From Pseudomonadota bacterium (lineage in GTDB: Bacteria > Pseudomonadota > Alphaproteobacteria > Acetobacterales > Acetobacteraceae), in contig JAJYYH010000036.1 in the NCBI GenBank assembly GCA_021801255.1, positions 124,001 through 188,000 on the forward strand: DNA of 64,000 bases, written 5' to 3'. A model generated the notes under the pieces. It had not been told where the DNA came from, made no database searches, and saw only the letters and a program-made list of their open reading frames with translations. Of the stretch, positions 1 through 64,000 are shown piece by piece. A program made the position numbers and the translations under genes. Within the stretch, counting starts at the first letter, position 1. The number at the start of each line of letters is the position of its first letter.

Positions 1-1
1 G

Positions 2-193
2 GCGATGGGGGCGAATGTGCGGGTCGGGCTGGAGGACAGCCTGTGGATCGGTCCCGGCCAGCTCGCCAAAAGCAACGCCGAACAGGTCAAGCGGGCGCGC
101 CAGATCATCGAAGGCCTCGGTCTTGAGGTCGCAACGCCGGCCGAGGCGCGCGCGATTCTGGCCCTCAAGGGCGGCGACAAGGTGGCGTTTTAG
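2..193 (+). CDS. 3-keto-5-aminohexanoate cleavage-type protein (BKACE, DUF849), C-terminal end only
   Basis: This is the last ~63 codons of a gene that begins before the window. The C-terminal pattern (NVRVGLEDSLW, then SNAEQVKRARQI, then ATPAEARAILALKG) is the usual end of the BKACE family. These zinc-dependent TIM-barrel enzymes condense a beta-keto acid with acetyl-CoA to give acetoacetate and a new CoA ester. The active site lies outside the window, so the substrate cannot be judged. It lies 420 bp upstream of benzoate-CoA ligase on the same strand, which hints at a shared catabolic locus, but a minus-strand small ORF separates them. Confidence 0.8.
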   Translation, partial: AMGANVRVGLEDSLWIGPGQLAKSNAEQVKRARQIIEGLGLEVATPAEARAILALKGGDKVAF

Positions 194-211
194 GGCGCCT
201 GTCGGGCGGCG

Positions 212-490
212 CTACACGCGGCGTAGCCTTCGGGCATTGGCCCGCGAGCGCCGGTGCCAGGGCGCCAGCATCGCGGCCCAGCTCGCCTGCCCGCCCGAAG
301 CCATGAGAGTGGCTGCGGAGTGCCGCGCCGCCTGCATCTTTTCCGATACCATACGATGATATTCGAGCGGCGAGCAGCGGTTCTGCGCCATCAGCAGACT
401 ACGGCGCGCGATCACCTCCCAGGAGGCGATGGCGAGTTCAGCCGTCATCAGCGCCAGGGCGGGAGAGCGAGGCGTTTTGTGGTGTTTCAT
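212..490 (-). CDS. Small conserved hypothetical protein
   Basis: A 92-residue product with no signal peptide or membrane segment. The central part (ELAIASWEVIARRSLLMAQN, then EYHRMVSEKMQAA) looks like the short amphipathic-helix proteins of alphaproteobacteria that are sometimes loosely labelled antifreeze or phasin-like. The function is unknown. The start at 490 is the first ATG but has no clear ribosome binding site, and the C-terminus is arginine-rich. It is convergent with the BKACE gene and divergent from the benzoate-CoA ligase gene. Moderate confidence that it is real; no confidence about its role. Confidence 0.45.
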   Translation of the reverse strand: MKHHKTPRSPALALMTAELAIASWEVIARRSLLMAQNRCSPLEYHRMVSEKMQAARHSAATLMASGGQASWAAMLAPWHRRSRANARRLRRV

Positions 491-613
491 CGGTTAGATA
501 TGGTGGGGGGCGGATGACGCGGCAAGGCCGCGCCGTGTCGCGCGGCGGCGGCGCTTTCTTGCAATGGTGCTTTGTTGCAATAGAGTGCCGCCCCGCTAGT
601 CTGGCGCCATAAA

Positions 614-2185
614 ATGTTTGGGGGCGTCATGCCGGGAGATACCACTCTGAGTGCCGCGGGCAATGCGGCGGACTGGTTCATCGACCGCCATATCCGGGAG
701 GGGCGCGGCGAGCGTCTGGCCTTCATCGATCCCTGGCGCCGGCTTTCCTATCGCGACCTGCAACGGCAAAGCAGCTCGTTTGCCGCAGCGCTCGCGCGGG
801 CCGGGATGCGCCGGGAGGAGCGGATCGCGCTCGTGCTTCGCGACACCTGCGCTTTTCCGATCGCGTTCTGGGGGGCTCTGCGCGCCGGCGTGGTGCCGGT
901 GCCGATCAACACGCTGCTGCCGTCGGCGCAGATCGGCTCCCTGCTCGCCGATTGCCGTGCCGCGCTGGTGGTGGCCTCGCCGAGCCTCGCTCCCGCCTTG
1001 ACCGCCGATCCCGCCGCGCCCCGATGCATCGTCGCCGAAGAGGGGAGCGAGGGTGAGGACGCGGCGGAGGGGTTGGCGCGGTTTCTCGCCGGCGCGCCCG
1101 AGGCGATCGCGCCGCCGATCTCCGTCTCGCCTGACGAGACCGCGTTCTGGCTCTATTCCTCGGGTTCGACGAGTGCGCCCAAGGGCACGCGGCACGTCCA
1201 TGGCAGTCTGCGCGCGACCTATGAGACCTATGGGCGCCAGGTGCTCGGCATTGCCCCGGATGATCTGATGTTTTCGGCGGCCAAGCTGTTTTTCGCCTAT
1301 GGGCTCGGCAATGCCATGACCTTTCCGATGGCGGTTGGCGCCGCCGCCGTGCTGCTGCCCGGGCGGCCGACGCCCGAGGCGGTCTTCGCCGTCATGCGCC
1401 AACATCAGCCGACGATCTTCGGCGGCGTGCCGACGCTCTATGCCGCGATGCTCGCCGATCCCGCGATCGGCTCCGGCGCCGGCTCGGCGCGGCTCCGGCG
1501 CGCGATTTCGGCGGGCGAGCCGCTGCCCGAACGGATCGGGCGGGAATTCGCGCGGATCACTGGGGTCGATATCCTGGACGGCATCGGCTCGACCGAGATG
1601 CTGCATATTTTCATCTCCAACCGTCCCGAGGAGATACGCCTTGGCACCACCGGGCGGGCGGTGCCGGGCTATGATCTGAAAATCGTCGATGCCGAGGATC
1701 GCGAGGTGGCCGAGGGCGAACCCGGCGAATTGCTGGTGCGCGGCCCCTCGGCGGCGGAGGGCTATTGGAACCAGCGCGCCCGTAGCCGCCACACCTTCAT
1801 GGGCGAATGGACCCGCACCGGCGATACCTATTTCCGCGACGCAGAGGGGTTCTATCACTACTGTGGCCGCGCCGACGACATGCTCAAGGTGGGCGGCATC
1901 TGGGTCAGCCCGGCCGAGGTCGAGGCGGCGCTGGTGGCGCATGAGGCGGTGCTCGAAGCAGCGGTGGTCGGGCATCCCGACCCCGAGGGGCTGATCAAGC
2001 CGCGCGCCTTCATCGTGCTGAAGCCCGGAATGACGGCCAGCCCCGCGCTGCTCAAGGCGCTCCAGGAGTTGGTGAAGGAGCGCGCCGGGCCATGGAAATA
2101 TCCTCGCTGGATCGAAGTGCTCGACGAATTGCCGAAAACCGCGACCGGCAAGATCCAGCGCTTCAAGCTGCGCGCCTTGCCATGA
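614..2185 (+). CDS. Benzoate-CoA ligase family protein
   Basis: AMP-forming acyl-CoA synthetase that activates benzoate, or a close aromatic acid such as 2-aminobenzoate, to its CoA ester using ATP and CoA. The 523-residue length fits benzoate-CoA ligases. The P-loop-like adenylation motif YSSGSTSAPKGTRH is near residue 180, DGIGSTEMLHIF near 320, the TGDTYFRDAEGFYHY hinge region near 400, and the C-terminal lysine motif PKTATGKIQRFKLR at the end. The box genes immediately downstream make benzoate the most likely substrate. An in-frame ATG at 629 has a better G-rich ribosome binding site (620-624) than the ATG at 614, so the true protein may be five residues shorter. The stop overlaps the next start by 4 bp (ATGA), so translation is probably coupled. 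Confidence 0.9.
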   Translation: MFGGVMPGDTTLSAAGNAADWFIDRHIREGRGERLAFIDPWRRLSYRDLQRQSSSFAAALARAGMRREERIALVLRDTCAFPIAFWGALRAGVVPVPINTLLPSAQIGSLLADCRAALVVASPSLAPALTADPAAPRCIVAEEGSEGEDAAEGLARFLAGAPEAIAPPISVSPDETAFWLYSSGSTSAPKGTRHVHGSLRATYETYGRQVLGIAPDDLMFSAAKLFFAYGLGNAMTFPMAVGAAAVLLPGRPTPEAVFAVMRQHQPTIFGGVPTLYAAMLADPAIGSGAGSARLRRAISAGEPLPERIGREFARITGVDILDGIGSTEMLHIFISNRPEEIRLGTTGRAVPGYDLKIVDAEDREVAEGEPGELLVRGPSAAEGYWNQRARSRHTFMGEWTRTGDTYFRDAEGFYHYCGRADDMLKVGGIWVSPAEVEAALVAHEAVLEAAVVGHPDPEGLIKPRAFIVLKPGMTASPALLKALQELVKERAGPWKYPRWIEVLDELPKTATGKIQRFKLRALP

Positions 2186-2976
2186 CGGCACCCGCGCGGG
2201 AGATCACGCTCGCTGTCGATGGCGTCGCGCTGGAGGCGGCGTGGTGGGGGGAAGTGCGGCGGGAAAAGCCGGTTTTCGTGCTGCTGCACGAGGGGCTGGG
2301 TTCGGTCGGGCTGTGGCGCGATTTTCCCGCCCGCCTCGCCGCCGCGACCGGGCTGGCGGTTTTTGCCTATTCCCGCCCCGGCTATGGCCGCTCCGACCCT
2401 GTCACCCTGCCGCGTCCGCCGAGCTACATGGAGGACGAGGCCCGCGACCGGCTCGGGCGCGTGCTCGCTGCGGCGGGGATCACCCGCGCCATCCTGCTCG
2501 GCCATTCCGATGGCGCCTCGATCGCGGCGATTTATGCCGGGATGGCGCCCGATCCGCGCCTTGCCGGCCTCATCCTCATCGCGCCGCATTTCTTCGTGGA
2601 AGAAATCTCCCTCCAGGCGATCGCGCAGGCGCGTGAGGCCTTTGAGCGCGGCGATCTTCGCGCCCGTCTCGCGCGCCACCATCGCGATGTCGCGGGGGCT
2701 TTTCGCGGCTGGAACGAGGCCTGGCTCGATCCCGGTTTCGCCGCCTGGCGGATCGATCGGTTTCTGCCCCTGATCCGCATCCCCGTTCTCATCATCCAAG
2801 GCCTCGCCGACCCCTATGGCACGCTGGCGCAGGTCGCTTGCGCCGAGGCGGCGCTGCCCGCACCACCCCGTGTCCTGCTGGTCGAGGGCGCCGGGCATGC
2901 GCCACACCTGTCGCATCAGGCGCAGGTGCTCGCGGCCATCGACGCTTTCCTGCGCGCCAGCGAACCGGCAAAATAA
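2182..2976 (+). CDS. Alpha/beta hydrolase of the box cluster
   Basis: A 264-residue cytosolic alpha/beta hydrolase with the nucleophile elbow GHSDGAS near residue 105, an oxyanion region LLHEGLGSVGLW near 35, and a C-terminal catalytic histidine in EGAGHAPHLS. Hydrolases of this type recur in benzoyl-CoA epoxidation clusters, where a thioesterase or lactonase role has been proposed, for example clearing stalled CoA esters. That role is inferred from position. The start at 2182 overlaps the ligase stop by 4 bp, and boxC follows after ~78 bp, so it is very likely in the same operon. Confidence 0.85.
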   Translation: MTAPAREITLAVDGVALEAAWWGEVRREKPVFVLLHEGLGSVGLWRDFPARLAAATGLAVFAYSRPGYGRSDPVTLPRPPSYMEDEARDRLGRVLAAAGITRAILLGHSDGASIAAIYAGMAPDPRLAGLILIAPHFFVEEISLQAIAQAREAFERGDLRARLARHHRDVAGAFRGWNEAWLDPGFAAWRIDRFLPLIRIPVLIIQGLADPYGTLAQVACAEAALPAPPRVLLVEGAGHAPHLSHQAQVLAAIDAFLRASEPAK

Positions 2977-3054
2977 TGTCGTTTTTTCTTGCGGGCCCAC
3001 CTAATTTCGGCAATATCGTGCGCCTTTACGCCCTGCAAAACCGCACGAGCCCGC

Positions 3055-4704
3055 ATGACCCGCATCGATTTCGCGACCAGCCCCGAGCGCTACCGTCACT
3101 GGCATCTCGCCATCGACGGCAACGTCGCGCGGCTCGCCATGAAGGTCGATCCCTCGGGTGGGCTCAATGAGGGCTACGAACTCAAGCTCAATTCCTACGA
3201 TCTCGGCGTCGATATCGAGCTTGCGGACGCCGTGCAGCGGCTCCGCTTCGAACACCCGGAAGTCGGCGCCGTGGTGCTGTGCTCGGCGCTCGAGGGCGTG
3301 TTCTGCGCCGGCGCCAATATCCGCATGCTGGGCGGGGCGAGCCATGCGCATAAAGTGAATTTCTGCAAATTCACCAACGAGACCCGGCTTGCGATCGAGG
3401 AGGCGAGCCAGCTTTCGGGGCAAACCTATCTCGCCGCCATCAACGGTACCGCCGCCGGCGGCGGCTACGAACTCGCCATGACCGCCGAGCACATCATCCT
3501 CGTCGATGACCGCCGCTCGGGCGTCTCACTCCCCGAGACGCCCTTGCTCGCGGTGCTGCCCGGCACCGGCGGTCTCACCCGGCTCACCGACAAGCGCCGG
3601 GTGCGCCGCGACCGCGCCGATCTCTTTTGCACCCTCGAGGAAGGCGTGCGCGGCAAGCGGGCCTTGGAATGGCGCCTCGTCGATGAACTCGCGCCCCCCT
3701 CCGCCTTCGATCAGACGGTTGCGGCGCGCGCCGCGGAACTCGCCCTGCGCAGCGACCGCCCTGCCACCGGGCGCGGTATCACGCTTTTCCCCCTCGCCCG
3801 CGCGTTCGGCGAGAACAGTCTCACCTATCCGCACCTGACGGTCGCAATCGATCGCGCCCTGCGCCGCGCCACCCTCACCCTTGCCGGGCCGGAGAAAATT
3901 CCCCCCGATCTCGCCGCCATCCACGCCGCGGGCGCCGCCTTCTGGCCGCTCGCACTCGCCCGCGCCCTCGATGACGCGATTTTGCACCTGCGTAGCAACG
4001 AGCCCGAAATCGGCGTGCTGGTATTTCAAAGCCAGGGCGACCCGCAAGCCGTGCTCGCCATCGACGCCCTGCTCGAAGCCCATCGCGAGGATTGGCTGGT
4101 GCGCGAAATCCGGCTTTTTCTCAGGCGTGTGTTCAAGCGCCTCGATATGACCGCGCGCAGCCTGTTCACCCTCATCGAGCCCGGCTCGTGCTTCGCCGGC
4201 ACGCTCGCCGAGCTGGCCTTCGCCGCCGATCGCGCGGTAATGTTCGCGGGCGCGCAGCCCGGCGCCAACCAGACCGCCGCGATCGCGCTGAGCCCGCTCA
4301 ATTTCGGCGCCTATCCCATGGGTAACGGCCTGACGCGCCTCGCCGCGCGGTTTTACGGCGAGCCAGAGGCGCTCGCGCGGGCGCAAAACCTCCTCGGCGC
4401 CCCGCTCGGCGCGGCGGCGGCGGAAGCGGCCGGGCTGGTGACGCTCACCCTCGATGCGACGGATTGGGAAGACGAAATCCGCCTCATGCTCGCCGAACGC
4501 GCCAGCTTCTCCCCCGACGCGCTCACCGCGATGGAAGCCAATCTCCGCTTTCCCGGTCCCGAAACCATGGAAACCCGCATCTTCGGCCGCCTCACCGCAT
4601 GGCAGAACTGGGTGTTCCAGCGGCCCAACGCGGTCGGCGAGAAGGGGGCGCTCAAGCGCTATGGCAGCGGGGTGCAGCCGGAGTATGACCGCACAAGAGT
4701 ATAG
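3055..4704 (+). CDS. boxC: 2,3-epoxybenzoyl-CoA dihydrolase (benzoyl-CoA-dihydrodiol lyase)
   Basis: BoxC opens the ring of 2,3-epoxybenzoyl-CoA hydrolytically, giving 3,4-didehydroadipyl-CoA semialdehyde and formate. The 549-residue protein is the expected size and has two crotonase-like halves: the first carries SALEGVFCAGANIRML (oxyanion hole region) near residue 85 and NGTAAGGGYELAM near 135; the second half begins near 270. I chose the ATG at 3055 because the family signature begins at TRIDFATSPERYRHW; the upstream TTG at 2989 would add 22 residues unlike the family. A dispersed dyad repeat lies between this gene and boxB. Confidence 0.93.
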   Translation: MTRIDFATSPERYRHWHLAIDGNVARLAMKVDPSGGLNEGYELKLNSYDLGVDIELADAVQRLRFEHPEVGAVVLCSALEGVFCAGANIRMLGGASHAHKVNFCKFTNETRLAIEEASQLSGQTYLAAINGTAAGGGYELAMTAEHIILVDDRRSGVSLPETPLLAVLPGTGGLTRLTDKRRVRRDRADLFCTLEEGVRGKRALEWRLVDELAPPSAFDQTVAARAAELALRSDRPATGRGITLFPLARAFGENSLTYPHLTVAIDRALRRATLTLAGPEKIPPDLAAIHAAGAAFWPLALARALDDAILHLRSNEPEIGVLVFQSQGDPQAVLAIDALLEAHREDWLVREIRLFLRRVFKRLDMTARSLFTLIEPGSCFAGTLAELAFAADRAVMFAGAQPGANQTAAIALSPLNFGAYPMGNGLTRLAARFYGEPEALARAQNLLGAPLGAAAAEAAGLVTLTLDATDWEDEIRLMLAERASFSPDALTAMEANLRFPGPETMETRIFGRLTAWQNWVFQRPNAVGEKGALKRYGSGVQPEYDRTRV

Positions 4705-4709
4705 AACAG

Positions 4710-4815
4710 CCAGGGCGCTGCCCTGGACCCGCTGGGGGCAGCGCCCCCAGACCCGCACTTCGGGAAGGATTGCAAAGGCTCTGCCTTTGCTGGGGTCCAG
4801 GGGCAAAGCCCCTGG
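4710..4815 (+). repeat. Dispersed GC-rich dyad repeat, copy A
   Basis: It starts six bases after the boxC stop. It contains consecutive short palindromes: a CCAGGGCGCTGCCCTGG arm, a CGCTGGGGGCAGCGCCCCCAG arm, then a TGCAAAGG...CCTTTGC arm and a CCAGGGGCAAAGCCCCTGG arm. The same block recurs at 10103, 11029 (inverted), 35218 (inverted), 47091, 53228 (short form) and 59455. It may form a strong mRNA hairpin between boxC and boxB. Confidence 0.85.
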
Positions 4816-4837
4816 CCTTCAACAAGAGGAAAACACC

Positions 4838-6286
4838 ATGCCCGAAACCATGACAGTCGATTACGACGGCCTGATCCCCAACAATGTCGGCCTCAACGAC
4901 GATCCGCGCGTGAAAAAAGCGCTTGAGACCTGGCATCCCGGCTATATCGACTGGTGGAAGACCATGGGGCCGGAGGGGTTTCAGGAAAGCTTGGTCTATC
5001 TCCGCACGGCAATCGGCGTCGATCCCGAGGGCTGGGCGAAATTCGGCTTCGTGCGGATGCCGGAGTATCGCTGGGGCATCCTGCTCGCCCCCGCGATCGC
5101 CGGCCGCACCATTCCCTTCGGCGCCCATAAGGGCGAGCCGGTCTGGCAGGAGGTGCCGGGCGAATACCGCGCCATGCTGCGTCGGCTGATCGTCATCCAG
5201 GGCGACACCGAACCGGCCTCGGTCGAGCAGCAGCGCCATCTCGGTGCGACCGCGCCCTCGCTTTACGATTTGCGCAATTTGTTCCAGGTCAATGTCGAGG
5301 AGGGCCGCCATCTCTGGGCGATGGTCTATCTCCTGCACAAATATTTCGGCCGCGACGGGCGCGAGGAGGCGGACGATTTGCTCCGCCGCCGCTCCGGCGA
5401 CCGCGACACCCCGCGCATGCTCGGCGCCTTCAACGAGGCAACGCCCGATTGGCTCTCCTTCTTCATGTTCACCTTCTTCACCGACCGCGACGGCAAGATG
5501 CAGCTCGCGGCGCTGGCGCAATCGGGCTTCGATCCGCTCTCGCGCACCTGCCGCTTCATGCTGACCGAGGAAGCGCACCACATGTTCGTGGGCGATTCCG
5601 GCATCTCACGCACCATCCAGCGCACCTGCGAGGCGATGCGCGCGGCTGGCATCGCCGATCCTTCCGACATCGTGCGCGTCCGGGCGCGGGGCGTGATCGA
5701 TCTGCCCACCATCCAGAAAAAACTCAATTTGCATTTTTCCCTCACGCTCGATTTGTTCGGTAACGAAATCAGCACCAACGCCGCCAACGCCTTCAATGCC
5801 GGGCTCAAGGGCCGCTATCGCGAGGACAAGCTCACCGACGATCATCAATTGCTGAACGACACCTATCCGGTGCTGCGCCCGGTGGCGGGTGAAATCCGCA
5901 CCGAGCTGGTGCCGGCGCTGTCGGCGCTGAATATGCGGCTGCGAGATGATTACGTCGCCGATTGCGCCTCCGGCGTGCGGCGCTGGAACGCCTTGGTGGA
6001 AAAGCTCGGAATTTCCTTCCGCTTCACCCTGCCCCATGTCGCCTTCAACCGCCGCATCGGCGAGTTTGCCGCGATCCATGCCGACCCCGAGGGCAACGTG
6101 CTCGACGCCGCGACGTGGCAGGCGCGGCGCGGCGCCTGGCTGCCTGACGCCGCGGATGGCGATTTCATCGCCAGCCTGATGCGCCCTGAGAGCGCGCCGG
6201 GGAAATATGCCGCCTGGATCGCCCCACCCAGGGCCGGGATCGACAACCAGCCGGGCGATTTCGAATACGTCCGCGTCGAGCGGTAA
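4838..6286 (+). CDS. boxB: Benzoyl-CoA 2,3-epoxidase, oxygenase subunit BoxB
   Basis: Di-iron monooxygenase that converts benzoyl-CoA to the non-aromatic 2,3-epoxide, using O2 and electrons from the reductase BoxA. The 482-residue length matches BoxB. Metal-ligand motifs are visible: EEGRHLWAM near residue 153 and TEEAHHMF near 243, separated as in ferritin-like oxygenases. ATG 4838 follows an AGAGGA ribosome binding site seven bases upstream. No boxA-like reductase is in the window, so electron supply must come from elsewhere or from a different reductase. It is followed by a terminator-like hairpin. Confidence 0.93.
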   Translation: MPETMTVDYDGLIPNNVGLNDDPRVKKALETWHPGYIDWWKTMGPEGFQESLVYLRTAIGVDPEGWAKFGFVRMPEYRWGILLAPAIAGRTIPFGAHKGEPVWQEVPGEYRAMLRRLIVIQGDTEPASVEQQRHLGATAPSLYDLRNLFQVNVEEGRHLWAMVYLLHKYFGRDGREEADDLLRRRSGDRDTPRMLGAFNEATPDWLSFFMFTFFTDRDGKMQLAALAQSGFDPLSRTCRFMLTEEAHHMFVGDSGISRTIQRTCEAMRAAGIADPSDIVRVRARGVIDLPTIQKKLNLHFSLTLDLFGNEISTNAANAFNAGLKGRYREDKLTDDHQLLNDTYPVLRPVAGEIRTELVPALSALNMRLRDDYVADCASGVRRWNALVEKLGISFRFTLPHVAFNRRIGEFAAIHADPEGNVLDAATWQARRGAWLPDAADGDFIASLMRPESAPGKYAAWIAPPRAGIDNQPGDFEYVRVER

Positions 6287-6312
6287 CTTTTTCTTTACCC
6301 CCGCCCACCGGC

Positions 6313-6347
6313 GCCGCGCCAGATCGGTGCGCGGCGGGAATTGTTTT
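6313..6347 (+). terminator. Probable intrinsic terminator after boxB
   Basis: GCCGCGC at 6313-6319 pairs with GCGCGGC at 6329-6335, leaving a 9-base loop, and a T-rich run (TTGTTTT) follows within a few bases. It lies 27 bp past the boxB stop and before an AT-rich promoter-like stretch, so it probably separates the box operon from the next gene. Confidence 0.5.
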
Positions 6348-6462
6348 GATATCATAACATCAATAAAAAGAAAATTCTTATTGTTTGTTGTTTACGTGGT
6401 CGCAATTTTCTGGCATTTCGAACGAAGCCAAATTTTCGTGATCAGCCGGGAGGAGACTCCTC
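6336..6462 (+). promoter_or_regulatory. AT-rich leader of the PEP-CTERM gene, with ribosome binding site inside a dyad
   Basis: About 100 bp (6337-6440) of strikingly AT-rich sequence in an otherwise GC-rich region, including runs of A and T around 6362-6395. This is a likely promoter zone, though I see no convincing -35/-10 pair. The ribosome binding site GGGAGGAG (6448-6455) is part of the perfect inverted repeat GAGGAGACTCCTC (6450-6462) directly abutting the ATG at 6463, so it could be masked by a small hairpin. Confidence 0.4.
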
Positions 6463-7344
<882 letters not shown>

Positions 7345-7397
7345 TCCGCCGCGCCATTGCGGCCACCCTCGCGCCACCGCCCGAGGAGGAAACCGCC

Positions 7398-8600
7398 ATG
7401 ACCGAGGCTTTTATTTGCGACTTCGTGCGCACCCCGATCGGCCGCTACGGCGGCGCGCTCCGCGATGTCCGCACCGACGATCTCGCCGCCCATCCGCTCC
7501 GCGTGCTCAGGGAGCGCCATGCCGGCCTCGATTGGGAGGCAGTCGATGAGTGCCTGATGGGCTGCGCCAATCAGGCCGGCGAGGACAATCGCAACGTCGC
7601 CCGCATGGCGCTCCTGCTGGCAGGGCTGCCCGCCAGCATTCCGGGCGCCACCATCAACCGGCTCTGCGGCTCGGGGTTGGACGCCGTGGGCTCGGCGGCG
7701 CGCGCCATCCGCACCGGGGAGGCCGAACTGGTGATCGCCGGCGGCGTAGAAAGCATGACGCGCGCGCCGTTCGTCATGGGCAAGGCCACCGAGGCGTTTC
7801 CCCGCCAGGCGGAGATATTCGACACCACCATCGGCTGGCGCTTCGTCAACCCGCTGATGCGCGGCCAATATGGCGTCGATTCGATGCCGGAAACCGCGGA
7901 AAACGTCGCCGAGGAATACCAGATCGCCCGCGCCGACCAGGACGCTTTCGCCTTCCGCAGCCAACAGCGCACCAAGGCGGCGCAGGCGCGCGGCTTTTTC
8001 GCCCGCGAGATCGCCCCGGTGGTCGTGAAAACCCGCAAGGGCGAGGTGGAAATTGCCCAGGATGAACACCCGCGCCCGGAAACCACGCTCGATGTCTTGG
8101 CGAAGTTGAAAACCCCGTTCCGCACCCCCGGCACCGTCACCGCCGGCAACGCCTCGGGCGTCAACGATGGCGCCGCGGCCCTCATCCTCGCCTCCGAAAC
8201 CGCCGCCCAGCGCCATGGCCTGACGCCGCGGGCGCGCGTCGTCGCCATGGCAACCGCCGGGGTTCCGCCGCGCGTCATGGGGATCGGGCCGGCGCCGGCC
8301 ACCGAAAAACTGCTCGCCCGATTGGGGATGAAAATCACCGAGATCGACGTCATCGAACTCAACGAGGCGTTTGCCGCGCAGGCGCTCGCGGTGACGCGCC
8401 GGCTCGGCCTCGCCGACGACGCCCCGCACGTCAACCCCAATGGCGGGGCGATCGCGCTCGGCCACCCGCTCGGCGCCTCGGGGGCGCGCCTCGCCATGAC
8501 CGCCCTCAGCGCGCTCGAGGAACGCGGCCAGCGCCGCGCCATCGCCACCATGTGCATCGGTGTCGGCCAGGGCATCGCGGCGCTGATCGAAAGGGTGTAA
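7398..8600 (+). CDS. pcaF: 3-oxoadipyl-CoA thiolase (acetyl-CoA acyltransferase)
   Basis: Type II thiolase of 400 residues that cleaves 3-oxoadipyl-CoA with CoA to succinyl-CoA and acetyl-CoA, the last step of the box and beta-ketoadipate routes. The nucleophilic cysteine is in NRLCGSGLDAVG near residue 90, the histidine in GGAIALGHPLGASGAR near 355, and the second cysteine in MCIGVGQG near 385. The start with FICDFVRTPIGRYGGAL is typical of the PcaF/PaaJ subgroup. ATG 7398 has a GAGGA ribosome binding site. Assignment to the box route comes from the neighbouring boxBC; a general 3-ketoacyl-CoA thiolase remains possible. Confidence 0.85.
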   Translation: MTEAFICDFVRTPIGRYGGALRDVRTDDLAAHPLRVLRERHAGLDWEAVDECLMGCANQAGEDNRNVARMALLLAGLPASIPGATINRLCGSGLDAVGSAARAIRTGEAELVIAGGVESMTRAPFVMGKATEAFPRQAEIFDTTIGWRFVNPLMRGQYGVDSMPETAENVAEEYQIARADQDAFAFRSQQRTKAAQARGFFAREIAPVVVKTRKGEVEIAQDEHPRPETTLDVLAKLKTPFRTPGTVTAGNASGVNDGAAALILASETAAQRHGLTPRARVVAMATAGVPPRVMGIGPAPATEKLLARLGMKITEIDVIELNEAFAAQALAVTRRLGLADDAPHVNPNGGAIALGHPLGASGARLAMTALSALEERGQRRAIATMCIGVGQGIAALIERV

Positions 8601-8656
8601 TCAGCGCGCGCGGCCGCCTTTTCCCATAAGCCGCGCGGGCAAGCGGCGGGGGTGGA

Positions 8657-10096
8657 GTGTTCGGGCTCGATATCTTCTGGCTGGCCGAGGTGTTCGGCCT
8701 AATCCGTGCCGCGTTCCTGGCGCCGCTCGGCTTTGTCCTGGCGCTCGGCACGAGCGTCCACATCGTGCTCCACAAGCGCGACGTTGGCGCCGCGATCGGC
8801 TGGATCGGCCTCGTCTGGCTCGCCCCTTTCGCCGGCGCCGCGCTCTATGTCGTCTTCGGCGTCAACCGTGTCCGCCGCCGCGCGCGGCTGCTGCGCGAGG
8901 GGCCAGCGGTGCCGCGCGGCGGGGTTCCCGCCTCGGCGGTGCCGCAGGATGACCCGCTCGCGCCGCTCGAGCGCGCGGTGCGCTATCTCACCGGGCGGCC
9001 AGCGCTCGCCGGCAACACCCTCACCGTGCTGCGCAACGGCGATGCCACCTATCCGGCGATGCGCGAGGCGATCGCCGAGGCCCGCGTTTCGGTCGCGCTC
9101 TCGACCTATATCCTCCGCGATGACGCGGCCGGCGGGCCGATCATCGCGGCACTGATCGCAGCGCACGGCCGGGGTGTTGCCGTGCGGGTGCTGCTCGATG
9201 GCATCGGCAGCGGCTATTTTTTCTCCCCCGCCTATCGCCGGCTACGTGAGGCCGGCGTGCCGGTCGCGCGCTTTCTCCACTCGCCGCTGCCCTGGCGCAT
9301 GCCGTTTCTCAATCTCCGCAGCCACAAGAAGGTGCTGCTGATCGATGGCGCGCGCGGCTTCACGGGGGGGATGAATATCGGCGCCGAGAACATGGTCGCA
9401 ACCCACCCCCGCGCTCCGGTGCGCGATACGCATTTTGCCGTCGCCGGCCCGGTGATCGGGCAGCTCGCCGGCGCTTTCGCCGAGGACTGGGCCTTCGTCA
9501 CCGGCGAGGAGCTGGCCGGGCCACGCTGGTTTCCCGCGCTCGCGCCGGCCGGCACGGCGGTGGCGCGCGTCATTACCTCCGGCCCCGATGAGGATGTCGA
9601 GAAAATCGAGTTCCTCGCACTCCAGGCCATCGCCTGCGCGCGGCACTCGGTGCACGTGATGACCCCCTATTTCCTGCCCGACGAACGCCTCGTCACCGCC
9701 CTCGCGCTCGCCGCCATGCGCGGCGTCGCGGTCGATATCTTGCTGCCCGAGCGCAGCAACCACCGCCTCGTCGATTGGGCGACAAGCGCCAATATCGGCC
9801 CGCTCTTCGCCGCCGGCTGCCGCCTCTGGCGCAACCCGGCGCCGTTCGATCACTCGAAAATCATGGTGGTGGACGGCACCTGGTGCCTGATCGGCAGCGC
9901 CAACTGGGACATGCGGAGCTTCCGGCTCAATTTTGAATTGAACATGGAGGTCTTCCACACCGATCTCGCGGCCCGGCTCCAGGCGCTCATGGCGGCAAGC
10001 CAGGGACCGCCCCTCACCGCCGCCCACCTCGCCGCCCGCCCGCTCCCGACGCGGCTCCGCGACGCCGTGGCGCGGCTGATGTTGCCCTACCTTTAG
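8657..10096 (+). CDS. cls: Cardiolipin synthase (phospholipase D family)
   Basis: 479 residues. Two N-terminal transmembrane segments (~residues 12-35 and 42-65) precede two phospholipase D domains. The HKD motifs are SHKKVLLIDGARGFTGG near residue 222 and DHSKIMVVDGTWCLIGSAN near 398. It joins two phosphatidylglycerol molecules to make cardiolipin plus glycerol at the inner membrane. The start is GTG 8657 with a GGAG-like site just upstream. It does not belong functionally to the box genes. A truncated dispersed repeat begins seven bases after its stop. Confidence 0.9.
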   Translation: MFGLDIFWLAEVFGLIRAAFLAPLGFVLALGTSVHIVLHKRDVGAAIGWIGLVWLAPFAGAALYVVFGVNRVRRRARLLREGPAVPRGGVPASAVPQDDPLAPLERAVRYLTGRPALAGNTLTVLRNGDATYPAMREAIAEARVSVALSTYILRDDAAGGPIIAALIAAHGRGVAVRVLLDGIGSGYFFSPAYRRLREAGVPVARFLHSPLPWRMPFLNLRSHKKVLLIDGARGFTGGMNIGAENMVATHPRAPVRDTHFAVAGPVIGQLAGAFAEDWAFVTGEELAGPRWFPALAPAGTAVARVITSGPDEDVEKIEFLALQAIACARHSVHVMTPYFLPDERLVTALALAAMRGVAVDILLPERSNHRLVDWATSANIGPLFAAGCRLWRNPAPFDHSKIMVVDGTWCLIGSANWDMRSFRLNFELNMEVFHTDLAARLQALMAASQGPPLTAAHLAARPLPTRLRDAVARLMLPYL

Positions 10097-10102
10097 CGAA
10101 GA

Positions 10103-10137
10103 CGAGGGCGCTGCCCTCGACCCGCTGGGGCCAGTGG
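10103..10137 (+). repeat. Dispersed dyad repeat, copy B, truncated
   Basis: Matches the first 35 bases of the repeat family and is closest to copy E at 47091 (same CTGGGGCCAGTGG). The match stops abruptly after CCAGTGG, where other copies continue CCCCAGACCC. The Cas9-like fragment starts at this breakpoint, which marks an insertion or inversion joint. Confidence 0.8.
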
Positions 10138-10243
10138 TGTGGCCGGAACAGGATGGTCGTTGCCCTTATTCCGGGAAGTCGCTGTCATGCGCGGATGCCC
10201 TGAGCGCCGAGGCAACCGAGATCGACCATATCTTCCCCAGTGG
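10138..10243 (+). pseudogene. Remnant of a Cas9-like HNH nuclease domain
   Basis: Reading from 10137, the frame gives VWPEQDGRCPYSGKSL, then ~13 residues, then ATEIDHIFPSG. This spacing of a Q-x-G-R-C-P-Y-S-G block and an E-I-D-H-I-x-P block is the HNH motif of type II-C Cas9 proteins of alphaproteobacteria. Only ~36 codons remain: no RuvC part, PAM-interacting part, start or partner genes, and no CRISPR repeats are visible. The left edge is the truncated repeat, the right edge an IS1595-type transposase tail. Another HNH endonuclease family is possible but the motif fits Cas9 best. Confidence 0.55.
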
Positions 10244-10244
10244 C

Positions 10245-10403
10245 TTATCCCTTTGCTTCCGCCGCGATCAGCATGTTGTAGGTGACCGGCTGGATGGCGG
10301 TTCTGATGCCCAGCAGTGTGCGGAAGCCGGCATGGGGCGTTTTGCGCCGGTTGAAGCAGAAGACGAATTCGTCGAGGTAGGACTGGAGATGCTGGCGGCG
10401 TAG
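10245..10403 (-). pseudogene. IS1595-family (ISXO2-like) transposase, C-terminal fragment
   Basis: The minus strand encodes LRRQHLQSYLDEFVFCFNRR, then KTPHAGFRTLLG, then TAIQPVTYNML and a stop. This is the conserved end of ISXO2-type DDE transposases. Only the last ~52 residues survive; upstream (to the right) the reading frame runs into the duplicated DUF255 fragment, so the catalytic core is gone. It explains how the Cas9 fragment and the duplicated gene piece came to lie side by side. Confidence 0.75.
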
Positions 10404-10412
10404 GCCGTGGTA

Positions 10413-10969
10413 GACGCCGAGCGCCTCGCGGCGGTCGCGCGCACCTGGTTTGGCAAGCAAGAAGGCGCCTTCACGACCGCCGCCAGCGACGCCGACGATC
10501 TGCCGCTCGGCGCCGCCGCGCGCGCCGTCATCGCCGCCGATAACGCGATGCCGGCGGGCAATGGCCTGCTGGCCGAGGTTTTCGCCCGGCTCTACCATCT
10601 CACCGGCGAAGACCTCTGGCGGGTGCATGCCGAGGCCGTGATCGCCGCCTGTAGCGGGCGGACCGAAACGCTGCCGGCCTGCCCCACCCTGCTCGCCGCG
10701 GCCGAAATGCTCGCCGCGGGCGGCAGCGTCACGGTAATCGGCAATCCCCACGACCCGGCGACCATGGCGCTTCTCGCCACCGCTCGCGCCACGCCTGATC
10801 CGACGCTCGCCGTGCTTGCCTGCGCCGATGCAAATTCGGTCCCATCAGGCCACCCCGCGCGCGGCAAAACGACTCTGCACGGCGCGCCCGCCACCTATGT
10901 CTGCCGCCGCCAGACCTGCGGGCTGCCGATTTCCACCGCCGCCGACCTCGCCGCCGCTCTCCAGGGGCG
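10413..10969 (+). pseudogene. 557-bp duplicated 3' fragment of the DUF255 (YyaL-like) gene
   Basis: Nearly identical, without net length change, to the 3' part of the DUF255 gene at 24671-25227, but in opposite orientation. The translation (DAERLAAVARTWFGKQEGAF through AADLAAALQGR) differs from the parent at about ten residues, for example K for N after TWFG and H for R in WRVHAE. It lacks the thioredoxin-like domain and most of the helical domain. The frame is open and could be expressed from upstream, but no start or ribosome binding site is evident, so it is best treated as a dead fragment and one arm of a large inverted repeat. Confidence 0.88.
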
Positions 10970-11028
10970 CTAAGGGGGAAATAAAAACGGGATTTTGTAA
11001 GTATTTGTTTTAGCCAGAAATGATAAGT

Positions 11029-11098
11029 CCAGGGGCTTTGCCCCTGGACCCCAGCAAAGGCGGAGCCTTTGCAATCCTTTCATGATGCGGATCTGGGG
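11029..11098 (-). repeat. Dispersed dyad repeat, copy C, right half only, inverted
   Basis: Begins CCAGGGGCTTTGCCCCTGG and continues through CAAAGGCGGAGCCTTTG to ATCTGGGG. Read on the minus strand it is the second half of the family consensus. The first half is missing and replaced by unrelated sequence. Copy B at 10103 holds exactly the missing first half. Confidence 0.8.
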
Positions 11099-11119
11099 AA
11101 GCTGGCGATATAACAGCGG

Positions 11120-12040
11120 TCATTTTTGGGGCGATTGATGTAAGCCGCCCCGATCGCCGCCACCTGTGCCGATCAAGGTGAGGAGCGCCGCGGCGGCCGG
11201 GCTGCAGGGCCGCTCGGCGTGGCGGAGGGCGACGAAATCCCGCTCCGGCAGCCGCACCCCCACCTGACGCAACAGCCCCGCCTCCAGGCTCGGCGCGGCG
11301 ACCGAGGCGGAGATCGCCGTTGCCCCCATCCCCGCCTCCACCGCCGCCCGCACCGCCTCGTTCGAGGGCAGTTCCAGCGCCACCCGGAGCGCCGCGCGTG
11401 CAACCCCGAGCTTTTCCACAGCCGCCTCGAAGACCGAGCGGGTGCCCGAGCCGGGCTCACGCAGCACCCACTCGCTCGCCGTCAGTTCAGCGGGCGCGAT
11501 CGCGGCGCGCGCCGACCAGGGATGTTCGGGCCCGACCACCACCACCAGCTGGTCGCGCGCGATCGCCGTACTGACCAGCAGGGGATCGTCCACCCCACCC
11601 TCGACAAAACCCAGCTCCACCACCCCCTCATGCACCGACGCCGCGACCTGCTGGGTATTCCCCACGGTGAGCCGGATCTCGATATCGGGATAGGCGCGGT
11701 GGTAGCGCACGAGATAGCGCGGCAGCCAGTAGCTCGCGATGGTCTGGCTTGCCTGCACGGTCAGTGCGCCACGCCGCAGCCCGGCGATTTCCGCGAGTGT
11801 CGCTTCCGCCGCCGCAGCGCGGGCGAGCACGGCGCGTGCCTCGTGCAGGAAAAGCGCCCCCGCCTCAGTCAACTGGATACCCCGGCCGACGCGGTGGAAA
11901 AGCCGCACGCCGTGACGCGCCTCAAGTGCGGCAACCGCAGCACTTGCCGCCGATTGCGCGAGGTTAAGCGTCTCCGCCGCGCGGGTTACGTGTTGCCGTT
12001 CAGCGACGGCAACGAAGATGCGAAGCTGTTCGAGTGTCAT
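11120..12040 (-). CDS. LysR-family transcriptional regulator
   Basis: 306 residues. N-terminal winged helix-turn-helix (MTLEQLRIFVAVAERQHVTR and onward, residues 1-60) and a LysR substrate-binding domain (~90-300). The RGALTVQASQTIASYWLPRYL segment resembles the CysL/CbbR-like subgroup. The start at 12040 matches the family; the open frame upstream is arginine-rich and unlikely to be coding. It is divergent from ogt with a 157-bp gap, so it may regulate ogt/qor and itself. The inducer is unknown. Confidence 0.88.
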   Translation of the reverse strand: MTLEQLRIFVAVAERQHVTRAAETLNLAQSAASAAVAALEARHGVRLFHRVGRGIQLTEAGALFLHEARAVLARAAAAEATLAEIAGLRRGALTVQASQTIASYWLPRYLVRYHRAYPDIEIRLTVGNTQQVAASVHEGVVELGFVEGGVDDPLLVSTAIARDQLVVVVGPEHPWSARAAIAPAELTASEWVLREPGSGTRSVFEAAVEKLGVARAALRVALELPSNEAVRAAVEAGMGATAISASVAAPSLEAGLLRQVGVRLPERDFVALRHAERPCSPAAAALLTLIGTGGGDRGGLHQSPQK

Positions 12041-12197
12041 GCCCGCAGCATGGCGGCAAGCCGCGCGCGCCGCCAGAGGCCGCGCGTTTCGCCCAGGGCT
12101 GGCCGCGCTTGACAAGCGCCGGCTCCGGGTCTGCCATCCCGCCTCGATCGTCTCCGGGCAGAGCCTGCGGGACGTTTTTTGCCAGGATTTTGCCGCC

Positions 12198-12683
12198 ATG
12201 CCGCAGCTTTCGCTCCATTCGCCGATCGGTGATCTCACGCTCTCGGAAGACGCGGGCGCGCTGGTGGCACTCGATTGGGGCTGGGGCCGCGATCAGGAGG
12301 AAACGCCGCTTTTGCGCCATGCCGCCGACCTGCTCCAGGCCTATTTCGACGGCGTCATGCCGCGCGCGGGCTTCCGCGATCTGCCGCTGGCCCCGCCCGG
12401 CACCGCTTTCCAGCGCGGGGTCTGGGAGGAATTGCGCCGCATCCCGCCGGGAGAAACCCGCAGCTATGGCGATCTCGCCCGCGCCATGCAAAGCTCCGCG
12501 CGCGCCGTCGGGCAGGCGAACGGAGCCAATCCCATCCCCATCCTCATCCCCTGCCACCGCGTGGTCGCGCAACACGGGCTCGGTGGCTATTCCGCGCCGG
12601 GCGGGATCGAGACCAAATCCTGGCTGCTCGCTTTTGAGCGCCGTGCCATCCACCCCCTTTCATGTGCCCAAACCGGGCATTGA
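12198..12683 (+). CDS. ogt: Methylated-DNA--[protein]-cysteine S-methyltransferase
   Basis: 161 residues. Removes the methyl group from O6-methylguanine in DNA by irreversible transfer to its own cysteine. The active-site motif PCHRVV is near residue 118, preceded by the helix-turn-helix region RSYGDLARAM and the asparagine hinge GQANGANPIPI. The N-terminal domain is short, as in stand-alone Ogt rather than Ada. ATG 12198 begins the recognisable LSLHSPIGDLTLSED segment. The quinone oxidoreductase gene starts 11 bp after its stop, so the two are probably co-transcribed. Confidence 0.93.
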   Translation: MPQLSLHSPIGDLTLSEDAGALVALDWGWGRDQEETPLLRHAADLLQAYFDGVMPRAGFRDLPLAPPGTAFQRGVWEELRRIPPGETRSYGDLARAMQSSARAVGQANGANPIPILIPCHRVVAQHGLGGYSAPGGIETKSWLLAFERRAIHPLSCAQTGH

Positions 12684-12694
12684 CGGAGCAAACC

Positions 12695-13669
12695 ATGACG
12701 CACGCCATCCGTATCCACACCCATGGCGGCCCGGAGGTCATGCGCTGGGAGGAAATCCCCCTCCCCGAGCCAGGTCCCGGCGAGGCGCGGGTGCGCCATG
12801 AGGCGGTCGGGCTCAACTACATCGATGTCTATTACCGCACCGGCCTCTACAAGGCGCCTGCCATGCCCGCCATTCTCGGCATGGAAGGCGCCGGCATCGT
12901 CACCGCGATCGGTGCTGGGGTCAGCCATCTCGCGGTCGGCGACCGAGTCGCCTACGCCTCCGGCCCGATCGGCGCCTATGCCACCGAGCGCAGCATCGCC
13001 GCTGACCGCCTCGTCAAACTCCCCGCCGAGATCGACACCCGCACCGCCGCCGCGATGATGCTCCAGGGCATGACCGCGCAATACCTGCTGCGCCGCACCC
13101 ATACCGTGAAGGCTGGCGAGACCATCGTCGTCCACGCCGCCGCCGGTGGCGTCGGGCTCATCATGTGCCAATGGGCGAAGCATCTCGGCGCCACCGTGAT
13201 CGGGGTGGTCTCGACCCCGGAAAAGGCCGAACTCGCCCGCGCCCACGGCGCCGCCCACGTCGTCATCGGCATTTCCCACCTCGTCGAGGAGGTCAAGCGC
13301 ATCACCCAGGGAGCGATGGTGCCGGTGGTCTATGACAGCATCGGCAAGGACAGCTTCACCGCCAGCATCGACTGCCTGGCGCCGCTCGGGCTGATGGTGA
13401 GCTTCGGCAACGCCTCCGGCCCCGTTGGCCCCGTCGATGTCGGGATGCTCGGCGCCAAGGGCAGCCTCTTCCTCACCCGTCCGAGCCTCGCCACCTATAC
13501 CAGTAAACGCAGCGATCTCGAACGCTCCGCCGCCGACCTCTTCGACGTGGTGCGCCAGGGCGCGGTTAAAATCCGCATCAACCAGACATTCCCCTTGCGC
13601 GACGCCGCCCTCGCCCACATCGCGCTTGAGGCCCGCAAAACCACCGGCAGCACGGTGCTGCTGCCTTGA
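12695..13669 (+). CDS. NADPH:quinone oxidoreductase, zeta-crystallin type
   Basis: 324-residue zinc-free medium-chain reductase. N-terminal GroES-like fold with VGLNYIDVYYRTGLY (residues 40-55), a Rossmann domain with VHAAAGGVGLIMCQWAKHLG near 147-165 for NADPH, and the C-terminal SLFLTRPSLATYT signature of the QorA group. It catalyses one-electron or two-electron reduction of quinones using NADPH. It follows ogt closely, and a GGAG ribosome binding site precedes ATG 12695. Confidence 0.9.
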   Translation: MTHAIRIHTHGGPEVMRWEEIPLPEPGPGEARVRHEAVGLNYIDVYYRTGLYKAPAMPAILGMEGAGIVTAIGAGVSHLAVGDRVAYASGPIGAYATERSIAADRLVKLPAEIDTRTAAAMMLQGMTAQYLLRRTHTVKAGETIVVHAAAGGVGLIMCQWAKHLGATVIGVVSTPEKAELARAHGAAHVVIGISHLVEEVKRITQGAMVPVVYDSIGKDSFTASIDCLAPLGLMVSFGNASGPVGPVDVGMLGAKGSLFLTRPSLATYTSKRSDLERSAADLFDVVRQGAVKIRINQTFPLRDAALAHIALEARKTTGSTVLLP

Positions 13670-14112
13670 GGGAAGGCGGGGGCTTTACCCCTCGACGGGA
13701 TATAGCTATCGCCAAATCAGCTCCCATTTTGAAACCACTCACGGCCGCGTGATGAGTGAAGGTGGGGGCGACGGGTTGGCTGCCTGCGTTCGGTGCGTCT
13801 GCGGGTCTGGTCGATCCGGTTTATGAGGCGCTGGGTCATCGCCCCGCATCATCGCCTGCCGGAGCCGGGCCAGCAATTTCGGCGAGGGCTGGCGAGTTCG
13901 GCATCCGGACGGCGGGACCATTTCGTGATGGTGGCGAATTTTCCCATGCCGATTGCCTTGATGGCCTCTCGGATGGTGTCGCGCAGGCGCTCGCGGTCGG
14001 CGGTGGCGAGGCCGCATTCGTTTTGGGCTTCCGGGTCGAGGGTAGCGTCGCGAAGTGTGTGGAAATTCTGTGTGGCGTATCTCAGGATTGGGCTTCGGTT
14101 GGTCAGCAGGGC
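13670..14112. other. Intergenic stretch with possible decayed coding sequence
   Basis: 443 bp between two convergent genes. 13674-13700 resembles a fragment of the dispersed repeat (GGCGGGGGCTTTACCCCTCGA). On the minus strand, 14090 down to ~13880 reads open as NFHTLRDATLDPEAQNECGL, then ADRERLRDTIREAIKAIGMG, which has the look of real helical protein, but I do not recognise a family and the frame then breaks into low-complexity Pro/Arg text. This is probably a remnant at the left edge of the sugar-catabolism island. No confident gene. Confidence 0.4.
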
Positions 14113-14874
14113 CTAACTCAGCACGATCCCGCCGCAAACATTGAGTGTCTGTCCGGTCACGAAGGCCGCAGCGTCGGAGGCAAGGAATACCACCGGCCCG
14201 GCGACGTCTTCCGGCTGACCCAGGCGGCGCAGCGCGGTGATACGCACCCACTGATCGCGCGTCGTTGGGTCGTCGAGATTGGTGCGCCCCATGTCGGTGA
14301 CAATGATGCCGGGGCAGATGCAGTTGGCGGTGATGCCGTCCGCGCCCACCTCCTGCGCCAGCACACGCGTGAAGCCCATCACCGCGGCCTTGGACGCCGA
14401 GTAATGCGCCTGCAGCGGTGCGCCATGCTTGCCGCCGATCGAGGCGATGTTGACGATCCGCCCGTAACGCCGCGCCCGCATGTGCGGCAGCAGCGCCTGC
14501 GAAACCAGAAACGTGCCCTTGGCGTTTACGTTCATCACAGCATCCCACTGCGCCTCCTCCAATCCCTCCACCGAGTTGACGATCAGGATGCCGGCGTTGT
14601 TGACCAGCGCGTCGATCTGCCCGGCGGCGGCGATGGCGGCAGCCACCATGCTGCGCACCGCGGCGGCATCAGACACGTCGGCCAGCACTGTCCAGGCGGC
14701 CCGGCCGAGCGCCGCGATCTCGGCACGCACGCTCTCCAGCGGCGCGGACTCGCGCGGGAGATCGTTGACCACGACGTCGAAGCCGGCCCGCGCCAGACCG
14801 AGCGCGCAGGCACGTCCGATGCCGCGGCTGGCGCCCGTCACCAGCGCCACGCGGCGCTCCCGCGTCTGGCACAT
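14113..14874 (-). CDS. SDR-family NAD(P)-dependent oxidoreductase
   Basis: 253-residue classical short-chain dehydrogenase. Cofactor motif TGASRGIG at residues 14-21, NNAG near 90, catalytic serine in NIASIGGKHG near 143, and YSASK near 157. The C-terminus ends with the usual TGQTLNVCGG. It is the last gene of the minus-strand sugar operon, 12 bp after the permease, so it most likely oxidises the imported sugar, polyol or an intermediate. Fabg-like fatty acid reduction is unlikely in this context. Confidence 0.9.
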   Translation of the reverse strand: MCQTRERRVALVTGASRGIGRACALGLARAGFDVVVNDLPRESAPLESVRAEIAALGRAAWTVLADVSDAAAVRSMVAAAIAAAGQIDALVNNAGILIVNSVEGLEEAQWDAVMNVNAKGTFLVSQALLPHMRARRYGRIVNIASIGGKHGAPLQAHYSASKAAVMGFTRVLAQEVGADGITANCICPGIIVTDMGRTNLDDPTTRDQWVRITALRRLGQPEDVAGPVVFLASDAAAFVTGQTLNVCGGIVLS

Positions 14875-14886
14875 TCTGTATTCTCC

Positions 14887-15879
14887 CTAGAAGAAGCGGA
14901 TTTCGCCGCGCAGCACGGCGAGGCTGACGGCGGCGATCATCACCAGCCCGCGGACCTCATTCTGTAGATAAAAGGGCGCGCCCAGCAGGTTCAGCCCGTT
15001 GTCCAGCATGCCGATGATCACCACGCCGACCAGCGTGCCCTGCACCGTGGCGCGGCCCGGCTTGAACGCAGTCATGCCGAGGAACACCGCAGTCAGACTG
15101 TCCAGCAGATAAGGTTCTCCCGCGCCCGGTTGGCCGGTGCCGAGGCGCGCGGTCAGCATGATGCCGCCCATCGCGGCGCCCAGGCCGGACAGCGCCAGCG
15201 CGATCAGGCGGCACCGGTTGACGCGGATGCCGGACAGGCGCGCCGCCTGGATGTTGGCCCCGGTCGCGACAATGGCGCGGCCCAGGCGCGACCTGTTCAG
15301 CAGCACGTAGTTGACCGCTACCACGACCAGCGCGATCACGCTCGGCACCGGCACCACGCCGAACAGCCGCCCAGTCGCGATGTAGTAGAATGTGTCAGGA
15401 AACGCTGCATAGATCGAATCGCCGCCGTCATAGGCGTAGTTGATGCCGAGCGCGATCGGCCCCATCGCCAGTGTCGCGATCAGTGACGGTATCCGCAGAC
15501 GCGTGACCAGCAGCCCGCTGATCGTGCCGATGATCAGCCCCACCAGCATCGGCGCCAGGATGGCGATGATCACTGGCAGCCCGGCCCACACCATCAGCCC
15601 GGCGCTGAGCACGCCGGCCAGGCTTGCTACTTCGCCAACCGAAAGGTCGAACTCGCCGCTGGCCACCGCGATGGTCAGGCCAGAGGACACCACCATCAGC
15701 ACCGACACCTGCACCAAGATGTTGGCGATGTTGGTGGCGCTGACGAACTTGCCCGTGGCCAGCGCGAAGCCAACGAAGATCAGCGCGGCGGCAAGCACCG
15801 TGCCGTAGCGCGACAGGAACTGCGTGTGCCGGGCGGGACGGTCATGGGTTCCGGGCATGGCGGCAGTGGGTGCGGACAT
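14887..15879 (-). CDS. Sugar ABC transporter permease (RbsC/XylH type)
   Basis: 330 residues with about nine hydrophobic segments, starting near residue 26 (YGTVLAAALIFVGFALATGK). The NIANILVQVSVLMVVSSGLTIAVASGEFDLSVGEVASLAG block is the standard signature of the BPD_transp_2 sugar permeases, split here around residues 50-90. It forms the inner-membrane channel, presumably as a homodimer because only one permease is encoded. Its start overlaps the ATPase stop by one base (TGATG), so translation is coupled. Confidence 0.92.
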   Translation of the reverse strand: MSAPTAAMPGTHDRPARHTQFLSRYGTVLAAALIFVGFALATGKFVSATNIANILVQVSVLMVVSSGLTIAVASGEFDLSVGEVASLAGVLSAGLMVWAGLPVIIAILAPMLVGLIIGTISGLLVTRLRIPSLIATLAMGPIALGINYAYDGGDSIYAAFPDTFYYIATGRLFGVVPVPSVIALVVVAVNYVLLNRSRLGRAIVATGANIQAARLSGIRVNRCRLIALALSGLGAAMGGIMLTARLGTGQPGAGEPYLLDSLTAVFLGMTAFKPGRATVQGTLVGVVIIGMLDNGLNLLGAPFYLQNEVRGLVMIAAVSLAVLRGEIRFF

Positions 15880-17414
15880 CAAGCCACTTCCAACAACAGG
15901 CGTTCCTCGCTGAGCGCGTCGCGCGGCACGCAAGTGGCGACGCGGTCGTGCGAGATGCAGTATACGCGGTCGCATATGCCGATGAGCTCGCCGAACTCGG
16001 CGCTGGCGATCAGCACCGCCGCGCCGGCGCGGGCGAAGTCGCGGATCAGCGCGTAGATTTCCGCCTTGGCACCGACGTCCACCCCCTCGGTCGGATTGTC
16101 CAGCAGCAGCACCGGGGGCGCGCCACCCGCCTTGTCCATGCGCACCAGCCAGCGGCCGAATGCCACTTTCTGCTGGTTGCCGCCGGACAGCTCCATCACC
16201 GGCTGTGCGGCGCCGCTGCATTTCACGCGCAGCCGCTCGATGACACGCTTGGCCTGCGTCCGCTCCTCCGCCTCACGCATGAAGCCGCGCCGGCTGAGCT
16301 GCGCCAGGGCGCCAGTCATCAGGTTCTCCCGCACGTCTAGGCCGGGGAACAGCGCCTTGCGCACTCGATTGTCGGCGACGAGGTAGATACCGGCCGCGAT
16401 CGCCTCGTCCACGCTGCGGGGCAGCCGCGCCAGCGGCCCGATCCGAGCGGCGGCGGCGCGCGCGGGATGCGGGCTGCCGGCAAGGCGCTCAAGCAACTCG
16501 GTCTGGCCCGCGCCCAGCACGCCGGCCAGCCCGACCACCTCGCCCCGGCGGACGATGAGTTCGGCGACGCTCAGTCGGGCCACCCGGCAGTCGGTGAGAT
16601 GCACGGCGATCTCGCCGGCGCGGGCGTGGCTGGCCCAGTCGGTGTCCTCGATGGTCCGCCCCACCATCAGGCGGATCACCTCGGCGGGCGAGGTCCCCGC
16701 CACTGGGCCGTCGAATACCTTCTGCCCATCCTTCATCACCGCGACGCGGTCGCAATGCGCGAATACCTCGTTCATGTGATGCGAGATGAACAGGATCGCC
16801 AGGCCGCGCCGCTTCAGGTCGGCGAGGAAAGTGAACAGCCGCCGGCTCTCGGCAAGCGACAGCGACGCGGTCGGCTCGTCCAGGATCAGCACCGCCGGGT
16901 CGAGCGCGACGGCCTTGAGTATGTCGAGGATCTTGGTCTCGCCGATCGACAGCTCGCCGCATTCGCGGTCAAGGTCGATGGCCACGCCAAAGCGGTCGGC
17001 CAGCGCCTGCGCGCGACGCCGCAGCATGCGCTGGTCGATCAGGCCGCCGCGCAACGGCTCGCGGCCCAGCATGATGTTCTCGGCGCCGTTCAGGCTGGGG
17101 ATGATGGCGACCTGCTGGTGCGCCACCGCGATGCCGGCGGCGTGTGCGTCGGCGGCGCTGCGCAGATGCACGGGCTTGCCGTCGATCTCGATCTGGCCGG
17201 AATCGGCTGGCGCCACGCCGCAGATGATCTTGACCAGCGTGGACTTGCCGGCGCCGTTAGCACCGACCAGTGCCAGCATCTCACCCGCGTGCAGCGCCAG
17301 GTCCACGTCATCGACCGCGCGCGTGGCGGCAAAGCTCTTGCGGATAACACGCGCGGCTAGGCGGGGTGCGCCCCTCTCCTGTCGCGCAGGAGAGGGGGTT
17401 CTGTCAGGCGCCAC
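15879..17414 (-). CDS. Sugar ABC transporter ATP-binding protein (tandem nucleotide-binding domains)
   Basis: 511 residues with two ABC domains. The first has Walker A GANGAGKST near residue 62, and signature region ELSIGETKILDILK followed by Walker B VLILDEPTASLS; the second has a degenerate Walker A (GVLGAGQTE) near 310, signature ELSGGNQQKVAFGRWL and Walker B VLLLDNPTEGVD. This degenerate second P-loop is normal for RbsA/XylG-type proteins. The only plausible start in frame is GTG 17414, two bases past the binding-protein stop. A strong inverted repeat lies in the first codons. Confidence 0.9.
   Translation of the reverse strand: MAPDRTPSPARQERGAPRLAARVIRKSFAATRAVDDVDLALHAGEMLALVGANGAGKSTLVKIICGVAPADSGQIEIDGKPVHLRSAADAHAAGIAVAHQQVAIIPSLNGAENIMLGREPLRGGLIDQRMLRRRAQALADRFGVAIDLDRECGELSIGETKILDILKAVALDPAVLILDEPTASLSLAESRRLFTFLADLKRRGLAILFISHHMNEVFAHCDRVAVMKDGQKVFDGPVAGTSPAEVIRLMVGRTIEDTDWASHARAGEIAVHLTDCRVARLSVAELIVRRGEVVGLAGVLGAGQTELLERLAGSPHPARAAAARIGPLARLPRSVDEAIAAGIYLVADNRVRKALFPGLDVRENLMTGALAQLSRRGFMREAEERTQAKRVIERLRVKCSGAAQPVMELSGGNQQKVAFGRWLVRMDKAGGAPPVLLLDNPTEGVDVGAKAEIYALIRDFARAGAAVLIASAEFGELIGICDRVYCISHDRVATCVPRDALSEERLLLEVA
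17371..17397 (-). promoter_or_regulatory. Perfect 11-bp hairpin at the binding-protein/ATPase junction
   Basis: CCCCTCTCCTG at 17371-17381 and CAGGAGAGGGG at 17387-17397 are exact reverse complements with loop TCGCG. It lies ~17 bases into the ATPase reading frame and just after the stop of the binding-protein gene. Such stems between binding-protein and membrane-component genes commonly protect the upstream mRNA from 3' decay and lower downstream expression. No T-run follows on the transcribed strand, so it does not look like a simple terminator. Confidence 0.6.
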
Positions 17415-17416
17415 GC

Positions 17417-18535
17417 TCAGCCCTTCATGCCGGCGACGGCGCGATCGCGATAGACGTAGTAGAGGTCGGTTGCGTTGTAGGTCGGCTCCCCGGCCGGCGG
17501 GATGTTGGCGCCGCGCACCAGCAGCGGGGCCGGGAACTCCACCGTCGGCACTGGCACGATCTCCTTGGCGGGGCGGCCGCGACCGACGATTTCGTTGACC
17601 ATCCAGCCGCCATAGGCGCCCCACAGCTCAAAGGCCTGCGCGCAGGTGGCCACCAGCGGATAGTTCGGCGAGCGCATGCGCTCAAGCGCGGTCGGATGGC
17701 CGTCGCAGCCGACCACGAACACCTTGTCCTGCAGCTTATGCGCCTGCACCACCTCGGCGGCAGCCATCGCGGGCTCGTCCCACGGGCACCAGATCGCGTC
17801 GATCTGCTCGCCATAGCGGGTCAGCCAGTCGTTGACCGCGTTCTGCGTCGTCTCAAAGAAACCTTGGTACTGGATCACCCGGTCGCCCTTCACGGTGATC
17901 CACTCATTCTCCGTCAGAATCTCCTTCAGCACCTTGCCGCGCTTGCGGGTGCCGTGGTGGAAATTGGCCGTGATCGTCAGGATGTTGGCCTTGGTCTTGC
18001 CATCGCCCAGCAGCTTGTCCACCATGAACTGGCCGAACTGGCCGCCCATCACCCAGTTGTTGCTGGTGATGTCGGCGATCGCCGGTGCCTGCCAGCCAGA
18101 ATCCAGGCTGAAGAACGGGATCTTGGACCGGTCCAGGTCGAGCAGCGCGCTGTGGGCCGCGGTCAGCGTGCCGAACAGCACCATGATGGCGTCGGACTTC
18201 CCAGTGATCGCGTCCTCGATCTGGCTGACCAGCGCGCCCGGGTCGCCCTTGGCGTCGGTCTGCGTCACCTGCCAGGTCTTGTCGAGGCCGGAGCCCTTGA
18301 GCCAGGTCTGGAAGCCGGCCCAGGCCCGCTGGTCGGACTGCGCCGACATCTGCTGCGCGATCACCGCGAGCTTGACGGGCTTCACGTCGGCGGCACGCGC
18401 CGGCGCGCTGGCGCCGGCCAGCTCGGCGATCTTCGCGGCGCCGAGCACCGCGGCACCCAGTCCGACGCCCTGGAGCAGGGAGCGGCGAGAGGTCGCCGGC
18501 CCGCCATCGGGGCGGCTCATGCTGTCGTTTTGCAT
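17417..18535 (-). CDS. Sugar ABC transporter substrate-binding protein
   Basis: 372 residues. A twin-arginine-type leader (SRRSLLQGVGLGAAVLGAAK) predicts export; mature protein starts after ARA near residue 48. The remainder is a periplasmic binding protein of the ribose/xylose class (Peripla_BP_4): KLAVIAQQMSAQSDQRAW opens the first lobe, IPFFSLDSGW and VFVVGCDGHPTALERM are in the ligand cleft and second lobe. Ligand unknown; several tryptophans in the cleft region (WCPWDEP) suit a carbohydrate. An AAGGAGGA ribosome binding site stands seven bases before ATG 18535, the strongest in the operon, consistent with high expression. Confidence 0.9.
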   Translation of the reverse strand: MQNDSMSRPDGGPATSRRSLLQGVGLGAAVLGAAKIAELAGASAPARAADVKPVKLAVIAQQMSAQSDQRAWAGFQTWLKGSGLDKTWQVTQTDAKGDPGALVSQIEDAITGKSDAIMVLFGTLTAAHSALLDLDRSKIPFFSLDSGWQAPAIADITSNNWVMGGQFGQFMVDKLLGDGKTKANILTITANFHHGTRKRGKVLKEILTENEWITVKGDRVIQYQGFFETTQNAVNDWLTRYGEQIDAIWCPWDEPAMAAAEVVQAHKLQDKVFVVGCDGHPTALERMRSPNYPLVATCAQAFELWGAYGGWMVNEIVGRGRPAKEIVPVPTVEFPAPLLVRGANIPPAGEPTYNATDLYYVYRDRAVAGMKG

Positions 18536-18603
18536 CGATCGTTCCTCCTTCGTGTTGGGCCGCCACCAGCCGGCGGGATTAGTTGCTTAGGTGCGCCATG
18601 TCG

Positions 18604-19830
18604 TCACGGGTCGAACAGCGCGGCGATCAGGTGCGGTGCATCCCAGTGCGGCATGTGGCCGGCACCGGCGATCAGATGGATCGCCACGCGAGCGGGCAGC
18701 CGCGCAACCTGCGTCCACGGGATGATCCGGTCGTCGGTGCCCCAGACCACCCGCACCGGCATCGGCAGCGCGGCAAGGTCGGGTAGGATGTCGATTTGCT
18801 GTCGCCCACCAGCTGCCAGCACGCCGACCAGCGCGGCTAGGCGACCGCGCGCCAGCTGCGCCGCCATGCGCGCCATCTGGTCCGCCGAAAGCTGCGGCGG
18901 GCGCGGTGACAGGCGGCGCAGCAGATGCGCCAGTCCGCCGGCCGTCGGGCCGGCGGCAAGGCCGGCCACGAACTCGCCGTCGATCGCGCTATCCAGCCCG
19001 GCGGGCGCGATCAGCGTCAGGCGACGTATCTGGGCCGGCAAAACGCGGGCCAGGGCGATCGCGACGGCGGCGCCGAGCGAATGGCCGACCAGCTCGACCG
19101 GCCCCTCACACAGCGCGCCGAGCGGGGCGGCAAGCGTGTCGAGGCTGGTCGCGGCAAGCGTGGTGGCACCGTGGCCGGGCAGGTCAGGCGCGATGACATC
19201 CAGTCCGCGCTGCGCCAGCAGCATGGCCAGCGTCGCCCAGGTCTGCGCGTCGCCGCCGAATCCATGCAGCAGCACGGCGCGCCCCGCGGCACGTGGGCCG
19301 GAGGCCGGCCAGTGCTGCACGAACAGCCCGTCCGCTATCGGCGCGGCGGGCGCGCAGCGGGCACGAATGTCGCTCGCCTCGACCCGTCCGCGCCGGCCGG
19401 TGCCCTTCACCTCGGCCAGGGCGATACCGTGTTGCCGTGCGAGACGCCGGGCCAGCGGCGTGGCGCGCGGCCGCTCATCCGTCTGCGGCGCCGGCAGGAC
19501 GGGCAACGCGGCGGCAGGCGCCGGCACCGGGTCGCGTCCCGTATCGGGTGCGATGTCGGGCATCGCTGCCGCCCCGGCGGCAGCGGTGACGCCGGTGGGC
19601 CGGAAGCTGCACAGTGGCCCGCCCACGGCCACGTCGGCCCCTTGCGGGGCGAGGATGTCGGTCAGCACCCCGTCCGCCAGGGCGGGCAGCTCCACCACCG
19701 TCTTGTCGCTCTCGATCTCCACGATGGTCTCGCCGCGGCGGAACGCCTCGCCCGGCTGCTTCAGCCAGCCGACCACGCGGCCGCTTTCCATCGTCTCACC
19801 CATGCGCGGGAGTGTCAGAGTTTCGGTCAT
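18604..19830 (-). CDS. acoC: Lipoyl-domain / alpha/beta-hydrolase fusion, acetoin dehydrogenase E2-like (AcoC)
   Basis: 408 residues in three parts. Residues 1-75 are a biotinyl/lipoyl domain with the acceptor lysine in EIESDKTVVELPA. Residues ~120-155 are a peripheral E3/E1-binding domain (RATPLARRLARQHGIALAEV, then GTGRRGRVEASDI). From ~180 is an alpha/beta hydrolase with VLLHGFGGDAQTW, nucleophile GHSLGAA, and AGHMPHWD. There is no chloramphenicol-acetyltransferase-like catalytic domain, so, as in AcoC, acyl transfer to CoA would depend on the hydrolase fold. ATG 19830 overlaps the E1beta stop by 4 bp. The E3 dihydrolipoamide dehydrogenase is not encoded here. Confidence 0.88.
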   Translation of the reverse strand: MTETLTLPRMGETMESGRVVGWLKQPGEAFRRGETIVEIESDKTVVELPALADGVLTDILAPQGADVAVGGPLCSFRPTGVTAAAGAAAMPDIAPDTGRDPVPAPAAALPVLPAPQTDERPRATPLARRLARQHGIALAEVKGTGRRGRVEASDIRARCAPAAPIADGLFVQHWPASGPRAAGRAVLLHGFGGDAQTWATLAMLLAQRGLDVIAPDLPGHGATTLAATSLDTLAAPLGALCEGPVELVGHSLGAAVAIALARVLPAQIRRLTLIAPAGLDSAIDGEFVAGLAAGPTAGGLAHLLRRLSPRPPQLSADQMARMAAQLARGRLAALVGVLAAGGRQQIDILPDLAALPMPVRVVWGTDDRIIPWTQVARLPARVAIHLIAGAGHMPHWDAPHLIAALFDP

Positions 19831-20810
19831 CGCCGCAGCATCCGCTGGACCACCGAAATGATCACCGGCGGCTGCGGGATCGCGGCCGATTCCAGCGCGG
19901 GAGAGACCGGGATCGGCACGTCCTCCCCGGCGATGCGGATCACTGGGTCCTCGAGATAGTCGAAGCATTCCTCGCCAATGCGCGCGGCCAGTTCTGCTGC
20001 AACACCGCCGGTCAGGCAGGATTCGGTGACGACGACAGCCCGCCCGGTGCGGCGCACGGAAGCCGCGACCGTCGCCATGTCCAGCGGATTGAGCGTGCGA
20101 AGGTCGATCACCTCGGCTGCGATGCCGCGCTCAGCCAGCGCCGCCGCCGCCTCCAGCGCAGTGAACACCATGCGCGAATACGTGACCAGTGTGACGTCGC
20201 TGCCCGCACGGCGGATCGTTGCCTGCCCCCACGGGGCCACCGGCGCCGCGAGGTCGGTGCGTTCCTTGCGGGCATAGAGCGCCTTGTGCTCGATGAACAC
20301 CACCGGGTCTGGCAGTGTCAGCGCGTGGCGCAGCAAGTGGTAGGCGTCAGCGGCGGTGGCCGGCATTGCCAACCGCAGGCCCGGGGTGTGCATGACCCAG
20401 GCTTCAAGGCTTTGCGAGTGCTGAGCACCGGCCGAGCGGCCGGTGCCGCCCTGGGTGCGCACCACCATCGGCACGCCGATCTGGCCGCCGAACATGTAAC
20501 GGATCTTGGCGGCCTGGTTGGCGAGCTGGTCCATCACCAGGCCCAGGAAGTCAACATACATCAGCTCGGCAACCGGCCGCAGCCCGGTCATCGCGGCGCC
20601 GACGGCGGCGCCGATGATCGCCGGCTCGCTGATCGGCGTGTCGATCAGCCGCTCCTCGCCATAGCTTGCGATCAGGTCCTTGGTCACGCCATAGGCGCCG
20701 CCGTAGCGGCCGACTTCCTCGCCGATCACGACCACGGTCTCGTCGTCGCGCATCGCGTCGTCCAGCGCCTGGCGCAGAGCGTCGCGGTAAGTAATCTCCT
20801 GGGCCGCCAT
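19827..20810 (-). CDS. acoB: Thiamine-dependent 2-oxo acid/acetoin dehydrogenase E1 beta subunit
   Basis: 327 residues, the usual size for E1 beta. The N-terminal half has EITYRDALRQALDDAM and GEEVGRYGGAYGVTKDL; then TPISEPAIIGAAVGAAMTGLRPVAELM, and the C-terminal transketolase domain includes DLRTLNPLDMATV. Together with the alpha subunit it forms the alpha2beta2 E1 that cleaves or decarboxylates the substrate on thiamine diphosphate and reductively acylates the lipoyl arm. The closest family by organisation is acetoin dehydrogenase. The gap to acoA is 3 bp. Confidence 0.88.
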   Translation of the reverse strand: MAAQEITYRDALRQALDDAMRDDETVVVIGEEVGRYGGAYGVTKDLIASYGEERLIDTPISEPAIIGAAVGAAMTGLRPVAELMYVDFLGLVMDQLANQAAKIRYMFGGQIGVPMVVRTQGGTGRSAGAQHSQSLEAWVMHTPGLRLAMPATAADAYHLLRHALTLPDPVVFIEHKALYARKERTDLAAPVAPWGQATIRRAGSDVTLVTYSRMVFTALEAAAALAERGIAAEVIDLRTLNPLDMATVAASVRRTGRAVVVTESCLTGGVAAELAARIGEECFDYLEDPVIRIAGEDVPIPVSPALESAAIPQPPVIISVVQRMLRR

Positions 20811-20813
20811 GTC

Positions 20814-21914
20814 TCAGGCCTCTGCCAGGAGCCGGTCGAGCCGATCCGCCAGCGGCTCGGGCGCGGGCTCGCCGGGGGCGAACACGTCGCGGAACATGGC
20901 GGCCAGCTCCGGCGCCGCCGCGGCGGCGGTGTAGTCGATGGCAGCGTTCATCTCCGCCTCAATCTCGGCGTCCAAGGAATCCACCTGCGCGGCGTCGGTC
21001 AGCCCGCGTGCGATCAGTTCGACCCGCGCGCGCGCCACCGGGTCGCGGCGGCGGCCGGCCGCCTCTTCATCGGCGGTGCGGTACGGGCTCTTGTCCATCC
21101 GACCGTGGCCGTAGAAGCGGAAGCAGGAGACAGTCAGGAACGCGGGGCGATGGCGGCGGGCACCACCGATCAGCGCCGCGGCCGCTGCATGAACGGCCTC
21201 CACGTCCTCGCCATCCGCCTCGGCGGCGGCAAGGCCGAGGGCGGCGGCGCGTCGGGTGAAGTCGGTTTCTGCCGTCGCGCGGTCGATGCGCGTGCCCATG
21301 CCGTACTGGTTGTTGACGCAGACGAACACCACCGGCAGCGACCACAGCGCCGCCATGTTCAAGCTCTCGTACAGAATGCCTTGCTGCATGGCGCCGTCGC
21401 CGAAGAAAGCGACCGAGACCGCGTCCCGCTTCAGACGCTTGTAAGACAGGCCGGCGCCGACGACGTGCGGGATACCGCCGCCCACGATGGCGTTGGCACC
21501 CAGATGGCCAAGCTGCATGTCGGCAATGTGCATGGAACCGCCCTTGCCGCCGCAATATCCGGCCGCCTTGCCACCGATCTCGGCCATCATCCGGTTAGGG
21601 TCGGCGCCGCGCGCCAGGAAGATCCCATGGCCGCGATGGTGCGTGGTGAAACTGTCCTGCGGCGCCATCGCGGCACACACACCGGCGGCAGCGGCCTCCT
21701 CGCCGATCGACAGATGCAGCATCGAGCCAGCGGACAGGCCGCGCACGTACAACTCACCCACCCGCTCTTCGAAACAGCGGATGCGCCGCATGGTGCGGTA
21801 GAATTCCCACAGCCGGGAATTGGCGCGCGGGGAATAGGCCGATTGGGATTGGGCCGATTGGGGTTGGGCCGGTTGCGATGAGATTCGCTGGGGCTTGGCG
21901 GGATCGAGCGTCAT
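20814..21914 (-). CDS. acoA: Thiamine-dependent 2-oxo acid/acetoin dehydrogenase E1 alpha subunit
   Basis: 366 residues. Thiamine-diphosphate motif starts at GDGAMQQGILYESLNMA near residue 165 and ends at VCVNN near 195; the substrate/cofactor loop HHRGHGIFLARGAD is near 95 and GGKGGSMHIAD near 120. The first ~30 residues are a Gln/Ser/Pro-rich tail encoded by a 15-bp tandem repeat and are not part of the fold. ATG 21914 overlaps the kinase stop by 4 bp. The HxGHG loop and lack of a branched-chain-type N-terminus favour an acetoin/pyruvate-type enzyme; the actual substrate is inferred only. Confidence 0.88.
   Translation of the reverse strand: MTLDPAKPQRISSQPAQPQSAQSQSAYSPRANSRLWEFYRTMRRIRCFEERVGELYVRGLSAGSMLHLSIGEEAAAAGVCAAMAPQDSFTTHHRGHGIFLARGADPNRMMAEIGGKAAGYCGGKGGSMHIADMQLGHLGANAIVGGGIPHVVGAGLSYKRLKRDAVSVAFFGDGAMQQGILYESLNMAALWSLPVVFVCVNNQYGMGTRIDRATAETDFTRRAAALGLAAAEADGEDVEAVHAAAAALIGGARRHRPAFLTVSCFRFYGHGRMDKSPYRTADEEAAGRRRDPVARARVELIARGLTDAAQVDSLDAEIEAEMNAAIDYTAAAAAPELAAMFRDVFAPGEPAPEPLADRLDRLLAEA
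21838..21867. repeat. 15-bp tandem repeat in the acoA 5' end
   Basis: Two near-perfect copies of GGCCGATTGGGATTG plus a degenerate third copy. On the coding (minus) strand they encode the Gln/Ser/Ala-rich N-terminal tail of the E1 alpha subunit. Confidence 0.6.
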
Positions 21915-23431
21915 GTGTCGGAATTCGCCTCTCGGCCTTCGGGGGCACGCAGCGGCTTCAGCGCCGCATAGGCGGCGGCGTAGCGGCCGAAGATCTCGTC
22001 GTAGTGGGCGGCGTTGGTCGGATTGGGCTCGATCACACGGCCGGGGGAGACCATCGCGTCGATCCCCTGCTGGATACTGGCGAAGCAGCCGGCGCCGACG
22101 CCCGCAAGCAACGCGGCGCCGAGCGACGGCACCTCTGCCACGTCGGGCACGCGGATCGGCAGATTCGCCGTGTCGGCGTGGATCTGCAGCCACAGCGGGG
22201 AGTTCGTCGCGCCACCACCGACCACCATCTCCGCGGCCGGCAGACCAGCTTCTTGCATCCTCTGCACGATCGCGCGGGTGCCGAGGCAGATGCCTTCGAT
22301 CACCGCGCGGAAGACGTGCGGCAGGCCATGGTACAGCGACAGGCCAAGGATGGCACCGCGCGCCAGCGGGTCGGTGTGCGGCGTGCGGTTGCCCTGGAAA
22401 TGGTCGATCACCAGCAGCCCCTCGGCACCGGGCGCCAGCGCTGCTGCGGCCTCGTTCAGCGCCGCCAGGTCGAGGTTGCCGCCGACCAAGCGGCGCAGCC
22501 AGTTGACGATGGAGCCGGTGGAAGTCTGACCGCCTTCCAGTAGGTAACCGCCGGCATACAAAGCGTCCTTGTAGGTGCCCCACAGGCCCGGCACATGGCG
22601 CGGCTGATCAGTCACGCCGAACTGCAGGTGGGAGGAGCCGGTGATCAGCGCGATCTGGCCGGGGCGGGAGACGCCAAGACCGATGACGCCGATCAGCGCG
22701 TCGGCGCCACCCTGCACCACCAGCACGCTCACCGGCAGGCCGAGATGCGCCGCCGCATCCGGCGTCAATGGGCCGATCGGGTCGCCGGGGGCGATGACCT
22801 CGGCGGGCCATTTCTCCAGCAGCGCCTCGATCCCGAGCGTGCGCACCATATTCGCCGGCCAGCCGCCGCGGTCGGTCGCGTAGTGCCAGCGGATCGAGAC
22901 GTTGTTGAGGCTGGCGGTGCGCCGGCCGGTCAGCCGCAGCGTCATGAAATCCTGGTACTCGCAGATCGTCGCGGCGGCGTCGAACACATGCGGCTCATGG
23001 CGCTTGAGCCACAAAGCTTTCGGCACCATCCATTCCGCTGAAATCGGCCCCCGCCCGGCGCCATTGACCGCCAAAGCGGCATCGCCGGTCGCCAAAATGT
23101 CGCGCGCCTCGCGGGCGGCGCGCATGTCCATCCACAGGATCGCGGGACGCAGCGCGCGGCCAGCCGCGTCCAGCGCCACGACAGTGCAGCAGGTGGTGGC
23201 CAGCGACAAGGCGCGCACCTCGGAAGCTGGCACGCCCGCCTCGGCAATCGCTGCACGCACGGCTTTGCCGGCGGCCTGCCACCAATGCTCCGGATCCTGT
23301 TCGGCCCGCGCACCTGGACTGAACTCTGTCGGATAGGGGCTGACGGCGTTGCCCAGGCAGCGCCCGGACAGGTCGAACAGCCGCGCCCGCAGGCTTTCCG
23401 TGCCGCCATCAATGCCAAGAAGATAGGTCAC
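21911..23431 (-). CDS. FGGY-family carbohydrate kinase
   Basis: 506 residues with both actin-like halves. LLGIDGGTESLRARLFD at the N-terminus is the phosphate-binding loop; the FGGY-C half has GLGVSRPGQIALITGSSHLQF and VVGGGATNSPLWLQIHAD. It phosphorylates a sugar or polyol, probably a ketose or alditol, with ATP. WMDMRAAREA and the catalytic-loop region near residue 235 are consistent with an active enzyme. The start is GTG 23431; no strong ribosome binding site is visible. It is the first gene of the minus-strand operon, and the palindromic operator candidate lies 30 bp upstream. Specificity cannot be read from the sequence. Confidence 0.88.
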   Translation of the reverse strand: MTYLLGIDGGTESLRARLFDLSGRCLGNAVSPYPTEFSPGARAEQDPEHWWQAAGKAVRAAIAEAGVPASEVRALSLATTCCTVVALDAAGRALRPAILWMDMRAAREARDILATGDAALAVNGAGRGPISAEWMVPKALWLKRHEPHVFDAAATICEYQDFMTLRLTGRRTASLNNVSIRWHYATDRGGWPANMVRTLGIEALLEKWPAEVIAPGDPIGPLTPDAAAHLGLPVSVLVVQGGADALIGVIGLGVSRPGQIALITGSSHLQFGVTDQPRHVPGLWGTYKDALYAGGYLLEGGQTSTGSIVNWLRRLVGGNLDLAALNEAAAALAPGAEGLLVIDHFQGNRTPHTDPLARGAILGLSLYHGLPHVFRAVIEGICLGTRAIVQRMQEAGLPAAEMVVGGGATNSPLWLQIHADTANLPIRVPDVAEVPSLGAALLAGVGAGCFASIQQGIDAMVSPGRVIEPNPTNAAHYDEIFGRYAAAYAALKPLRAPEGREANSDT

Positions 23432-23460
23432 CGGACGTTCTGTTCCCGCGCTTAGACTTT

Positions 23461-23477
23461 TGTTGTTTACGACAACA
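23461..23477. promoter_or_regulatory. Palindromic operator candidate between kinase and SorC regulator
   Basis: TGTTGT at 23461-23466 and ACAACA at 23472-23477 form a perfect 6-bp dyad around TTACG, in a locally AT-rich patch of the 124-bp divergent intergenic region. A second dyad, TTGAC at 23495-23499 and GTCAA at 23516-23520, lies beside it and its arms resemble -35 elements for both directions. Position and symmetry fit binding by the adjacent SorC-family protein. Confidence 0.5.
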
Positions 23478-23555
23478 TATGTTCGAACGCAGTGTTGACG
23501 CGGCTGCGGGCGCTTGTCAAGAATGTTTTGTGACCCGCCAAACTTGCCCCCTGCC

Positions 23556-24599
23556 ATGCTGCCTCTGACCCTCTCGCAGGAGCCGGACGACGCGCTGATG
23601 GTGCGCGCCGCTTGGCTCTATTACGAGGTAGGAATGACGCAGGAGGAGGCGGCGAGCCGGCTGGGTGTGCCGCGCACCCGCGTGGTGCGCCTGCTGGCGG
23701 AAGCGCGCGAGCGCGGACTGGTCAGCATCTCCATCCAGCACGACAGCATCCGCGACCTGCGGACGGAGCACGCCATCGCCACGCGCTACAAGCTCGATTT
23801 CTGCCTGACCACACCACGGCTGGAATTGCCTCTAAAGGAGGACCCGGCCTTGGTGGCAACGCAAGGGCTGATCGCGCGGCGCTCGGTCGGCGGGGCCGCC
23901 GCGTCGCTGTTGAAGGGGATGCTGGCGAGCGGCCCGGTCACAATCGGCGTGAGTTGGGGGCGCACGCTGGAGCAGGTGGCGCAGCATCTGTCCGGCGTTC
24001 GCAATCCGCTGGCGCGGTTCGTGTCGCTGATGGGGTCGCTGACCCGCAACAGCGCCTCCAACCCGTTCGAAGTGGTGCAGGCGCTGGCGGCGCGCACCGG
24101 CGGTGAAGGATATTTCCTGCCGGTGCCGTTCATCGCCGACACGCGCCGCGACCGCGACGTGCTGATCGGCCAGCGCATCGTGGCCGAAGCGCTGGATCTG
24201 GCTCGCGCTGCCGATCTCTATCTGATCAGCGTCGGCGAAATGACCGAGCGATCGGTCCTGCGGCAGCAGCAGATGATCTCGCCTTCGGAACTGGCCGATC
24301 TGCGTGCGCACGGTGCGGTGGGCGACACGCTGGGCGTGTTCTTCGATGCGGATGGTCGATTGGTGAGCCACCCGGTCGCGGAGCGCGCCATCGCCATGTC
24401 GTTCAACGAACTGCGCGGGCGCAACGTTGTCCTGCTGGCTGCCGGACTTGAAAAAATCACCGCCACCGTGGCGCTGCTGCGCACCGGCGTGGTCAAGGGA
24501 TTGGTGATTGATGGCGACACCGCCGCTGCGGTAGCGGCAGCCGGGGCTTCCCATCTCGATCCGGTTACCAAACAGTTGCCCAAACTGATTGGAGCGTGA
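23556..24599 (+). CDS. SorC/DeoR-type sugar-binding transcriptional regulator
   Basis: 347 residues. N-terminal helix-turn-helix in AAWLYYEVGMTQEEAASRLG, then VPRTRVVRLLAEARERGLV (residues 15-55), followed by a phosphosugar-binding domain with TIGVSWGRTLEQVAQHL near 130 and a C-terminal GDTAAAVAAA. SorC proteins sense a phosphorylated sugar made by the operon they control. It is divergent from the kinase-aco-transporter operon, so it probably regulates that operon. I chose ATG 23556; a TTG at 23514 would add 14 residues lacking family similarity. Confidence 0.9.
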   Translation: MLPLTLSQEPDDALMVRAAWLYYEVGMTQEEAASRLGVPRTRVVRLLAEARERGLVSISIQHDSIRDLRTEHAIATRYKLDFCLTTPRLELPLKEDPALVATQGLIARRSVGGAAASLLKGMLASGPVTIGVSWGRTLEQVAQHLSGVRNPLARFVSLMGSLTRNSASNPFEVVQALAARTGGEGYFLPVPFIADTRRDRDVLIGQRIVAEALDLARAADLYLISVGEMTERSVLRQQQMISPSELADLRAHGAVGDTLGVFFDADGRLVSHPVAERAIAMSFNELRGRNVVLLAAGLEKITATVALLRTGVVKGLVIDGDTAAAVAAAGASHLDPVTKQLPKLIGA

Positions 24600-24651
24600 G
24601 TGGGTGCCCGGCGCTCTGACGCGGATCGGGGTGTTCCTTGAGACGCTGCGT

Positions 24652-26703
<2,052 letters not shown>

Positions 26704-26830
26704 GGTACTGGCTCCTTGCGTTATGGCCCCGGTTCGGGATAGCCCTCCGGCAAGCCCGCGTCCTCGTCATTTTGCTCGATTGCGGCGCTGGCGCCCAGTT
26801 TCGTGGCGAAAAGAGGAAAATTCACGCATC

Positions 26831-27181
26831 ATGAAGGCCCGCCGCCCCGACGATCCGCCACTCTATTTCGCTGCGCATCTTTTTGTCTGTTGCAACCGCC
26901 GCCCCGACGGGCATGCGCGCGGCAGCTGCGCGGCCAAGGGCTCCGAGCGGCTGCGCGACTACATGAAAGCGCGGGCCAAGGAGATGGGGCTCAAGGGGGT
27001 GCGGGTCAACACCTCGCTCTGTCTCGATCGCTGCGAGCTTGGCCCGTGCCTCGTGGTCTATCCCGAGGGCGTCTGGTATCGCATCGAGAGTCCGGCCGAT
27101 ATCGATCAGGTTCTCGAGCGCCATGTGCGCGACGGCGGTCGGGTTGCCGCGCTGATGCTGCCGGGCGGCGCGGCGGGATAA
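26831..27181 (+). CDS. Thioredoxin-like [2Fe-2S] ferredoxin
   Basis: 116 residues. Cysteines in FVCCNRRPDGHARGSC (residues ~15-30) and CLDRCELGPCLVVYPEG (~65-80) match the cluster-binding pattern of the thioredoxin-fold ferredoxins (shethna-type/NuoE-like small proteins). It probably acts as a cytosolic electron carrier; partner unknown. ATG 26831 is chosen because upstream frame text is not protein-like. It is 11 bp upstream of mnmE and probably in its transcription unit. Confidence 0.85.
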   Translation: MKARRPDDPPLYFAAHLFVCCNRRPDGHARGSCAAKGSERLRDYMKARAKEMGLKGVRVNTSLCLDRCELGPCLVVYPEGVWYRIESPADIDQVLERHVRDGGRVAALMLPGGAAG

Positions 27182-27192
27182 GGCGGCGACGG

Positions 27193-28491
27193 ATGGCGGA
27201 CACCATATTTGCTCCAGCGAGTGGCGCCGGGCGCGCCGCCGTTACGGTGATGCGGCTGAGCGGGCCGCGGAGTGGCGAGATTTTGCGTGCACTCTGCGGG
27301 CGCGTGCCCCCGCCGCGCCGCGCCAGCCTCCGTCGCTTGCGAGACGCGAATGGCGAGATGCTCGATCACGCCCTGGTGCTGTTTCTGCCCGGGCCGGGCA
27401 GCTATACCGGGGAAGAATGTGCCGAGCTGCATCTGCATGGCGGGCGCGCGGTGCGCGAGGCGGTTGCTGACGCATTGGCAGCCCTCGGGGCGCGTCCGGC
27501 GGAGGCGGGGGAGTTTACGCGCCGCGCCTTCCTCAACGGGCGGCTCGATCTCACCGCCGCCGAAGGCATCGCCGATCTTGTCGCCGCCGAAAGTGCGGCG
27601 CAGCGACGCCAGGCGCTGGCGCAGATGGAGGGCGCGCTCGGGCGGCTCTATGCGGGGTGGACGGCGCGGCTGACCCGCCTTTTGGCGCGCCAGGAGGCGC
27701 TGATCGATTTTCCCGACGAGGATTTGCCGGCCGAACTGGCGCGCGCGATGGCTGTGGAAATGCGAGCGCTGGCGGCCGAGATTGCGGCGCATCTCGATGA
27801 CGGGCGACGCGGGGAGCGAGTGCGCGAGGGTTTGTTCGTTGCGGTGTCGGGGCCGCCGAATGTCGGCAAGTCGAGCCTGATCAACCGCCTGGTGGAGAGG
27901 GATCTTGCGATCGTTTCGGCGACGCCCGGCACGACGCGCGATCCGATCGAGGCGCGGGTGGTTCTGGGCGGGATCGCCATGACGCTGGTCGATACCGCCG
28001 GGTTGCGTGATGGCGCGGACACGGTCGAGGCGGAGGGCGTGCGGCGGGCGCGCGCCTGGGCCCGTAAGGCGGACATCGTGCTGGCGGTGTATGATGCCAC
28101 GGCGCCGGATGCGGGTCTCGGCGTTGAGACGGGCGCGGTGGTGGTGCAGGTCGGCAATAAGATCGACCTTCTTTCCCCTCTGGCGGCGCGTCCAGCGCTC
28201 GCCGTGAGCGCCGCAAGTGGCGAGGGACTGGAGGCGCTGCGGGCGGCGCTGGTGGCGCACGGGCGATCCTTGATCGAGGCGGAAGGGCCGCCGCCGCTGA
28301 CGCGGGTGCGCCACCGCAGCGCGCTGAGCCGCGCGGTCGCGGCGCTGGTGGCGGCGCAGACGGTCGAGATCGCGGAGTTACGGGCCGAGGAGCTGCGCGC
28401 CGCGCGACAAGCGATTGGCCTGGTGACTGGGCAAGTCGGCGTGGAGGGCGTGCTGGATGCCGTGTTTGGTGAGTTTTGTATAGGAAAATAG
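27193..28491 (+). CDS. mnmE: tRNA uridine-5-carboxymethylaminomethyl(34) synthesis GTPase
   Basis: 432 residues. N-terminal folate-binding domain (TIFAPASGAGRAAVTVMRLSG), central helical domain, a GTPase inserted near residues 215-370 with GPPNVGKSS, DTAGLR and GNKIDL, and the C-terminal CIGK, whose cysteine is essential in the family. With MnmG it modifies the wobble uridine of several tRNAs. The GTPase domain is at the short end of the family. mnmG follows after 18 bp. The frame stays open far upstream but ATG 27193 starts the homologous region. Confidence 0.95.
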   Translation: MADTIFAPASGAGRAAVTVMRLSGPRSGEILRALCGRVPPPRRASLRRLRDANGEMLDHALVLFLPGPGSYTGEECAELHLHGGRAVREAVADALAALGARPAEAGEFTRRAFLNGRLDLTAAEGIADLVAAESAAQRRQALAQMEGALGRLYAGWTARLTRLLARQEALIDFPDEDLPAELARAMAVEMRALAAEIAAHLDDGRRGERVREGLFVAVSGPPNVGKSSLINRLVERDLAIVSATPGTTRDPIEARVVLGGIAMTLVDTAGLRDGADTVEAEGVRRARAWARKADIVLAVYDATAPDAGLGVETGAVVVQVGNKIDLLSPLAARPALAVSAASGEGLEALRAALVAHGRSLIEAEGPPPLTRVRHRSALSRAVAALVAAQTVEIAELRAEELRAARQAIGLVTGQVGVEGVLDAVFGEFCIGK

Positions 28492-28509
28492 TCCTTGATT
28501 GAGGATGCA

Positions 28510-30369
28510 ATGAGAGCCGGTGCGGCGGATGTCGATGTCGTGGTGATCGGTGGCGGGCACGCTGGCTGCGAGGCGGCGGCGGCAGCGGCGCGGATGGGCG
28601 CGCGGACGGTGCTGGTGACGCTGGATCGGCGAAAGATTGGCGAGATGTCGTGCAATCCGGCGATCGGCGGGATCGGCAAGGGGCATCTCGTGCGCGAGAT
28701 CGACGCACTGGATGGGTTGATGGGCCGGGCGATCGACCGGGCCTGCATTCACTTCAAGCTGCTCAACCGGAGCAAGGGTCCGGCGGTGCGCGGGCCGCGG
28801 GCGCAGGCCGATCGCGCGCTCTACCGGCAGGCGGTGCAGGATCTGCTGGCCGAATATGGCGATCTGGAGATTGTCGAGGGCGAAATCAGTCGCCTGGTGC
28901 TCGAGGAGGGCCGGCGGGTTGCTGGCGTGATGGTCGGGGAGGGACGGCGCATCCGCTGCCGGGCGGTGGTTTTGACGGCCGGGACCTTCTTGCGGGGGCG
29001 CATCCATATTGGCGCGGCGCAGAGCTCTGCGGGGCGGATGGGCGAGGCGCCAGCGGTGGGGCTGGCGCTCGATTTGCAACATCTCGGTTTGCCGATGGGT
29101 CGGCTGAAAACCGGCACGCCGCCACGGCTCGCCCGCGACAGCATCGACTGGGCGGGCTTGGCGGTGGATCGGGGCGAGGATCCGCCGTTGCCGTTCAGCA
29201 CCATGACGCCGGCGATCGCGGTTCCGCAGACGGTGTGCCACATCACCACGACGACACCGGCGACACATGATATTATCCGTGCCAATCTCGCGCGGTCGGC
29301 GGTCTATGGCGGCGGGATCGCCGGTCGTGGGCCGCGATATTGTCCATCGATCGAGGATAAGGTGGTACGGTTCCCCGATCGCGAGCGGCATCAAATTTTT
29401 CTAGAACCGGAGGGGCTGGAGGACGAGACGATCTATCCCAACGGGATTTCGACCAGCCTTCCAGAGGGGGTGCAGCGCCTCGTTCTGGCGAGTATTCCCG
29501 GCCTCGAACGGGCGCGTCTGCTGCGGCCCGGCTATGCGGTGGAATATGACTATGTTGATCCGCGCGCGCTGCGGCCAAGTCTGGAGACGAAGCGGCTGGA
29601 GGGTTTGTTTCTGGCAGGGCAGATCAACGGGACGACGGGCTATGAGGAAGCGGCGGGGCAGGGTGTTCTGGCGGGGGTGAATGCGGCCCTGCGGGCAGCC
29701 GGCGGACAATGTGTTGGGATCGGTCGGGCGGATGGATATATCGGGGTCATGGTTGATGACCTGACGATCGGGGGGGTGACCGAGCCCTATCGGATGTTTA
29801 CGTCGCGGGCGGAATATCGGCTCAGCTTGCGCGCCGATAACGCTGATTTGCGTCTGACGCCACTCGGGGTGGGGTGGGGCTGTGTCCGGCGGTCGCGCAG
29901 GGAGGCGTTCGAATCCTATCAGGCAGCGGTGCGTTCGGCGCGGCAGCGGGCGAATAGCGAGGGCGCGACGCCGGCGGAGATCCTTCGAAAAGGGATCGAA
30001 GTACGGGCGGACGGGTGCTGGCGGTCCGTCATGTCGGTTTTGGGGCTAACGCATGTTTCGCCGGAGGCATGTATTTCTGCCTTTCCATGGCTGGCGACAC
30101 TCCCAGCTCGGGTGCTGGAGCAGTTGCGCACCGAAGCGCAGTATAGCGGCTATCTTGAGCGGCAGATGGTCGAAATCGCCGGGTTTCGCAGGGAGGAGGG
30201 AATAGCCCTCGCGCGGGATCTGGACTTCGACCATGTCGCGGGGCTGTCCGGGGAGCTACGAGAAAAGCTAAGGGCGATTCAGCCGGGAACGCTCGGGGAA
30301 GCATCGCGGATTGAGGGCATGACGCCAGCGGGAATGATGGCACTTCTCACGGCGGCACGACGGGCATGA
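28510..30369 (+). CDS. mnmG: tRNA uridine-5-carboxymethylaminomethyl(34) synthesis enzyme, FAD subunit
   Basis: 619 residues. FAD-binding [22 protein letters not shown] at the N-terminus, [26 protein letters not shown] near residue 45, and [16 protein letters not shown] in the second nucleotide-binding part. The C-terminal helical domain that binds MnmE is present. ATG 28510 has a GAGG site five bases upstream; the TTG at 28495 is a weaker alternative. Part of the conserved mnmE-mnmG-rsmG-parA-parB string. Confidence 0.95.
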
Positions 30370-30378
30370 TTGCAGGCG

Positions 30379-31023
30379 ATGTTTCACGTGAAACAGGTCC
30401 CATTGAATGATATACAGACCTTCACCGTTTCACGTGAAACACGCGACCGCCTAGAAATCCTGGCCGCCGAAGTCTTGCGTTGGACTCGATCGGTTCAGTT
30501 GATCTCGTCCCGCGATCATGCACTCATTTGGAGCAGACACATTCTGGACTCGCTTCGCCTCGCGCCACTGCTGGCCGGGCTCACGCCGCCAGCGACCGAT
30601 CTCGGCTCCGGCGCGGGCTTCCCAGGCTTGGTTCTGGCCATTGCCCTGGATTGGCCCTTTAATCTCATCGAAGCCGACCATCGGAAGGCGGCATTTTTGA
30701 TAGAGGCGGCCCGGCGCACCGGCGCCCAGGTCGTCGTTCATCCGCAAAAGATCGAGGCGGTCGCACTGCCCCCACAACGCGTCATCACCGCCCGCGCCTT
30801 GGCGCCGCTCGACCGCCTCCTCACTCTCGCCGCCCCCAAATTGGCTCCGACCGGCGCATGCTTCTTCCTGAAGGGCCGTCGGTTTGCCGACGAATTGACG
30901 GCAGCCCGCCGCCGATGGCAGATGGACGTCGCAGTTCACCCTAGCCGTACCGATCCCTCTAGTGTCGTTCTCCAGATCAGCGGAGCCACGCTTGCCCGAC
31001 ACGCCCCCGAGGCCTCCGATTGA
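30379..31023 (+). CDS. rsmG: 16S rRNA (guanine(527)-N(7))-methyltransferase
   Basis: 214 residues. S-adenosylmethionine-binding motif DLGSGAGFPGLVLAIAL near residue 74 and SRHILDSLRLAPLL just before it; RALAPLDRLLTLAAP near 140. Methylates G527 of 16S rRNA. The start region is unusual because it is embedded in parS: ATG 30379 begins one base before the first parS site, and the second parS encodes TVSRETR. A TTG at 30370, directly after the mnmG stop, is a possible alternative start. It overlaps parA by 32 bp. Confidence 0.93.
   Translation: MFHVKQVPLNDIQTFTVSRETRDRLEILAAEVLRWTRSVQLISSRDHALIWSRHILDSLRLAPLLAGLTPPATDLGSGAGFPGLVLAIALDWPFNLIEADHRKAAFLIEAARRTGAQVVVHPQKIEAVALPPQRVITARALAPLDRLLTLAAPKLAPTGACFFLKGRRFADELTAARRRWQMDVAVHPSRTDPSSVVLQISGATLARHAPEASD
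30380..30395. promoter_or_regulatory. parS: parS centromere site 1
   Basis: TGTTTCACGTGAAACA is an exact match to the 16-bp palindromic ParB-binding consensus known from many bacteria. It sits at the first codons of rsmG, about 1.5 kb before parB. Confidence 0.95.
30426..30441. promoter_or_regulatory. parS: parS centromere site 2, within rsmG
   Basis: CGTTTCACGTGAAACA differs from the consensus only in the first base and keeps the full 14-bp palindromic core. It is 46 bp (centre to centre) from site 1, and both lie inside coding sequence. Confidence 0.92.
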
Positions 31024-31840
31024 CGTCGGATCTTCCCATCCCGACCGCGCAACCCTCGTGGTCGCAGTGGCCAATCAGAAGGGCGGGGTGGGCAAGACGA
31101 CGACGACCATCAACCTCGCCGCGGCCCTGGCCAGTGCCGGCGAGCCGGTCCTGGTCATCGACCTCGACCCGCAGGGCAACGCCTCCACGGGTCTAGGCGT
31201 CGCCCGTGGCCAACGTGGCGGCGGCACGTACCGGATGTTGAGTGCCGCCGTCGCCGCAGAGACGCTGGTCCGCCCGACAATGCTGGAGCACCTCAGGCTC
31301 ATCCCCGCGGATTCCGACCTTGCGGGCGCCGAAATTGAGCTGGTCGCCGCGCCACGCCGGGAATACCAACTCCGCGATGCTCTGCTCACCCTCCGGCAGG
31401 CACACCGCTATCCCTTTATCATCATCGACTGCCCACCCAGCCTCGGGTTGCTTACCCTGAACGGACTGGTGGCCGCTGATGCGGTGCTGGTGCCGTTGCA
31501 GTGCGAATTCTTCGCGCTCGAAGGCATTACCCAACTCATTCGTACCATTGATCTGGTCAAACGCGGCCTAAATCCCGGCCTGCGACTCCAGGGAATCGTG
31601 CTTACGATGTTTGATCGTCGGAATAATCTTTCGGATCTTGTCGCCGACGACGCACGCGGGTTTTTTGGCGATCAGGTCTTCGAGACCACGATTCCACGCA
31701 ATATTCGGATCTCCGAAGCGCCGAGCCACGGCTTGCCCGTCATCCTCTACGATCCCCGCTCGGCTGGCGCGCAGGCCTACCTTCGCCTCGCCGAGGAAAT
31801 GGTTCGGCGCGAGCGCTCCGGCAACAAGGTCATCGCATGA
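30992..31840 (+). CDS. parA: Chromosome-partitioning ATPase ParA
   Basis: 282 residues. Deviant Walker A NQKGGVGKTTT near residue 27, DLDPQGNASTGLG near 55, and IIDCPPSLGLLTLNGL near 138 identify a ParA/Soj protein that moves ParB-parS complexes on the nucleoid. No ATG fits: TTG 30992 has a GGAG site seven bases upstream and gives a normal N-terminus, with GTG 30962 or GTG 31058 as alternatives. It overlaps rsmG at the start and parB (ATGA) at the end. Confidence 0.93.
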   Translation: MPDTPPRPPIDVGSSHPDRATLVVAVANQKGGVGKTTTTINLAAALASAGEPVLVIDLDPQGNASTGLGVARGQRGGGTYRMLSAAVAAETLVRPTMLEHLRLIPADSDLAGAEIELVAAPRREYQLRDALLTLRQAHRYPFIIIDCPPSLGLLTLNGLVAADAVLVPLQCEFFALEGITQLIRTIDLVKRGLNPGLRLQGIVLTMFDRRNNLSDLVADDARGFFGDQVFETTIPRNIRISEAPSHGLPVILYDPRSAGAQAYLRLAEEMVRRERSGNKVIA

Positions 31841-32724
31841 ACGCTAAAGAGACCAGCCCCCGCCTCGGTCGCGGCCTTGCCGCCTTGCTCGGCGACACGG
31901 CGGCACTCCCAGCCGTTGCCGAACGCGGCGCCGTTGTCGCCCTCGGGATCGCCGATCTGCGCCCGTCACCCTTTCAACCGCGCACCACCATCGACCCGGT
32001 GGCGATCGAGGAACTTGCAACCTCGATCCGGGCGCGCGGCGTTCTTCAGCCCTTGCTCGTCCGGCCCGATCCCGAAATCCCCGAGCGCTATCAGATCATT
32101 GCTGGCGAACGTCGCTGGCGCGCGGCGCAGGCCGCCGGGATCCATGAAATTCCGGTCATTGTCCGTGACCTCACGGACTCCGATGCCATGGTCGTCGCAC
32201 TTGTCGAAAACCTGCAACGTCAGGATCTCAACGCCATCGAGGAGGCAGACGGCTATCGCCGGCTCCTCGAGGAATTCGGCGTAACCCAGGAGAGTCTCGG
32301 CCAGTCGGTCGGCAAGTCGCGGAGTCATATCGCCAATACGCTCCGCCTGCTCAATCTTCCTCCCGCAGTGCAGAACGAAGTGCGTAAAGGCGTTCTCTCG
32401 GCCGGTCATGCACGTGCGCTTCTCGCCCACCCCGACCCGGGACAAGCGGCCCTCACGGTGATCGCCCGCCAGCTCAATGTGCGTCAGACAGAAGCCCTCG
32501 CCAAACGTGCCTCAGCGCCAGAAAGCGCCCCAGGAGGAGGCATGGCGAGTCCGCGCCAAGCCGGGGCCAAGGATCCCGAAACAGAAGCCCTCGCGCACAG
32601 TCTTTCGGAGCGCCTCGGCCTGCGCGTCGAAATTGCCTTCAACGGCAGAACCGGAACCCTCTCTCTCCACTACCGCTCGCTCGACCAGCTCGACGGAATC
32701 ATCGCCCTGCTCTCGCGTGAATGA
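31837..32724 (+). CDS. parB: Chromosome-partitioning protein ParB
   Basis: 295 residues. LGRGLAALLGD N-terminal motif, the CTP-binding region with GERRWRAAQAAGI (ERRWRA signature, residues ~90), the helix-turn-helix GQSVGKSRSHIANTLRLLNLP near 160, and a C-terminal dimerisation domain (ETEALAHSLSERLGLRVEI). It binds the two parS sites 1.4 kb upstream and spreads as a CTP-dependent clamp. It is the end of the operon, followed by a hairpin. Confidence 0.95.
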   Translation: MNAKETSPRLGRGLAALLGDTAALPAVAERGAVVALGIADLRPSPFQPRTTIDPVAIEELATSIRARGVLQPLLVRPDPEIPERYQIIAGERRWRAAQAAGIHEIPVIVRDLTDSDAMVVALVENLQRQDLNAIEEADGYRRLLEEFGVTQESLGQSVGKSRSHIANTLRLLNLPPAVQNEVRKGVLSAGHARALLAHPDPGQAALTVIARQLNVRQTEALAKRASAPESAPGGGMASPRQAGAKDPETEALAHSLSERLGLRVEIAFNGRTGTLSLHYRSLDQLDGIIALLSRE

Positions 32725-32734
32725 CGTGAGTTAC

Positions 32735-32767
32735 GGCTGATCCGGCGCCGGCCCGACCGAATCAGCC
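32735..32767. terminator. Hairpin between convergent parB and maeB
   Basis: GGCTGATCCGG (32735-32745) pairs with CCGAATCAGCC (32757-32767) with a single mismatch and an 11-base GC-rich loop. There is no T-run on either side, so it may be a bidirectional transcript-end structure rather than a classical intrinsic terminator. Confidence 0.45.
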
Positions 32768-32859
32768 ATCGCCGCCCACACGCCAATCCGGTTTCGCTCA
32801 GCGCCTGAAAATCAATCGACCTTGAAAAAAGCAACCCCTCGGAAAATATTGGCGTTCTC

Positions 32860-35151
32860 TCAGCGCCGCAATTCGATGGCCTGATGCGCCGCCAGCGTTG
32901 CAACATCGACAATCTGGCTCACCGAAGCATCCATCGGCACCACTTGCACCGCGTGCTGCAGCCCGATCAGGAGCGGCCCGATGACGCTGCCGCCGCCCAT
33001 GCGTGGGGTAAGACGGGAGGCGATATGGGCGGAATGGAGGCCCGGCATGATCAGGACATTCGCTGGCCCGGTAAGCCGGCAGAATGGATAGAGCGCCCGT
33101 AGCGTCGGCTCGAGCGCCACATCCGGGCTCATGTCTCCATCATACTCAAAATCCACGCCGCGCCGATCAAGCATGTGCACCGCATCGCGAATCGCCTGCC
33201 CGGTCGGATGCATGGGATTGCCAAACGTCGAATGCGATACCAACGCGACACGTGGCTCATGCCCGAGGCTGCGCGCGGCACCCGCGCTACCCATCGTGAT
33301 GCCGACCAGTTGCTCGGACGTCGGCCGCTCATGCAGCAAGGTATCGGCAATGAAAATCGCGCTGCCACGCAGGCCCAGCAACAATGTCAGCCCGAACGCG
33401 ACCCGGCCTGGCGCCGGCTCAATCACCCGGCCAATATCCTCCAGGCAGACCGAGGCCGAACGGGTCAGCCCGGTAACCATCGCATCCGCGTCCCCGGTCG
33501 CCACCATGCAGGCGGCAAAAACATTGCGATCCTGATTGACCATGCGCTGACAATCGCGCGCCAGAAAGCCGCGCCGTTGTAGCCGATGATAGAGAAACTC
33601 GGCATAGCGCTGGTTGGCGCCGGAAAGACGCGCATTGTGGATCTCAATCCCCTCGACCTGGCCCAGCCCAAGCGCCTCCATCGACGCCCGGACCCGATCC
33701 TCGCGCCCGATCAAAACCGGCGTGCCATAGCCCGCGTTGCGATAGGCGATGGCGGCGCGGACCATTTTTTCCTCTTCGCCCTCGGCGAAAACCACGCGCT
33801 GCGGCGCCGCGCGAACCCGTTCCATGATCGCATCAAGAGCGTTGGCGGTCGGATCGAGCCGCCCGGACAGCTCGCGCCCATAGCGCCGGAGATCGCTGAT
33901 CGGCCGGCGCGCCACCCCGCTCGCCATCGCCGCCTTGGCGACGGCGGCGGGAAGACGGCAGATCAGGCGCGGATCAAAGGCATTCGGAATGATGTATTCG
34001 GGTCCAAAACGAAGTCGTCCGCTGGCCGCGGCATAACTCACCTCATCGGGAACATCCTCGCGGGCGAGCTGCGCCAGGGCCTCGGCAGCGGCGACCTTCA
34101 TTCCCTCATCAATGGTGCGCGCCCGCACATCGAGCGCGCCACGAAAGATATAGGGAAAGCCGAGAATATTGTTGATCTGGTTGGGATAGTCGCTGCGCCC
34201 GGTGGCGATGATCACGTCGGCCACCGCCTCGCGCGCCTCTTCAGGCGTGATCTCGGGATCAGGATTGGCGAGAGCGAAAATGATCGGCCGCGGCGCCATC
34301 ACCCGGATCATCTCCTTGGTCAGCGCGCCCTTCACCGAGAGCCCGAAAACCACATCCGCGCCCTCCAACGCCTCGCTCAGCGTGCGCGCGCGGGTGGCGC
34401 TCGCATGCGCCGATTTCCACTGGTTCATCCCCTCGGTGCGGCCCTGATAAATCACCCCCTTGGTGTCGCAGAGCACGACATTTTCGCCCCGCATTCCCAT
34501 CGCCTTGACGAGCTCGGCGCAGGCAATCGCCGCCGAGCCGGCGCCGTTGATCACCAGCCGCGTGCTCTGGAGTTCGCGCCCGGTGAGATGGCAGGCATTG
34601 ATCAGACCTGCGGCGGCAACAATCGCGGTGCCGTGCTGGTCGTCGTGAAACACCGGAATATCCATCAATTCGCGCAATTTCTGTTCGATTACAAAACATT
34701 CTGGCGCCTTGATGTCCTCGAGATTGATGCCGCCAAAACTCGGCCCGAGAAAGCGCACGGCATTGACGAATTCATCGACATCCTCGGTCGCAAGTTCGAG
34801 ATCGATGCCGTCGATATCGGCGAAACGCTTGAACAGCGCGACCTTGCCCTCCATCACCGGCTTGCTCGCCAAGGCGCCGAGATTGCCAAGCCCGAGCACG
34901 GCAGTACCGTTCGAAATCACCGCCACCATATTGCCGCGTGTCGTGTAGTCATAGGAGAGCGCCGGGTCGCGGGCGATGCGCAGGCAAGGCTCGGCGACGC
35001 CGGGCGAATAGGCGAGGCTGAGATCGCGCGCCGTGGTCAGCGGCTTGGTGATCCGCGTCTCGAGCTTGCCGGGCCGGCCGGAGGCGTGCAGCGCCAAGGC
35101 CTCCTCGGCGGTCACGCGCGCCGTGCGAGTATCGCTGTCGCCTTTAGCCAT
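32860..35151 (-). CDS. maeB: NADP-dependent malic enzyme (MaeB type, with phosphotransacetylase-like domain)
   Basis: 763 residues, typical for the long malic enzymes. The N-terminal catalytic half has SLAYSPGVAEPCL, VFHDDQHGTAIV and LVINGAGSAAIACAELV for NADP; the C-terminal ~320 residues are a phosphate acetyltransferase-like domain (VVFAEGEEEKMVRAA to the end), thought regulatory in this family. It converts malate to pyruvate and CO2 with NADPH production. ATG 35151 was chosen; an in-frame ATG 39 bp upstream lacks family support. Confidence 0.93.
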   Translation of the reverse strand: MAKGDSDTRTARVTAEEALALHASGRPGKLETRITKPLTTARDLSLAYSPGVAEPCLRIARDPALSYDYTTRGNMVAVISNGTAVLGLGNLGALASKPVMEGKVALFKRFADIDGIDLELATEDVDEFVNAVRFLGPSFGGINLEDIKAPECFVIEQKLRELMDIPVFHDDQHGTAIVAAAGLINACHLTGRELQSTRLVINGAGSAAIACAELVKAMGMRGENVVLCDTKGVIYQGRTEGMNQWKSAHASATRARTLSEALEGADVVFGLSVKGALTKEMIRVMAPRPIIFALANPDPEITPEEAREAVADVIIATGRSDYPNQINNILGFPYIFRGALDVRARTIDEGMKVAAAEALAQLAREDVPDEVSYAAASGRLRFGPEYIIPNAFDPRLICRLPAAVAKAAMASGVARRPISDLRRYGRELSGRLDPTANALDAIMERVRAAPQRVVFAEGEEEKMVRAAIAYRNAGYGTPVLIGREDRVRASMEALGLGQVEGIEIHNARLSGANQRYAEFLYHRLQRRGFLARDCQRMVNQDRNVFAACMVATGDADAMVTGLTRSASVCLEDIGRVIEPAPGRVAFGLTLLLGLRGSAIFIADTLLHERPTSEQLVGITMGSAGAARSLGHEPRVALVSHSTFGNPMHPTGQAIRDAVHMLDRRGVDFEYDGDMSPDVALEPTLRALYPFCRLTGPANVLIMPGLHSAHIASRLTPRMGGGSVIGPLLIGLQHAVQVVPMDASVSQIVDVATLAAHQAIELRR

Positions 35152-35217
35152 GATGTTTTCCTCCGGGCGGGTATTTCTTGACGCCATCATGGAGCATTAC
35201 GAGGGCGCTAGGGAAGG

Positions 35218-35287
35218 CCAGGGGTTTCACCCCTGGACCCCAGCAAGGGCAGAGCCCTTGGAACCCGTCCCGAATTGCGGGTCTGGC
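35218..35287 (-). repeat. Dispersed dyad repeat, copy D, inverted
   Basis: CCAGGGGTTTCACCCCTGG, then CAAGGGCAGAGCCCTTG and GCGGGTCTGG match the right half of the family on the minus strand; the left half (35288-35330) is degenerate. It lies between the divergent maeB and mutS genes, so here it is not simply a transcript terminator. Confidence 0.75.
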
Positions 35288-35417
35288 GATGCTGCTCTGA
35301 GCCGCGCTCAGGGGCGGAGCCCATGGCCTGACGACTAAACCGAAAATCCTGATTCCCCGATTTCCCCGGGCTTGTGTTCCATTGCGCCCCCTTCGCCTCC
35401 GCCGCTAAACCTCCGCC

Positions 35418-38126
35418 ATGACCGGCCTGCCGCCCCCGCCCAATGCCGCCGGCGCGAGTCCCGCGCTCGCGCAGTGGTTCGCCGCCAAGGCGCAACACCC
35501 CGAGGCGCTGGTGTTTTTCCGCATGGGTGACTTCTATGAGATGTTCTTCGCCGATGCCGAAGCCGCCGCGGCAGCGCTCGATATCGCGCTCACCAGCCGG
35601 GGCGAGCATAATGGGGAAAAAGTCCCCATGTGCGGCGTGCCGGTGGCGAGTGCCGAGATTTATCTCGCGCGCCTGATCCGCAGCGGCTTCCGCGTCGCGA
35701 TCGCCGAGCAGATGGAAGACCCGCGCGCCGCGCGCGCCGCCAAGACGCCGATCCGCCGCGAAATCGTTCGCCTCGTCACCCCTGGCACGCTGACCGAGGA
35801 GAGCCTGCTCGAGGCTGCCCGCCCCAATCTGCTGCTCGCCGTGGTGCTATCCCCCGCCGCGCCGGGCCGCCCTCGCGCCGCCGCCGAGGCGCCGCTCGGC
35901 GCCGCCTGGCTCGATATCTCGACCGGCCGTTTCGAAACAGAACTCGTGTCCGCGGCCGCGCTGCCGGCCCTGCTGGCGCGTCTCGATCCGGCCGAGATCC
36001 TTGCTCCGGCCACCCTCCTGCCGGGCGACTGGGCGCGGCGCCGCGCCCCGGACGAGACGCCGGCACCGGCGCCCGAGGCGGCGCGACAAGCCTTGGCTGC
36101 GGCGTTTTCGGTGGCCAGCCTCGATGCCTTCGGCGCTTTCTCGGAGGCCGAGGCGATGGCGGCGGCGCGGGCGCTCGACTATGTTCGCCGCACCCAGGCC
36201 GGGGCCCTGCCGCTTCTCACGCACCCGCAGCCGCAGGGCGGCGCCGGCCGGATGCTGATCGATGGCGCGACGCGGACCAGCCTCGAATTGCTCCAGAGCC
36301 GCGACGGCGGTACCCGCCACACCGTGTTCACCGCCCTCGACCGCACGGTGAGCGCCGCCGGCGCAAGACTGCTCGCCGAATGGCTCGCGGCACCCTTGAC
36401 GCAGGCCGCCCGCATCCATGAGCGCCTCGAAGGCTGGACCTGGCTCGGCGGCGCGGCGGCGGGCGCGGCGGGCTTGCGCAAAATCCTCGCGCGCGCCCCC
36501 GACATGGCGCGCGCGTTGGCCCGGCTCTCGCTCGCCCGCGCCGCCCCCCGCGACCTCGCCGCCATCCGCGACGCGCTCAAGGCCGCCAGCGCCGCCGCCG
36601 CCCACCTCGATACGGCCGCCGGCGCCGCCCTGGCCACCCCCCTGCCGGCGCTGCTCGCCGAATGCCGCGCGGCCCTTCTCCCCGCCCCCGAACTCGCCGA
36701 GCGCCTCGAAGCGGCCCTTGCCGAAACGCTGCCCGCACGGCTGGACGAGGGCGGGGTGATCGCGCCAGGCTACGATCCCGAGCTTGACGAGGCGCGGCGG
36801 CTCCGCGATGCGACGCGCCAGGTGCTGGCCGAGCAGCAGGGCGTGCTCGCCGCACGCTATGATGTGCCCACGCTCAAGATCCGCCACCACGCGCAACTCG
36901 GCTATGTCCTGGAAGTGCCGGCGGCGGCGGTTGCCAAGCTCCGTGCCCATCCCGATCTGATCTTGAGGCAAGGGATGGCCAATGGCGCCCGTTTCAGCAC
37001 CCCCGAACTCGTCCTGCTCAACCAGCGCATCCTGGAGGCGGGCGAGCGCGCGGCGGCGCGCGAACGGGCGCTCTTCACCGCGCTGGTCGCGCGGATCCTC
37101 GCCTGTAGCGCGTCCTTGGCGGCTTGCGCCGCGGCCCTGGCGCGGCTCGATGTCCTATGCTCCGCCGCCGATCTCGCCGCCGGCGGCACCTGGTGCCGGC
37201 CGGTGGTTAGTGAGGATAGAAGTTTCCGCCTTACCGCCTTGCGCCATCCGGTGGTGGAGGCGGCGCTGGCGGGGCAGGCGCGCTTTGTCGCCAATGATTG
37301 CGACCTCGCCCCGGAGCACAGCGTCATGCTGCTCACCGGGCCGAACATGGCCGGCAAATCGACCTATCTGCGCCAGAACGCGATCGCCGCCATCCTCGCC
37401 CAGGCTGGCCTGCCGGTACCCGCCGCCGCCGCTGAAATCGGCATCGTGGACAAGCTTTTTTCCCGGGTCGGCGCGGCCGACGATCTCGCCCGCGGTCACA
37501 GCACCTTCATGGTGGAAATGACCGAGACCGCCGCCATCCTGCATCAGGCCGGGCCGCGCTCGCTCATCGTCGTCGATGAGATCGGCCGCGGCACCGCGAC
37601 CCTTGATGGTCTCGCGATCGCTTGGGCGGTGTTGGAAGCGTTACATACGATGGTCCGAGGGCGGTGCATTTTTGCCACGCATTTCCACGAATTGTCGCGC
37701 CTGACCACCGAATTGCCGCGACTTTCCCCACATACCATGCGGGTTATGGAGTACAAGAGCCGCGTGGTGTTCCTGCATGAAGTCATCCCCGGCATCGCCG
37801 GACGCTCCTGGGGCGTGCATGTCGCGCGGCTGGCCGGCGTGCCGGCGCCTGTGGTGCGTCGCGCCGGCGAGATTCTGCTGGCGCTGGAGCGGCGTGCCCG
37901 CGATCTCACGGACGACGCCGAACTGCCGCTCTTCGCCGCCGCCGCGCCGGCGCCGAGCGCGGAGGAGATATCACCCGCGCATGCGGAGCAGGAGGTGCTG
38001 GGCGAATTGGCCGCGCTCGATCCCGAAAGCCTCTCGCCAAAAGCCGCGCTCGATCTATTGTTCCGCCTGCACCGACGGCTTGCCGATCGGGCGCCGCTTG
38101 GGGGAATATCATCACGACCATGTTGA
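35418..38126 (+). CDS. mutS: DNA mismatch repair protein MutS
   Basis: 902 residues. Mismatch-contacting motif MGDFYEMFFADAE near residue 33, connector and lever domains, then the ATPase with Walker A TGPNMAGKSTYLRQ near 635, the RVGAADDLARGHSTFMVEM loop, and GRGTATLDGLAIAW. It recognises mispairs and starts mismatch repair with MutL. Its stop overlaps the glnD start by 7 bp. maeB-mutS-glnD is a common alphaproteobacterial neighbourhood. Confidence 0.96.
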   Translation: MTGLPPPPNAAGASPALAQWFAAKAQHPEALVFFRMGDFYEMFFADAEAAAAALDIALTSRGEHNGEKVPMCGVPVASAEIYLARLIRSGFRVAIAEQMEDPRAARAAKTPIRREIVRLVTPGTLTEESLLEAARPNLLLAVVLSPAAPGRPRAAAEAPLGAAWLDISTGRFETELVSAAALPALLARLDPAEILAPATLLPGDWARRRAPDETPAPAPEAARQALAAAFSVASLDAFGAFSEAEAMAAARALDYVRRTQAGALPLLTHPQPQGGAGRMLIDGATRTSLELLQSRDGGTRHTVFTALDRTVSAAGARLLAEWLAAPLTQAARIHERLEGWTWLGGAAAGAAGLRKILARAPDMARALARLSLARAAPRDLAAIRDALKAASAAAAHLDTAAGAALATPLPALLAECRAALLPAPELAERLEAALAETLPARLDEGGVIAPGYDPELDEARRLRDATRQVLAEQQGVLAARYDVPTLKIRHHAQLGYVLEVPAAAVAKLRAHPDLILRQGMANGARFSTPELVLLNQRILEAGERAAARERALFTALVARILACSASLAACAAALARLDVLCSAADLAAGGTWCRPVVSEDRSFRLTALRHPVVEAALAGQARFVANDCDLAPEHSVMLLTGPNMAGKSTYLRQNAIAAILAQAGLPVPAAAAEIGIVDKLFSRVGAADDLARGHSTFMVEMTETAAILHQAGPRSLIVVDEIGRGTATLDGLAIAWAVLEALHTMVRGRCIFATHFHELSRLTTELPRLSPHTMRVMEYKSRVVFLHEVIPGIAGRSWGVHVARLAGVPAPVVRRAGEILLALERRARDLTDDAELPLFAAAAPAPSAEEISPAHAEQEVLGELAALDPESLSPKAALDLLFRLHRRLADRAPLGGISSRPC

Positions 38127-40972
38127 ACGCGCCCTTCCCCCTCGCGCCCGATCACGCCAGCAGTGAATTGATGCGCTCTCTCGCCGGGCTGGGCGAGGCG
38201 ATCGAGCGGGGTGAGGCGATCGACCCGGAGGCCCCCGACAGCCCGGGCGCGCTGGCACGCGAGGCAGCGCTTGCGGTGTTCCGCCGCCATCTCACCCGTC
38301 TGCAAGCGCATGTCCGTGACGTTTTCGAGCAGGGCCGCTTGGCCGGATTGCAGGCGGCGCAATTGCTCGCTGGGCTCACCGACGGCCTGGTCGCCGCCCT
38401 GCACAGCTACGCGGCGCAGGCCAACGGGCTCGCCGCCCCGCTCGCCCTGGTCGCGACCGGCGGCTATGGCCGCGGCCTGCTCGCCCCGTTCAGCGATATC
38501 GACCTCCTGTTCCTCACCGAAGCCAAGCCGACGCCCGAGACGCTCCGCGTCGTCGAGTTCATGCTCTATTTCCTCTGGGATCTCGGGCTCAAGGTCGGCC
38601 ACGCGACGCGCTCGATCGAGCAATGCCTGGAGGCGGCCGCCGCCGACACCACGGTACGCACCAGCCTGCTCGATGCCCGCTTCCTGGCCGGCGAGCGCAT
38701 CTTGTTCGACGGCTTCCGCAGCCGCTTCCAGAGCTTCTGCGCGGCCGACGGCAGCGCCTTCATCGCCGCCAAGCAGGCCGAGCGCGCCGCCCGCCATCGC
38801 CGCTTCGGCGACAGCCCGTTTCTGGTCGAGCCCAATATCAAGGAGGGGCGCGGCGGTCTGCGCGATATGCAAACGCTCTACTGGATCGCGCGGGCAACAC
38901 TCGGCATCGCGCGTCTCGATGACCTCGCCGATCCCGCCGGCCCCGCTGGCTGCCTGCTCACCGAGACCGAACTGCGCCTCGCGCGGCGCTCCTGGAATTT
39001 CCTTTGGACATTGCGCTTTCATCTCCACTACGTCGCCGGCCGCGCCGAGGAGCGCCTGACCTTCGACCTGCAGCCGATCGTCGGCGCCCGCATGGGCTAC
39101 ACGAGGCACGGCCGTCAGGACGGGGTGGAGCGCTTCATGCGCCACTACTTCCTCACCGTGCGCGAGGTGCTGCGCCTCTCGGGCGTGCTCGAACCGGCGC
39201 TGGTGCGCGCCGCCCTCGGCCCGCCCGCAGTCGCGCCCGAGACCGACAAGACGCTGCTCGCCGACGGCTTCGTGCTCGCCGACGGCATGCTGCTCGCCGC
39301 CCCCGGCCGTGGCTTCGAGCGCGAGCCGGTGCAGATGCTCCGCCTGCTCCAGGTGGCGCGTGACCGTGGCCTCGACCTTCACCCGCTGGCACTCCGCGCG
39401 CTGATCCGCAACGAGCGCGCCGGCATCGCGCTGCGCCATGACGCGGCGGCGGCGGCGCTGTTTCTCGATCTCTTGTGCGGCCGGGCGCCCGCCGCCCATC
39501 GCGGCGGGGCGGGGCGGCCGGATGGCGCGCGCTGGCTCGCGGTGCTCAACGAGGCGGGGTTTCTCGGGCGTTTCCTGCCCGATTGGGCGCGCGTCGTCGG
39601 CCAGATGCAGTTCGACACCTATCACGTCTTCACCGTCGATGAGCACACCATCGAGGCGATCCGCGTGCTCAACATGCTCGAACAGGGTGACCTCGCCGAA
39701 ATCGCGCCGGTGGCGACCGGCCTCGTCGATCACCTGCAATCGCGCCGCGCGCTCTATGTCGCGATGCTGCTGCACGACATCGCCAAGGGGCGCGGTGGCG
39801 ATCATTCCGAGATCGGCGCCGAAATCGCGCTCGAGGTCGGCCCGGCGCTCGGCCTCTCGGGCGAGGAGACCGAGATGGTCTCGTGGCTGGTGCTGCATCA
39901 TTTGCTGCTCAGCCAGACCGCCTTCAAGCGCGATATCGACGACCCGAAAACCATCCTCGACCTCGCCGATACCATCCAGTCGCCGGAGCGGCTGCGCCTG
40001 CTGCTGGTCCTCACGGTCGCCGATATGCGCGCGGTCTCGCCGAAGGTCTGGAACGGCTGGAAGGCGACGCTGCTGCGCGAGATTTTCGGCCGGGTGATGG
40101 AAGTGCTGGAGGGCGGGCTCGCCACCACCGAGCGCGATACACGGGTGGCACGCGCCCGCCAGGCGCTCGCGCGCCTGCTCGCCGACTGGCCCCGCGCGGA
40201 TCTGGAAAAATTCCTCGGGCTTGGCTATCCTAGCTACTGGCTCTCCTTCGACCCGCCGACCCATGCCCGCCACGCCAGCATGATCCGCGCCGCGACCGCC
40301 CATGGCGAGCGGCTGGTGGTGGCGAGCGAGCCGCTGCCGGCGCGCGCGGTGACCGAGGTCACGATCTATACCGAGGACCATGTCGGCCTCTTCAGCGGCA
40401 TTGCCGGCGCGTTGGCGGTCGCCGGTGCCTCGATCGTCGATGCCCGCATCCACACCATGACCAACGGCATGGCGCTCGACGTGTTCTGGATCCAGGACAC
40501 CAATGGCGGTGCCTTCGATGCGCCCCATCGCCTGGCGCGCTTGGCCGTGCTGATCGAGCAGACGCTCTCGGGCCGGCTCAAGCTCGCCGCCGAGATCCGC
40601 AAGCTCTCGCGCGGGCTGATCGGCAGCCGCATGCGCGCGATCCATGTGCCGCCGCGCGTCGTGGTCGATAACCACGCCTCCAGCACCCATACCGTGCTCG
40701 AGGTCAACGGCCGCGACCGGCCCGGCCTGCTGCACGACGTGACGGCGGCGATCAGCCGCCACGGGCTACAGATCGCCTCCGCCCATGTCACGACCTACGG
40801 CGTGCGGGCGGTGGACGTGTTCTATGTCAAGGACGTTTTCGGCCTCAAGATCGAGAATGAACAAAAGCTCGCGCAATTGCGCGAGTCCCTGCTGCGCGCC
40901 CTCGCCCCCACGGAAGAAGCGCCTCCCGTCCCCCTCCCAGCCCCCCGTCGCCGCCGTCTCGCCAGCGGGTGA
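38120..40972 (+). CDS. glnD: [Protein-PII] uridylyltransferase / uridylyl-removing enzyme
   Basis: 950 residues. Nucleotidyltransferase motif GGYGRGLLAPFSDIDLLFL near 113, the HD phosphohydrolase domain with LLHDIAKGRGGDHSEIGAEIA near 550, and two C-terminal ACT domains (~745 and ~855) that bind glutamine. It senses nitrogen status by uridylylating or deuridylylating PII proteins. The start overlaps mutS, suggesting translational coupling. Confidence 0.95.
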   Translation: MLNAPFPLAPDHASSELMRSLAGLGEAIERGEAIDPEAPDSPGALAREAALAVFRRHLTRLQAHVRDVFEQGRLAGLQAAQLLAGLTDGLVAALHSYAAQANGLAAPLALVATGGYGRGLLAPFSDIDLLFLTEAKPTPETLRVVEFMLYFLWDLGLKVGHATRSIEQCLEAAAADTTVRTSLLDARFLAGERILFDGFRSRFQSFCAADGSAFIAAKQAERAARHRRFGDSPFLVEPNIKEGRGGLRDMQTLYWIARATLGIARLDDLADPAGPAGCLLTETELRLARRSWNFLWTLRFHLHYVAGRAEERLTFDLQPIVGARMGYTRHGRQDGVERFMRHYFLTVREVLRLSGVLEPALVRAALGPPAVAPETDKTLLADGFVLADGMLLAAPGRGFEREPVQMLRLLQVARDRGLDLHPLALRALIRNERAGIALRHDAAAAALFLDLLCGRAPAAHRGGAGRPDGARWLAVLNEAGFLGRFLPDWARVVGQMQFDTYHVFTVDEHTIEAIRVLNMLEQGDLAEIAPVATGLVDHLQSRRALYVAMLLHDIAKGRGGDHSEIGAEIALEVGPALGLSGEETEMVSWLVLHHLLLSQTAFKRDIDDPKTILDLADTIQSPERLRLLLVLTVADMRAVSPKVWNGWKATLLREIFGRVMEVLEGGLATTERDTRVARARQALARLLADWPRADLEKFLGLGYPSYWLSFDPPTHARHASMIRAATAHGERLVVASEPLPARAVTEVTIYTEDHVGLFSGIAGALAVAGASIVDARIHTMTNGMALDVFWIQDTNGGAFDAPHRLARLAVLIEQTLSGRLKLAAEIRKLSRGLIGSRMRAIHVPPRVVVDNHASSTHTVLEVNGRDRPGLLHDVTAAISRHGLQIASAHVTTYGVRAVDVFYVKDVFGLKIENEQKLAQLRESLLRALAPTEEAPPVPLPAPRRRRLASG

Positions 40973-41049
40973 GGGGCGGTTGTTCAGCCGATCAACCTGT
41001 GAGGTCGCGGTGGGCCGCGGCGGATAACGAGCTACGCCGCGCCAGCCGC

Positions 41050-41595
41050 TCAAAAAACCTCGCTGAGTGCGATGGCGGCGCGGCAGCCCGATTTAATCAC
41101 CGCCGAGAGCACCCGATAGCCGGGGGTTTTCTCGGCCTCGTGCGCGAGGCCGATATCGCGGTGCGCGATTTCCTCGGCGCGGAATTGTTCGATGGTCTCG
41201 CGCAATTCCCCCTCCTCGGCGCCGAGAAAGCCGGCCTGGCGGGCGTAGTGTGCGTCGATCACTTCCTCGACCGCGACCGTGCAGGCCATCGCCGCGCGCT
41301 CGCCGAGCAGGGCGGTCGCCGCGCCCAAGGCAAAGCCCGCGATATGCCAGAGCGGCAACAATGCGGTCGGCCGGACGCGGCGTTCGGCAAGCAGGGCGGA
41401 AAAAGTGTTGAGATGCCGCTCCTCCTCGGCCTGCATCGCGGCAAGCAGGGGCGCCTTGTCGGAGTGGCGCAGCACCGCGCGCTGGCCCTGATAGATGCGG
41501 CGCGCACCGTATTCGCCGGCGTGATCGACGCGGATCATCCGCGCCAGTTTTTTCTCCGCCGGCGGGTCGCCCGGCAGACCAGGGCTGGTGATCAT
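41050..41595 (-). CDS. coq7: 3-demethoxyubiquinol 3-hydroxylase
   Basis: 181 residues. Carboxylate-bridged di-iron hydroxylase of ubiquinone synthesis. Ligand motifs IRVDHAGEYGA near residue 22, EEERHL near 58 and EEIAHRDIGLAHE near 145 are all visible, as is VEEVIDAHYARQ near 105. The family binds membranes peripherally and acts on 2-octaprenyl-3-methyl-6-methoxy-type intermediates. Its start overlaps the dsbB stop by 4 bp; it is convergent with glnD. Confidence 0.93.
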   Translation of the reverse strand: MITSPGLPGDPPAEKKLARMIRVDHAGEYGARRIYQGQRAVLRHSDKAPLLAAMQAEEERHLNTFSALLAERRVRPTALLPLWHIAGFALGAATALLGERAAMACTVAVEEVIDAHYARQAGFLGAEEGELRETIEQFRAEEIAHRDIGLAHEAEKTPGYRVLSAVIKSGCRAAIALSEVF

Positions 41596-42092
41596 CGCTT
41601 TTTACCCCTCTCACGCACGAGATAAGCCGCAATCACGATAAAAAACCCGAGGCTCGCGATAAAATTCATCGCCGCCATGGAGATCGGCAGGCCAGGGATC
41701 AGAAAAGTCGGCGCATCGCAGGGCTTGGCCGGGCGGTCGGGCATTTCCGCCAGCCGCTCGGCCAGGCTATGGCCGGAAATATGCGGCGCGGCGCATTCGG
41801 GCAGCGGGCTTGGCCACCAGTGCTGCTCGACCCCGACATGGACGGCGGCGATCACGGCACCGGCCAGCATGGTGAGCGCGAACAGCGCCAGAAATCCGCG
41901 CGCGACGCGCGGCGGCAGGATGGCGGCAAGGAGACCGAATACAATGGCGATGCGATAGGGCCAGCGTTCGACCAAGCAGAGCGCGCAGGGCACGATCCCA
42001 CCCCAATGCTCGGTGGCGAGCGCGGCGCCGAGCGCGAGCGCGGCGATAGCGGCGGCACCAAGAGCCAACGCGCGCGATGAGACATTCAGCAT
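41592..42092 (-). CDS. dsbB: Disulfide bond formation protein DsbB
   Basis: 166 residues with four membrane segments. The first periplasmic cysteine pair is in VPCALCLVERWPYR (residues ~35-50) and the second in the PECAAP...KPCDAP loop (~100-130). It reoxidises DsbA and passes electrons to ubiquinone. The coupling to coq7 in one transcript is notable because its electron acceptor is the Coq7 pathway product, though this pairing is common in the group. Confidence 0.9.
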   Translation of the reverse strand: MLNVSSRALALGAAAIAALALGAALATEHWGGIVPCALCLVERWPYRIAIVFGLLAAILPPRVARGFLALFALTMLAGAVIAAVHVGVEQHWWPSPLPECAAPHISGHSLAERLAEMPDRPAKPCDAPTFLIPGLPISMAAMNFIASLGFFIVIAAYLVRERGKKR

Positions 42093-42188
42093 GTCCGGAG
42101 GGATAGGGCACGCGGCGTCACGACGCCAGGGTGGGGCGGCCCCAGGACTGGGCGGCGCTGTTCCGCATCAGGGGCGGGACAGCACCGT

Positions 42189-44096
42189 TCAGGCGGCGCG
42201 GGCCGTGCTGCCTTGCACGAGCCTGCGGAGGTCCTCGGTGATCGCGGCGATCGGCGCGCCCCACGCGCCGGGGTTTTCCTGGCGGTAGAGGCGGAGGGAG
42301 GGATACCAGGGACTATCGCGGCGCTCACGCAGCCAGCGCCAGCAGCCATCGAAGCGCGACAGCAGCCAGACCGGTTTGCCCAGGGCGCCGGCGAGATGGG
42401 CAACCGAGGTATCGACGGCGATCACCAGATCGAGACCCGCGATGATCGCCGCGGTATCGGCGAAATCCATCACTTCCGGCATCGGATCGGAAATCGTCAT
42501 CCCCGCCGGCGGCGCCGCGACCTGCGCTGCCGGCGAGCCCTTCTGAAGACTGATGAAGCGCACGCCCGGAATTGCGGCAAGAGGAGAAAAATCGGCCAGT
42601 TTCATCGAGCGGCGGCGATCGATGCGGTGAGCCTCGATCATCTCCGGCCGTGGCTCGCCGGCCCACACCAGACCGACCCGCAAGCTTCCCTCGGCGGGCG
42701 GCAGGCGGCCCTGCCACTTTGCGACCAGCGCCGGATCAGCGCTGAGATAGGGAATCTCGGCCGGGACCGTAGCAAGCGTCGTGCCGAAGGCGAGCGGCAG
42801 ACTGAGCAGCGGGCAATGGACATCGAAATCCGGCAGCGCGGCACCCTGCGCGATCACCGCGGCGAGGCTTGGCAGGCAGGAAAAGAGCCGCGTGAGTGCG
42901 GCCGGCACTTCGAGCACGACACGGGCGCCGAGGGCGGCCACCATCGGTGCGTAGCGAACGAATTGCAGTGTGTCGCCATAGCCTTGCTCGGCGTGCAGCA
43001 GGATCGTCCGCCCGGCGATCGCCTCGCCCCGCCACGGCTTCTGGGAAAAGTCGCGCGGCATCACGGGGGGGCGCTGCCAACGCCATTCATGCTCCTCCCA
43101 GCCCTCGCGCAGGCGGCCGGAAATCAGCAGGCTGCTCGCGAGGTCGAAATGCGCATCGGCATGGTCGGGCATTCGCCGCAGCACCGCGCGGCGATCCGCG
43201 ATCGCCTCCTCCAGCCGGCCGAGCGCATGCAGGGCGAGGCCGCGATTGAGCAAGGCCGGCGCACAATCCGGCGTCAGGTCCAACGCCCGGTTGGCAACTT
43301 CGATGGCGCGTTCATGCTGGCCGCAATCATGGAGGACCCCGGCGAGAGAAACATAGGTGTCGGCCTGGTCAGGCGCCGCCCGCACGGCGGCCATGAGGGT
43401 CTCGATCGCTTCCTCGTAGCGGTAGAGCCCGTGCAGCGCGCTGCCCTGATTGAGCAGTAGGGCGGGATGGGTGAGGCCGCGCGCCCGCGCCTCCTCGCAA
43501 GCCAGCAACGCCGCCTCGGGCTGGCCGATGTTCTTGAGGGAAAAAGCGAGATTGACCCACGCCTCGGCGTTGTCCGGGTCGGCACGCACGGCGCCGCGGA
43601 AGGCCTCGGCCGCTTCATGCGGGCGCTTAAGCGCGTTGAGCGCCACACCGAGATTATACCACGCGGCCGAAAAACCCGGCCGCGCCGCGACCGCCGCGCC
43701 ATAGGCGGCGATGGCGCCCTCGATCTGGCCGAGAAGATAGTTGCAGCAGCCGAGGCCGAACTGGGCATCGGCCAATTCCGGGGCAGGCCCGCCGGCGGCG
43801 AAGCCAATCGCCTCGCGATAGGCCGCGCGTGCCGCCTGAATGCGCCCGTCGCGCTCCAGTGCGGTGCCAAGACAGAGATAGAACCGGGCCTCCGGCGCCA
43901 GCGCCAGCGCCTGACGGAAGAGCGTGGCCGCGGTGGCGAAACGCCCGGCGCCGAGATGCAGGATGCCACGGCGAAACCGCGCCTCGGCGCTGTCGGGAAA
44001 GCGGTTGATGGCGCTCATGTAGGCGCGATCCGCCGCTTCCATCGTCCCGGCGTGGTGCAGCCTAAGCGCGTCATCCAGGACTTGATCGAGTGTCAT
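42189..44096 (-). CDS. TPR-repeat protein with glycosyltransferase-9-like C-terminal domain
   Basis: 635 residues. About ten tetratricopeptide repeats fill residues 10-330 (for example [40 protein letters not shown]). The C-terminal ~270 residues resemble ADP-heptose:LPS glycosyltransferases: [21 protein letters not shown] near 365, then [13 protein letters not shown], and [20 protein letters not shown] near 575, a donor-binding signature. Proteins with this layout occur in alphaproteobacteria and may glycosylate surface or flagellar targets; substrate unknown. ATG 44096 with an AAGG site is preferred over 44135. Confidence 0.85.
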
Positions 44097-44304
44097 GGCC
44101 CTTACCATCGCTGGGGTGGCATTTCCTGCCTTCACCGCTATTGAACATTGCGTTGGTAAAGAGCCGATTAAGGCGTGGGCTTGCCGGCGAACCGATCTCG
44201 GCGATATAGGGAGGCAAAGGTCGCCGCACCAGAAAGCGGCGGGCGCCCGTGGGGGCGCACCAGCTCACGGGTCGGGGGAAAATCGGGGATCATCGACAGA
44301 CGCC

Positions 44305-45516
44305 ATGCACCCATTCCACGCCCTTTGCGACCAAACCCTGGCCGACATTCGCGTCCAGGGGCATTATCGTACGTTCACCCCGCTCGGGCGCAACGCCGAA
44401 CGCTACCCCATCTATGAATGGGAGCATGCCGGGCAAAAACGCGAGGTCGTGGTGTGGTCGGCCAACGACTATCTCGGCATGGGCGCCGCCCCGGTGACGG
44501 TGGCAGCCGCCGTGGCCGCGGCGCGCAGTTTTGGGGTCGGCGCCGGCGGCACCCGCAACATCGCCGGCACCAGCCCGCTGCACGACGCCCTGGAGGCGGA
44601 ACTCGCCGATCTCCACGGCAAGGAGGCGGCGCTTTTGTTCACCTCCGGCTATGTCTCGAACGACGCAGCGCTGACCACCATTCTCGGCAGCCTGCCCGGC
44701 TGGGAGGTTTTTTCGGACGCGAAAAACCACGCCTCGATGATCGCCGGCATGCGTCACAGCCCGGCCAAGCGGCATATCTTCCGCCACAACGATCTCGACC
44801 ATCTCGAAGCCTTGCTGCGCGCGGCACCGGCAGCTTCGCCCAAGCTGATCGCCTTCGAGAGCGTCTATTCGATGGACGCCGATATCGCGCCGATCGGCGC
44901 CATCGCGGCGCTCGCCCGCCGCTACGGCGCCCTCACCTATCTCGACGAGGTCCATGCCGTCGGCCTCTATGGCCCGCAAGGCGGCGGGGTTGCCGAGCGC
45001 GACGGCGTCGCGGCCGAGATCGACATCATCGAGGGGACGCTGGCCAAGGGGTTCGGCACCCATGGCGGCTATATCACCGGGCGCGCCGAGGTGATCGATT
45101 TCATCCGCTCGACCGCCTCTGGCTTCATCTTCACGACCTCCCTACCCCCGGTCATCGCCGCCGCGGCGCTGGCCGCGATCCGCCATGTCCGGGCACATCC
45201 CGAGCTGCGCGCCCGGTTGTTCGAGCGCGCCGAAACCCTGAAGCGCCGCCTCGACGAGGCCTGCATCCCGCGCCTGCCCTCGGTGAGCCATATCGTGCCG
45301 GTGCAGATCGGCGAGGCCGCGCGCTGCAAGGTGGTGAGCAAGCGGTTGCTGGAAGAATTCGGCATCTATGCCACGCCGATCAACTACCCGACGGTGCCGC
45401 GGGGCACCGAGCGGCTGCGTCTCACCCCCGGCCCCTTTCATACGGACGCGATGATGGATCGTCTGGTCGCAGCCCTCGGCCAGGTGCTCGGCGTGGCGGC
45501 CTCGAGGGCGGCTTGA
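44305..45516 (+). CDS. hemA: 5-aminolevulinate synthase
   Basis: 403 residues, pyridoxal-phosphate enzyme of the alpha-oxoamine synthase family. It condenses glycine and succinyl-CoA to ALA, the first step of heme and corrin synthesis in alphaproteobacteria. Visible motifs: [12 protein letters not shown] near 50, [21 protein letters not shown] near 82, [17 protein letters not shown] near 212, and the PLP lysine in [13 protein letters not shown] near 250. ATG 44305 gives the usual start ([12 protein letters not shown]). The following methyltransferase starts on its stop codon. Confidence 0.95.
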
Positions 45517-46706
45517 GCGGGGATGCGGCGCGCCCGCTCCTCCGCCTCAAGCCGCGCGCCGACCGGCGGCTAAAATCCGGACACCCTTGGGCGTTCAGCA
45601 ACGAGATCGCACCTTCCCCGGCGCTCAGCGCCGTGCCGGCCGGCGGCCTTGTCCGGCTCGAAGCCGATGACGGCACCCGCTTCGGTACTTTCTACTTCAA
45701 CCCGCACAGCCTGATCGCCGCCCGCCTGCTCGACCGCGACCCGGACGCCGTGATCGATGGCGCCTGGTTCGCCGCCCGCCTCGGCGCCGCGCGCGCCCTC
45801 CGCGCCCGGCTCGGTCTCGGCCCCGCCCATCGCCTGATCCATGCCGAGGCCGATGGGCTACCCGGCCTGGTCATCGACCGCTTCGACGATGTCGCCGTGG
45901 TCCAGGCCAATACCGCCGGGATGGAGCGGCTGCTCCCCGAACTCCTCGCCGGGCTCGCCGCGACCCTGCCGCTCCGCGCCGTGGTGGCGCGCAATGACAG
46001 CCCGGTACGCACGCTCGAAGCCCTGCCGCGCGAGACCCGGCTGCTCATCGGAGAGGATATGCCCGCGAGCGTCACCGAGGGGGGCGTACGCTTTCCTCTC
46101 GACCTGCTCGGGGGGCAAAAAACCGGCTGGTATTTCGACCAGCGCCCACATCGCGACATGATCGCGCGCCTCGCCCCCGGCGCCCGGGTGCTCGACCTTT
46201 TTTGCCATACCGGCGGTTTCGGGCTGCGCGCCGCTCATGCCGGCGCGGCCGAGGTTTTGCTCATCGACCAGAGTGCCCCGGCCCTCGCGCTGGCCGCGCA
46301 GGCGGCGGCCGAAAACGGTTTTTCCCCGCGCATCACAACGCGCCAGGGTGAGGTTTTCGCAGCACTCGCCGCGCTGGGCGAAGCCGGGCAGCGCTATGAT
46401 ATTGTAATCGCCGATCCACCCGCCTTCGCCCCCACACGCAAGGATCAGGCGGCGGGTCTGCGCGCTTACGCCCGGCTCGCCCGGCTCGCGTGCGGGCTCG
46501 TCGCGCCGGGCGGGTTTCTCTTCATCGCCTCGTGCAGCCATCACGCCCCGGCGGCGGAATTCACGAGCGCCGTCGCCAACGGGCTGCATCGGGCGCGCCG
46601 CGAGGGGCGCATTCTCGCCTCCGGCGGCGCCGGACCCGACCACCCGGTGCATCCCGCGCTGCCCGAAAGCGCCTATCTCAAGACGGCGCTGCTCCAGATT
46701 TCGTGA
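45513..46706 (+). CDS. Class I SAM-dependent rRNA (cytosine-C5) methyltransferase, RlmI-like
   Basis: 397 residues. N-terminal PUA-like domain ([23 protein letters not shown]), a connector, and a Rossmann methyltransferase from ~residue 210 with [30 protein letters not shown] (SAM loop) and VIADPPAF, the catalytic-type motif; a cysteine in FIASCSHH near 340 could act in C5 methylation. The E. coli relative RlmI modifies C1962 of 23S rRNA. The start is uncertain: TTG 45513 overlaps the hemA stop (TTGA) and is the best placed; frame text further upstream is a shadow of hemA. Confidence 0.88.
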
Positions 46707-46793
46707 TCACGCCGCCCGTCTTTCACAAATCCGTGACCACCCTCCGAAAATGTTTTATTTTTTCGACGCGCGGCGTTAACTTGAAATTAACCC

Positions 46794-47054
46794 ATGTATG
46801 TCACCGTTCTCACCATGTTGAGCAGCACATCCTTATCGGCCTTTTCGGTCGCCTCGGGGGTTGATCAAGCGCAGCGTTCCGGCGCGGTCCAGCCGGTGCG
46901 CAATCTTCCCGGCCTCGCCGGCAACAGCCAGCCGAGCAACGCCTCTTCCAGCCAGGCGAGCCCGCCGGGACAGCCGAACCAGCCCTTCACCCTGCCCAAC
47001 CTCGCCCCCGGCCAGATCCTGCCGCGCGGCTCGCTGCTCAACCTCTCGGTCTAA
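46794..47054 (+). CDS. Small hypothetical protein, Ser/Gln/Pro-rich
   Basis: 86 residues starting VTVLTMLSSTSLSAFSVASG. The N-terminus is weakly hydrophobic but is not a clean signal peptide; the middle is Ser/Gln/Asn-rich and the end is LPNLAPGQILPRGSLLNLSV. I do not recognise a family. An AT-rich stretch at 46735-46790 (TTTTATTTTTT, TTAACTTGAAATTAA) could be its promoter. A later ATG at 46815 is an alternative start. The next element is a dispersed repeat 37 bp past its stop. Confidence 0.5.
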   Translation: MYVTVLTMLSSTSLSAFSVASGVDQAQRSGAVQPVRNLPGLAGNSQPSNASSSQASPPGQPNQPFTLPNLAPGQILPRGSLLNLSV

Positions 47055-47090
47055 CCGCCGGGCACAATCAGTCGCGCGGGCGAAGATAAG

Positions 47091-47196
47091 GCGAGGGCTC
47101 CGCCCTCGACCCGCTGGGGCCAGTGGCCCCAGACCCCCATTCCGGAGGGTCGAGGGACTTCCGTCTCTCGCGAGATAGAGGGGCGGAGCCGCTTCC
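47091..47196 (+). repeat. Dispersed dyad repeat, copy E
   Basis: GCGAGGGCTCCGCCCTCG, CGCTGGGGCCAGTGGCCCCAG and a degenerate right half. It shares CTGGGGCCAGTGG with the truncated copy at 10103. It lies between a plus-strand gene and a minus-strand gene that converge on it. Confidence 0.75.
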
Positions 47197-47211
47197 ATAC
47201 CTTGCCGCGGC

Positions 47212-48399
47212 TCAGGGCCAGGGCGTGGCGATGGCCGCGGGACCGCCGGGGACGGCAATCGTGACGCCGGGCACCAGTTTGCCGCCATGCCAGCGGAATA
47301 CCTGGATTTCGTGCTCGCGCATATTCTGCACCAGAATCAGCCGTCCGTCGCGGGAGAAGGCGACGCCTTGGGTCCAGCCGCCATCGCCGGTCTCGGCCAC
47401 TTTCCGCAGCATCGTGCCGGCGGTGGTCAGTCCCTTGGCATCGGGCCTTTGCACGGCGTAGAGGCTGAGTACGCCGCCGGTGTTGAAGAACGGCGTATGG
47501 GCGGGTTTCAGCGTGCCGTTGATACAGTTGACCGCGAGATATTTGCCATCGGGCGAGAATTTCACCGCTTCCGGCCCGCTCGGCACGGCGATGGTGTCGA
47601 TGGTGCGCGGCGGGGTCGCCTGGAGGTCGATCAGGCTCACGGTATCAACATCGCCATCGCCCCGCCCGATATTGCTCACCGCGGCGAGGGTGCCGGCAGG
47701 GTTGGTGTCGATGGTGTCGGGAGTGACGCCGGTGGTGATCGGCCGCGGGTCGAGGCTGAGCGTGGTGCCCGAGACATGCAGGAGGCTCACCATGTGATCG
47801 GCGAGCCGGCTGACCAGGATGAAGCTCCCATCATGGGAGAAAACGATGCCGACAGGCTGCGATTTGGCATTGTCGAGGCTGAATTTCCCGACCGGATCGA
47901 GGTGATGGCCGGTGACGCGGAAAATCGAGATCGTGCCCTCGAAGCGGTTGGCGACGAGTGCGACCTTGCCATCCGGCGAGATGCGCACCGCCGAGGCCCC
48001 GAGCCCGGCATGCAGCGACTGGGCCACGCGCGGCGGCGAGACCGTGAGATCGACCACCGAGAGGCGGTCATCCGGCGCCGTGCCGTCGGCGGACTTGGCC
48101 TCCGCCCGGGTCGAGGAGGTAACGAGGGCGAAACTGGCATCGGCCGCGATCGCCAGCGCCATCGGCGGGCCGATATCGCTGAACGGCACGTCAATCGAGG
48201 AGACCAGGCGTGGCGGGCTCGATTGCAGGTCGATCACCGAGAGCGTGTCGGGGAGCGCGTTGCGGATGCCGAGCGGTTTGCCGTCGATGATGGTGGTGTG
48301 ATTGTCATTCGCCGAAAGCGCGAAATCGGCCGCCCCGGCCGCCCGCGCGAGGCCAAGGAGCGCTGTCAGCGCGACCCCGGCGGCTAAGAGAGAACGCAT
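47212..48399 (-). CDS. Periplasmic beta-propeller protein (YVTN/lactonase-like repeats)
   Basis: 395 residues. Signal peptide RSLLAAGVALTALLGLARAAGA, cleavage near residue 24, then about seven beta-propeller blades with recurring xxSPDGKxxxV motifs (VRISPDGKVALVANRFEGTI near 145, VKFSPDGKYLAVNCINGT near 280, VAFSRDGRLILVQN near 350). Proteins of this kind include lactonases and unknown scaffolds; no catalytic residues can be assigned. It appears monocistronic. Confidence 0.85.
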   Translation of the reverse strand: MRSLLAAGVALTALLGLARAAGAADFALSANDNHTTIIDGKPLGIRNALPDTLSVIDLQSSPPRLVSSIDVPFSDIGPPMALAIAADASFALVTSSTRAEAKSADGTAPDDRLSVVDLTVSPPRVAQSLHAGLGASAVRISPDGKVALVANRFEGTISIFRVTGHHLDPVGKFSLDNAKSQPVGIVFSHDGSFILVSRLADHMVSLLHVSGTTLSLDPRPITTGVTPDTIDTNPAGTLAAVSNIGRGDGDVDTVSLIDLQATPPRTIDTIAVPSGPEAVKFSPDGKYLAVNCINGTLKPAHTPFFNTGGVLSLYAVQRPDAKGLTTAGTMLRKVAETGDGGWTQGVAFSRDGRLILVQNMREHEIQVFRWHGGKLVPGVTIAVPGGPAAIATPWP

Positions 48400-48448
48400 G
48401 TCCGTTTCCTTCCCCAGTGCTGTTTAGCCAAAATGTGGGGCCCACCGC

Positions 48449-49396
48449 TCAGCGCGCGAAGGCCACCCGCAACGCGCCCGCGATGTCCGCCACCGCCTCG
48501 TCGGCCGCGGGGATCACCTTACCCATGGTGAGGAAGCCGTGGATCAGTCCCTCGAAGCGCTTGAGCGTGACCGGCACGCCGGCCGCGCGGAGCCGGTTGG
48601 CGTAGTCCTCGCCCTCGTCGCTGAGCGGATCGCAACCGGCGATGAGAACGAGCGCCGGGGGCAGGCCGGCGAAAGAGGCGGCGCGGAGCGGCGAGGCGCG
48701 CCAATCGGCGATGTCGCCGGGGCCGCGCAGGTAATGGTCGCGGAACCACTCCATGGTCGGGCGGGTGAGCAGCAAGCCCTCGGCAAAACGCTGATGCGAG
48801 GGATGGGTCATGGCGAATTCGGTCGCCGGATAGATCAGCGCCTGGAGCGCCAGCGCCGGGCCGCCCTGATCGCGCGCGGTCAGTGCCACGACGCTGGCGA
48901 GATTGCCCCCGGCGCTGTCGCCGCCCACCGCCAGTCGCTTCGGATCGAGGCCGAGACTGGCGGCCGAGTCTGCGATCCACGCGGTCGCGGCAATCGCATC
49001 CTCGACGGCGGCGGGAAATTTATGCTCCGGCGCCAGGCGGTAGTCGACCGAGACCACGGCGGCGCGGGCAGCATTGGCGATCTGGCGGCAGACCACGTCG
49101 TGGGTGTCGAGATCGCCGATCACCCAGCCGCCGCCATGGAAATAGACCAGCGCCGGCAGCACCGCCTCGGCCGCGCTGCCCGCCGGACGATAGAAGCGAA
49201 GCGGGATAGCGCCGGCCGGACCGGGAGCCGCGAGTGCGCGGATTTCGGCCATCTCGGGCGGCTCGGGGGCGAGCACGGCACGCGCCGCGCGGGAATATTC
49301 CCGCGCCACTGCGGGCGCCAGCGTCTCATAGGCCGGCCGGCCCGAGAGCCGGATCATTTCGAGCACTTTTCCGGCGTGGCTATCGAGCGGCATCAT
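48449..49396 (-). CDS. Alpha/beta hydrolase, hormone-sensitive lipase family esterase
   Basis: 315 residues. Oxyanion-hole motif YFHGGGWVIGDLDTHD near residue 82, nucleophile GDSAGGN near 155, aspartate in DPLSDEG near 250 and histidine in GLIHGFL near 282. This arrangement is typical of family IV carboxylesterases acting on short-chain esters. Start at 49396 with a GGGAG site; an immediately following ATG (49393) is equally possible. Confidence 0.9.
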   Translation of the reverse strand: MMPLDSHAGKVLEMIRLSGRPAYETLAPAVAREYSRAARAVLAPEPPEMAEIRALAAPGPAGAIPLRFYRPAGSAAEAVLPALVYFHGGGWVIGDLDTHDVVCRQIANAARAAVVSVDYRLAPEHKFPAAVEDAIAATAWIADSAASLGLDPKRLAVGGDSAGGNLASVVALTARDQGGPALALQALIYPATEFAMTHPSHQRFAEGLLLTRPTMEWFRDHYLRGPGDIADWRASPLRAASFAGLPPALVLIAGCDPLSDEGEDYANRLRAAGVPVTLKRFEGLIHGFLTMGKVIPAADEAVADIAGALRVAFAR

Positions 49397-49480
49397 TTTC
49401 TCCCTCTTGTCCCTCACCCTCGCGGGCCACGCGGGGACGATGTTTCCGATCAGAACAATGCCGCCACGGCGGCCCCGCAA

Positions 49481-49999
49481 TCAAGGGATGCCGAAGCCGA
49501 AGCCGACACCGAAGCCGGCAGGGGCGAACAGCGGCGGGCCGAACACCACCGGTGGCGGCGCCATGACAACGGGGGGCGCGAAGATCGGGGGAGCGAACAA
49601 GATCGGCGGCGGCGCAACGACGACCGCGCCGAACATCGGACCGCCGATGAAACCACCGCCCCACCAAGGATGCCACCCCCCCCAGCCGTAGCCCCCCCAG
49701 CCCCATGGCCGGCCACCCCAATAGCCGCCGCGCCAGCCGCCCCATCCGCCATAGCCGCCGCGCCACCCACCCCATCCGCCATAGCCGCCACGCCAACCAC
49801 CATACCCACCGCGCCAATCACCATACCCACCGCGCCAATCACCATACCCACCGCGCCAACCGCCATATCCGCCATGCCATCCTCCATAACCGCCTCGCCA
49901 GCCACCATAACCGCCGTGCCAATCGGCCCGTGCCGGCACGTCGGCGGCAAGCCCGAGCAGGATAGCCGCCGCGATCATCGCGGCTCCGAACGCCCGCAT
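49481..49999 (-). CDS. Secreted Gly/Tyr/Trp-rich repeat protein
   Basis: 172 residues. Signal peptide (RAFGAAMIAAAILLGLAADV, cleavage near ARA at 24), a repeat region (~25-95) built of WRGGYGG and WRGGYGD heptads, then a tryptophan-rich block and a hydrophobic Pro/Ala/Val/Phe tail ending GFGVGFGFGIP. The role is unknown; such proteins may lie in the outer envelope. ATG 49999 follows a GGAGA site; the open frame further upstream is not protein-like. Confidence 0.75.
   Translation of the reverse strand: MRAFGAAMIAAAILLGLAADVPARADWHGGYGGWRGGYGGWHGGYGGWRGGYGDWRGGYGDWRGGYGGWRGGYGGWGGWRGGYGGWGGWRGGYWGGRPWGWGGYGWGGWHPWWGGGFIGGPMFGAVVVAPPPILFAPPIFAPPVVMAPPPVVFGPPLFAPAGFGVGFGFGIP
49715..49924. repeat. 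21-bp-type tandem repeats inside the Gly/Tyr/Trp-rich gene
   Basis: Ten or so imperfect 21-base units, such as CACCATACCCACCGCGCCAAT repeated around 49800-49850. They keep the frame and encode the heptapeptide. Copy number could vary between strains. Not a CRISPR: there are no spacers of unrelated sequence. Confidence 0.8.
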
Positions 50000-50226
50000 G
50001 GAAAATCTCCTCGCTTCCCGCGACCCGGTCGCGGCCCATTCAACCGAGACCAATCTAAACCGCGAACATGGCGGAGTCCGGGCGGCCTCGTATCTTTTTG
50101 GTAAGAAAACATCTCCAGGATGGCGTCTCGCGCCCCTGTGAAGCCGTATCCCCCAACCGCCACGGAGCCTCTGGAATGCCACTGCGCTTCTCCGCTATCA
50201 TCACCGGCCGAGCGAGGAGATGGCGC

Positions 50227-50571
50227 GTGGCCGCTGAGGATAAAACTCTTGTCCGAGCCCTGAAACGTCAGGTCAAGGCGGCGTTGCCGCCGTTCCTGTT
50301 CCTGGCGCTGGCGCTCTATTTCGGCTGGAACGCGACCCGCGGGGATCTCGGGCTCAAGGCCTACGCTGCGCGCCAGCGCGATCTCCAGAACGCCGAAGCC
50401 ACCAAGGCACTCGTCGCGGCCGACACCGCTTCTTGGGAGCGGCGGGTCCAATCACTCCGCGCCGGCCATCTCGACCCCGACATGCTCGAGGAGCGCGCCC
50501 GCGCCATGCTCAATCTCGCCGATCCCGCCGACATCGTCGTGCCCTACGGCAAGGCCGGCCCGATTTTCTGA
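50227..50571 (+). CDS. Septum formation initiator (FtsB/DivIC-like) protein
   Basis: 114 residues: a short cytoplasmic N-terminus, one membrane segment (PPFLFLALALYFGWNAT, residues ~20-38), then a coiled-coil region (AYAARQRDLQNAEATKALVA) and the DPDMLEERARAMLNLADPADIVV tail that is characteristic of alphaproteobacterial FtsB-like proteins. It probably joins the FtsQ-FtsL-type divisome subcomplex. GTG 50227 has a GAGGAG site; ATG 50176 would add 17 basic residues. In many relatives this gene is beside eno or pdhA, but here it stands alone. Confidence 0.8.
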   Translation: MAAEDKTLVRALKRQVKAALPPFLFLALALYFGWNATRGDLGLKAYAARQRDLQNAEATKALVAADTASWERRVQSLRAGHLDPDMLEERARAMLNLADPADIVVPYGKAGPIF

Positions 50572-53190
<2,619 letters not shown>

Positions 53191-53227
53191 TCTCGGACGA
53201 TAGGACCTAAAAGATTCGGGAAGAAAG

Positions 53228-53281
53228 GCCAGGAGGACGCTGCCCTCCTGGACCTCCCGCCAGGGGCCGAGCCCCTGGACC
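53228..53281 (+). repeat. Dispersed dyad repeat, copy F, short form
   Basis: CCAGGAGGACGCTGCCCTCCTGG is followed directly by CCAGGGGCCGAGCCCCTGG; the middle of the family consensus is deleted. It lies 38 bp past the katG stop, between convergent genes. Confidence 0.65.
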
Positions 53282-53304
53282 TCAATCGATTTATCCCGGC
53301 GCGC

Positions 53305-54378
53305 TCACAGCTCGGTGCCGCGGGTGCCGACGTCGATCGCGTAGATGGATTTGCTTGCGGCGATGAACAGGCGGTTATGGTGGTGGCCGCCAAAGCAGAG
53401 GTTGCCGGCCACTTCGGGGAGCACGATGGCGCCGATCGGCGTGCCATCAGGGGCAAAAACGCGCACGCCGTTCATGTTGGGCGGGCCCCAGCCGCCGGCG
53501 CACCAGAGGTTCCCGTCCTCATCGACGCGCATATCATCGGCGATATAAGTGCCGTCGTCCCTGAAATCGTGGAAGACGCGGTCGTTGGTGAGTTTGCCAT
53601 CCTCGCCGACATCGAACACGCGGACCAGGGTGTGTTTGGGTTCTGGCCCGCCGAGAATGCCGGTATCGGAGATGTAGAGTTTTTTCTCATCGGGCGAGAA
53701 GCAGAGCCCGTTCGGCATCGAGAAATCGCCGACGACGACGCTGAGTTTGTTGGTTTTCGGATCGAAGCGATAAACGTTGCGCGGCAGTTCGGGCTCGGCA
53801 CGGTTGCCCTCGTGGTCGCCGCCGATGCCGTAGGTGGGATCGGTGAACCAGATCGTGTCGTCTGATTTCACAATCACGCCGTTCGGGGAATTGAGTTTTT
53901 TCCCCTGGTAGCTGTCGGCGATGGTGATGACGCTGCCGTCATATTCGGTGCGGCTGATGCGCCGCCCGCCTTGTTCGCAGGAAACCAGCCTGCCCTGTCG
54001 GTCGCGCGTGTTGCCGTTGACATAGTCCGAGGGATAACGGAAAATTGTTGTCTGACTGGTCATCGTATCGTAGCGCAGGATGCGGTTGTTCGGGATATCG
54101 CTGAACAACAGGCTGTGCATATCGCCGAACCACACTGGCCCCTCGGTCCACACCGCGCCAGTCCAGATGCGCTCGAGCGAAGTCGTGCCGGCGTTGTATT
54201 TGGCAAAGCGCGGATCGAAAACCTCGAAGGCGGGATCAGGGTAGATGACGGTGGTGGGGTCATCCCAGTTGCGCGGCGGCGGCGTGGTGCCGGGGGGATC
54301 GCTTTGCGCCTGCGCCGCCGTCGCGGCCAAGCCCACCGCGCTCGCGGCCAAGCCGCGGAGCAGCATACGTCGGTCCAT
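53305..54378 (-). CDS. SMP-30/gluconolactonase-like secreted protein
   Basis: 357 residues with a twin-arginine-like leader (DRRMLLRGLAASAVGLAATA). The six-bladed propeller has EGPVWFGDMHSLLFSDIPNN near 80, LNSPNGVIVKSDDTIWFTDPTYG near 165 (metal-site asparagine and aspartate), and MPNGLCFSPDEKKLYISDTG near 225. Members hydrolyse sugar or other lactones with a divalent metal. Gene is monocistronic; no pathway partner is adjacent. Confidence 0.87.
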   Translation of the reverse strand: MDRRMLLRGLAASAVGLAATAAQAQSDPPGTTPPPRNWDDPTTVIYPDPAFEVFDPRFAKYNAGTTSLERIWTGAVWTEGPVWFGDMHSLLFSDIPNNRILRYDTMTSQTTIFRYPSDYVNGNTRDRQGRLVSCEQGGRRISRTEYDGSVITIADSYQGKKLNSPNGVIVKSDDTIWFTDPTYGIGGDHEGNRAEPELPRNVYRFDPKTNKLSVVVGDFSMPNGLCFSPDEKKLYISDTGILGGPEPKHTLVRVFDVGEDGKLTNDRVFHDFRDDGTYIADDMRVDEDGNLWCAGGWGPPNMNGVRVFAPDGTPIGAIVLPEVAGNLCFGGHHHNRLFIAASKSIYAIDVGTRGTEL

Positions 54379-54461
54379 TGGTTGTTTCCTTCCCTATTCT
54401 TCCGGAATTTTTCCACGGAACGCTGAGATATTAGCGCTCCGCGTCCGGCAAGGGAAGAAAT

Positions 54462-55484
54462 TTAACCCGCGCGCGGCGTCGGATCCGCGCCGACGCGCAC
54501 CAGCAGTTTGCCGAAATTTTTTCCCCCCAGGATGCCGACCAGCGCCTCGGGCGCATTCTCCAGACCTTCGATGATATCCTCGCGGTATTTCAGGCTGCCG
54601 TCGCGCACCCAGGGCGTCGCCAGCGCCCGCCATTCAGCGAAGCGTTCGGGTTTGTCCGAGACGATGAGGCCCTGGATGTGCAGCCGGTTGCGCACCACCA
54701 TCATCAGGTTCGGCCCCGGCCGCGGCTCGGTGTCGTTGTATTCCGCCACCATGCCACACATCACCACGCGGCCGAAGACATTGAGCCGGGAAAACACGAG
54801 GCGCTGCAACTCGCCGCCGACATTCTCGAAATAGACATCGATCCCCTTGGGGCAGACATCGTTGAGCGCCGCCTTGAGATCGAGGGCGCGGTGGTCGATG
54901 CACTCATCGAAGCCGAGCGTCTCCTGCACGTAGAGGCATTTTTCGGCGCCCCCGGCAACGCCCACGACACGGGCGCCGGCGCGCTTGGCAAGCTGGCCAG
55001 CAACCGAGCCGACCGCGCCGGAGGCGGCCGAGATCACCACGGTTTCGCCGGCTTTCGGCCGCCCGATATCGGTCATGCCGGAATAGGCGGTGGTGCCCGG
55101 CATGCCGAGCACGCCGAGATAGGTCGAGAGCGGCGCGCCGTCGCGCGGCAGTTTTGTGAGGAACTTGGTGTCAGAGACGAGATGCGAAGCCCAGCCGCGC
55201 GGGCCCACCACGATATCACCGGGCGCGAAGCCCGGCGCGCGGGAAGTGACCACCTCGCCGATGGTCTCACCCTCCATGACGCCGCCGATCGGCACCGGGG
55301 CGGCGTAGGATTTGGCCTCCGACAGCCGCCCACGCATGTAGGGGTCGATCGAGAGCCAGATTGTGCGTGTCAGCACCTGCCCCTCGGCGGGTGTCGGAAC
55401 GGCGCTTTCCTCGATCGCAAAAATATCCGGGGTTGGCGCGCCGACCGGGCGGCGGCGCAGGACAACAGCGCGGCGCGTGCTCAT
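54462..55484 (-). CDS. NADP-dependent oxidoreductase, leukotriene B4 12-hydroxydehydrogenase/CurA type
   Basis: 340-residue zinc-free medium-chain reductase. LSIDPYMRGRLSE near residue 45, the NADP-binding SAASGAVGSVAGQLAKRAGARVVG near 150, and YFENVGGE near 220 are diagnostic. Members reduce alkenal/alkenone double bonds. The C-terminal GLIVSDKPERFAEW matches the family. ATG 55484 overlaps the upstream alcohol dehydrogenase stop by 4 bp, so the two form an operon. Confidence 0.9.
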   Translation of the reverse strand: MSTRRAVVLRRRPVGAPTPDIFAIEESAVPTPAEGQVLTRTIWLSIDPYMRGRLSEAKSYAAPVPIGGVMEGETIGEVVTSRAPGFAPGDIVVGPRGWASHLVSDTKFLTKLPRDGAPLSTYLGVLGMPGTTAYSGMTDIGRPKAGETVVISAASGAVGSVAGQLAKRAGARVVGVAGGAEKCLYVQETLGFDECIDHRALDLKAALNDVCPKGIDVYFENVGGELQRLVFSRLNVFGRVVMCGMVAEYNDTEPRPGPNLMMVVRNRLHIQGLIVSDKPERFAEWRALATPWVRDGSLKYREDIIEGLENAPEALVGILGGKNFGKLLVRVGADPTPRAG

Positions 55485-56542
55485 GCTGCCTCCGCGCGCA
55501 GGACGAGGCGCCCGGTGACCTTGCCATCGCGGAGCCGCATCAAGGCGTCGTTCGCCTCGCGTTGTGGCACCATGGACACCGGCAGCGGCTTGATCCCACC
55601 GTTCTGCGCCAGTTTCACCAACGCCCGCAAATCCTTCACCGTGCCGACATAGCTCCCCTGGACGGTAAGCGCGCGGATCGGCATCAGGGGCAGCGGCAGC
55701 GACAATTCGCCGCCGAACAGGCCGACCTGGACGAGTTTGCCGCCCTTGCGCAGGGCATCGAACGCGAACCGGGCGGTCGCCGTGCCGTTGACGAGATCGA
55801 TCACCGCCGCGACCGGCCCGCCGCAGGCTTCCATGATGCGCTTGGCGACACCCTCGCCCGTGCCATCGACGGTTTTGCTCGCCCCTTCGCGCAGGGCGGC
55901 GGCGCGTTTTTCGGCGCTGACATCGACCACGACGATATTCTTGTGCTTGAGCGCCTTGAGGATCTCGATGGCGTTCATCCCCAGGCCGCCGGCGCCGACC
56001 AGCACGATCGGCTCCTCGGGCGCGAGCGGCATGACCTTCTGGATCGCCGAATAGACGGTGATCCCCGAGCAGGCATAGGTCGCCGCGACCGCCGGATCGA
56101 GGGTGCCGGGATCGACGAGATGGCGCGGATGCGGCGCCAGCACATGGGTTGCGTAGCCGCCGTTCTGATAGACGCCGAGGCTCTTCGGCTTGAGGCACAT
56201 ATTGTCCTCGTCGGCCCGACACGCGGCGCACTCGCCACAGCCGACCCAGGGATAGACGATCCGAAGATCACCCAGTTTCACGCCCTTGGCGTCGGGGCCG
56301 AGCTTGACCACGCGGCCGACGATCTCGTGACCCATGGCGAGCGGCAGCACGACGCCACGATCGACGAGCGACATCTTCTTGCCGCCGCCGAGATCGTAAT
56401 AGCCCTCCCAGATATGGAGATCGGAATGGCAGACGCCGCAATGCGTCGTCTCCAGAAGCACTTCCGTCCCCTTCGGCTCCGGGGTCGGAAATTCCATTTC
56501 CTTGAGCGGTGCTCCGTTTTCCACCACGGCCCAGGCGCGCAT
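55481..56542 (-). CDS. Zinc-dependent NAD(P)-alcohol dehydrogenase
   Basis: 353 residues. Catalytic-zinc motifs CGVCHSDLHIWEG near 38 and GHEIVGRV near 72; structural-zinc cysteines in CGECAACRADEDNMC near 103-117; cofactor loop VGAGGLGMNAIEIL near 180. It oxidises or reduces a primary or secondary alcohol. ATG 56542 stands behind an AAGGAGG site. The substrate is unknown, but the coupled downstream alkenal reductase suggests handling of an unsaturated alcohol or aldehyde. Confidence 0.9.
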   Translation of the reverse strand: MRAWAVVENGAPLKEMEFPTPEPKGTEVLLETTHCGVCHSDLHIWEGYYDLGGGKKMSLVDRGVVLPLAMGHEIVGRVVKLGPDAKGVKLGDLRIVYPWVGCGECAACRADEDNMCLKPKSLGVYQNGGYATHVLAPHPRHLVDPGTLDPAVAATYACSGITVYSAIQKVMPLAPEEPIVLVGAGGLGMNAIEILKALKHKNIVVVDVSAEKRAAALREGASKTVDGTGEGVAKRIMEACGGPVAAVIDLVNGTATARFAFDALRKGGKLVQVGLFGGELSLPLPLMPIRALTVQGSYVGTVKDLRALVKLAQNGGIKPLPVSMVPQREANDALMRLRDGKVTGRLVLRAEAA

Positions 56543-56750
56543 CGTTTTCCTCCTTAGATCGGTCTCGCTTGCCGGCATGGGAGAACGCCGCGCACCGGCC
56601 GTCAAGCGGGGTCCGCCATTTGGCTGGATGCCTCGGAATACTCTTATATTTTGATGCCAATCAGAAGCGTTGCGCGGGATCCTTGAATTTAAAACCTGGT
56701 TCTGTCATCTCATGCTAGTAATCTGAAATGCTGGAAAAGGAGAGCCGTGT

Positions 56751-56966
56751 ATGTCAAAAAAGATGGCTCGGATGGCCAGTCAGAGGCATCGTCTTGATGG
56801 GCCTGTTGAGCATATCGATCAAAAAAAATCCAATGGACGGGAGATCTGGCACGTCAAAGTCGCTGGGGTGTCCCGTAAGCGAGTAACCTCGGAAACGTCC
56901 ATTAATATCATGGACGACGCCGTGCGGGATTTTGCGCCCACGTTGAAGCGGCTGGCCAATCGGTAA
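56751..56966 (+). CDS. Probable antitoxin of a Fic/Doc-type toxin-antitoxin pair
   Basis: 71 residues, basic N-terminus (SKKMARMASQRHRLDGPVEH), then REIWHVKVAGVSRKRVTSET and DDAVRDFAPTLKRLANR. Small proteins of this pattern stand directly before Doc-like toxins in alphaproteobacteria and are taken to neutralise them. The region is less GC-rich than its surroundings, pointing to acquisition. The toxin reading frame begins within the last codons. Confidence 0.65.
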   Translation: MSKKMARMASQRHRLDGPVEHIDQKKSNGREIWHVKVAGVSRKRVTSETSINIMDDAVRDFAPTLKRLANR

Positions 56967-57057
56967 GCGGCATTATCGCATAACCCTCGCTGATGCGCTA
57001 AGCGCCCATGAGCGGGCGCTTAGCTTTGGTGGCTTATGCGGCGTTCTCAATTCCGAA

Positions 57058-57363
57058 ATGATTCATTCGGCTTTAGCGCGGCCATATACTGGTTATTATC
57101 CGCGCATAGAGCAGAAAGCGGCTGCGCTCGTCGAATCGATGGTCAACAATCATGGATTCGCTGATGGTAACAAGCGCACAACCATAATACTTACATACAC
57201 CTTGCTCAAACGTAGTGGGTTCTGGCTCCGATCCGCAGAGAAAAAGGATACAGTCAACGAAGAATTGGAAACCATGATCATCGCGGCAGCATCAGGAAAT
57301 ATGAACTACGCCGCAATTTTGGATTGGTTCAGAGAGCGAATCTCGAAATCTTCGGCAATTTGA
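57058..57363 (+). CDS. Fic/Doc family (death-on-curing) toxin
   Basis: The Fic core motif HGFADGNKRTT is intact (histidine near 57152), so the protein could transfer a phosphate- or nucleotide-containing group to a target; Doc phosphorylates EF-Tu. Family similarity begins further upstream than any usual start: from 56971 the frame reads HYRITLADALSAHERALSFG, then GLCGVLNSEMIHSALARPYT, but there is no ATG, GTG or TTG between the frame's stop at 56944 and the ATG at 57058. Starting at 57058 loses ~30 conserved residues. A non-standard start or an inactivating mutation is likely. Confidence 0.7.
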   Translation: MIHSALARPYTGYYPRIEQKAAALVESMVNNHGFADGNKRTTIILTYTLLKRSGFWLRSAEKKDTVNEELETMIIAAASGNMNYAAILDWFRERISKSSAI

Positions 57364-57468
57364 AACTTGTTATTTAAACCACCCCCCTTTCCCTCATGTG
57401 CACCTACATGACGATGCCGCGCGTATCCCCATCGGAGAAGCAAGTGCCCACAAAGGACCGGCTCTACA

Positions 57469-58446
57469 TTACCTTCCCTTGACCTCCGGATTGACCACGC
57501 GCATCGGCGCGCCGTCGAGGAAGGCGAGGATGTTTTGGATCGCCTCGCCGTAGAACTGGCGGAAGATCGGCGTGGTGGCGAAGCCGAGATGGGGGGTGAG
57601 CACGGTGTTGGGCAAAATGCGCAGCGGATGGTCGGCGGGCAGCGGCTCGGTGTCAAAAACATCGAGCGCCGCGATGATGCGTCCCTCGCGGAGCGCCGCG
57701 ACCAGCGCCGCCTCCTCGATCAGCGGGCCGCGGGCGGTGTTGACGACGATCGCACCCGGCTTGAGCCGCGCCAACTCGGCAGCGCCGAGCACACCGCGGG
57801 TGCGGGCGGAGAGCACGAGATGGAGACTGATCGCGTCCGACTGCGCAAGCAGCGCCTCTTTCGTCGCATACTCCGCCCCGGCCTCGGCGGCGCGTTCAGG
57901 GGTGAGGTTGGGGCTCCAGGCGAGCACGCGCATTCCGAGCGCGCGGCCATATCCCGCCATGCGTGCCCCGATCCGCCCCAACCCGATGATCCCGAGGGTT
58001 TGCCCGGCAAGCACGCGGCCGAGCCCCACCCCCTCCTGGAAACGCCCGGCGCGGATCGCCGCGTCCCCGGCCGGGATGCGGCGCGAAGCCGCCAGCAGAA
58101 GGCCGAGCGCCAGTTCCGCGGTTGCCGCCCCGGATGATTGGCTGCCGGTATTGCACACCAGCACGCCGTGCGCGGTGCACGCGGCGAGATCGAGCGTGCC
58201 GGCGCGCGGGCCGGTCATGGCGATCAGGCGGAGACGCGGCAGTTGTTCGATCAGCCCTGCCGGAAAGGCGGTGCGTTCGCGGAGCGGCAGGAGGATCTCA
58301 TAGCCGGCGAGCCGGGAGGCCGCCTCCGCCGCATCGGCGAAGGGGTGGTCATAAAAATCGACCTCGGCGCGGGCAAGAAGCCTTGTCCAGTCGGCGCTCT
58401 CGCGCGCGACCTTCTGCCAGTCATCAAGCACGGCGATCCTGACCAT
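57469..58446 (-). CDS. D-2-hydroxyacid dehydrogenase family protein
   Basis: 325 residues. Rossmann motif LGIIGLGRIGARMAGYGRALGMRV near 150, VVNTARGPLIEEAALVAAL near 235 with catalytic arginine before it, glutamate and histidine in the downstream GFATTPIFRQFYGEA region (LTPHLGFAT). Acts on D-2-hydroxy acids or phosphoglycerate-like substrates with NAD(P)H; exact substrate unknown. Divergent from the 3-hydroxyacyl-CoA dehydrogenase gene with a 68-bp gap. Confidence 0.88.
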   Translation of the reverse strand: MVRIAVLDDWQKVARESADWTRLLARAEVDFYDHPFADAAEAASRLAGYEILLPLRERTAFPAGLIEQLPRLRLIAMTGPRAGTLDLAACTAHGVLVCNTGSQSSGAATAELALGLLLAASRRIPAGDAAIRAGRFQEGVGLGRVLAGQTLGIIGLGRIGARMAGYGRALGMRVLAWSPNLTPERAAEAGAEYATKEALLAQSDAISLHLVLSARTRGVLGAAELARLKPGAIVVNTARGPLIEEAALVAALREGRIIAALDVFDTEPLPADHPLRILPNTVLTPHLGFATTPIFRQFYGEAIQNILAFLDGAPMRVVNPEVKGR

Positions 58447-58514
58447 TGTCCGCTCCGCGATTTGCTTGCAGGGTGAAGCCTTGCGGACGATCCGGCAAGT
58501 TGAGGAGAAAAAAG

Positions 58515-59447
58515 ATGCGCAAGGTCGCGGTGGTGGGATCGGGATTTATCGGACGGGCCTGGGCGATCGTGTTCGCGCGCGCCGGGTTTGCCGTGGCACT
58601 TTGGGATCCGGCGCCGGGGGCGGTCGCGGCGGCACTCGGCTTCATCGCCGCGCGGCTCCCCGAGCTGCGGGAAGCGGGGCTGCTCGCCGATCCGCCGGAC
58701 GTGGTGCTGGCACGCATCACCCCGGCCGCGAGCCTCCGCGAGGCGCTCGCGGGCGCCGAATATGTCCAGGAAAACGGCCCCGAGCGGGTGGCCGAAAAAG
58801 CCGCGCTGTTCGCCGAGATGGACCGCATCGCCGCCCCCGAAACCATTCTGGCCAGCTCGACCTCGGGTATTCCGGCGAGCCAGTTCACCGGCAATCTCGC
58901 CGGGCGCGGGCGCTGTCTGGTCGCCCATCCGGTCAACCCGCCCTATCTCGTTCCGGTCGTCGAGCTTTGTCCCGCGCCCTGGACGGAACCGACCGTGGTC
59001 GCCCGCGCCCGCGCCCTCATGGTGGCGGCGGGGCAGGTGCCGGCCGAGGTGAAAAAAGAAGTCGCGGGCTTCGTGCTCAACCGGCTGCAAGTGGCGCTCG
59101 TCGCCGAAGCCTTCCGCCTGGTGCGCGACGGCGTGGTCTCGCAGGAGGATCTCGATGCCACCGTCAAGCACGGGCTCGGCCTGCGCTGGTCGTTCATGGG
59201 GCCGTTCGAGACCATCGATCTCAACGCGCCGCAAGGCCTCGCCGATTACATCGCGCGCTATGGCGGGCTCTACGCCGAGGTCGAGCGTGAAATCACGCCC
59301 TGCGAATTGACCCCCGTCCTGGTTGCCGAGATGGACGCCGAGCGGCGCGCGGCCTTGCCGCTCGCCGAACACCCAGCGCGCCAGGCCTGGCGTGATCGGC
59401 GGCTGATGGCGCTGGCGGCGCATAAGGCCAAGCAGGCCAACTCATAA
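58515..59447 (+). CDS. 3-hydroxyacyl-CoA dehydrogenase family protein (lambda-crystallin / L-gulonate dehydrogenase-like)
   Basis: 310 residues. N-terminal NAD-binding VAVVGSGFIGRAWAIVFARAG, then ENGPERVAEKAALFAEMD near 95, catalytic region STSGIPASQF and HPVNPPYLVPVVEL near 140 (His), and GFVLNRLQVALVAEAFRLV near 190. The single-domain length and NPPYLVPVVEL favour the crystallin/carnitine-dehydrogenase branch over the fatty acid oxidation branch. A GAGGAG site precedes ATG 58515. A dispersed repeat follows the stop by eight bases. Confidence 0.87.
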   Translation: MRKVAVVGSGFIGRAWAIVFARAGFAVALWDPAPGAVAAALGFIAARLPELREAGLLADPPDVVLARITPAASLREALAGAEYVQENGPERVAEKAALFAEMDRIAAPETILASSTSGIPASQFTGNLAGRGRCLVAHPVNPPYLVPVVELCPAPWTEPTVVARARALMVAAGQVPAEVKKEVAGFVLNRLQVALVAEAFRLVRDGVVSQEDLDATVKHGLGLRWSFMGPFETIDLNAPQGLADYIARYGGLYAEVEREITPCELTPVLVAEMDAERRAALPLAEHPARQAWRDRRLMALAAHKAKQANS

Positions 59448-59454
59448 AACAAGG

Positions 59455-59562
59455 CCAGGGCGCTGCCCTGGACCCGCTGGGGCCAGCGGCCCCAGACCCG
59501 CATCATGGGAAGGGTTCCAAGGGCTCCGCCCTTGGTGGGGGTGCAGGGGGCAAAGCCCCCTG
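59455..59562 (+). repeat. Dispersed dyad repeat, copy G
   Basis: The most complete copy: CCAGGGCGCTGCCCTGG, CGCTGGGGCCAGCGGCCCCAG, CCAAGGGCTCCGCCCTTGG and GGGGGCAAAGCCCCC in order. It fills the gap between the dehydrogenase gene and murJ. Confidence 0.85.
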
Positions 59563-59596
59563 CTATAGATTTACCGCGCTCTGATCACGGATTTTC

Positions 59597-61165
59597 ATGC
59601 TGAAAAACATCGCGACCGTCGGCCTCTGGACGATGGCGAGCCGGGTTCTGGGTTTTACCCGTGACATCCTGATCGCCGCCCTGCTCGGCGCCGGGCCCGA
59701 GGCGGATGCCTTTTTTGTCGCCCTCAAGCTGCCCAATCTGTTCCGCCGCCTGTTCGGCGAGGGCGCCTTCAACGCCGCCTTCGTGCCGGCTTTCGCGGCA
59801 ACCCTCGCCGCCGAGGGGCGGGAAGAGGCGCGGCGTCTCGCCGAGGAGGTGGCCAGCGTGATGGTGGTCTGGCTCGCCTTCCTCGCGGTGATCGGTGTTC
59901 TCTTCATGCCGCTCTGGATGCACCTCCTGGCGCCGGGTTTTGCCAATGATCCTGGGAAATTCGCGCTCGCGGTGCGCCTCAGCCGGCTGACCTCGCCCTA
60001 CCTGCTGCTGATCTGTCTCTCCGCCCTCCTCTCGGGCGCGCTCAACGGGCTCGACCGCTTCGCCGCCGCGGCCGCGGCGCCGGTGTTGTTCAATGTCGTT
60101 CTGATCGCGGCGCTGGCCTTGTTTCACCACGATCCGACGCGAAGCAGTGTGGCACTGGCCGTCGGCGTGACGCTCTCCGGCATGGCGCAGCTCGTGCTTC
60201 TGGCGCTGGCGATGCGGCGCGCCGGGATGGCGCTCCGGCTGCCGCGGCCACGGTTGAGCCCTGGGGTGCGGGCGGTCATGGCGCGGATGGGGCCAGGGGT
60301 TCTGGGGGCCGGGGTGACGCAGCTCAATGTCGCCGTCGATACCATCATCGCGAGCCTGTTGCCGGCGGGCACGGTTTCGGTGCTCTACTATGCCGATCGG
60401 GTCAACCAGTTACCGCTGGGCACGATCGGGGCGGGAATTGGCACCGCGCTGCTGCCCCTGCTGTCGCGGCAGATGCGCCTTGGCAACGGGGCGGAGGCGC
60501 GGGCGAGCCTGAACCGGGCCATCGGCTTCGCCCTGGCGTTGACGCTGCCCGCGGCACTCGCCTTGGTCGTGTTGGCCCAGCCGATCATGCTGGCGCTGTT
60601 CCGCCACGGCGCGCTGAACGGGACGATGGCCGGGAAAAGTGCGGCGGCGCTGGCGGCCTATGCGCTCGGCCTGCCCGCTTTTGTGCTCGCCAAGGTTTTC
60701 GCCCCTGGTTTTTTTGCGCGCGGCGATACCAAAACCCCGGTCAGGATCGGGCTGATCGCGGTGGCACTCAATCTCGCGCTCAATCTCGCGCTGATGGTCC
60801 CGCTCGGATTTTTGGGCCCGCCGCTGGCAACCAGTTTTTCCGCCTTGTTCAATGCTGGAGCATTGGCCCTACTGCTCGCGCGCGCGGATCATTTCCGCCC
60901 CGATCGGGCGCTTCTCGGGCGCGGGCTTCGGGTTTTTGCCGCCGCCGGTGTGATGGCGTTGGCGCTCGTGCCGCTCGCCCCCATGATTGCCCCGGCGGGC
61001 GCGCTGGCGGCGCCCGTTGCCGCGATCTGGCGGGTTGGTCTGCTGATTGCCGTGGGGCTCGGCGTCTATGGGCTGGGCGGGCTTGGCATGGGCGCCTTCG
61101 ATCTCGATCTGCTGCGCAGTGCGCTTGCCGCGCGCCGGCTCAGAAAGGCTGCACGATCACCATGA
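59597..61165 (+). CDS. murJ: Lipid II flippase MurJ
   Basis: 522 residues with about fourteen membrane segments. N-terminal MASRVLGFTRDILIAALLG and FVALKLPNLFRRLFGEGAFNAAFVP are the standard MurJ/MviN signature. It moves lipid II across the inner membrane for peptidoglycan synthesis. In relatives murJ commonly follows glnD; here it lies ~18.6 kb downstream of glnD. Its 3' end overlaps the convergent hemJ gene by 26 bp. Confidence 0.94.
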   Translation: MLKNIATVGLWTMASRVLGFTRDILIAALLGAGPEADAFFVALKLPNLFRRLFGEGAFNAAFVPAFAATLAAEGREEARRLAEEVASVMVVWLAFLAVIGVLFMPLWMHLLAPGFANDPGKFALAVRLSRLTSPYLLLICLSALLSGALNGLDRFAAAAAAPVLFNVVLIAALALFHHDPTRSSVALAVGVTLSGMAQLVLLALAMRRAGMALRLPRPRLSPGVRAVMARMGPGVLGAGVTQLNVAVDTIIASLLPAGTVSVLYYADRVNQLPLGTIGAGIGTALLPLLSRQMRLGNGAEARASLNRAIGFALALTLPAALALVVLAQPIMLALFRHGALNGTMAGKSAAALAAYALGLPAFVLAKVFAPGFFARGDTKTPVRIGLIAVALNLALNLALMVPLGFLGPPLATSFSALFNAGALALLLARADHFRPDRALLGRGLRVFAAAGVMALALVPLAPMIAPAGALAAPVAAIWRVGLLIAVGLGVYGLGGLGMGAFDLDLLRSALAARRLRKAARSP

Positions 61166-61592
61166 TCACCACAATCAGCATCAGCACGGTCGGCACTTCA
61201 TTGGCAATACGATAGAAACGCTGACCATGGCGGTTGCGGTCGTTGAGGAAATCGCGCCGCCAGCGCGAGAGCGCGCCGTGAAAACCTGAAAGCAGCAGCA
61301 CGGCGGCGAGTTTCACGTGCCACCACCCGGCCGCCCAGTTGATCACGCCGGGTGTGAGCGCCATCGCCAGGCCGAAAACCCAGCTCGCGATCATGCCTGG
61401 GTTGATGATCTGCTTGAACAGCCGCCGCTCCATGACCTTGAAACGTTCCGAGGATAAGGAGCCCACGGCGGTTTCGCAGTGATAAACATAGAGCCGCGGC
61501 AGATAGAACATGCCGGCCATCCAGGCGATGACCGAGGCGACATGGAAGGCCTTGATCCAGGGAATAAAGGGCAAAAGAAAGCCGAGCGTCAT
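61140..61592 (-). CDS. hemJ: Protoporphyrinogen oxidase HemJ
   Basis: 150 residues with four membrane segments. IKAFHVASVIAWMAGMFYLPRLYVYH includes the conserved histidine that binds heme; WWHVKLAAVLLLSGFHGAL is near residue 100. Oxidises protoporphyrinogen IX to protoporphyrin IX, the step before ferrochelatase. ATG 61592 overlaps the hemH stop by 4 bp; the preceding in-frame ATG (61613) lies inside hemH. Confidence 0.92.
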   Translation of the reverse strand: MTLGFLLPFIPWIKAFHVASVIAWMAGMFYLPRLYVYHCETAVGSLSSERFKVMERRLFKQIINPGMIASWVFGLAMALTPGVINWAAGWWHVKLAAVLLLSGFHGALSRWRRDFLNDRNRHGQRFYRIANEVPTVLMLIVVIMVIVQPF

Positions 61593-62641
61593 GGCAGAAC
61601 CGGATGGGGGCAATCGGTGCGATCCGCGGCGCAGACTCGACCGCCCTGATGGCTGAAGATGCCGGGACCGCGGGCGAGGGTTTTTTCGACCAGCGCGGCC
61701 AGGGCGGTGATGAAGCGCGCGTCATCGTTCTGTGCCGGCACGCGGAAATAGCCTGGCACGTTTTTTTCGCGCGCGAGCTTGGCATAGTCGATATCGAGTT
61801 CAACGAGCGTTTCCGAGTGATCCGAGACGAAAGCGATGGGAGCAACAAGAAGCGCCGTGCGATCGGCGCCGGCGCGGGCGATTTCCTGCTCGGTGCTGGG
61901 CTCCAGCCATTTCTGCGGTGTCGCGCGCGATTGATAGCAAACCCGCCACTCAAGCCCCGGCAAGGCGAGCGCTTCCGCAACCGCCCGCGCCGTCGCCTCG
62001 ATCGCGCCCTGATAGGGATCGCCGCGAGCGATGATGATCTCGGGCAAGCCATGGGCGGAGAACAGCAGACGAAGCGGGATCGCCGGGTCGAGCGTGGCGC
62101 GGGCTTTTTCCCATGTCTCGCGGATCAGGGCGGCCGTTGCCCGCACATAGCCAGCATCGGTCGGCCAGCAACAGAGCGTGGTGACCGGCGCCATGAGACC
62201 AACCCGGGCAGCCGCCTCGCGCCAGGCGGTCAATGAACTCCCGGTGGTGGTACTGGAAAACTGTGGGTAGAGCGGCAGCAGCACGATACGATCCGGCCCC
62301 CAGGTTTTCACGGTTTGCGCCGCTTCGGCGCTGAACGGGTGCCAATAGCGCATGGCGATGAAGCAGCGCGTCGCGAATTCCGGCAATGCCGCTCTCAACG
62401 CCACCGCCTGGCGCTCGGTGAGCTCCAGAAGCGGCGAGCGTCCGCCGAGCAGGGCGTAATTCGCGGTGGCCGGGGCTATGCGGGCGCGCGCGATGATGCG
62501 GGCGAGAACGGGGCGGATAAAAAACGGCACGCGCAGAATAGCGGGATCGGTGAAAAGATTGCGCAGAAAGAGGGCGATCGCCTCCGGCCGATCGGGACCA
62601 CCGAGGTTGAACAGCACGATGGCGATTTTTGGCTTCGGCAT
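61589..62641 (-). CDS. hemH: Ferrochelatase
   Basis: 350 residues. IAIVLFNLGGPDRPEAI at the N-terminus, PLYPQFSSTTTGSS near 125, catalytic histidine in LLFSAHGLPE near 190, and PIAFVSDHSETLVELDIDY near 265 with conserved glutamate. Inserts Fe2+ into protoporphyrin IX. ATG 62641 is chosen over an in-frame GTG four codons earlier. The last ~25 residues (GGRVCAADRTDCPHPVLP) add a cysteine pair of unknown relevance. It forms an operon-like run with hemE and hemJ. Confidence 0.94.
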   Translation of the reverse strand: MPKPKIAIVLFNLGGPDRPEAIALFLRNLFTDPAILRVPFFIRPVLARIIARARIAPATANYALLGGRSPLLELTERQAVALRAALPEFATRCFIAMRYWHPFSAEAAQTVKTWGPDRIVLLPLYPQFSSTTTGSSLTAWREAAARVGLMAPVTTLCCWPTDAGYVRATAALIRETWEKARATLDPAIPLRLLFSAHGLPEIIIARGDPYQGAIEATARAVAEALALPGLEWRVCYQSRATPQKWLEPSTEQEIARAGADRTALLVAPIAFVSDHSETLVELDIDYAKLAREKNVPGYFRVPAQNDDARFITALAALVEKTLARGPGIFSHQGGRVCAADRTDCPHPVLP

Positions 62642-62674
62642 GCGCCGCTTCACCTAGCGCCCTTCGCCGGCACG

Positions 62675-63697
62675 TCAAGAAGCGCGGATCTGGGCGAGGA
62701 GATCGGCGACATGGGCGGGCGGCGTTTCGGGAAAAATCCCATGGCCGAGATTAAAAATATGCGGCCGGCCGCGGAGGGCATCGAGGATCCTCGCGGTCTC
62801 CGCCGCCAGCGCCGCGCCGCCGGCGAGCAGGGCGGCGGGATCGAGATTGCCCTGGAGCGCGACCCTGGGCCCGACGAGTTCCGCCGCGCGCTCCGGTTCG
62901 GTCGCCGTATCCATCCCCACGGCATCGACCCCACTGATCGCGGCATAGAGCCCCAGCAGTCCGCCCGAAAGGCGAGGAAAGCCGATCACCGGCAAGGCGG
63001 GAAACCGCGCCTTGAGAGCAGCGGTAATCTCGGCCGCAGGCTTGGCGACATGGCGGCGAAACAGCGCGGGCGAGAGCACGCCGGCCCAACTGTCGAACAG
63101 CATCACCACCTCGGCCCCGGCTTCGGCCTGGAGGGTGAGGCTGGCGATGGTGGCCTCGGTCAGCACGTCCATCAGGCGGTCGAAGGCGGCAGGCTCGGCA
63201 TGGGCCATCAGACGGGTACGAAGATGATCCTTCGACCCGCCGCCCTCGACCATGTAGCAGGCAACCGTGAACGGCCCGCCGGCAAAGCCGATCAGCGCGG
63301 CCGCCGGGTCGAGCCCCGCGCGCACCAGGCGGATGGTCTCGGCGACCGGGGCGAGGGCCGCGGCGAGACGCGCGAGCGATAATCCCGCGATATCGCCGGG
63401 CACGAGCTTTGGCAGCACCGGCCCCTCGCCCTCGGCGAAGCGCAGGCCGTAGCCGAGCGCCCAGGGCAGGATGAGGATATCGCTGAACAGGATGGCGGCA
63501 TCCATCCCAAACCGGCGCACCGGCTGCAGCGTCACCTCGGCGGCGAGATCGGGCGTCATGCAGAGCGCGATAAAATCCCCCGCCTGGGCGCGAACCGCGC
63601 GGTATTCGGCGAGGTAGCGCCCCGCCTGACGCATCAGCCAGACCGGCGGCGGCCAGACCGCCTCGCCTCTCAGTACCCGTAAAATCCGCTTGCCCAC
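62675..63697 (-). CDS. hemE: Uroporphyrinogen decarboxylase
   Basis: 340 residues. N-terminal signature PPVWLMRQAGRYLAEYRAVR near residue 18, FSDILILPWALGYGLRF with the catalytic aspartate near 65, GFAGGPFTVACYMVEG near 135, and FNLGHGIFPETPP near 315. Decarboxylates uroporphyrinogen III to coproporphyrinogen III. No ATG is suitable: GTG 63697 with a GGAG site gives the usual N-terminus, while the first ATG-type start at 63910 lies in non-coding-like text. In alphaproteobacteria this gene commonly flanks the replication origin. Confidence 0.93.
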   Translation of the reverse strand: MGKRILRVLRGEAVWPPPVWLMRQAGRYLAEYRAVRAQAGDFIALCMTPDLAAEVTLQPVRRFGMDAAILFSDILILPWALGYGLRFAEGEGPVLPKLVPGDIAGLSLARLAAALAPVAETIRLVRAGLDPAAALIGFAGGPFTVACYMVEGGGSKDHLRTRLMAHAEPAAFDRLMDVLTEATIASLTLQAEAGAEVVMLFDSWAGVLSPALFRRHVAKPAAEITAALKARFPALPVIGFPRLSGGLLGLYAAISGVDAVGMDTATEPERAAELVGPRVALQGNLDPAALLAGGAALAAETARILDALRGRPHIFNLGHGIFPETPPAHVADLLAQIRAS

Positions 63698-63710
63698 GAC
63701 TCGCTCCGGT

Positions 63711-64000
63711 TCTGCCTGCCCGCTCTTGGCATAAACCAAAGAAAGAAAAAAGAATCCTTCTGGTGTAGTTAAGAGAACCCTGTGGATCTTGGGGTACCCC
63801 ACGCGCCGGCCTTTCATGCTGCGAACGTCCACAGCAGAAAGCGTCGACAACGCCTTGGGTAGAAGCGCTTTTTTGTGAAAACCCCCATTCGCGCGCAAGC
63901 CGAGGGTCAAATCGTTCCCCCTTATCTCCGGCGCGCCCGTTATCCCCGCTCCGCCCTCCCGTGGTGTTCTTCGCTGCTGTTTCTCCCCGTGATCCCCGCT
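63711..64000. other. oriC: Candidate replication origin (oriC) region beside hemE, cut by the window edge
   Basis: About 300 bp without a gene. 63731-63780 is AT-rich for this genome. DnaA-box-like sites: TGTGGATCT at 63781 (7 of 9 to TGTGGATAA) and TTATCCCCG at 63940 (7 of 9 to TTATCCACA), plus weaker GTCCACAG at 63827 and TTATCTCCG at 63922. Position next to hemE matches the origin in Caulobacter and several relatives, and parS/parAB is 32 kb away. No perfect DnaA box is visible, so this rests mainly on context. Confidence 0.4.

Follow-up and report, generated by a model that had tools for sequence, protein, structure and literature searches.

The question raised by this locus is what a short fragment resembling the HNH domain of Cas9 represents, and how it came to lie among broken gene pieces next to a transposase end. 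The window, i.e., the whole 64,000-nt stretch analysed (G000:C22:124001-188000), comes from a draft genome of 3.18 Mb in 67 contigs; the likeness of its genes suggests that its family is Acetobacteraceae. About 1 kb of broken pieces (Table 1) separates a phospholipase-D-domain gene (PLDc_2) ending at 10096, which we take to be cardiolipin-synthase-like and call cls, from the gene of a LysR-family regulator, which lies on the opposite strand and ends at 11120.

Table 1. Features of the patchwork and its surroundings (window coordinates)
Feature	Coordinates	Strand	Remarks
Dispersed repeat, first half (A)	10099..10137	+	truncated in the loop of the central hairpin
Cas9 HNH relic	10138..10239	+	open frame, 33 alignable codons at 10140-10238; D-H of first HNH motif retained; remaining domain absent
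IS1595-family 3' end	10240..10412	-	last ~55 transposase codons and terminal repeat; outer end 10240-10242
DUF255 thioredoxin-like gene-end copy	10413..10969	+	last 557 aligned bases, 97.7% identical to intact gene
Dispersed repeat, second half (B)	11025..11106	-	repeat of the A type in opposite orientation; similarity reaches 11098-11106
LysR-family regulator	11120..12040	-	unmatched in the congener stretches fetched
Intact DUF255 thioredoxin-like gene	24652..26703	-	other copy of the duplicated end

Identity of the fragment

The initial annotation had pointed to Cas9-like motifs at Cas9-like spacing, and a single open frame at 10140-10238 indeed carries W-P-E-Q-D-G-R-C-P-Y-S-G-K followed by E-I-D-H-I-F-P. 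Its 33 codons translate without a stop as WPEQDGRCPYSGKSLSCADALSAEATEIDHIFP, and ORF and profile searches identify them as a genuine piece of a Cas9 HNH domain. The frame matched the NCBIfam Cas9 model TIGR01865 (E 1.1e-9) and Cas9d (1.7e-4), with scores far below the whole-protein cut-offs, as expected for 33 residues; the PADLOC Cas9 model gave 2.1e-8, and Pfam HNH_4 was matched above its cut-off (4.1e-6). The matches to Cas9 profiles fall on HNH positions. Among PDB sequences the best match was the Cas9 chain 8hud (4.9e-4), and 21 of the 24 matches at E <=10 are named Cas9, the others being two zinc-finger proteins and one other HNH protein. That the fragment derives instead from a non-Cas9 HNH nuclease of the phage or homing type is scarcely credible and was rejected: phage HNH proteins matched weakly (E 0.04 to 10; PHROGs 0.095), whereas the Cas9 matches are stronger by orders of magnitude, and in none of the Pfam, NCBIfam, PADLOC, PHROGs, PDB, phage and plasmid comparisons did another HNH family match better.

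By its HNH motif residues and Cas9 sequence the fragment is thus a Cas9 relic. It is not a working Cas9: the RuvC parts, a complete HNH domain and the other domains are absent, and in its own genome only residues 582-622 of a 1,060-aa Cas9 query were matched. Because the second half of HNH and all other Cas9 parts are missing, no working product is to be expected from what remains. The relic is a dead cas9 gene fossil, a readable record of loss and not a new kind of system.

Cas9 relatives and remaining CRISPR-Cas sequence

The nearest relative of the relic is an intact 1,060-aa Cas9 (G093:C40; TIGR01865, E 5.5e-191) from a different genus of the same family, with which it shares 27 of 33 residues and 73 of 99 bases. 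When the relic was searched against 397 family genomes, taken from a larger group, 28 matched at E <=0.01, its own genome counted in. The six best other genomes (G093, 8.7e-15; G375, 7.1e-13; G125, 2.1e-9; G181, 4.3e-9; G258, 6.4e-9; G118, 7.2e-7) have their matches in open frames of at least 826 aa. A scan of genome contigs gave five loci, the best (77%) on a 4,002-bp contig letter-identical to G093:C40. This contig, JAIMBF010000140.1 (L073), is titled as a Terriglobia MAG yet equals G093:C40, which is placed in the window's family; its title or its binning seems to be in error.

In a tree of 31 Cas9 rows the six closest Cas9s formed one clade with support of 100/100. The tree used 31 of 32 extracted frames, one 588-aa frame having been dropped for length, and was made without loci L064 (G297) and L067 (G030; a 52-aa frame, with a stop in the match). 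The relic is not a row of this tree, and its clade is assigned from identity: the HNH domains of the clade (TIGR01865) are 54.8-79.4% identical to it over 31-34 residues. Among the genomes searched the clade spreads over five genera of the family (g89, g69, g121, g113-114 range). Compared with these relatives, the relic keeps just 33 of about 1,060 codons, and cas1, cas2 and an array do not adjoin it. The only clade locus read gene by gene, that of G181 (L081), has consecutive cas9 (1.5e-165), type II cas1 (TIGR03639, 8.1e-77), cas2 (3.6e-14) and an array of 47 repeats by a simple scan, and its 36-base repeat is near-identical in the G375, G125 and G118 loci. On gene order alone the G181 locus would be called type II-C. 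Through this one locus, the type II-C origin proposed by the initial annotation gains indirect support, and the relic's Cas9 was presumably of that kind. At the G375 locus (L079, G375:C16) the genome collection gives N for a stretch preceding the array.

Over the 33 codons compared with G093, pN was 0.113 and pS 0.782 (Ka 0.12, Ks beyond correction). The last 18 residues (SCADALSAEATEIDHIFP) are identical to those of G093, with eight synonymous changes and no nonsynonymous ones, small numbers in themselves. With synonymous sites saturated and nonsynonymous change low, most of the divergence arose under selection, while both sequences coded for Cas9.

A six-frame search of the relic's own genome with the full G093 Cas9 returned the relic alone (7.6e-12) and no other piece of this Cas9. 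A Cas9 profile search gave one further weak place, C53:34955-35098 (9.2e-4), which was rejected as an ordinary non-Cas9 HNH frame (HNH_5, 1.2e-15); the control of a RuvC III search matched 0 of 14 genomes. The five congeners (drafts of 86-100% completeness) gave no Cas9 of this lineage. A full Cas9 is present in one of the six genus genomes searched (G004) and is of a different lineage; the relic was rejected as a remnant of it, the identity being 38% and the G004 Cas9 lying in another clade. The clade's CRISPR repeat was not found within three mismatches in the six genomes of the genus, nor was any array found in the window by a simple repeat scan. PF09827 detected no Cas2 in the six genomes; its control matched 7 of 14, and it misses some Cas2, since none was detected in G003 despite its I-E-like array of 39 repeats.

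One stand-alone Cas1 of ~409 aa was found (G000:C28:1736-2524, L102) on a 6.7-kb contig. It scores best with non-type-II models, matches the type II model at 4.7e-11 on part of its length only, and lies beside a frame that is presumably restriction-modification-like; we see no reason to connect it with the lost Cas9. The claim that no other Cas sequence is present is thus borne out near the fragment and, for Cas9, genome-wide, but not for Cas1. A check of the rest of the genome yielded this Cas1, no Cas2 by PF09827 and no clade repeat within three mismatches, and a type II-C set of cas9, cas1 and cas2 is absent, there being no full Cas9, no Cas2 by that model and a sole Cas1 that stands alone. 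In G001 a Cas1 match has a frame length similar to that of the C28 Cas1. In G003 the contig of the Cas1 (L104, G003:C41) carries the 39-repeat array, of the GCGTTCCCCGCGCCTGCGGGGATGAACCG kind, and two Cas1 matches lie in one frame.

Edges of the relic and the surrounding patchwork

DNA similarity between the relic and the closest cas9 ends at 10238 on the right, so that the extent first given to the fragment (10138-10243) runs about 2-4 bases too far on that side. What follows is an ISXO2-like transposase end with a terminal repeat, which places it in the IS1595 family; with both profiles the short tail scores below the curated cut-off (PF12762, 24.2 bits, just under the 27-bit cut-off; NF033547, 1.3e-5). 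Annotated plasmid transposases of this family (NF033547, PF12762; ISAcr1-like) are 46-56% identical to the window's transposase end, and an unannotated stretch of a Hoeflea plasmid, 59.6% identical, aligns from 10242 inward. The terminal repeats of the family are likewise similar: relatives with both ends present have termini GTGCCTATCC (L106) or CTTGCCTATCC (ISAcr1 copies L115 and L116), and the window at 10240 reads GTGGCTTATCC, which resembles them. Unlike these relatives, the IS piece here comprises just about 170 bp from a single end and is not mobile. The ISAcr1 copies are flanked on both sides by 8-bp duplications, GAATCAGC and GTTCAACG, as read by eye; in the window one IS end is kept and the other flank, with its 8-bp duplication, is lost.

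The IS end lies on the cas9 boundary. Because the terminal repeat stands between cas9 and the transposase, cas9 lies outside the IS, and this position disfavours the suggestion of the initial annotation that an IS had carried the cas9 piece as cargo. Cas9 and IS are adjacent, and no second copy of the IS was found by DNA in the six genomes of the genus (up to 40 candidates scored in each) against which cargo could be tested; still, given the repeat between them, we hold cargo to be very improbable.

The initial annotation also had the fragment wedged between a truncated repeat and the IS tail, and this arrangement is confirmed. On the left, cas9 similarity ends at about 10138-10140, next to the A half (10099-10137) of a dispersed repeat. 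Elsewhere in the window, copies continue after the A half with CCCCAGACC or CCCCCAGACC, and all 16 other A halves of this genome among the matches listed have the B half head-to-tail within 1-26 nt, unsplit. In the copy beside the relic, the B half follows 888 bases on and is inverted. When 10137 is joined to the reversed 11098, a complete repeat is regained, and the alignment score to three other copies rises from 24-30 (left) and 9-49 (right) to 38-70. The ~1-kb piece between the inverted halves, made up of the relic, the IS tail and the 557-bp gene-end copy, is probably a small inversion. The halves are inexact complements, sharing ~8 loop bases (GCCAGTGG to 10137, GCCAGCTT to 11106); one inversion accounts for the split repeat except for these shared bases, which allow for a staggered break or for two half copies of independent origin in place of a clean inversion. 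With the piece turned back, cas9 and lysR would share one direction, and the codons before 10138 are then unlike Cas9 save for one Leu. The repeat, hairpin-rich and ~100 bp long, occurs in the window at 4.7, 10.1, 11.0, 47.1 and 59.4 kb and on many contigs, the rest of this genome having at least 38 second halves and at least 16 first halves; it also has matches in four of the five congeners (G001, G003, G004 and G005).

At 10413 the IS meets the gene-end copy. The GACGCC at this joint belongs to the DUF255 gene and also fits the IS frame, which reads GVYHG where relatives have GTHRG and GIHHG, and the joint resembles those made by illegitimate joining. The copy and the intact gene end differ at 13 positions; with congeners as reference, four changes are derived in the copy, four in the intact gene, and five are unassignable. 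In G003, G001 and G005 the DUF255 gene lies beside a parA-rsmG-mnmG-mnmE block, then ogt and qor, these names being, save for Pfam matches, our own reading; the DUF255 gene, ogt and qor have the same direction. parB was seen in two of the three, the G003 stretch ending before it. In the window the block and the intact DUF255 gene lie at 24.6-32.7 kb, and ogt and qor lie at 12.2-13.7 kb beside the patchwork. As read by eye, a remnant of the former DUF255 gene stop seems to persist in ogt at ~12105. Cls was matched in all five congeners, and none of its window neighbours lay beside it in the congener stretches fetched (4.5-14 kb). These unmatched neighbours, with the separation of the block from ogt and qor, mark the patchwork area as a rearrangement point. 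Relative to ogt, the gene-end copy now points the same way as the DUF255 gene does in these three congeners, with which the inversion fits poorly, and the intact gene, its end copy, ogt and qor would need at least one event beyond a single inversion. The cas9/IS boundary and the broken neighbours agree with the transposition and rearrangement first proposed. The DUF255 gene and its inverted end copy, ~14 kb apart, are arms that could let the intervening 13.7 kb flip.

Origin of the relic

We consider it quite probable, from the relic and the IS edge, that the fragment is the remnant of a dead cas9 of the type II-C kind, shaped by IS1595 insertion, illegitimate recombination and probable inversion. 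Judging from one edge, an IS1595-family element would have entered cas9 where it codes for HNH, immediately after the EIDHIFP motif. Illegitimate recombination would then have left no more than about 100 bp of cas9 and about 170 bp of the IS, and would have joined the IS stump to the copied DUF255 gene end. The ~960-bp piece (10138 to 11098-11106) was probably also turned round, splitting the dispersed repeat. The order of these events and the earlier function of cas9 are what we infer from the pieces, and no congener keeps this Cas9 from which the ancestral state could be read.

The initial annotation had suggested an ancestor with a type II-C system lost through transposition and deletion. 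Cas9, its II-C kind and the rearrangement stand; a full resident ancestor does not follow, and, because none of the five congeners gave this Cas9 lineage, full ancestral residence and late arrival, whole or as debris, are equally open. Decay in place of a resident II-C locus of this lineage is a tentative reading, given somewhat less than an even chance. Clade members in five genera of the family (G093, G375, G125, G181, G258, G118) make residence possible, and cas9 would run with lysR in the undone arrangement, but no congener gave this Cas9, the window had no array by a simple repeat scan, and the genome had no other Cas9 piece. Alternatively, the cas9-IS piece was never in a working resident locus and was captured as debris, e.g., from incoming DNA, in the repair of a chromosomal break. 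We judge this filler DNA, too, a little short of an even bet. In favour of capture, none of the five congeners gave this Cas9 lineage, the site is composed of small fragments with no relation to each other, GACGCC suits either side of the joint between IS and gene end, and the clade repeat was not found in the genome within three mismatches; however, loss of a resident locus would give the same picture, and 72,556 plasmid records held no close relative (8 match, best 52.9%).

A more elaborate version of the preferred reading, that of a dead cas9 remnant, is unlikely: a lately working Cas9 would have been knocked out in HNH by IS1595 and then deleted under selection, e.g., against self-targeting, and break repair, perhaps at the hairpin-forming dispersed repeats, would have fused the ends of cas9, IS and host genes into an inverted patchwork from which the order of events can be read.

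No published report of this cas9 relic was found among the matches listed. In Mollicutes, according to an excerpt of PMC6882279, inactivated or partly lost type II systems remain in genomes. The relic is like these remnants, as the excerpt presents them, in being left by such a system, and differs in that about 100 bp of cas9, abutting an IS end, are all that was found of the system. The relic leaves knowledge of Cas9 unchanged; it is an ordinary, well-readable gene fossil, of which 100 bp can be assigned to a Cas9 clade and read for the mode of breakage, and it shows that such a Cas9 was lost from, or passed through, a genus of which one of six searched genomes holds a full, and different, Cas9.
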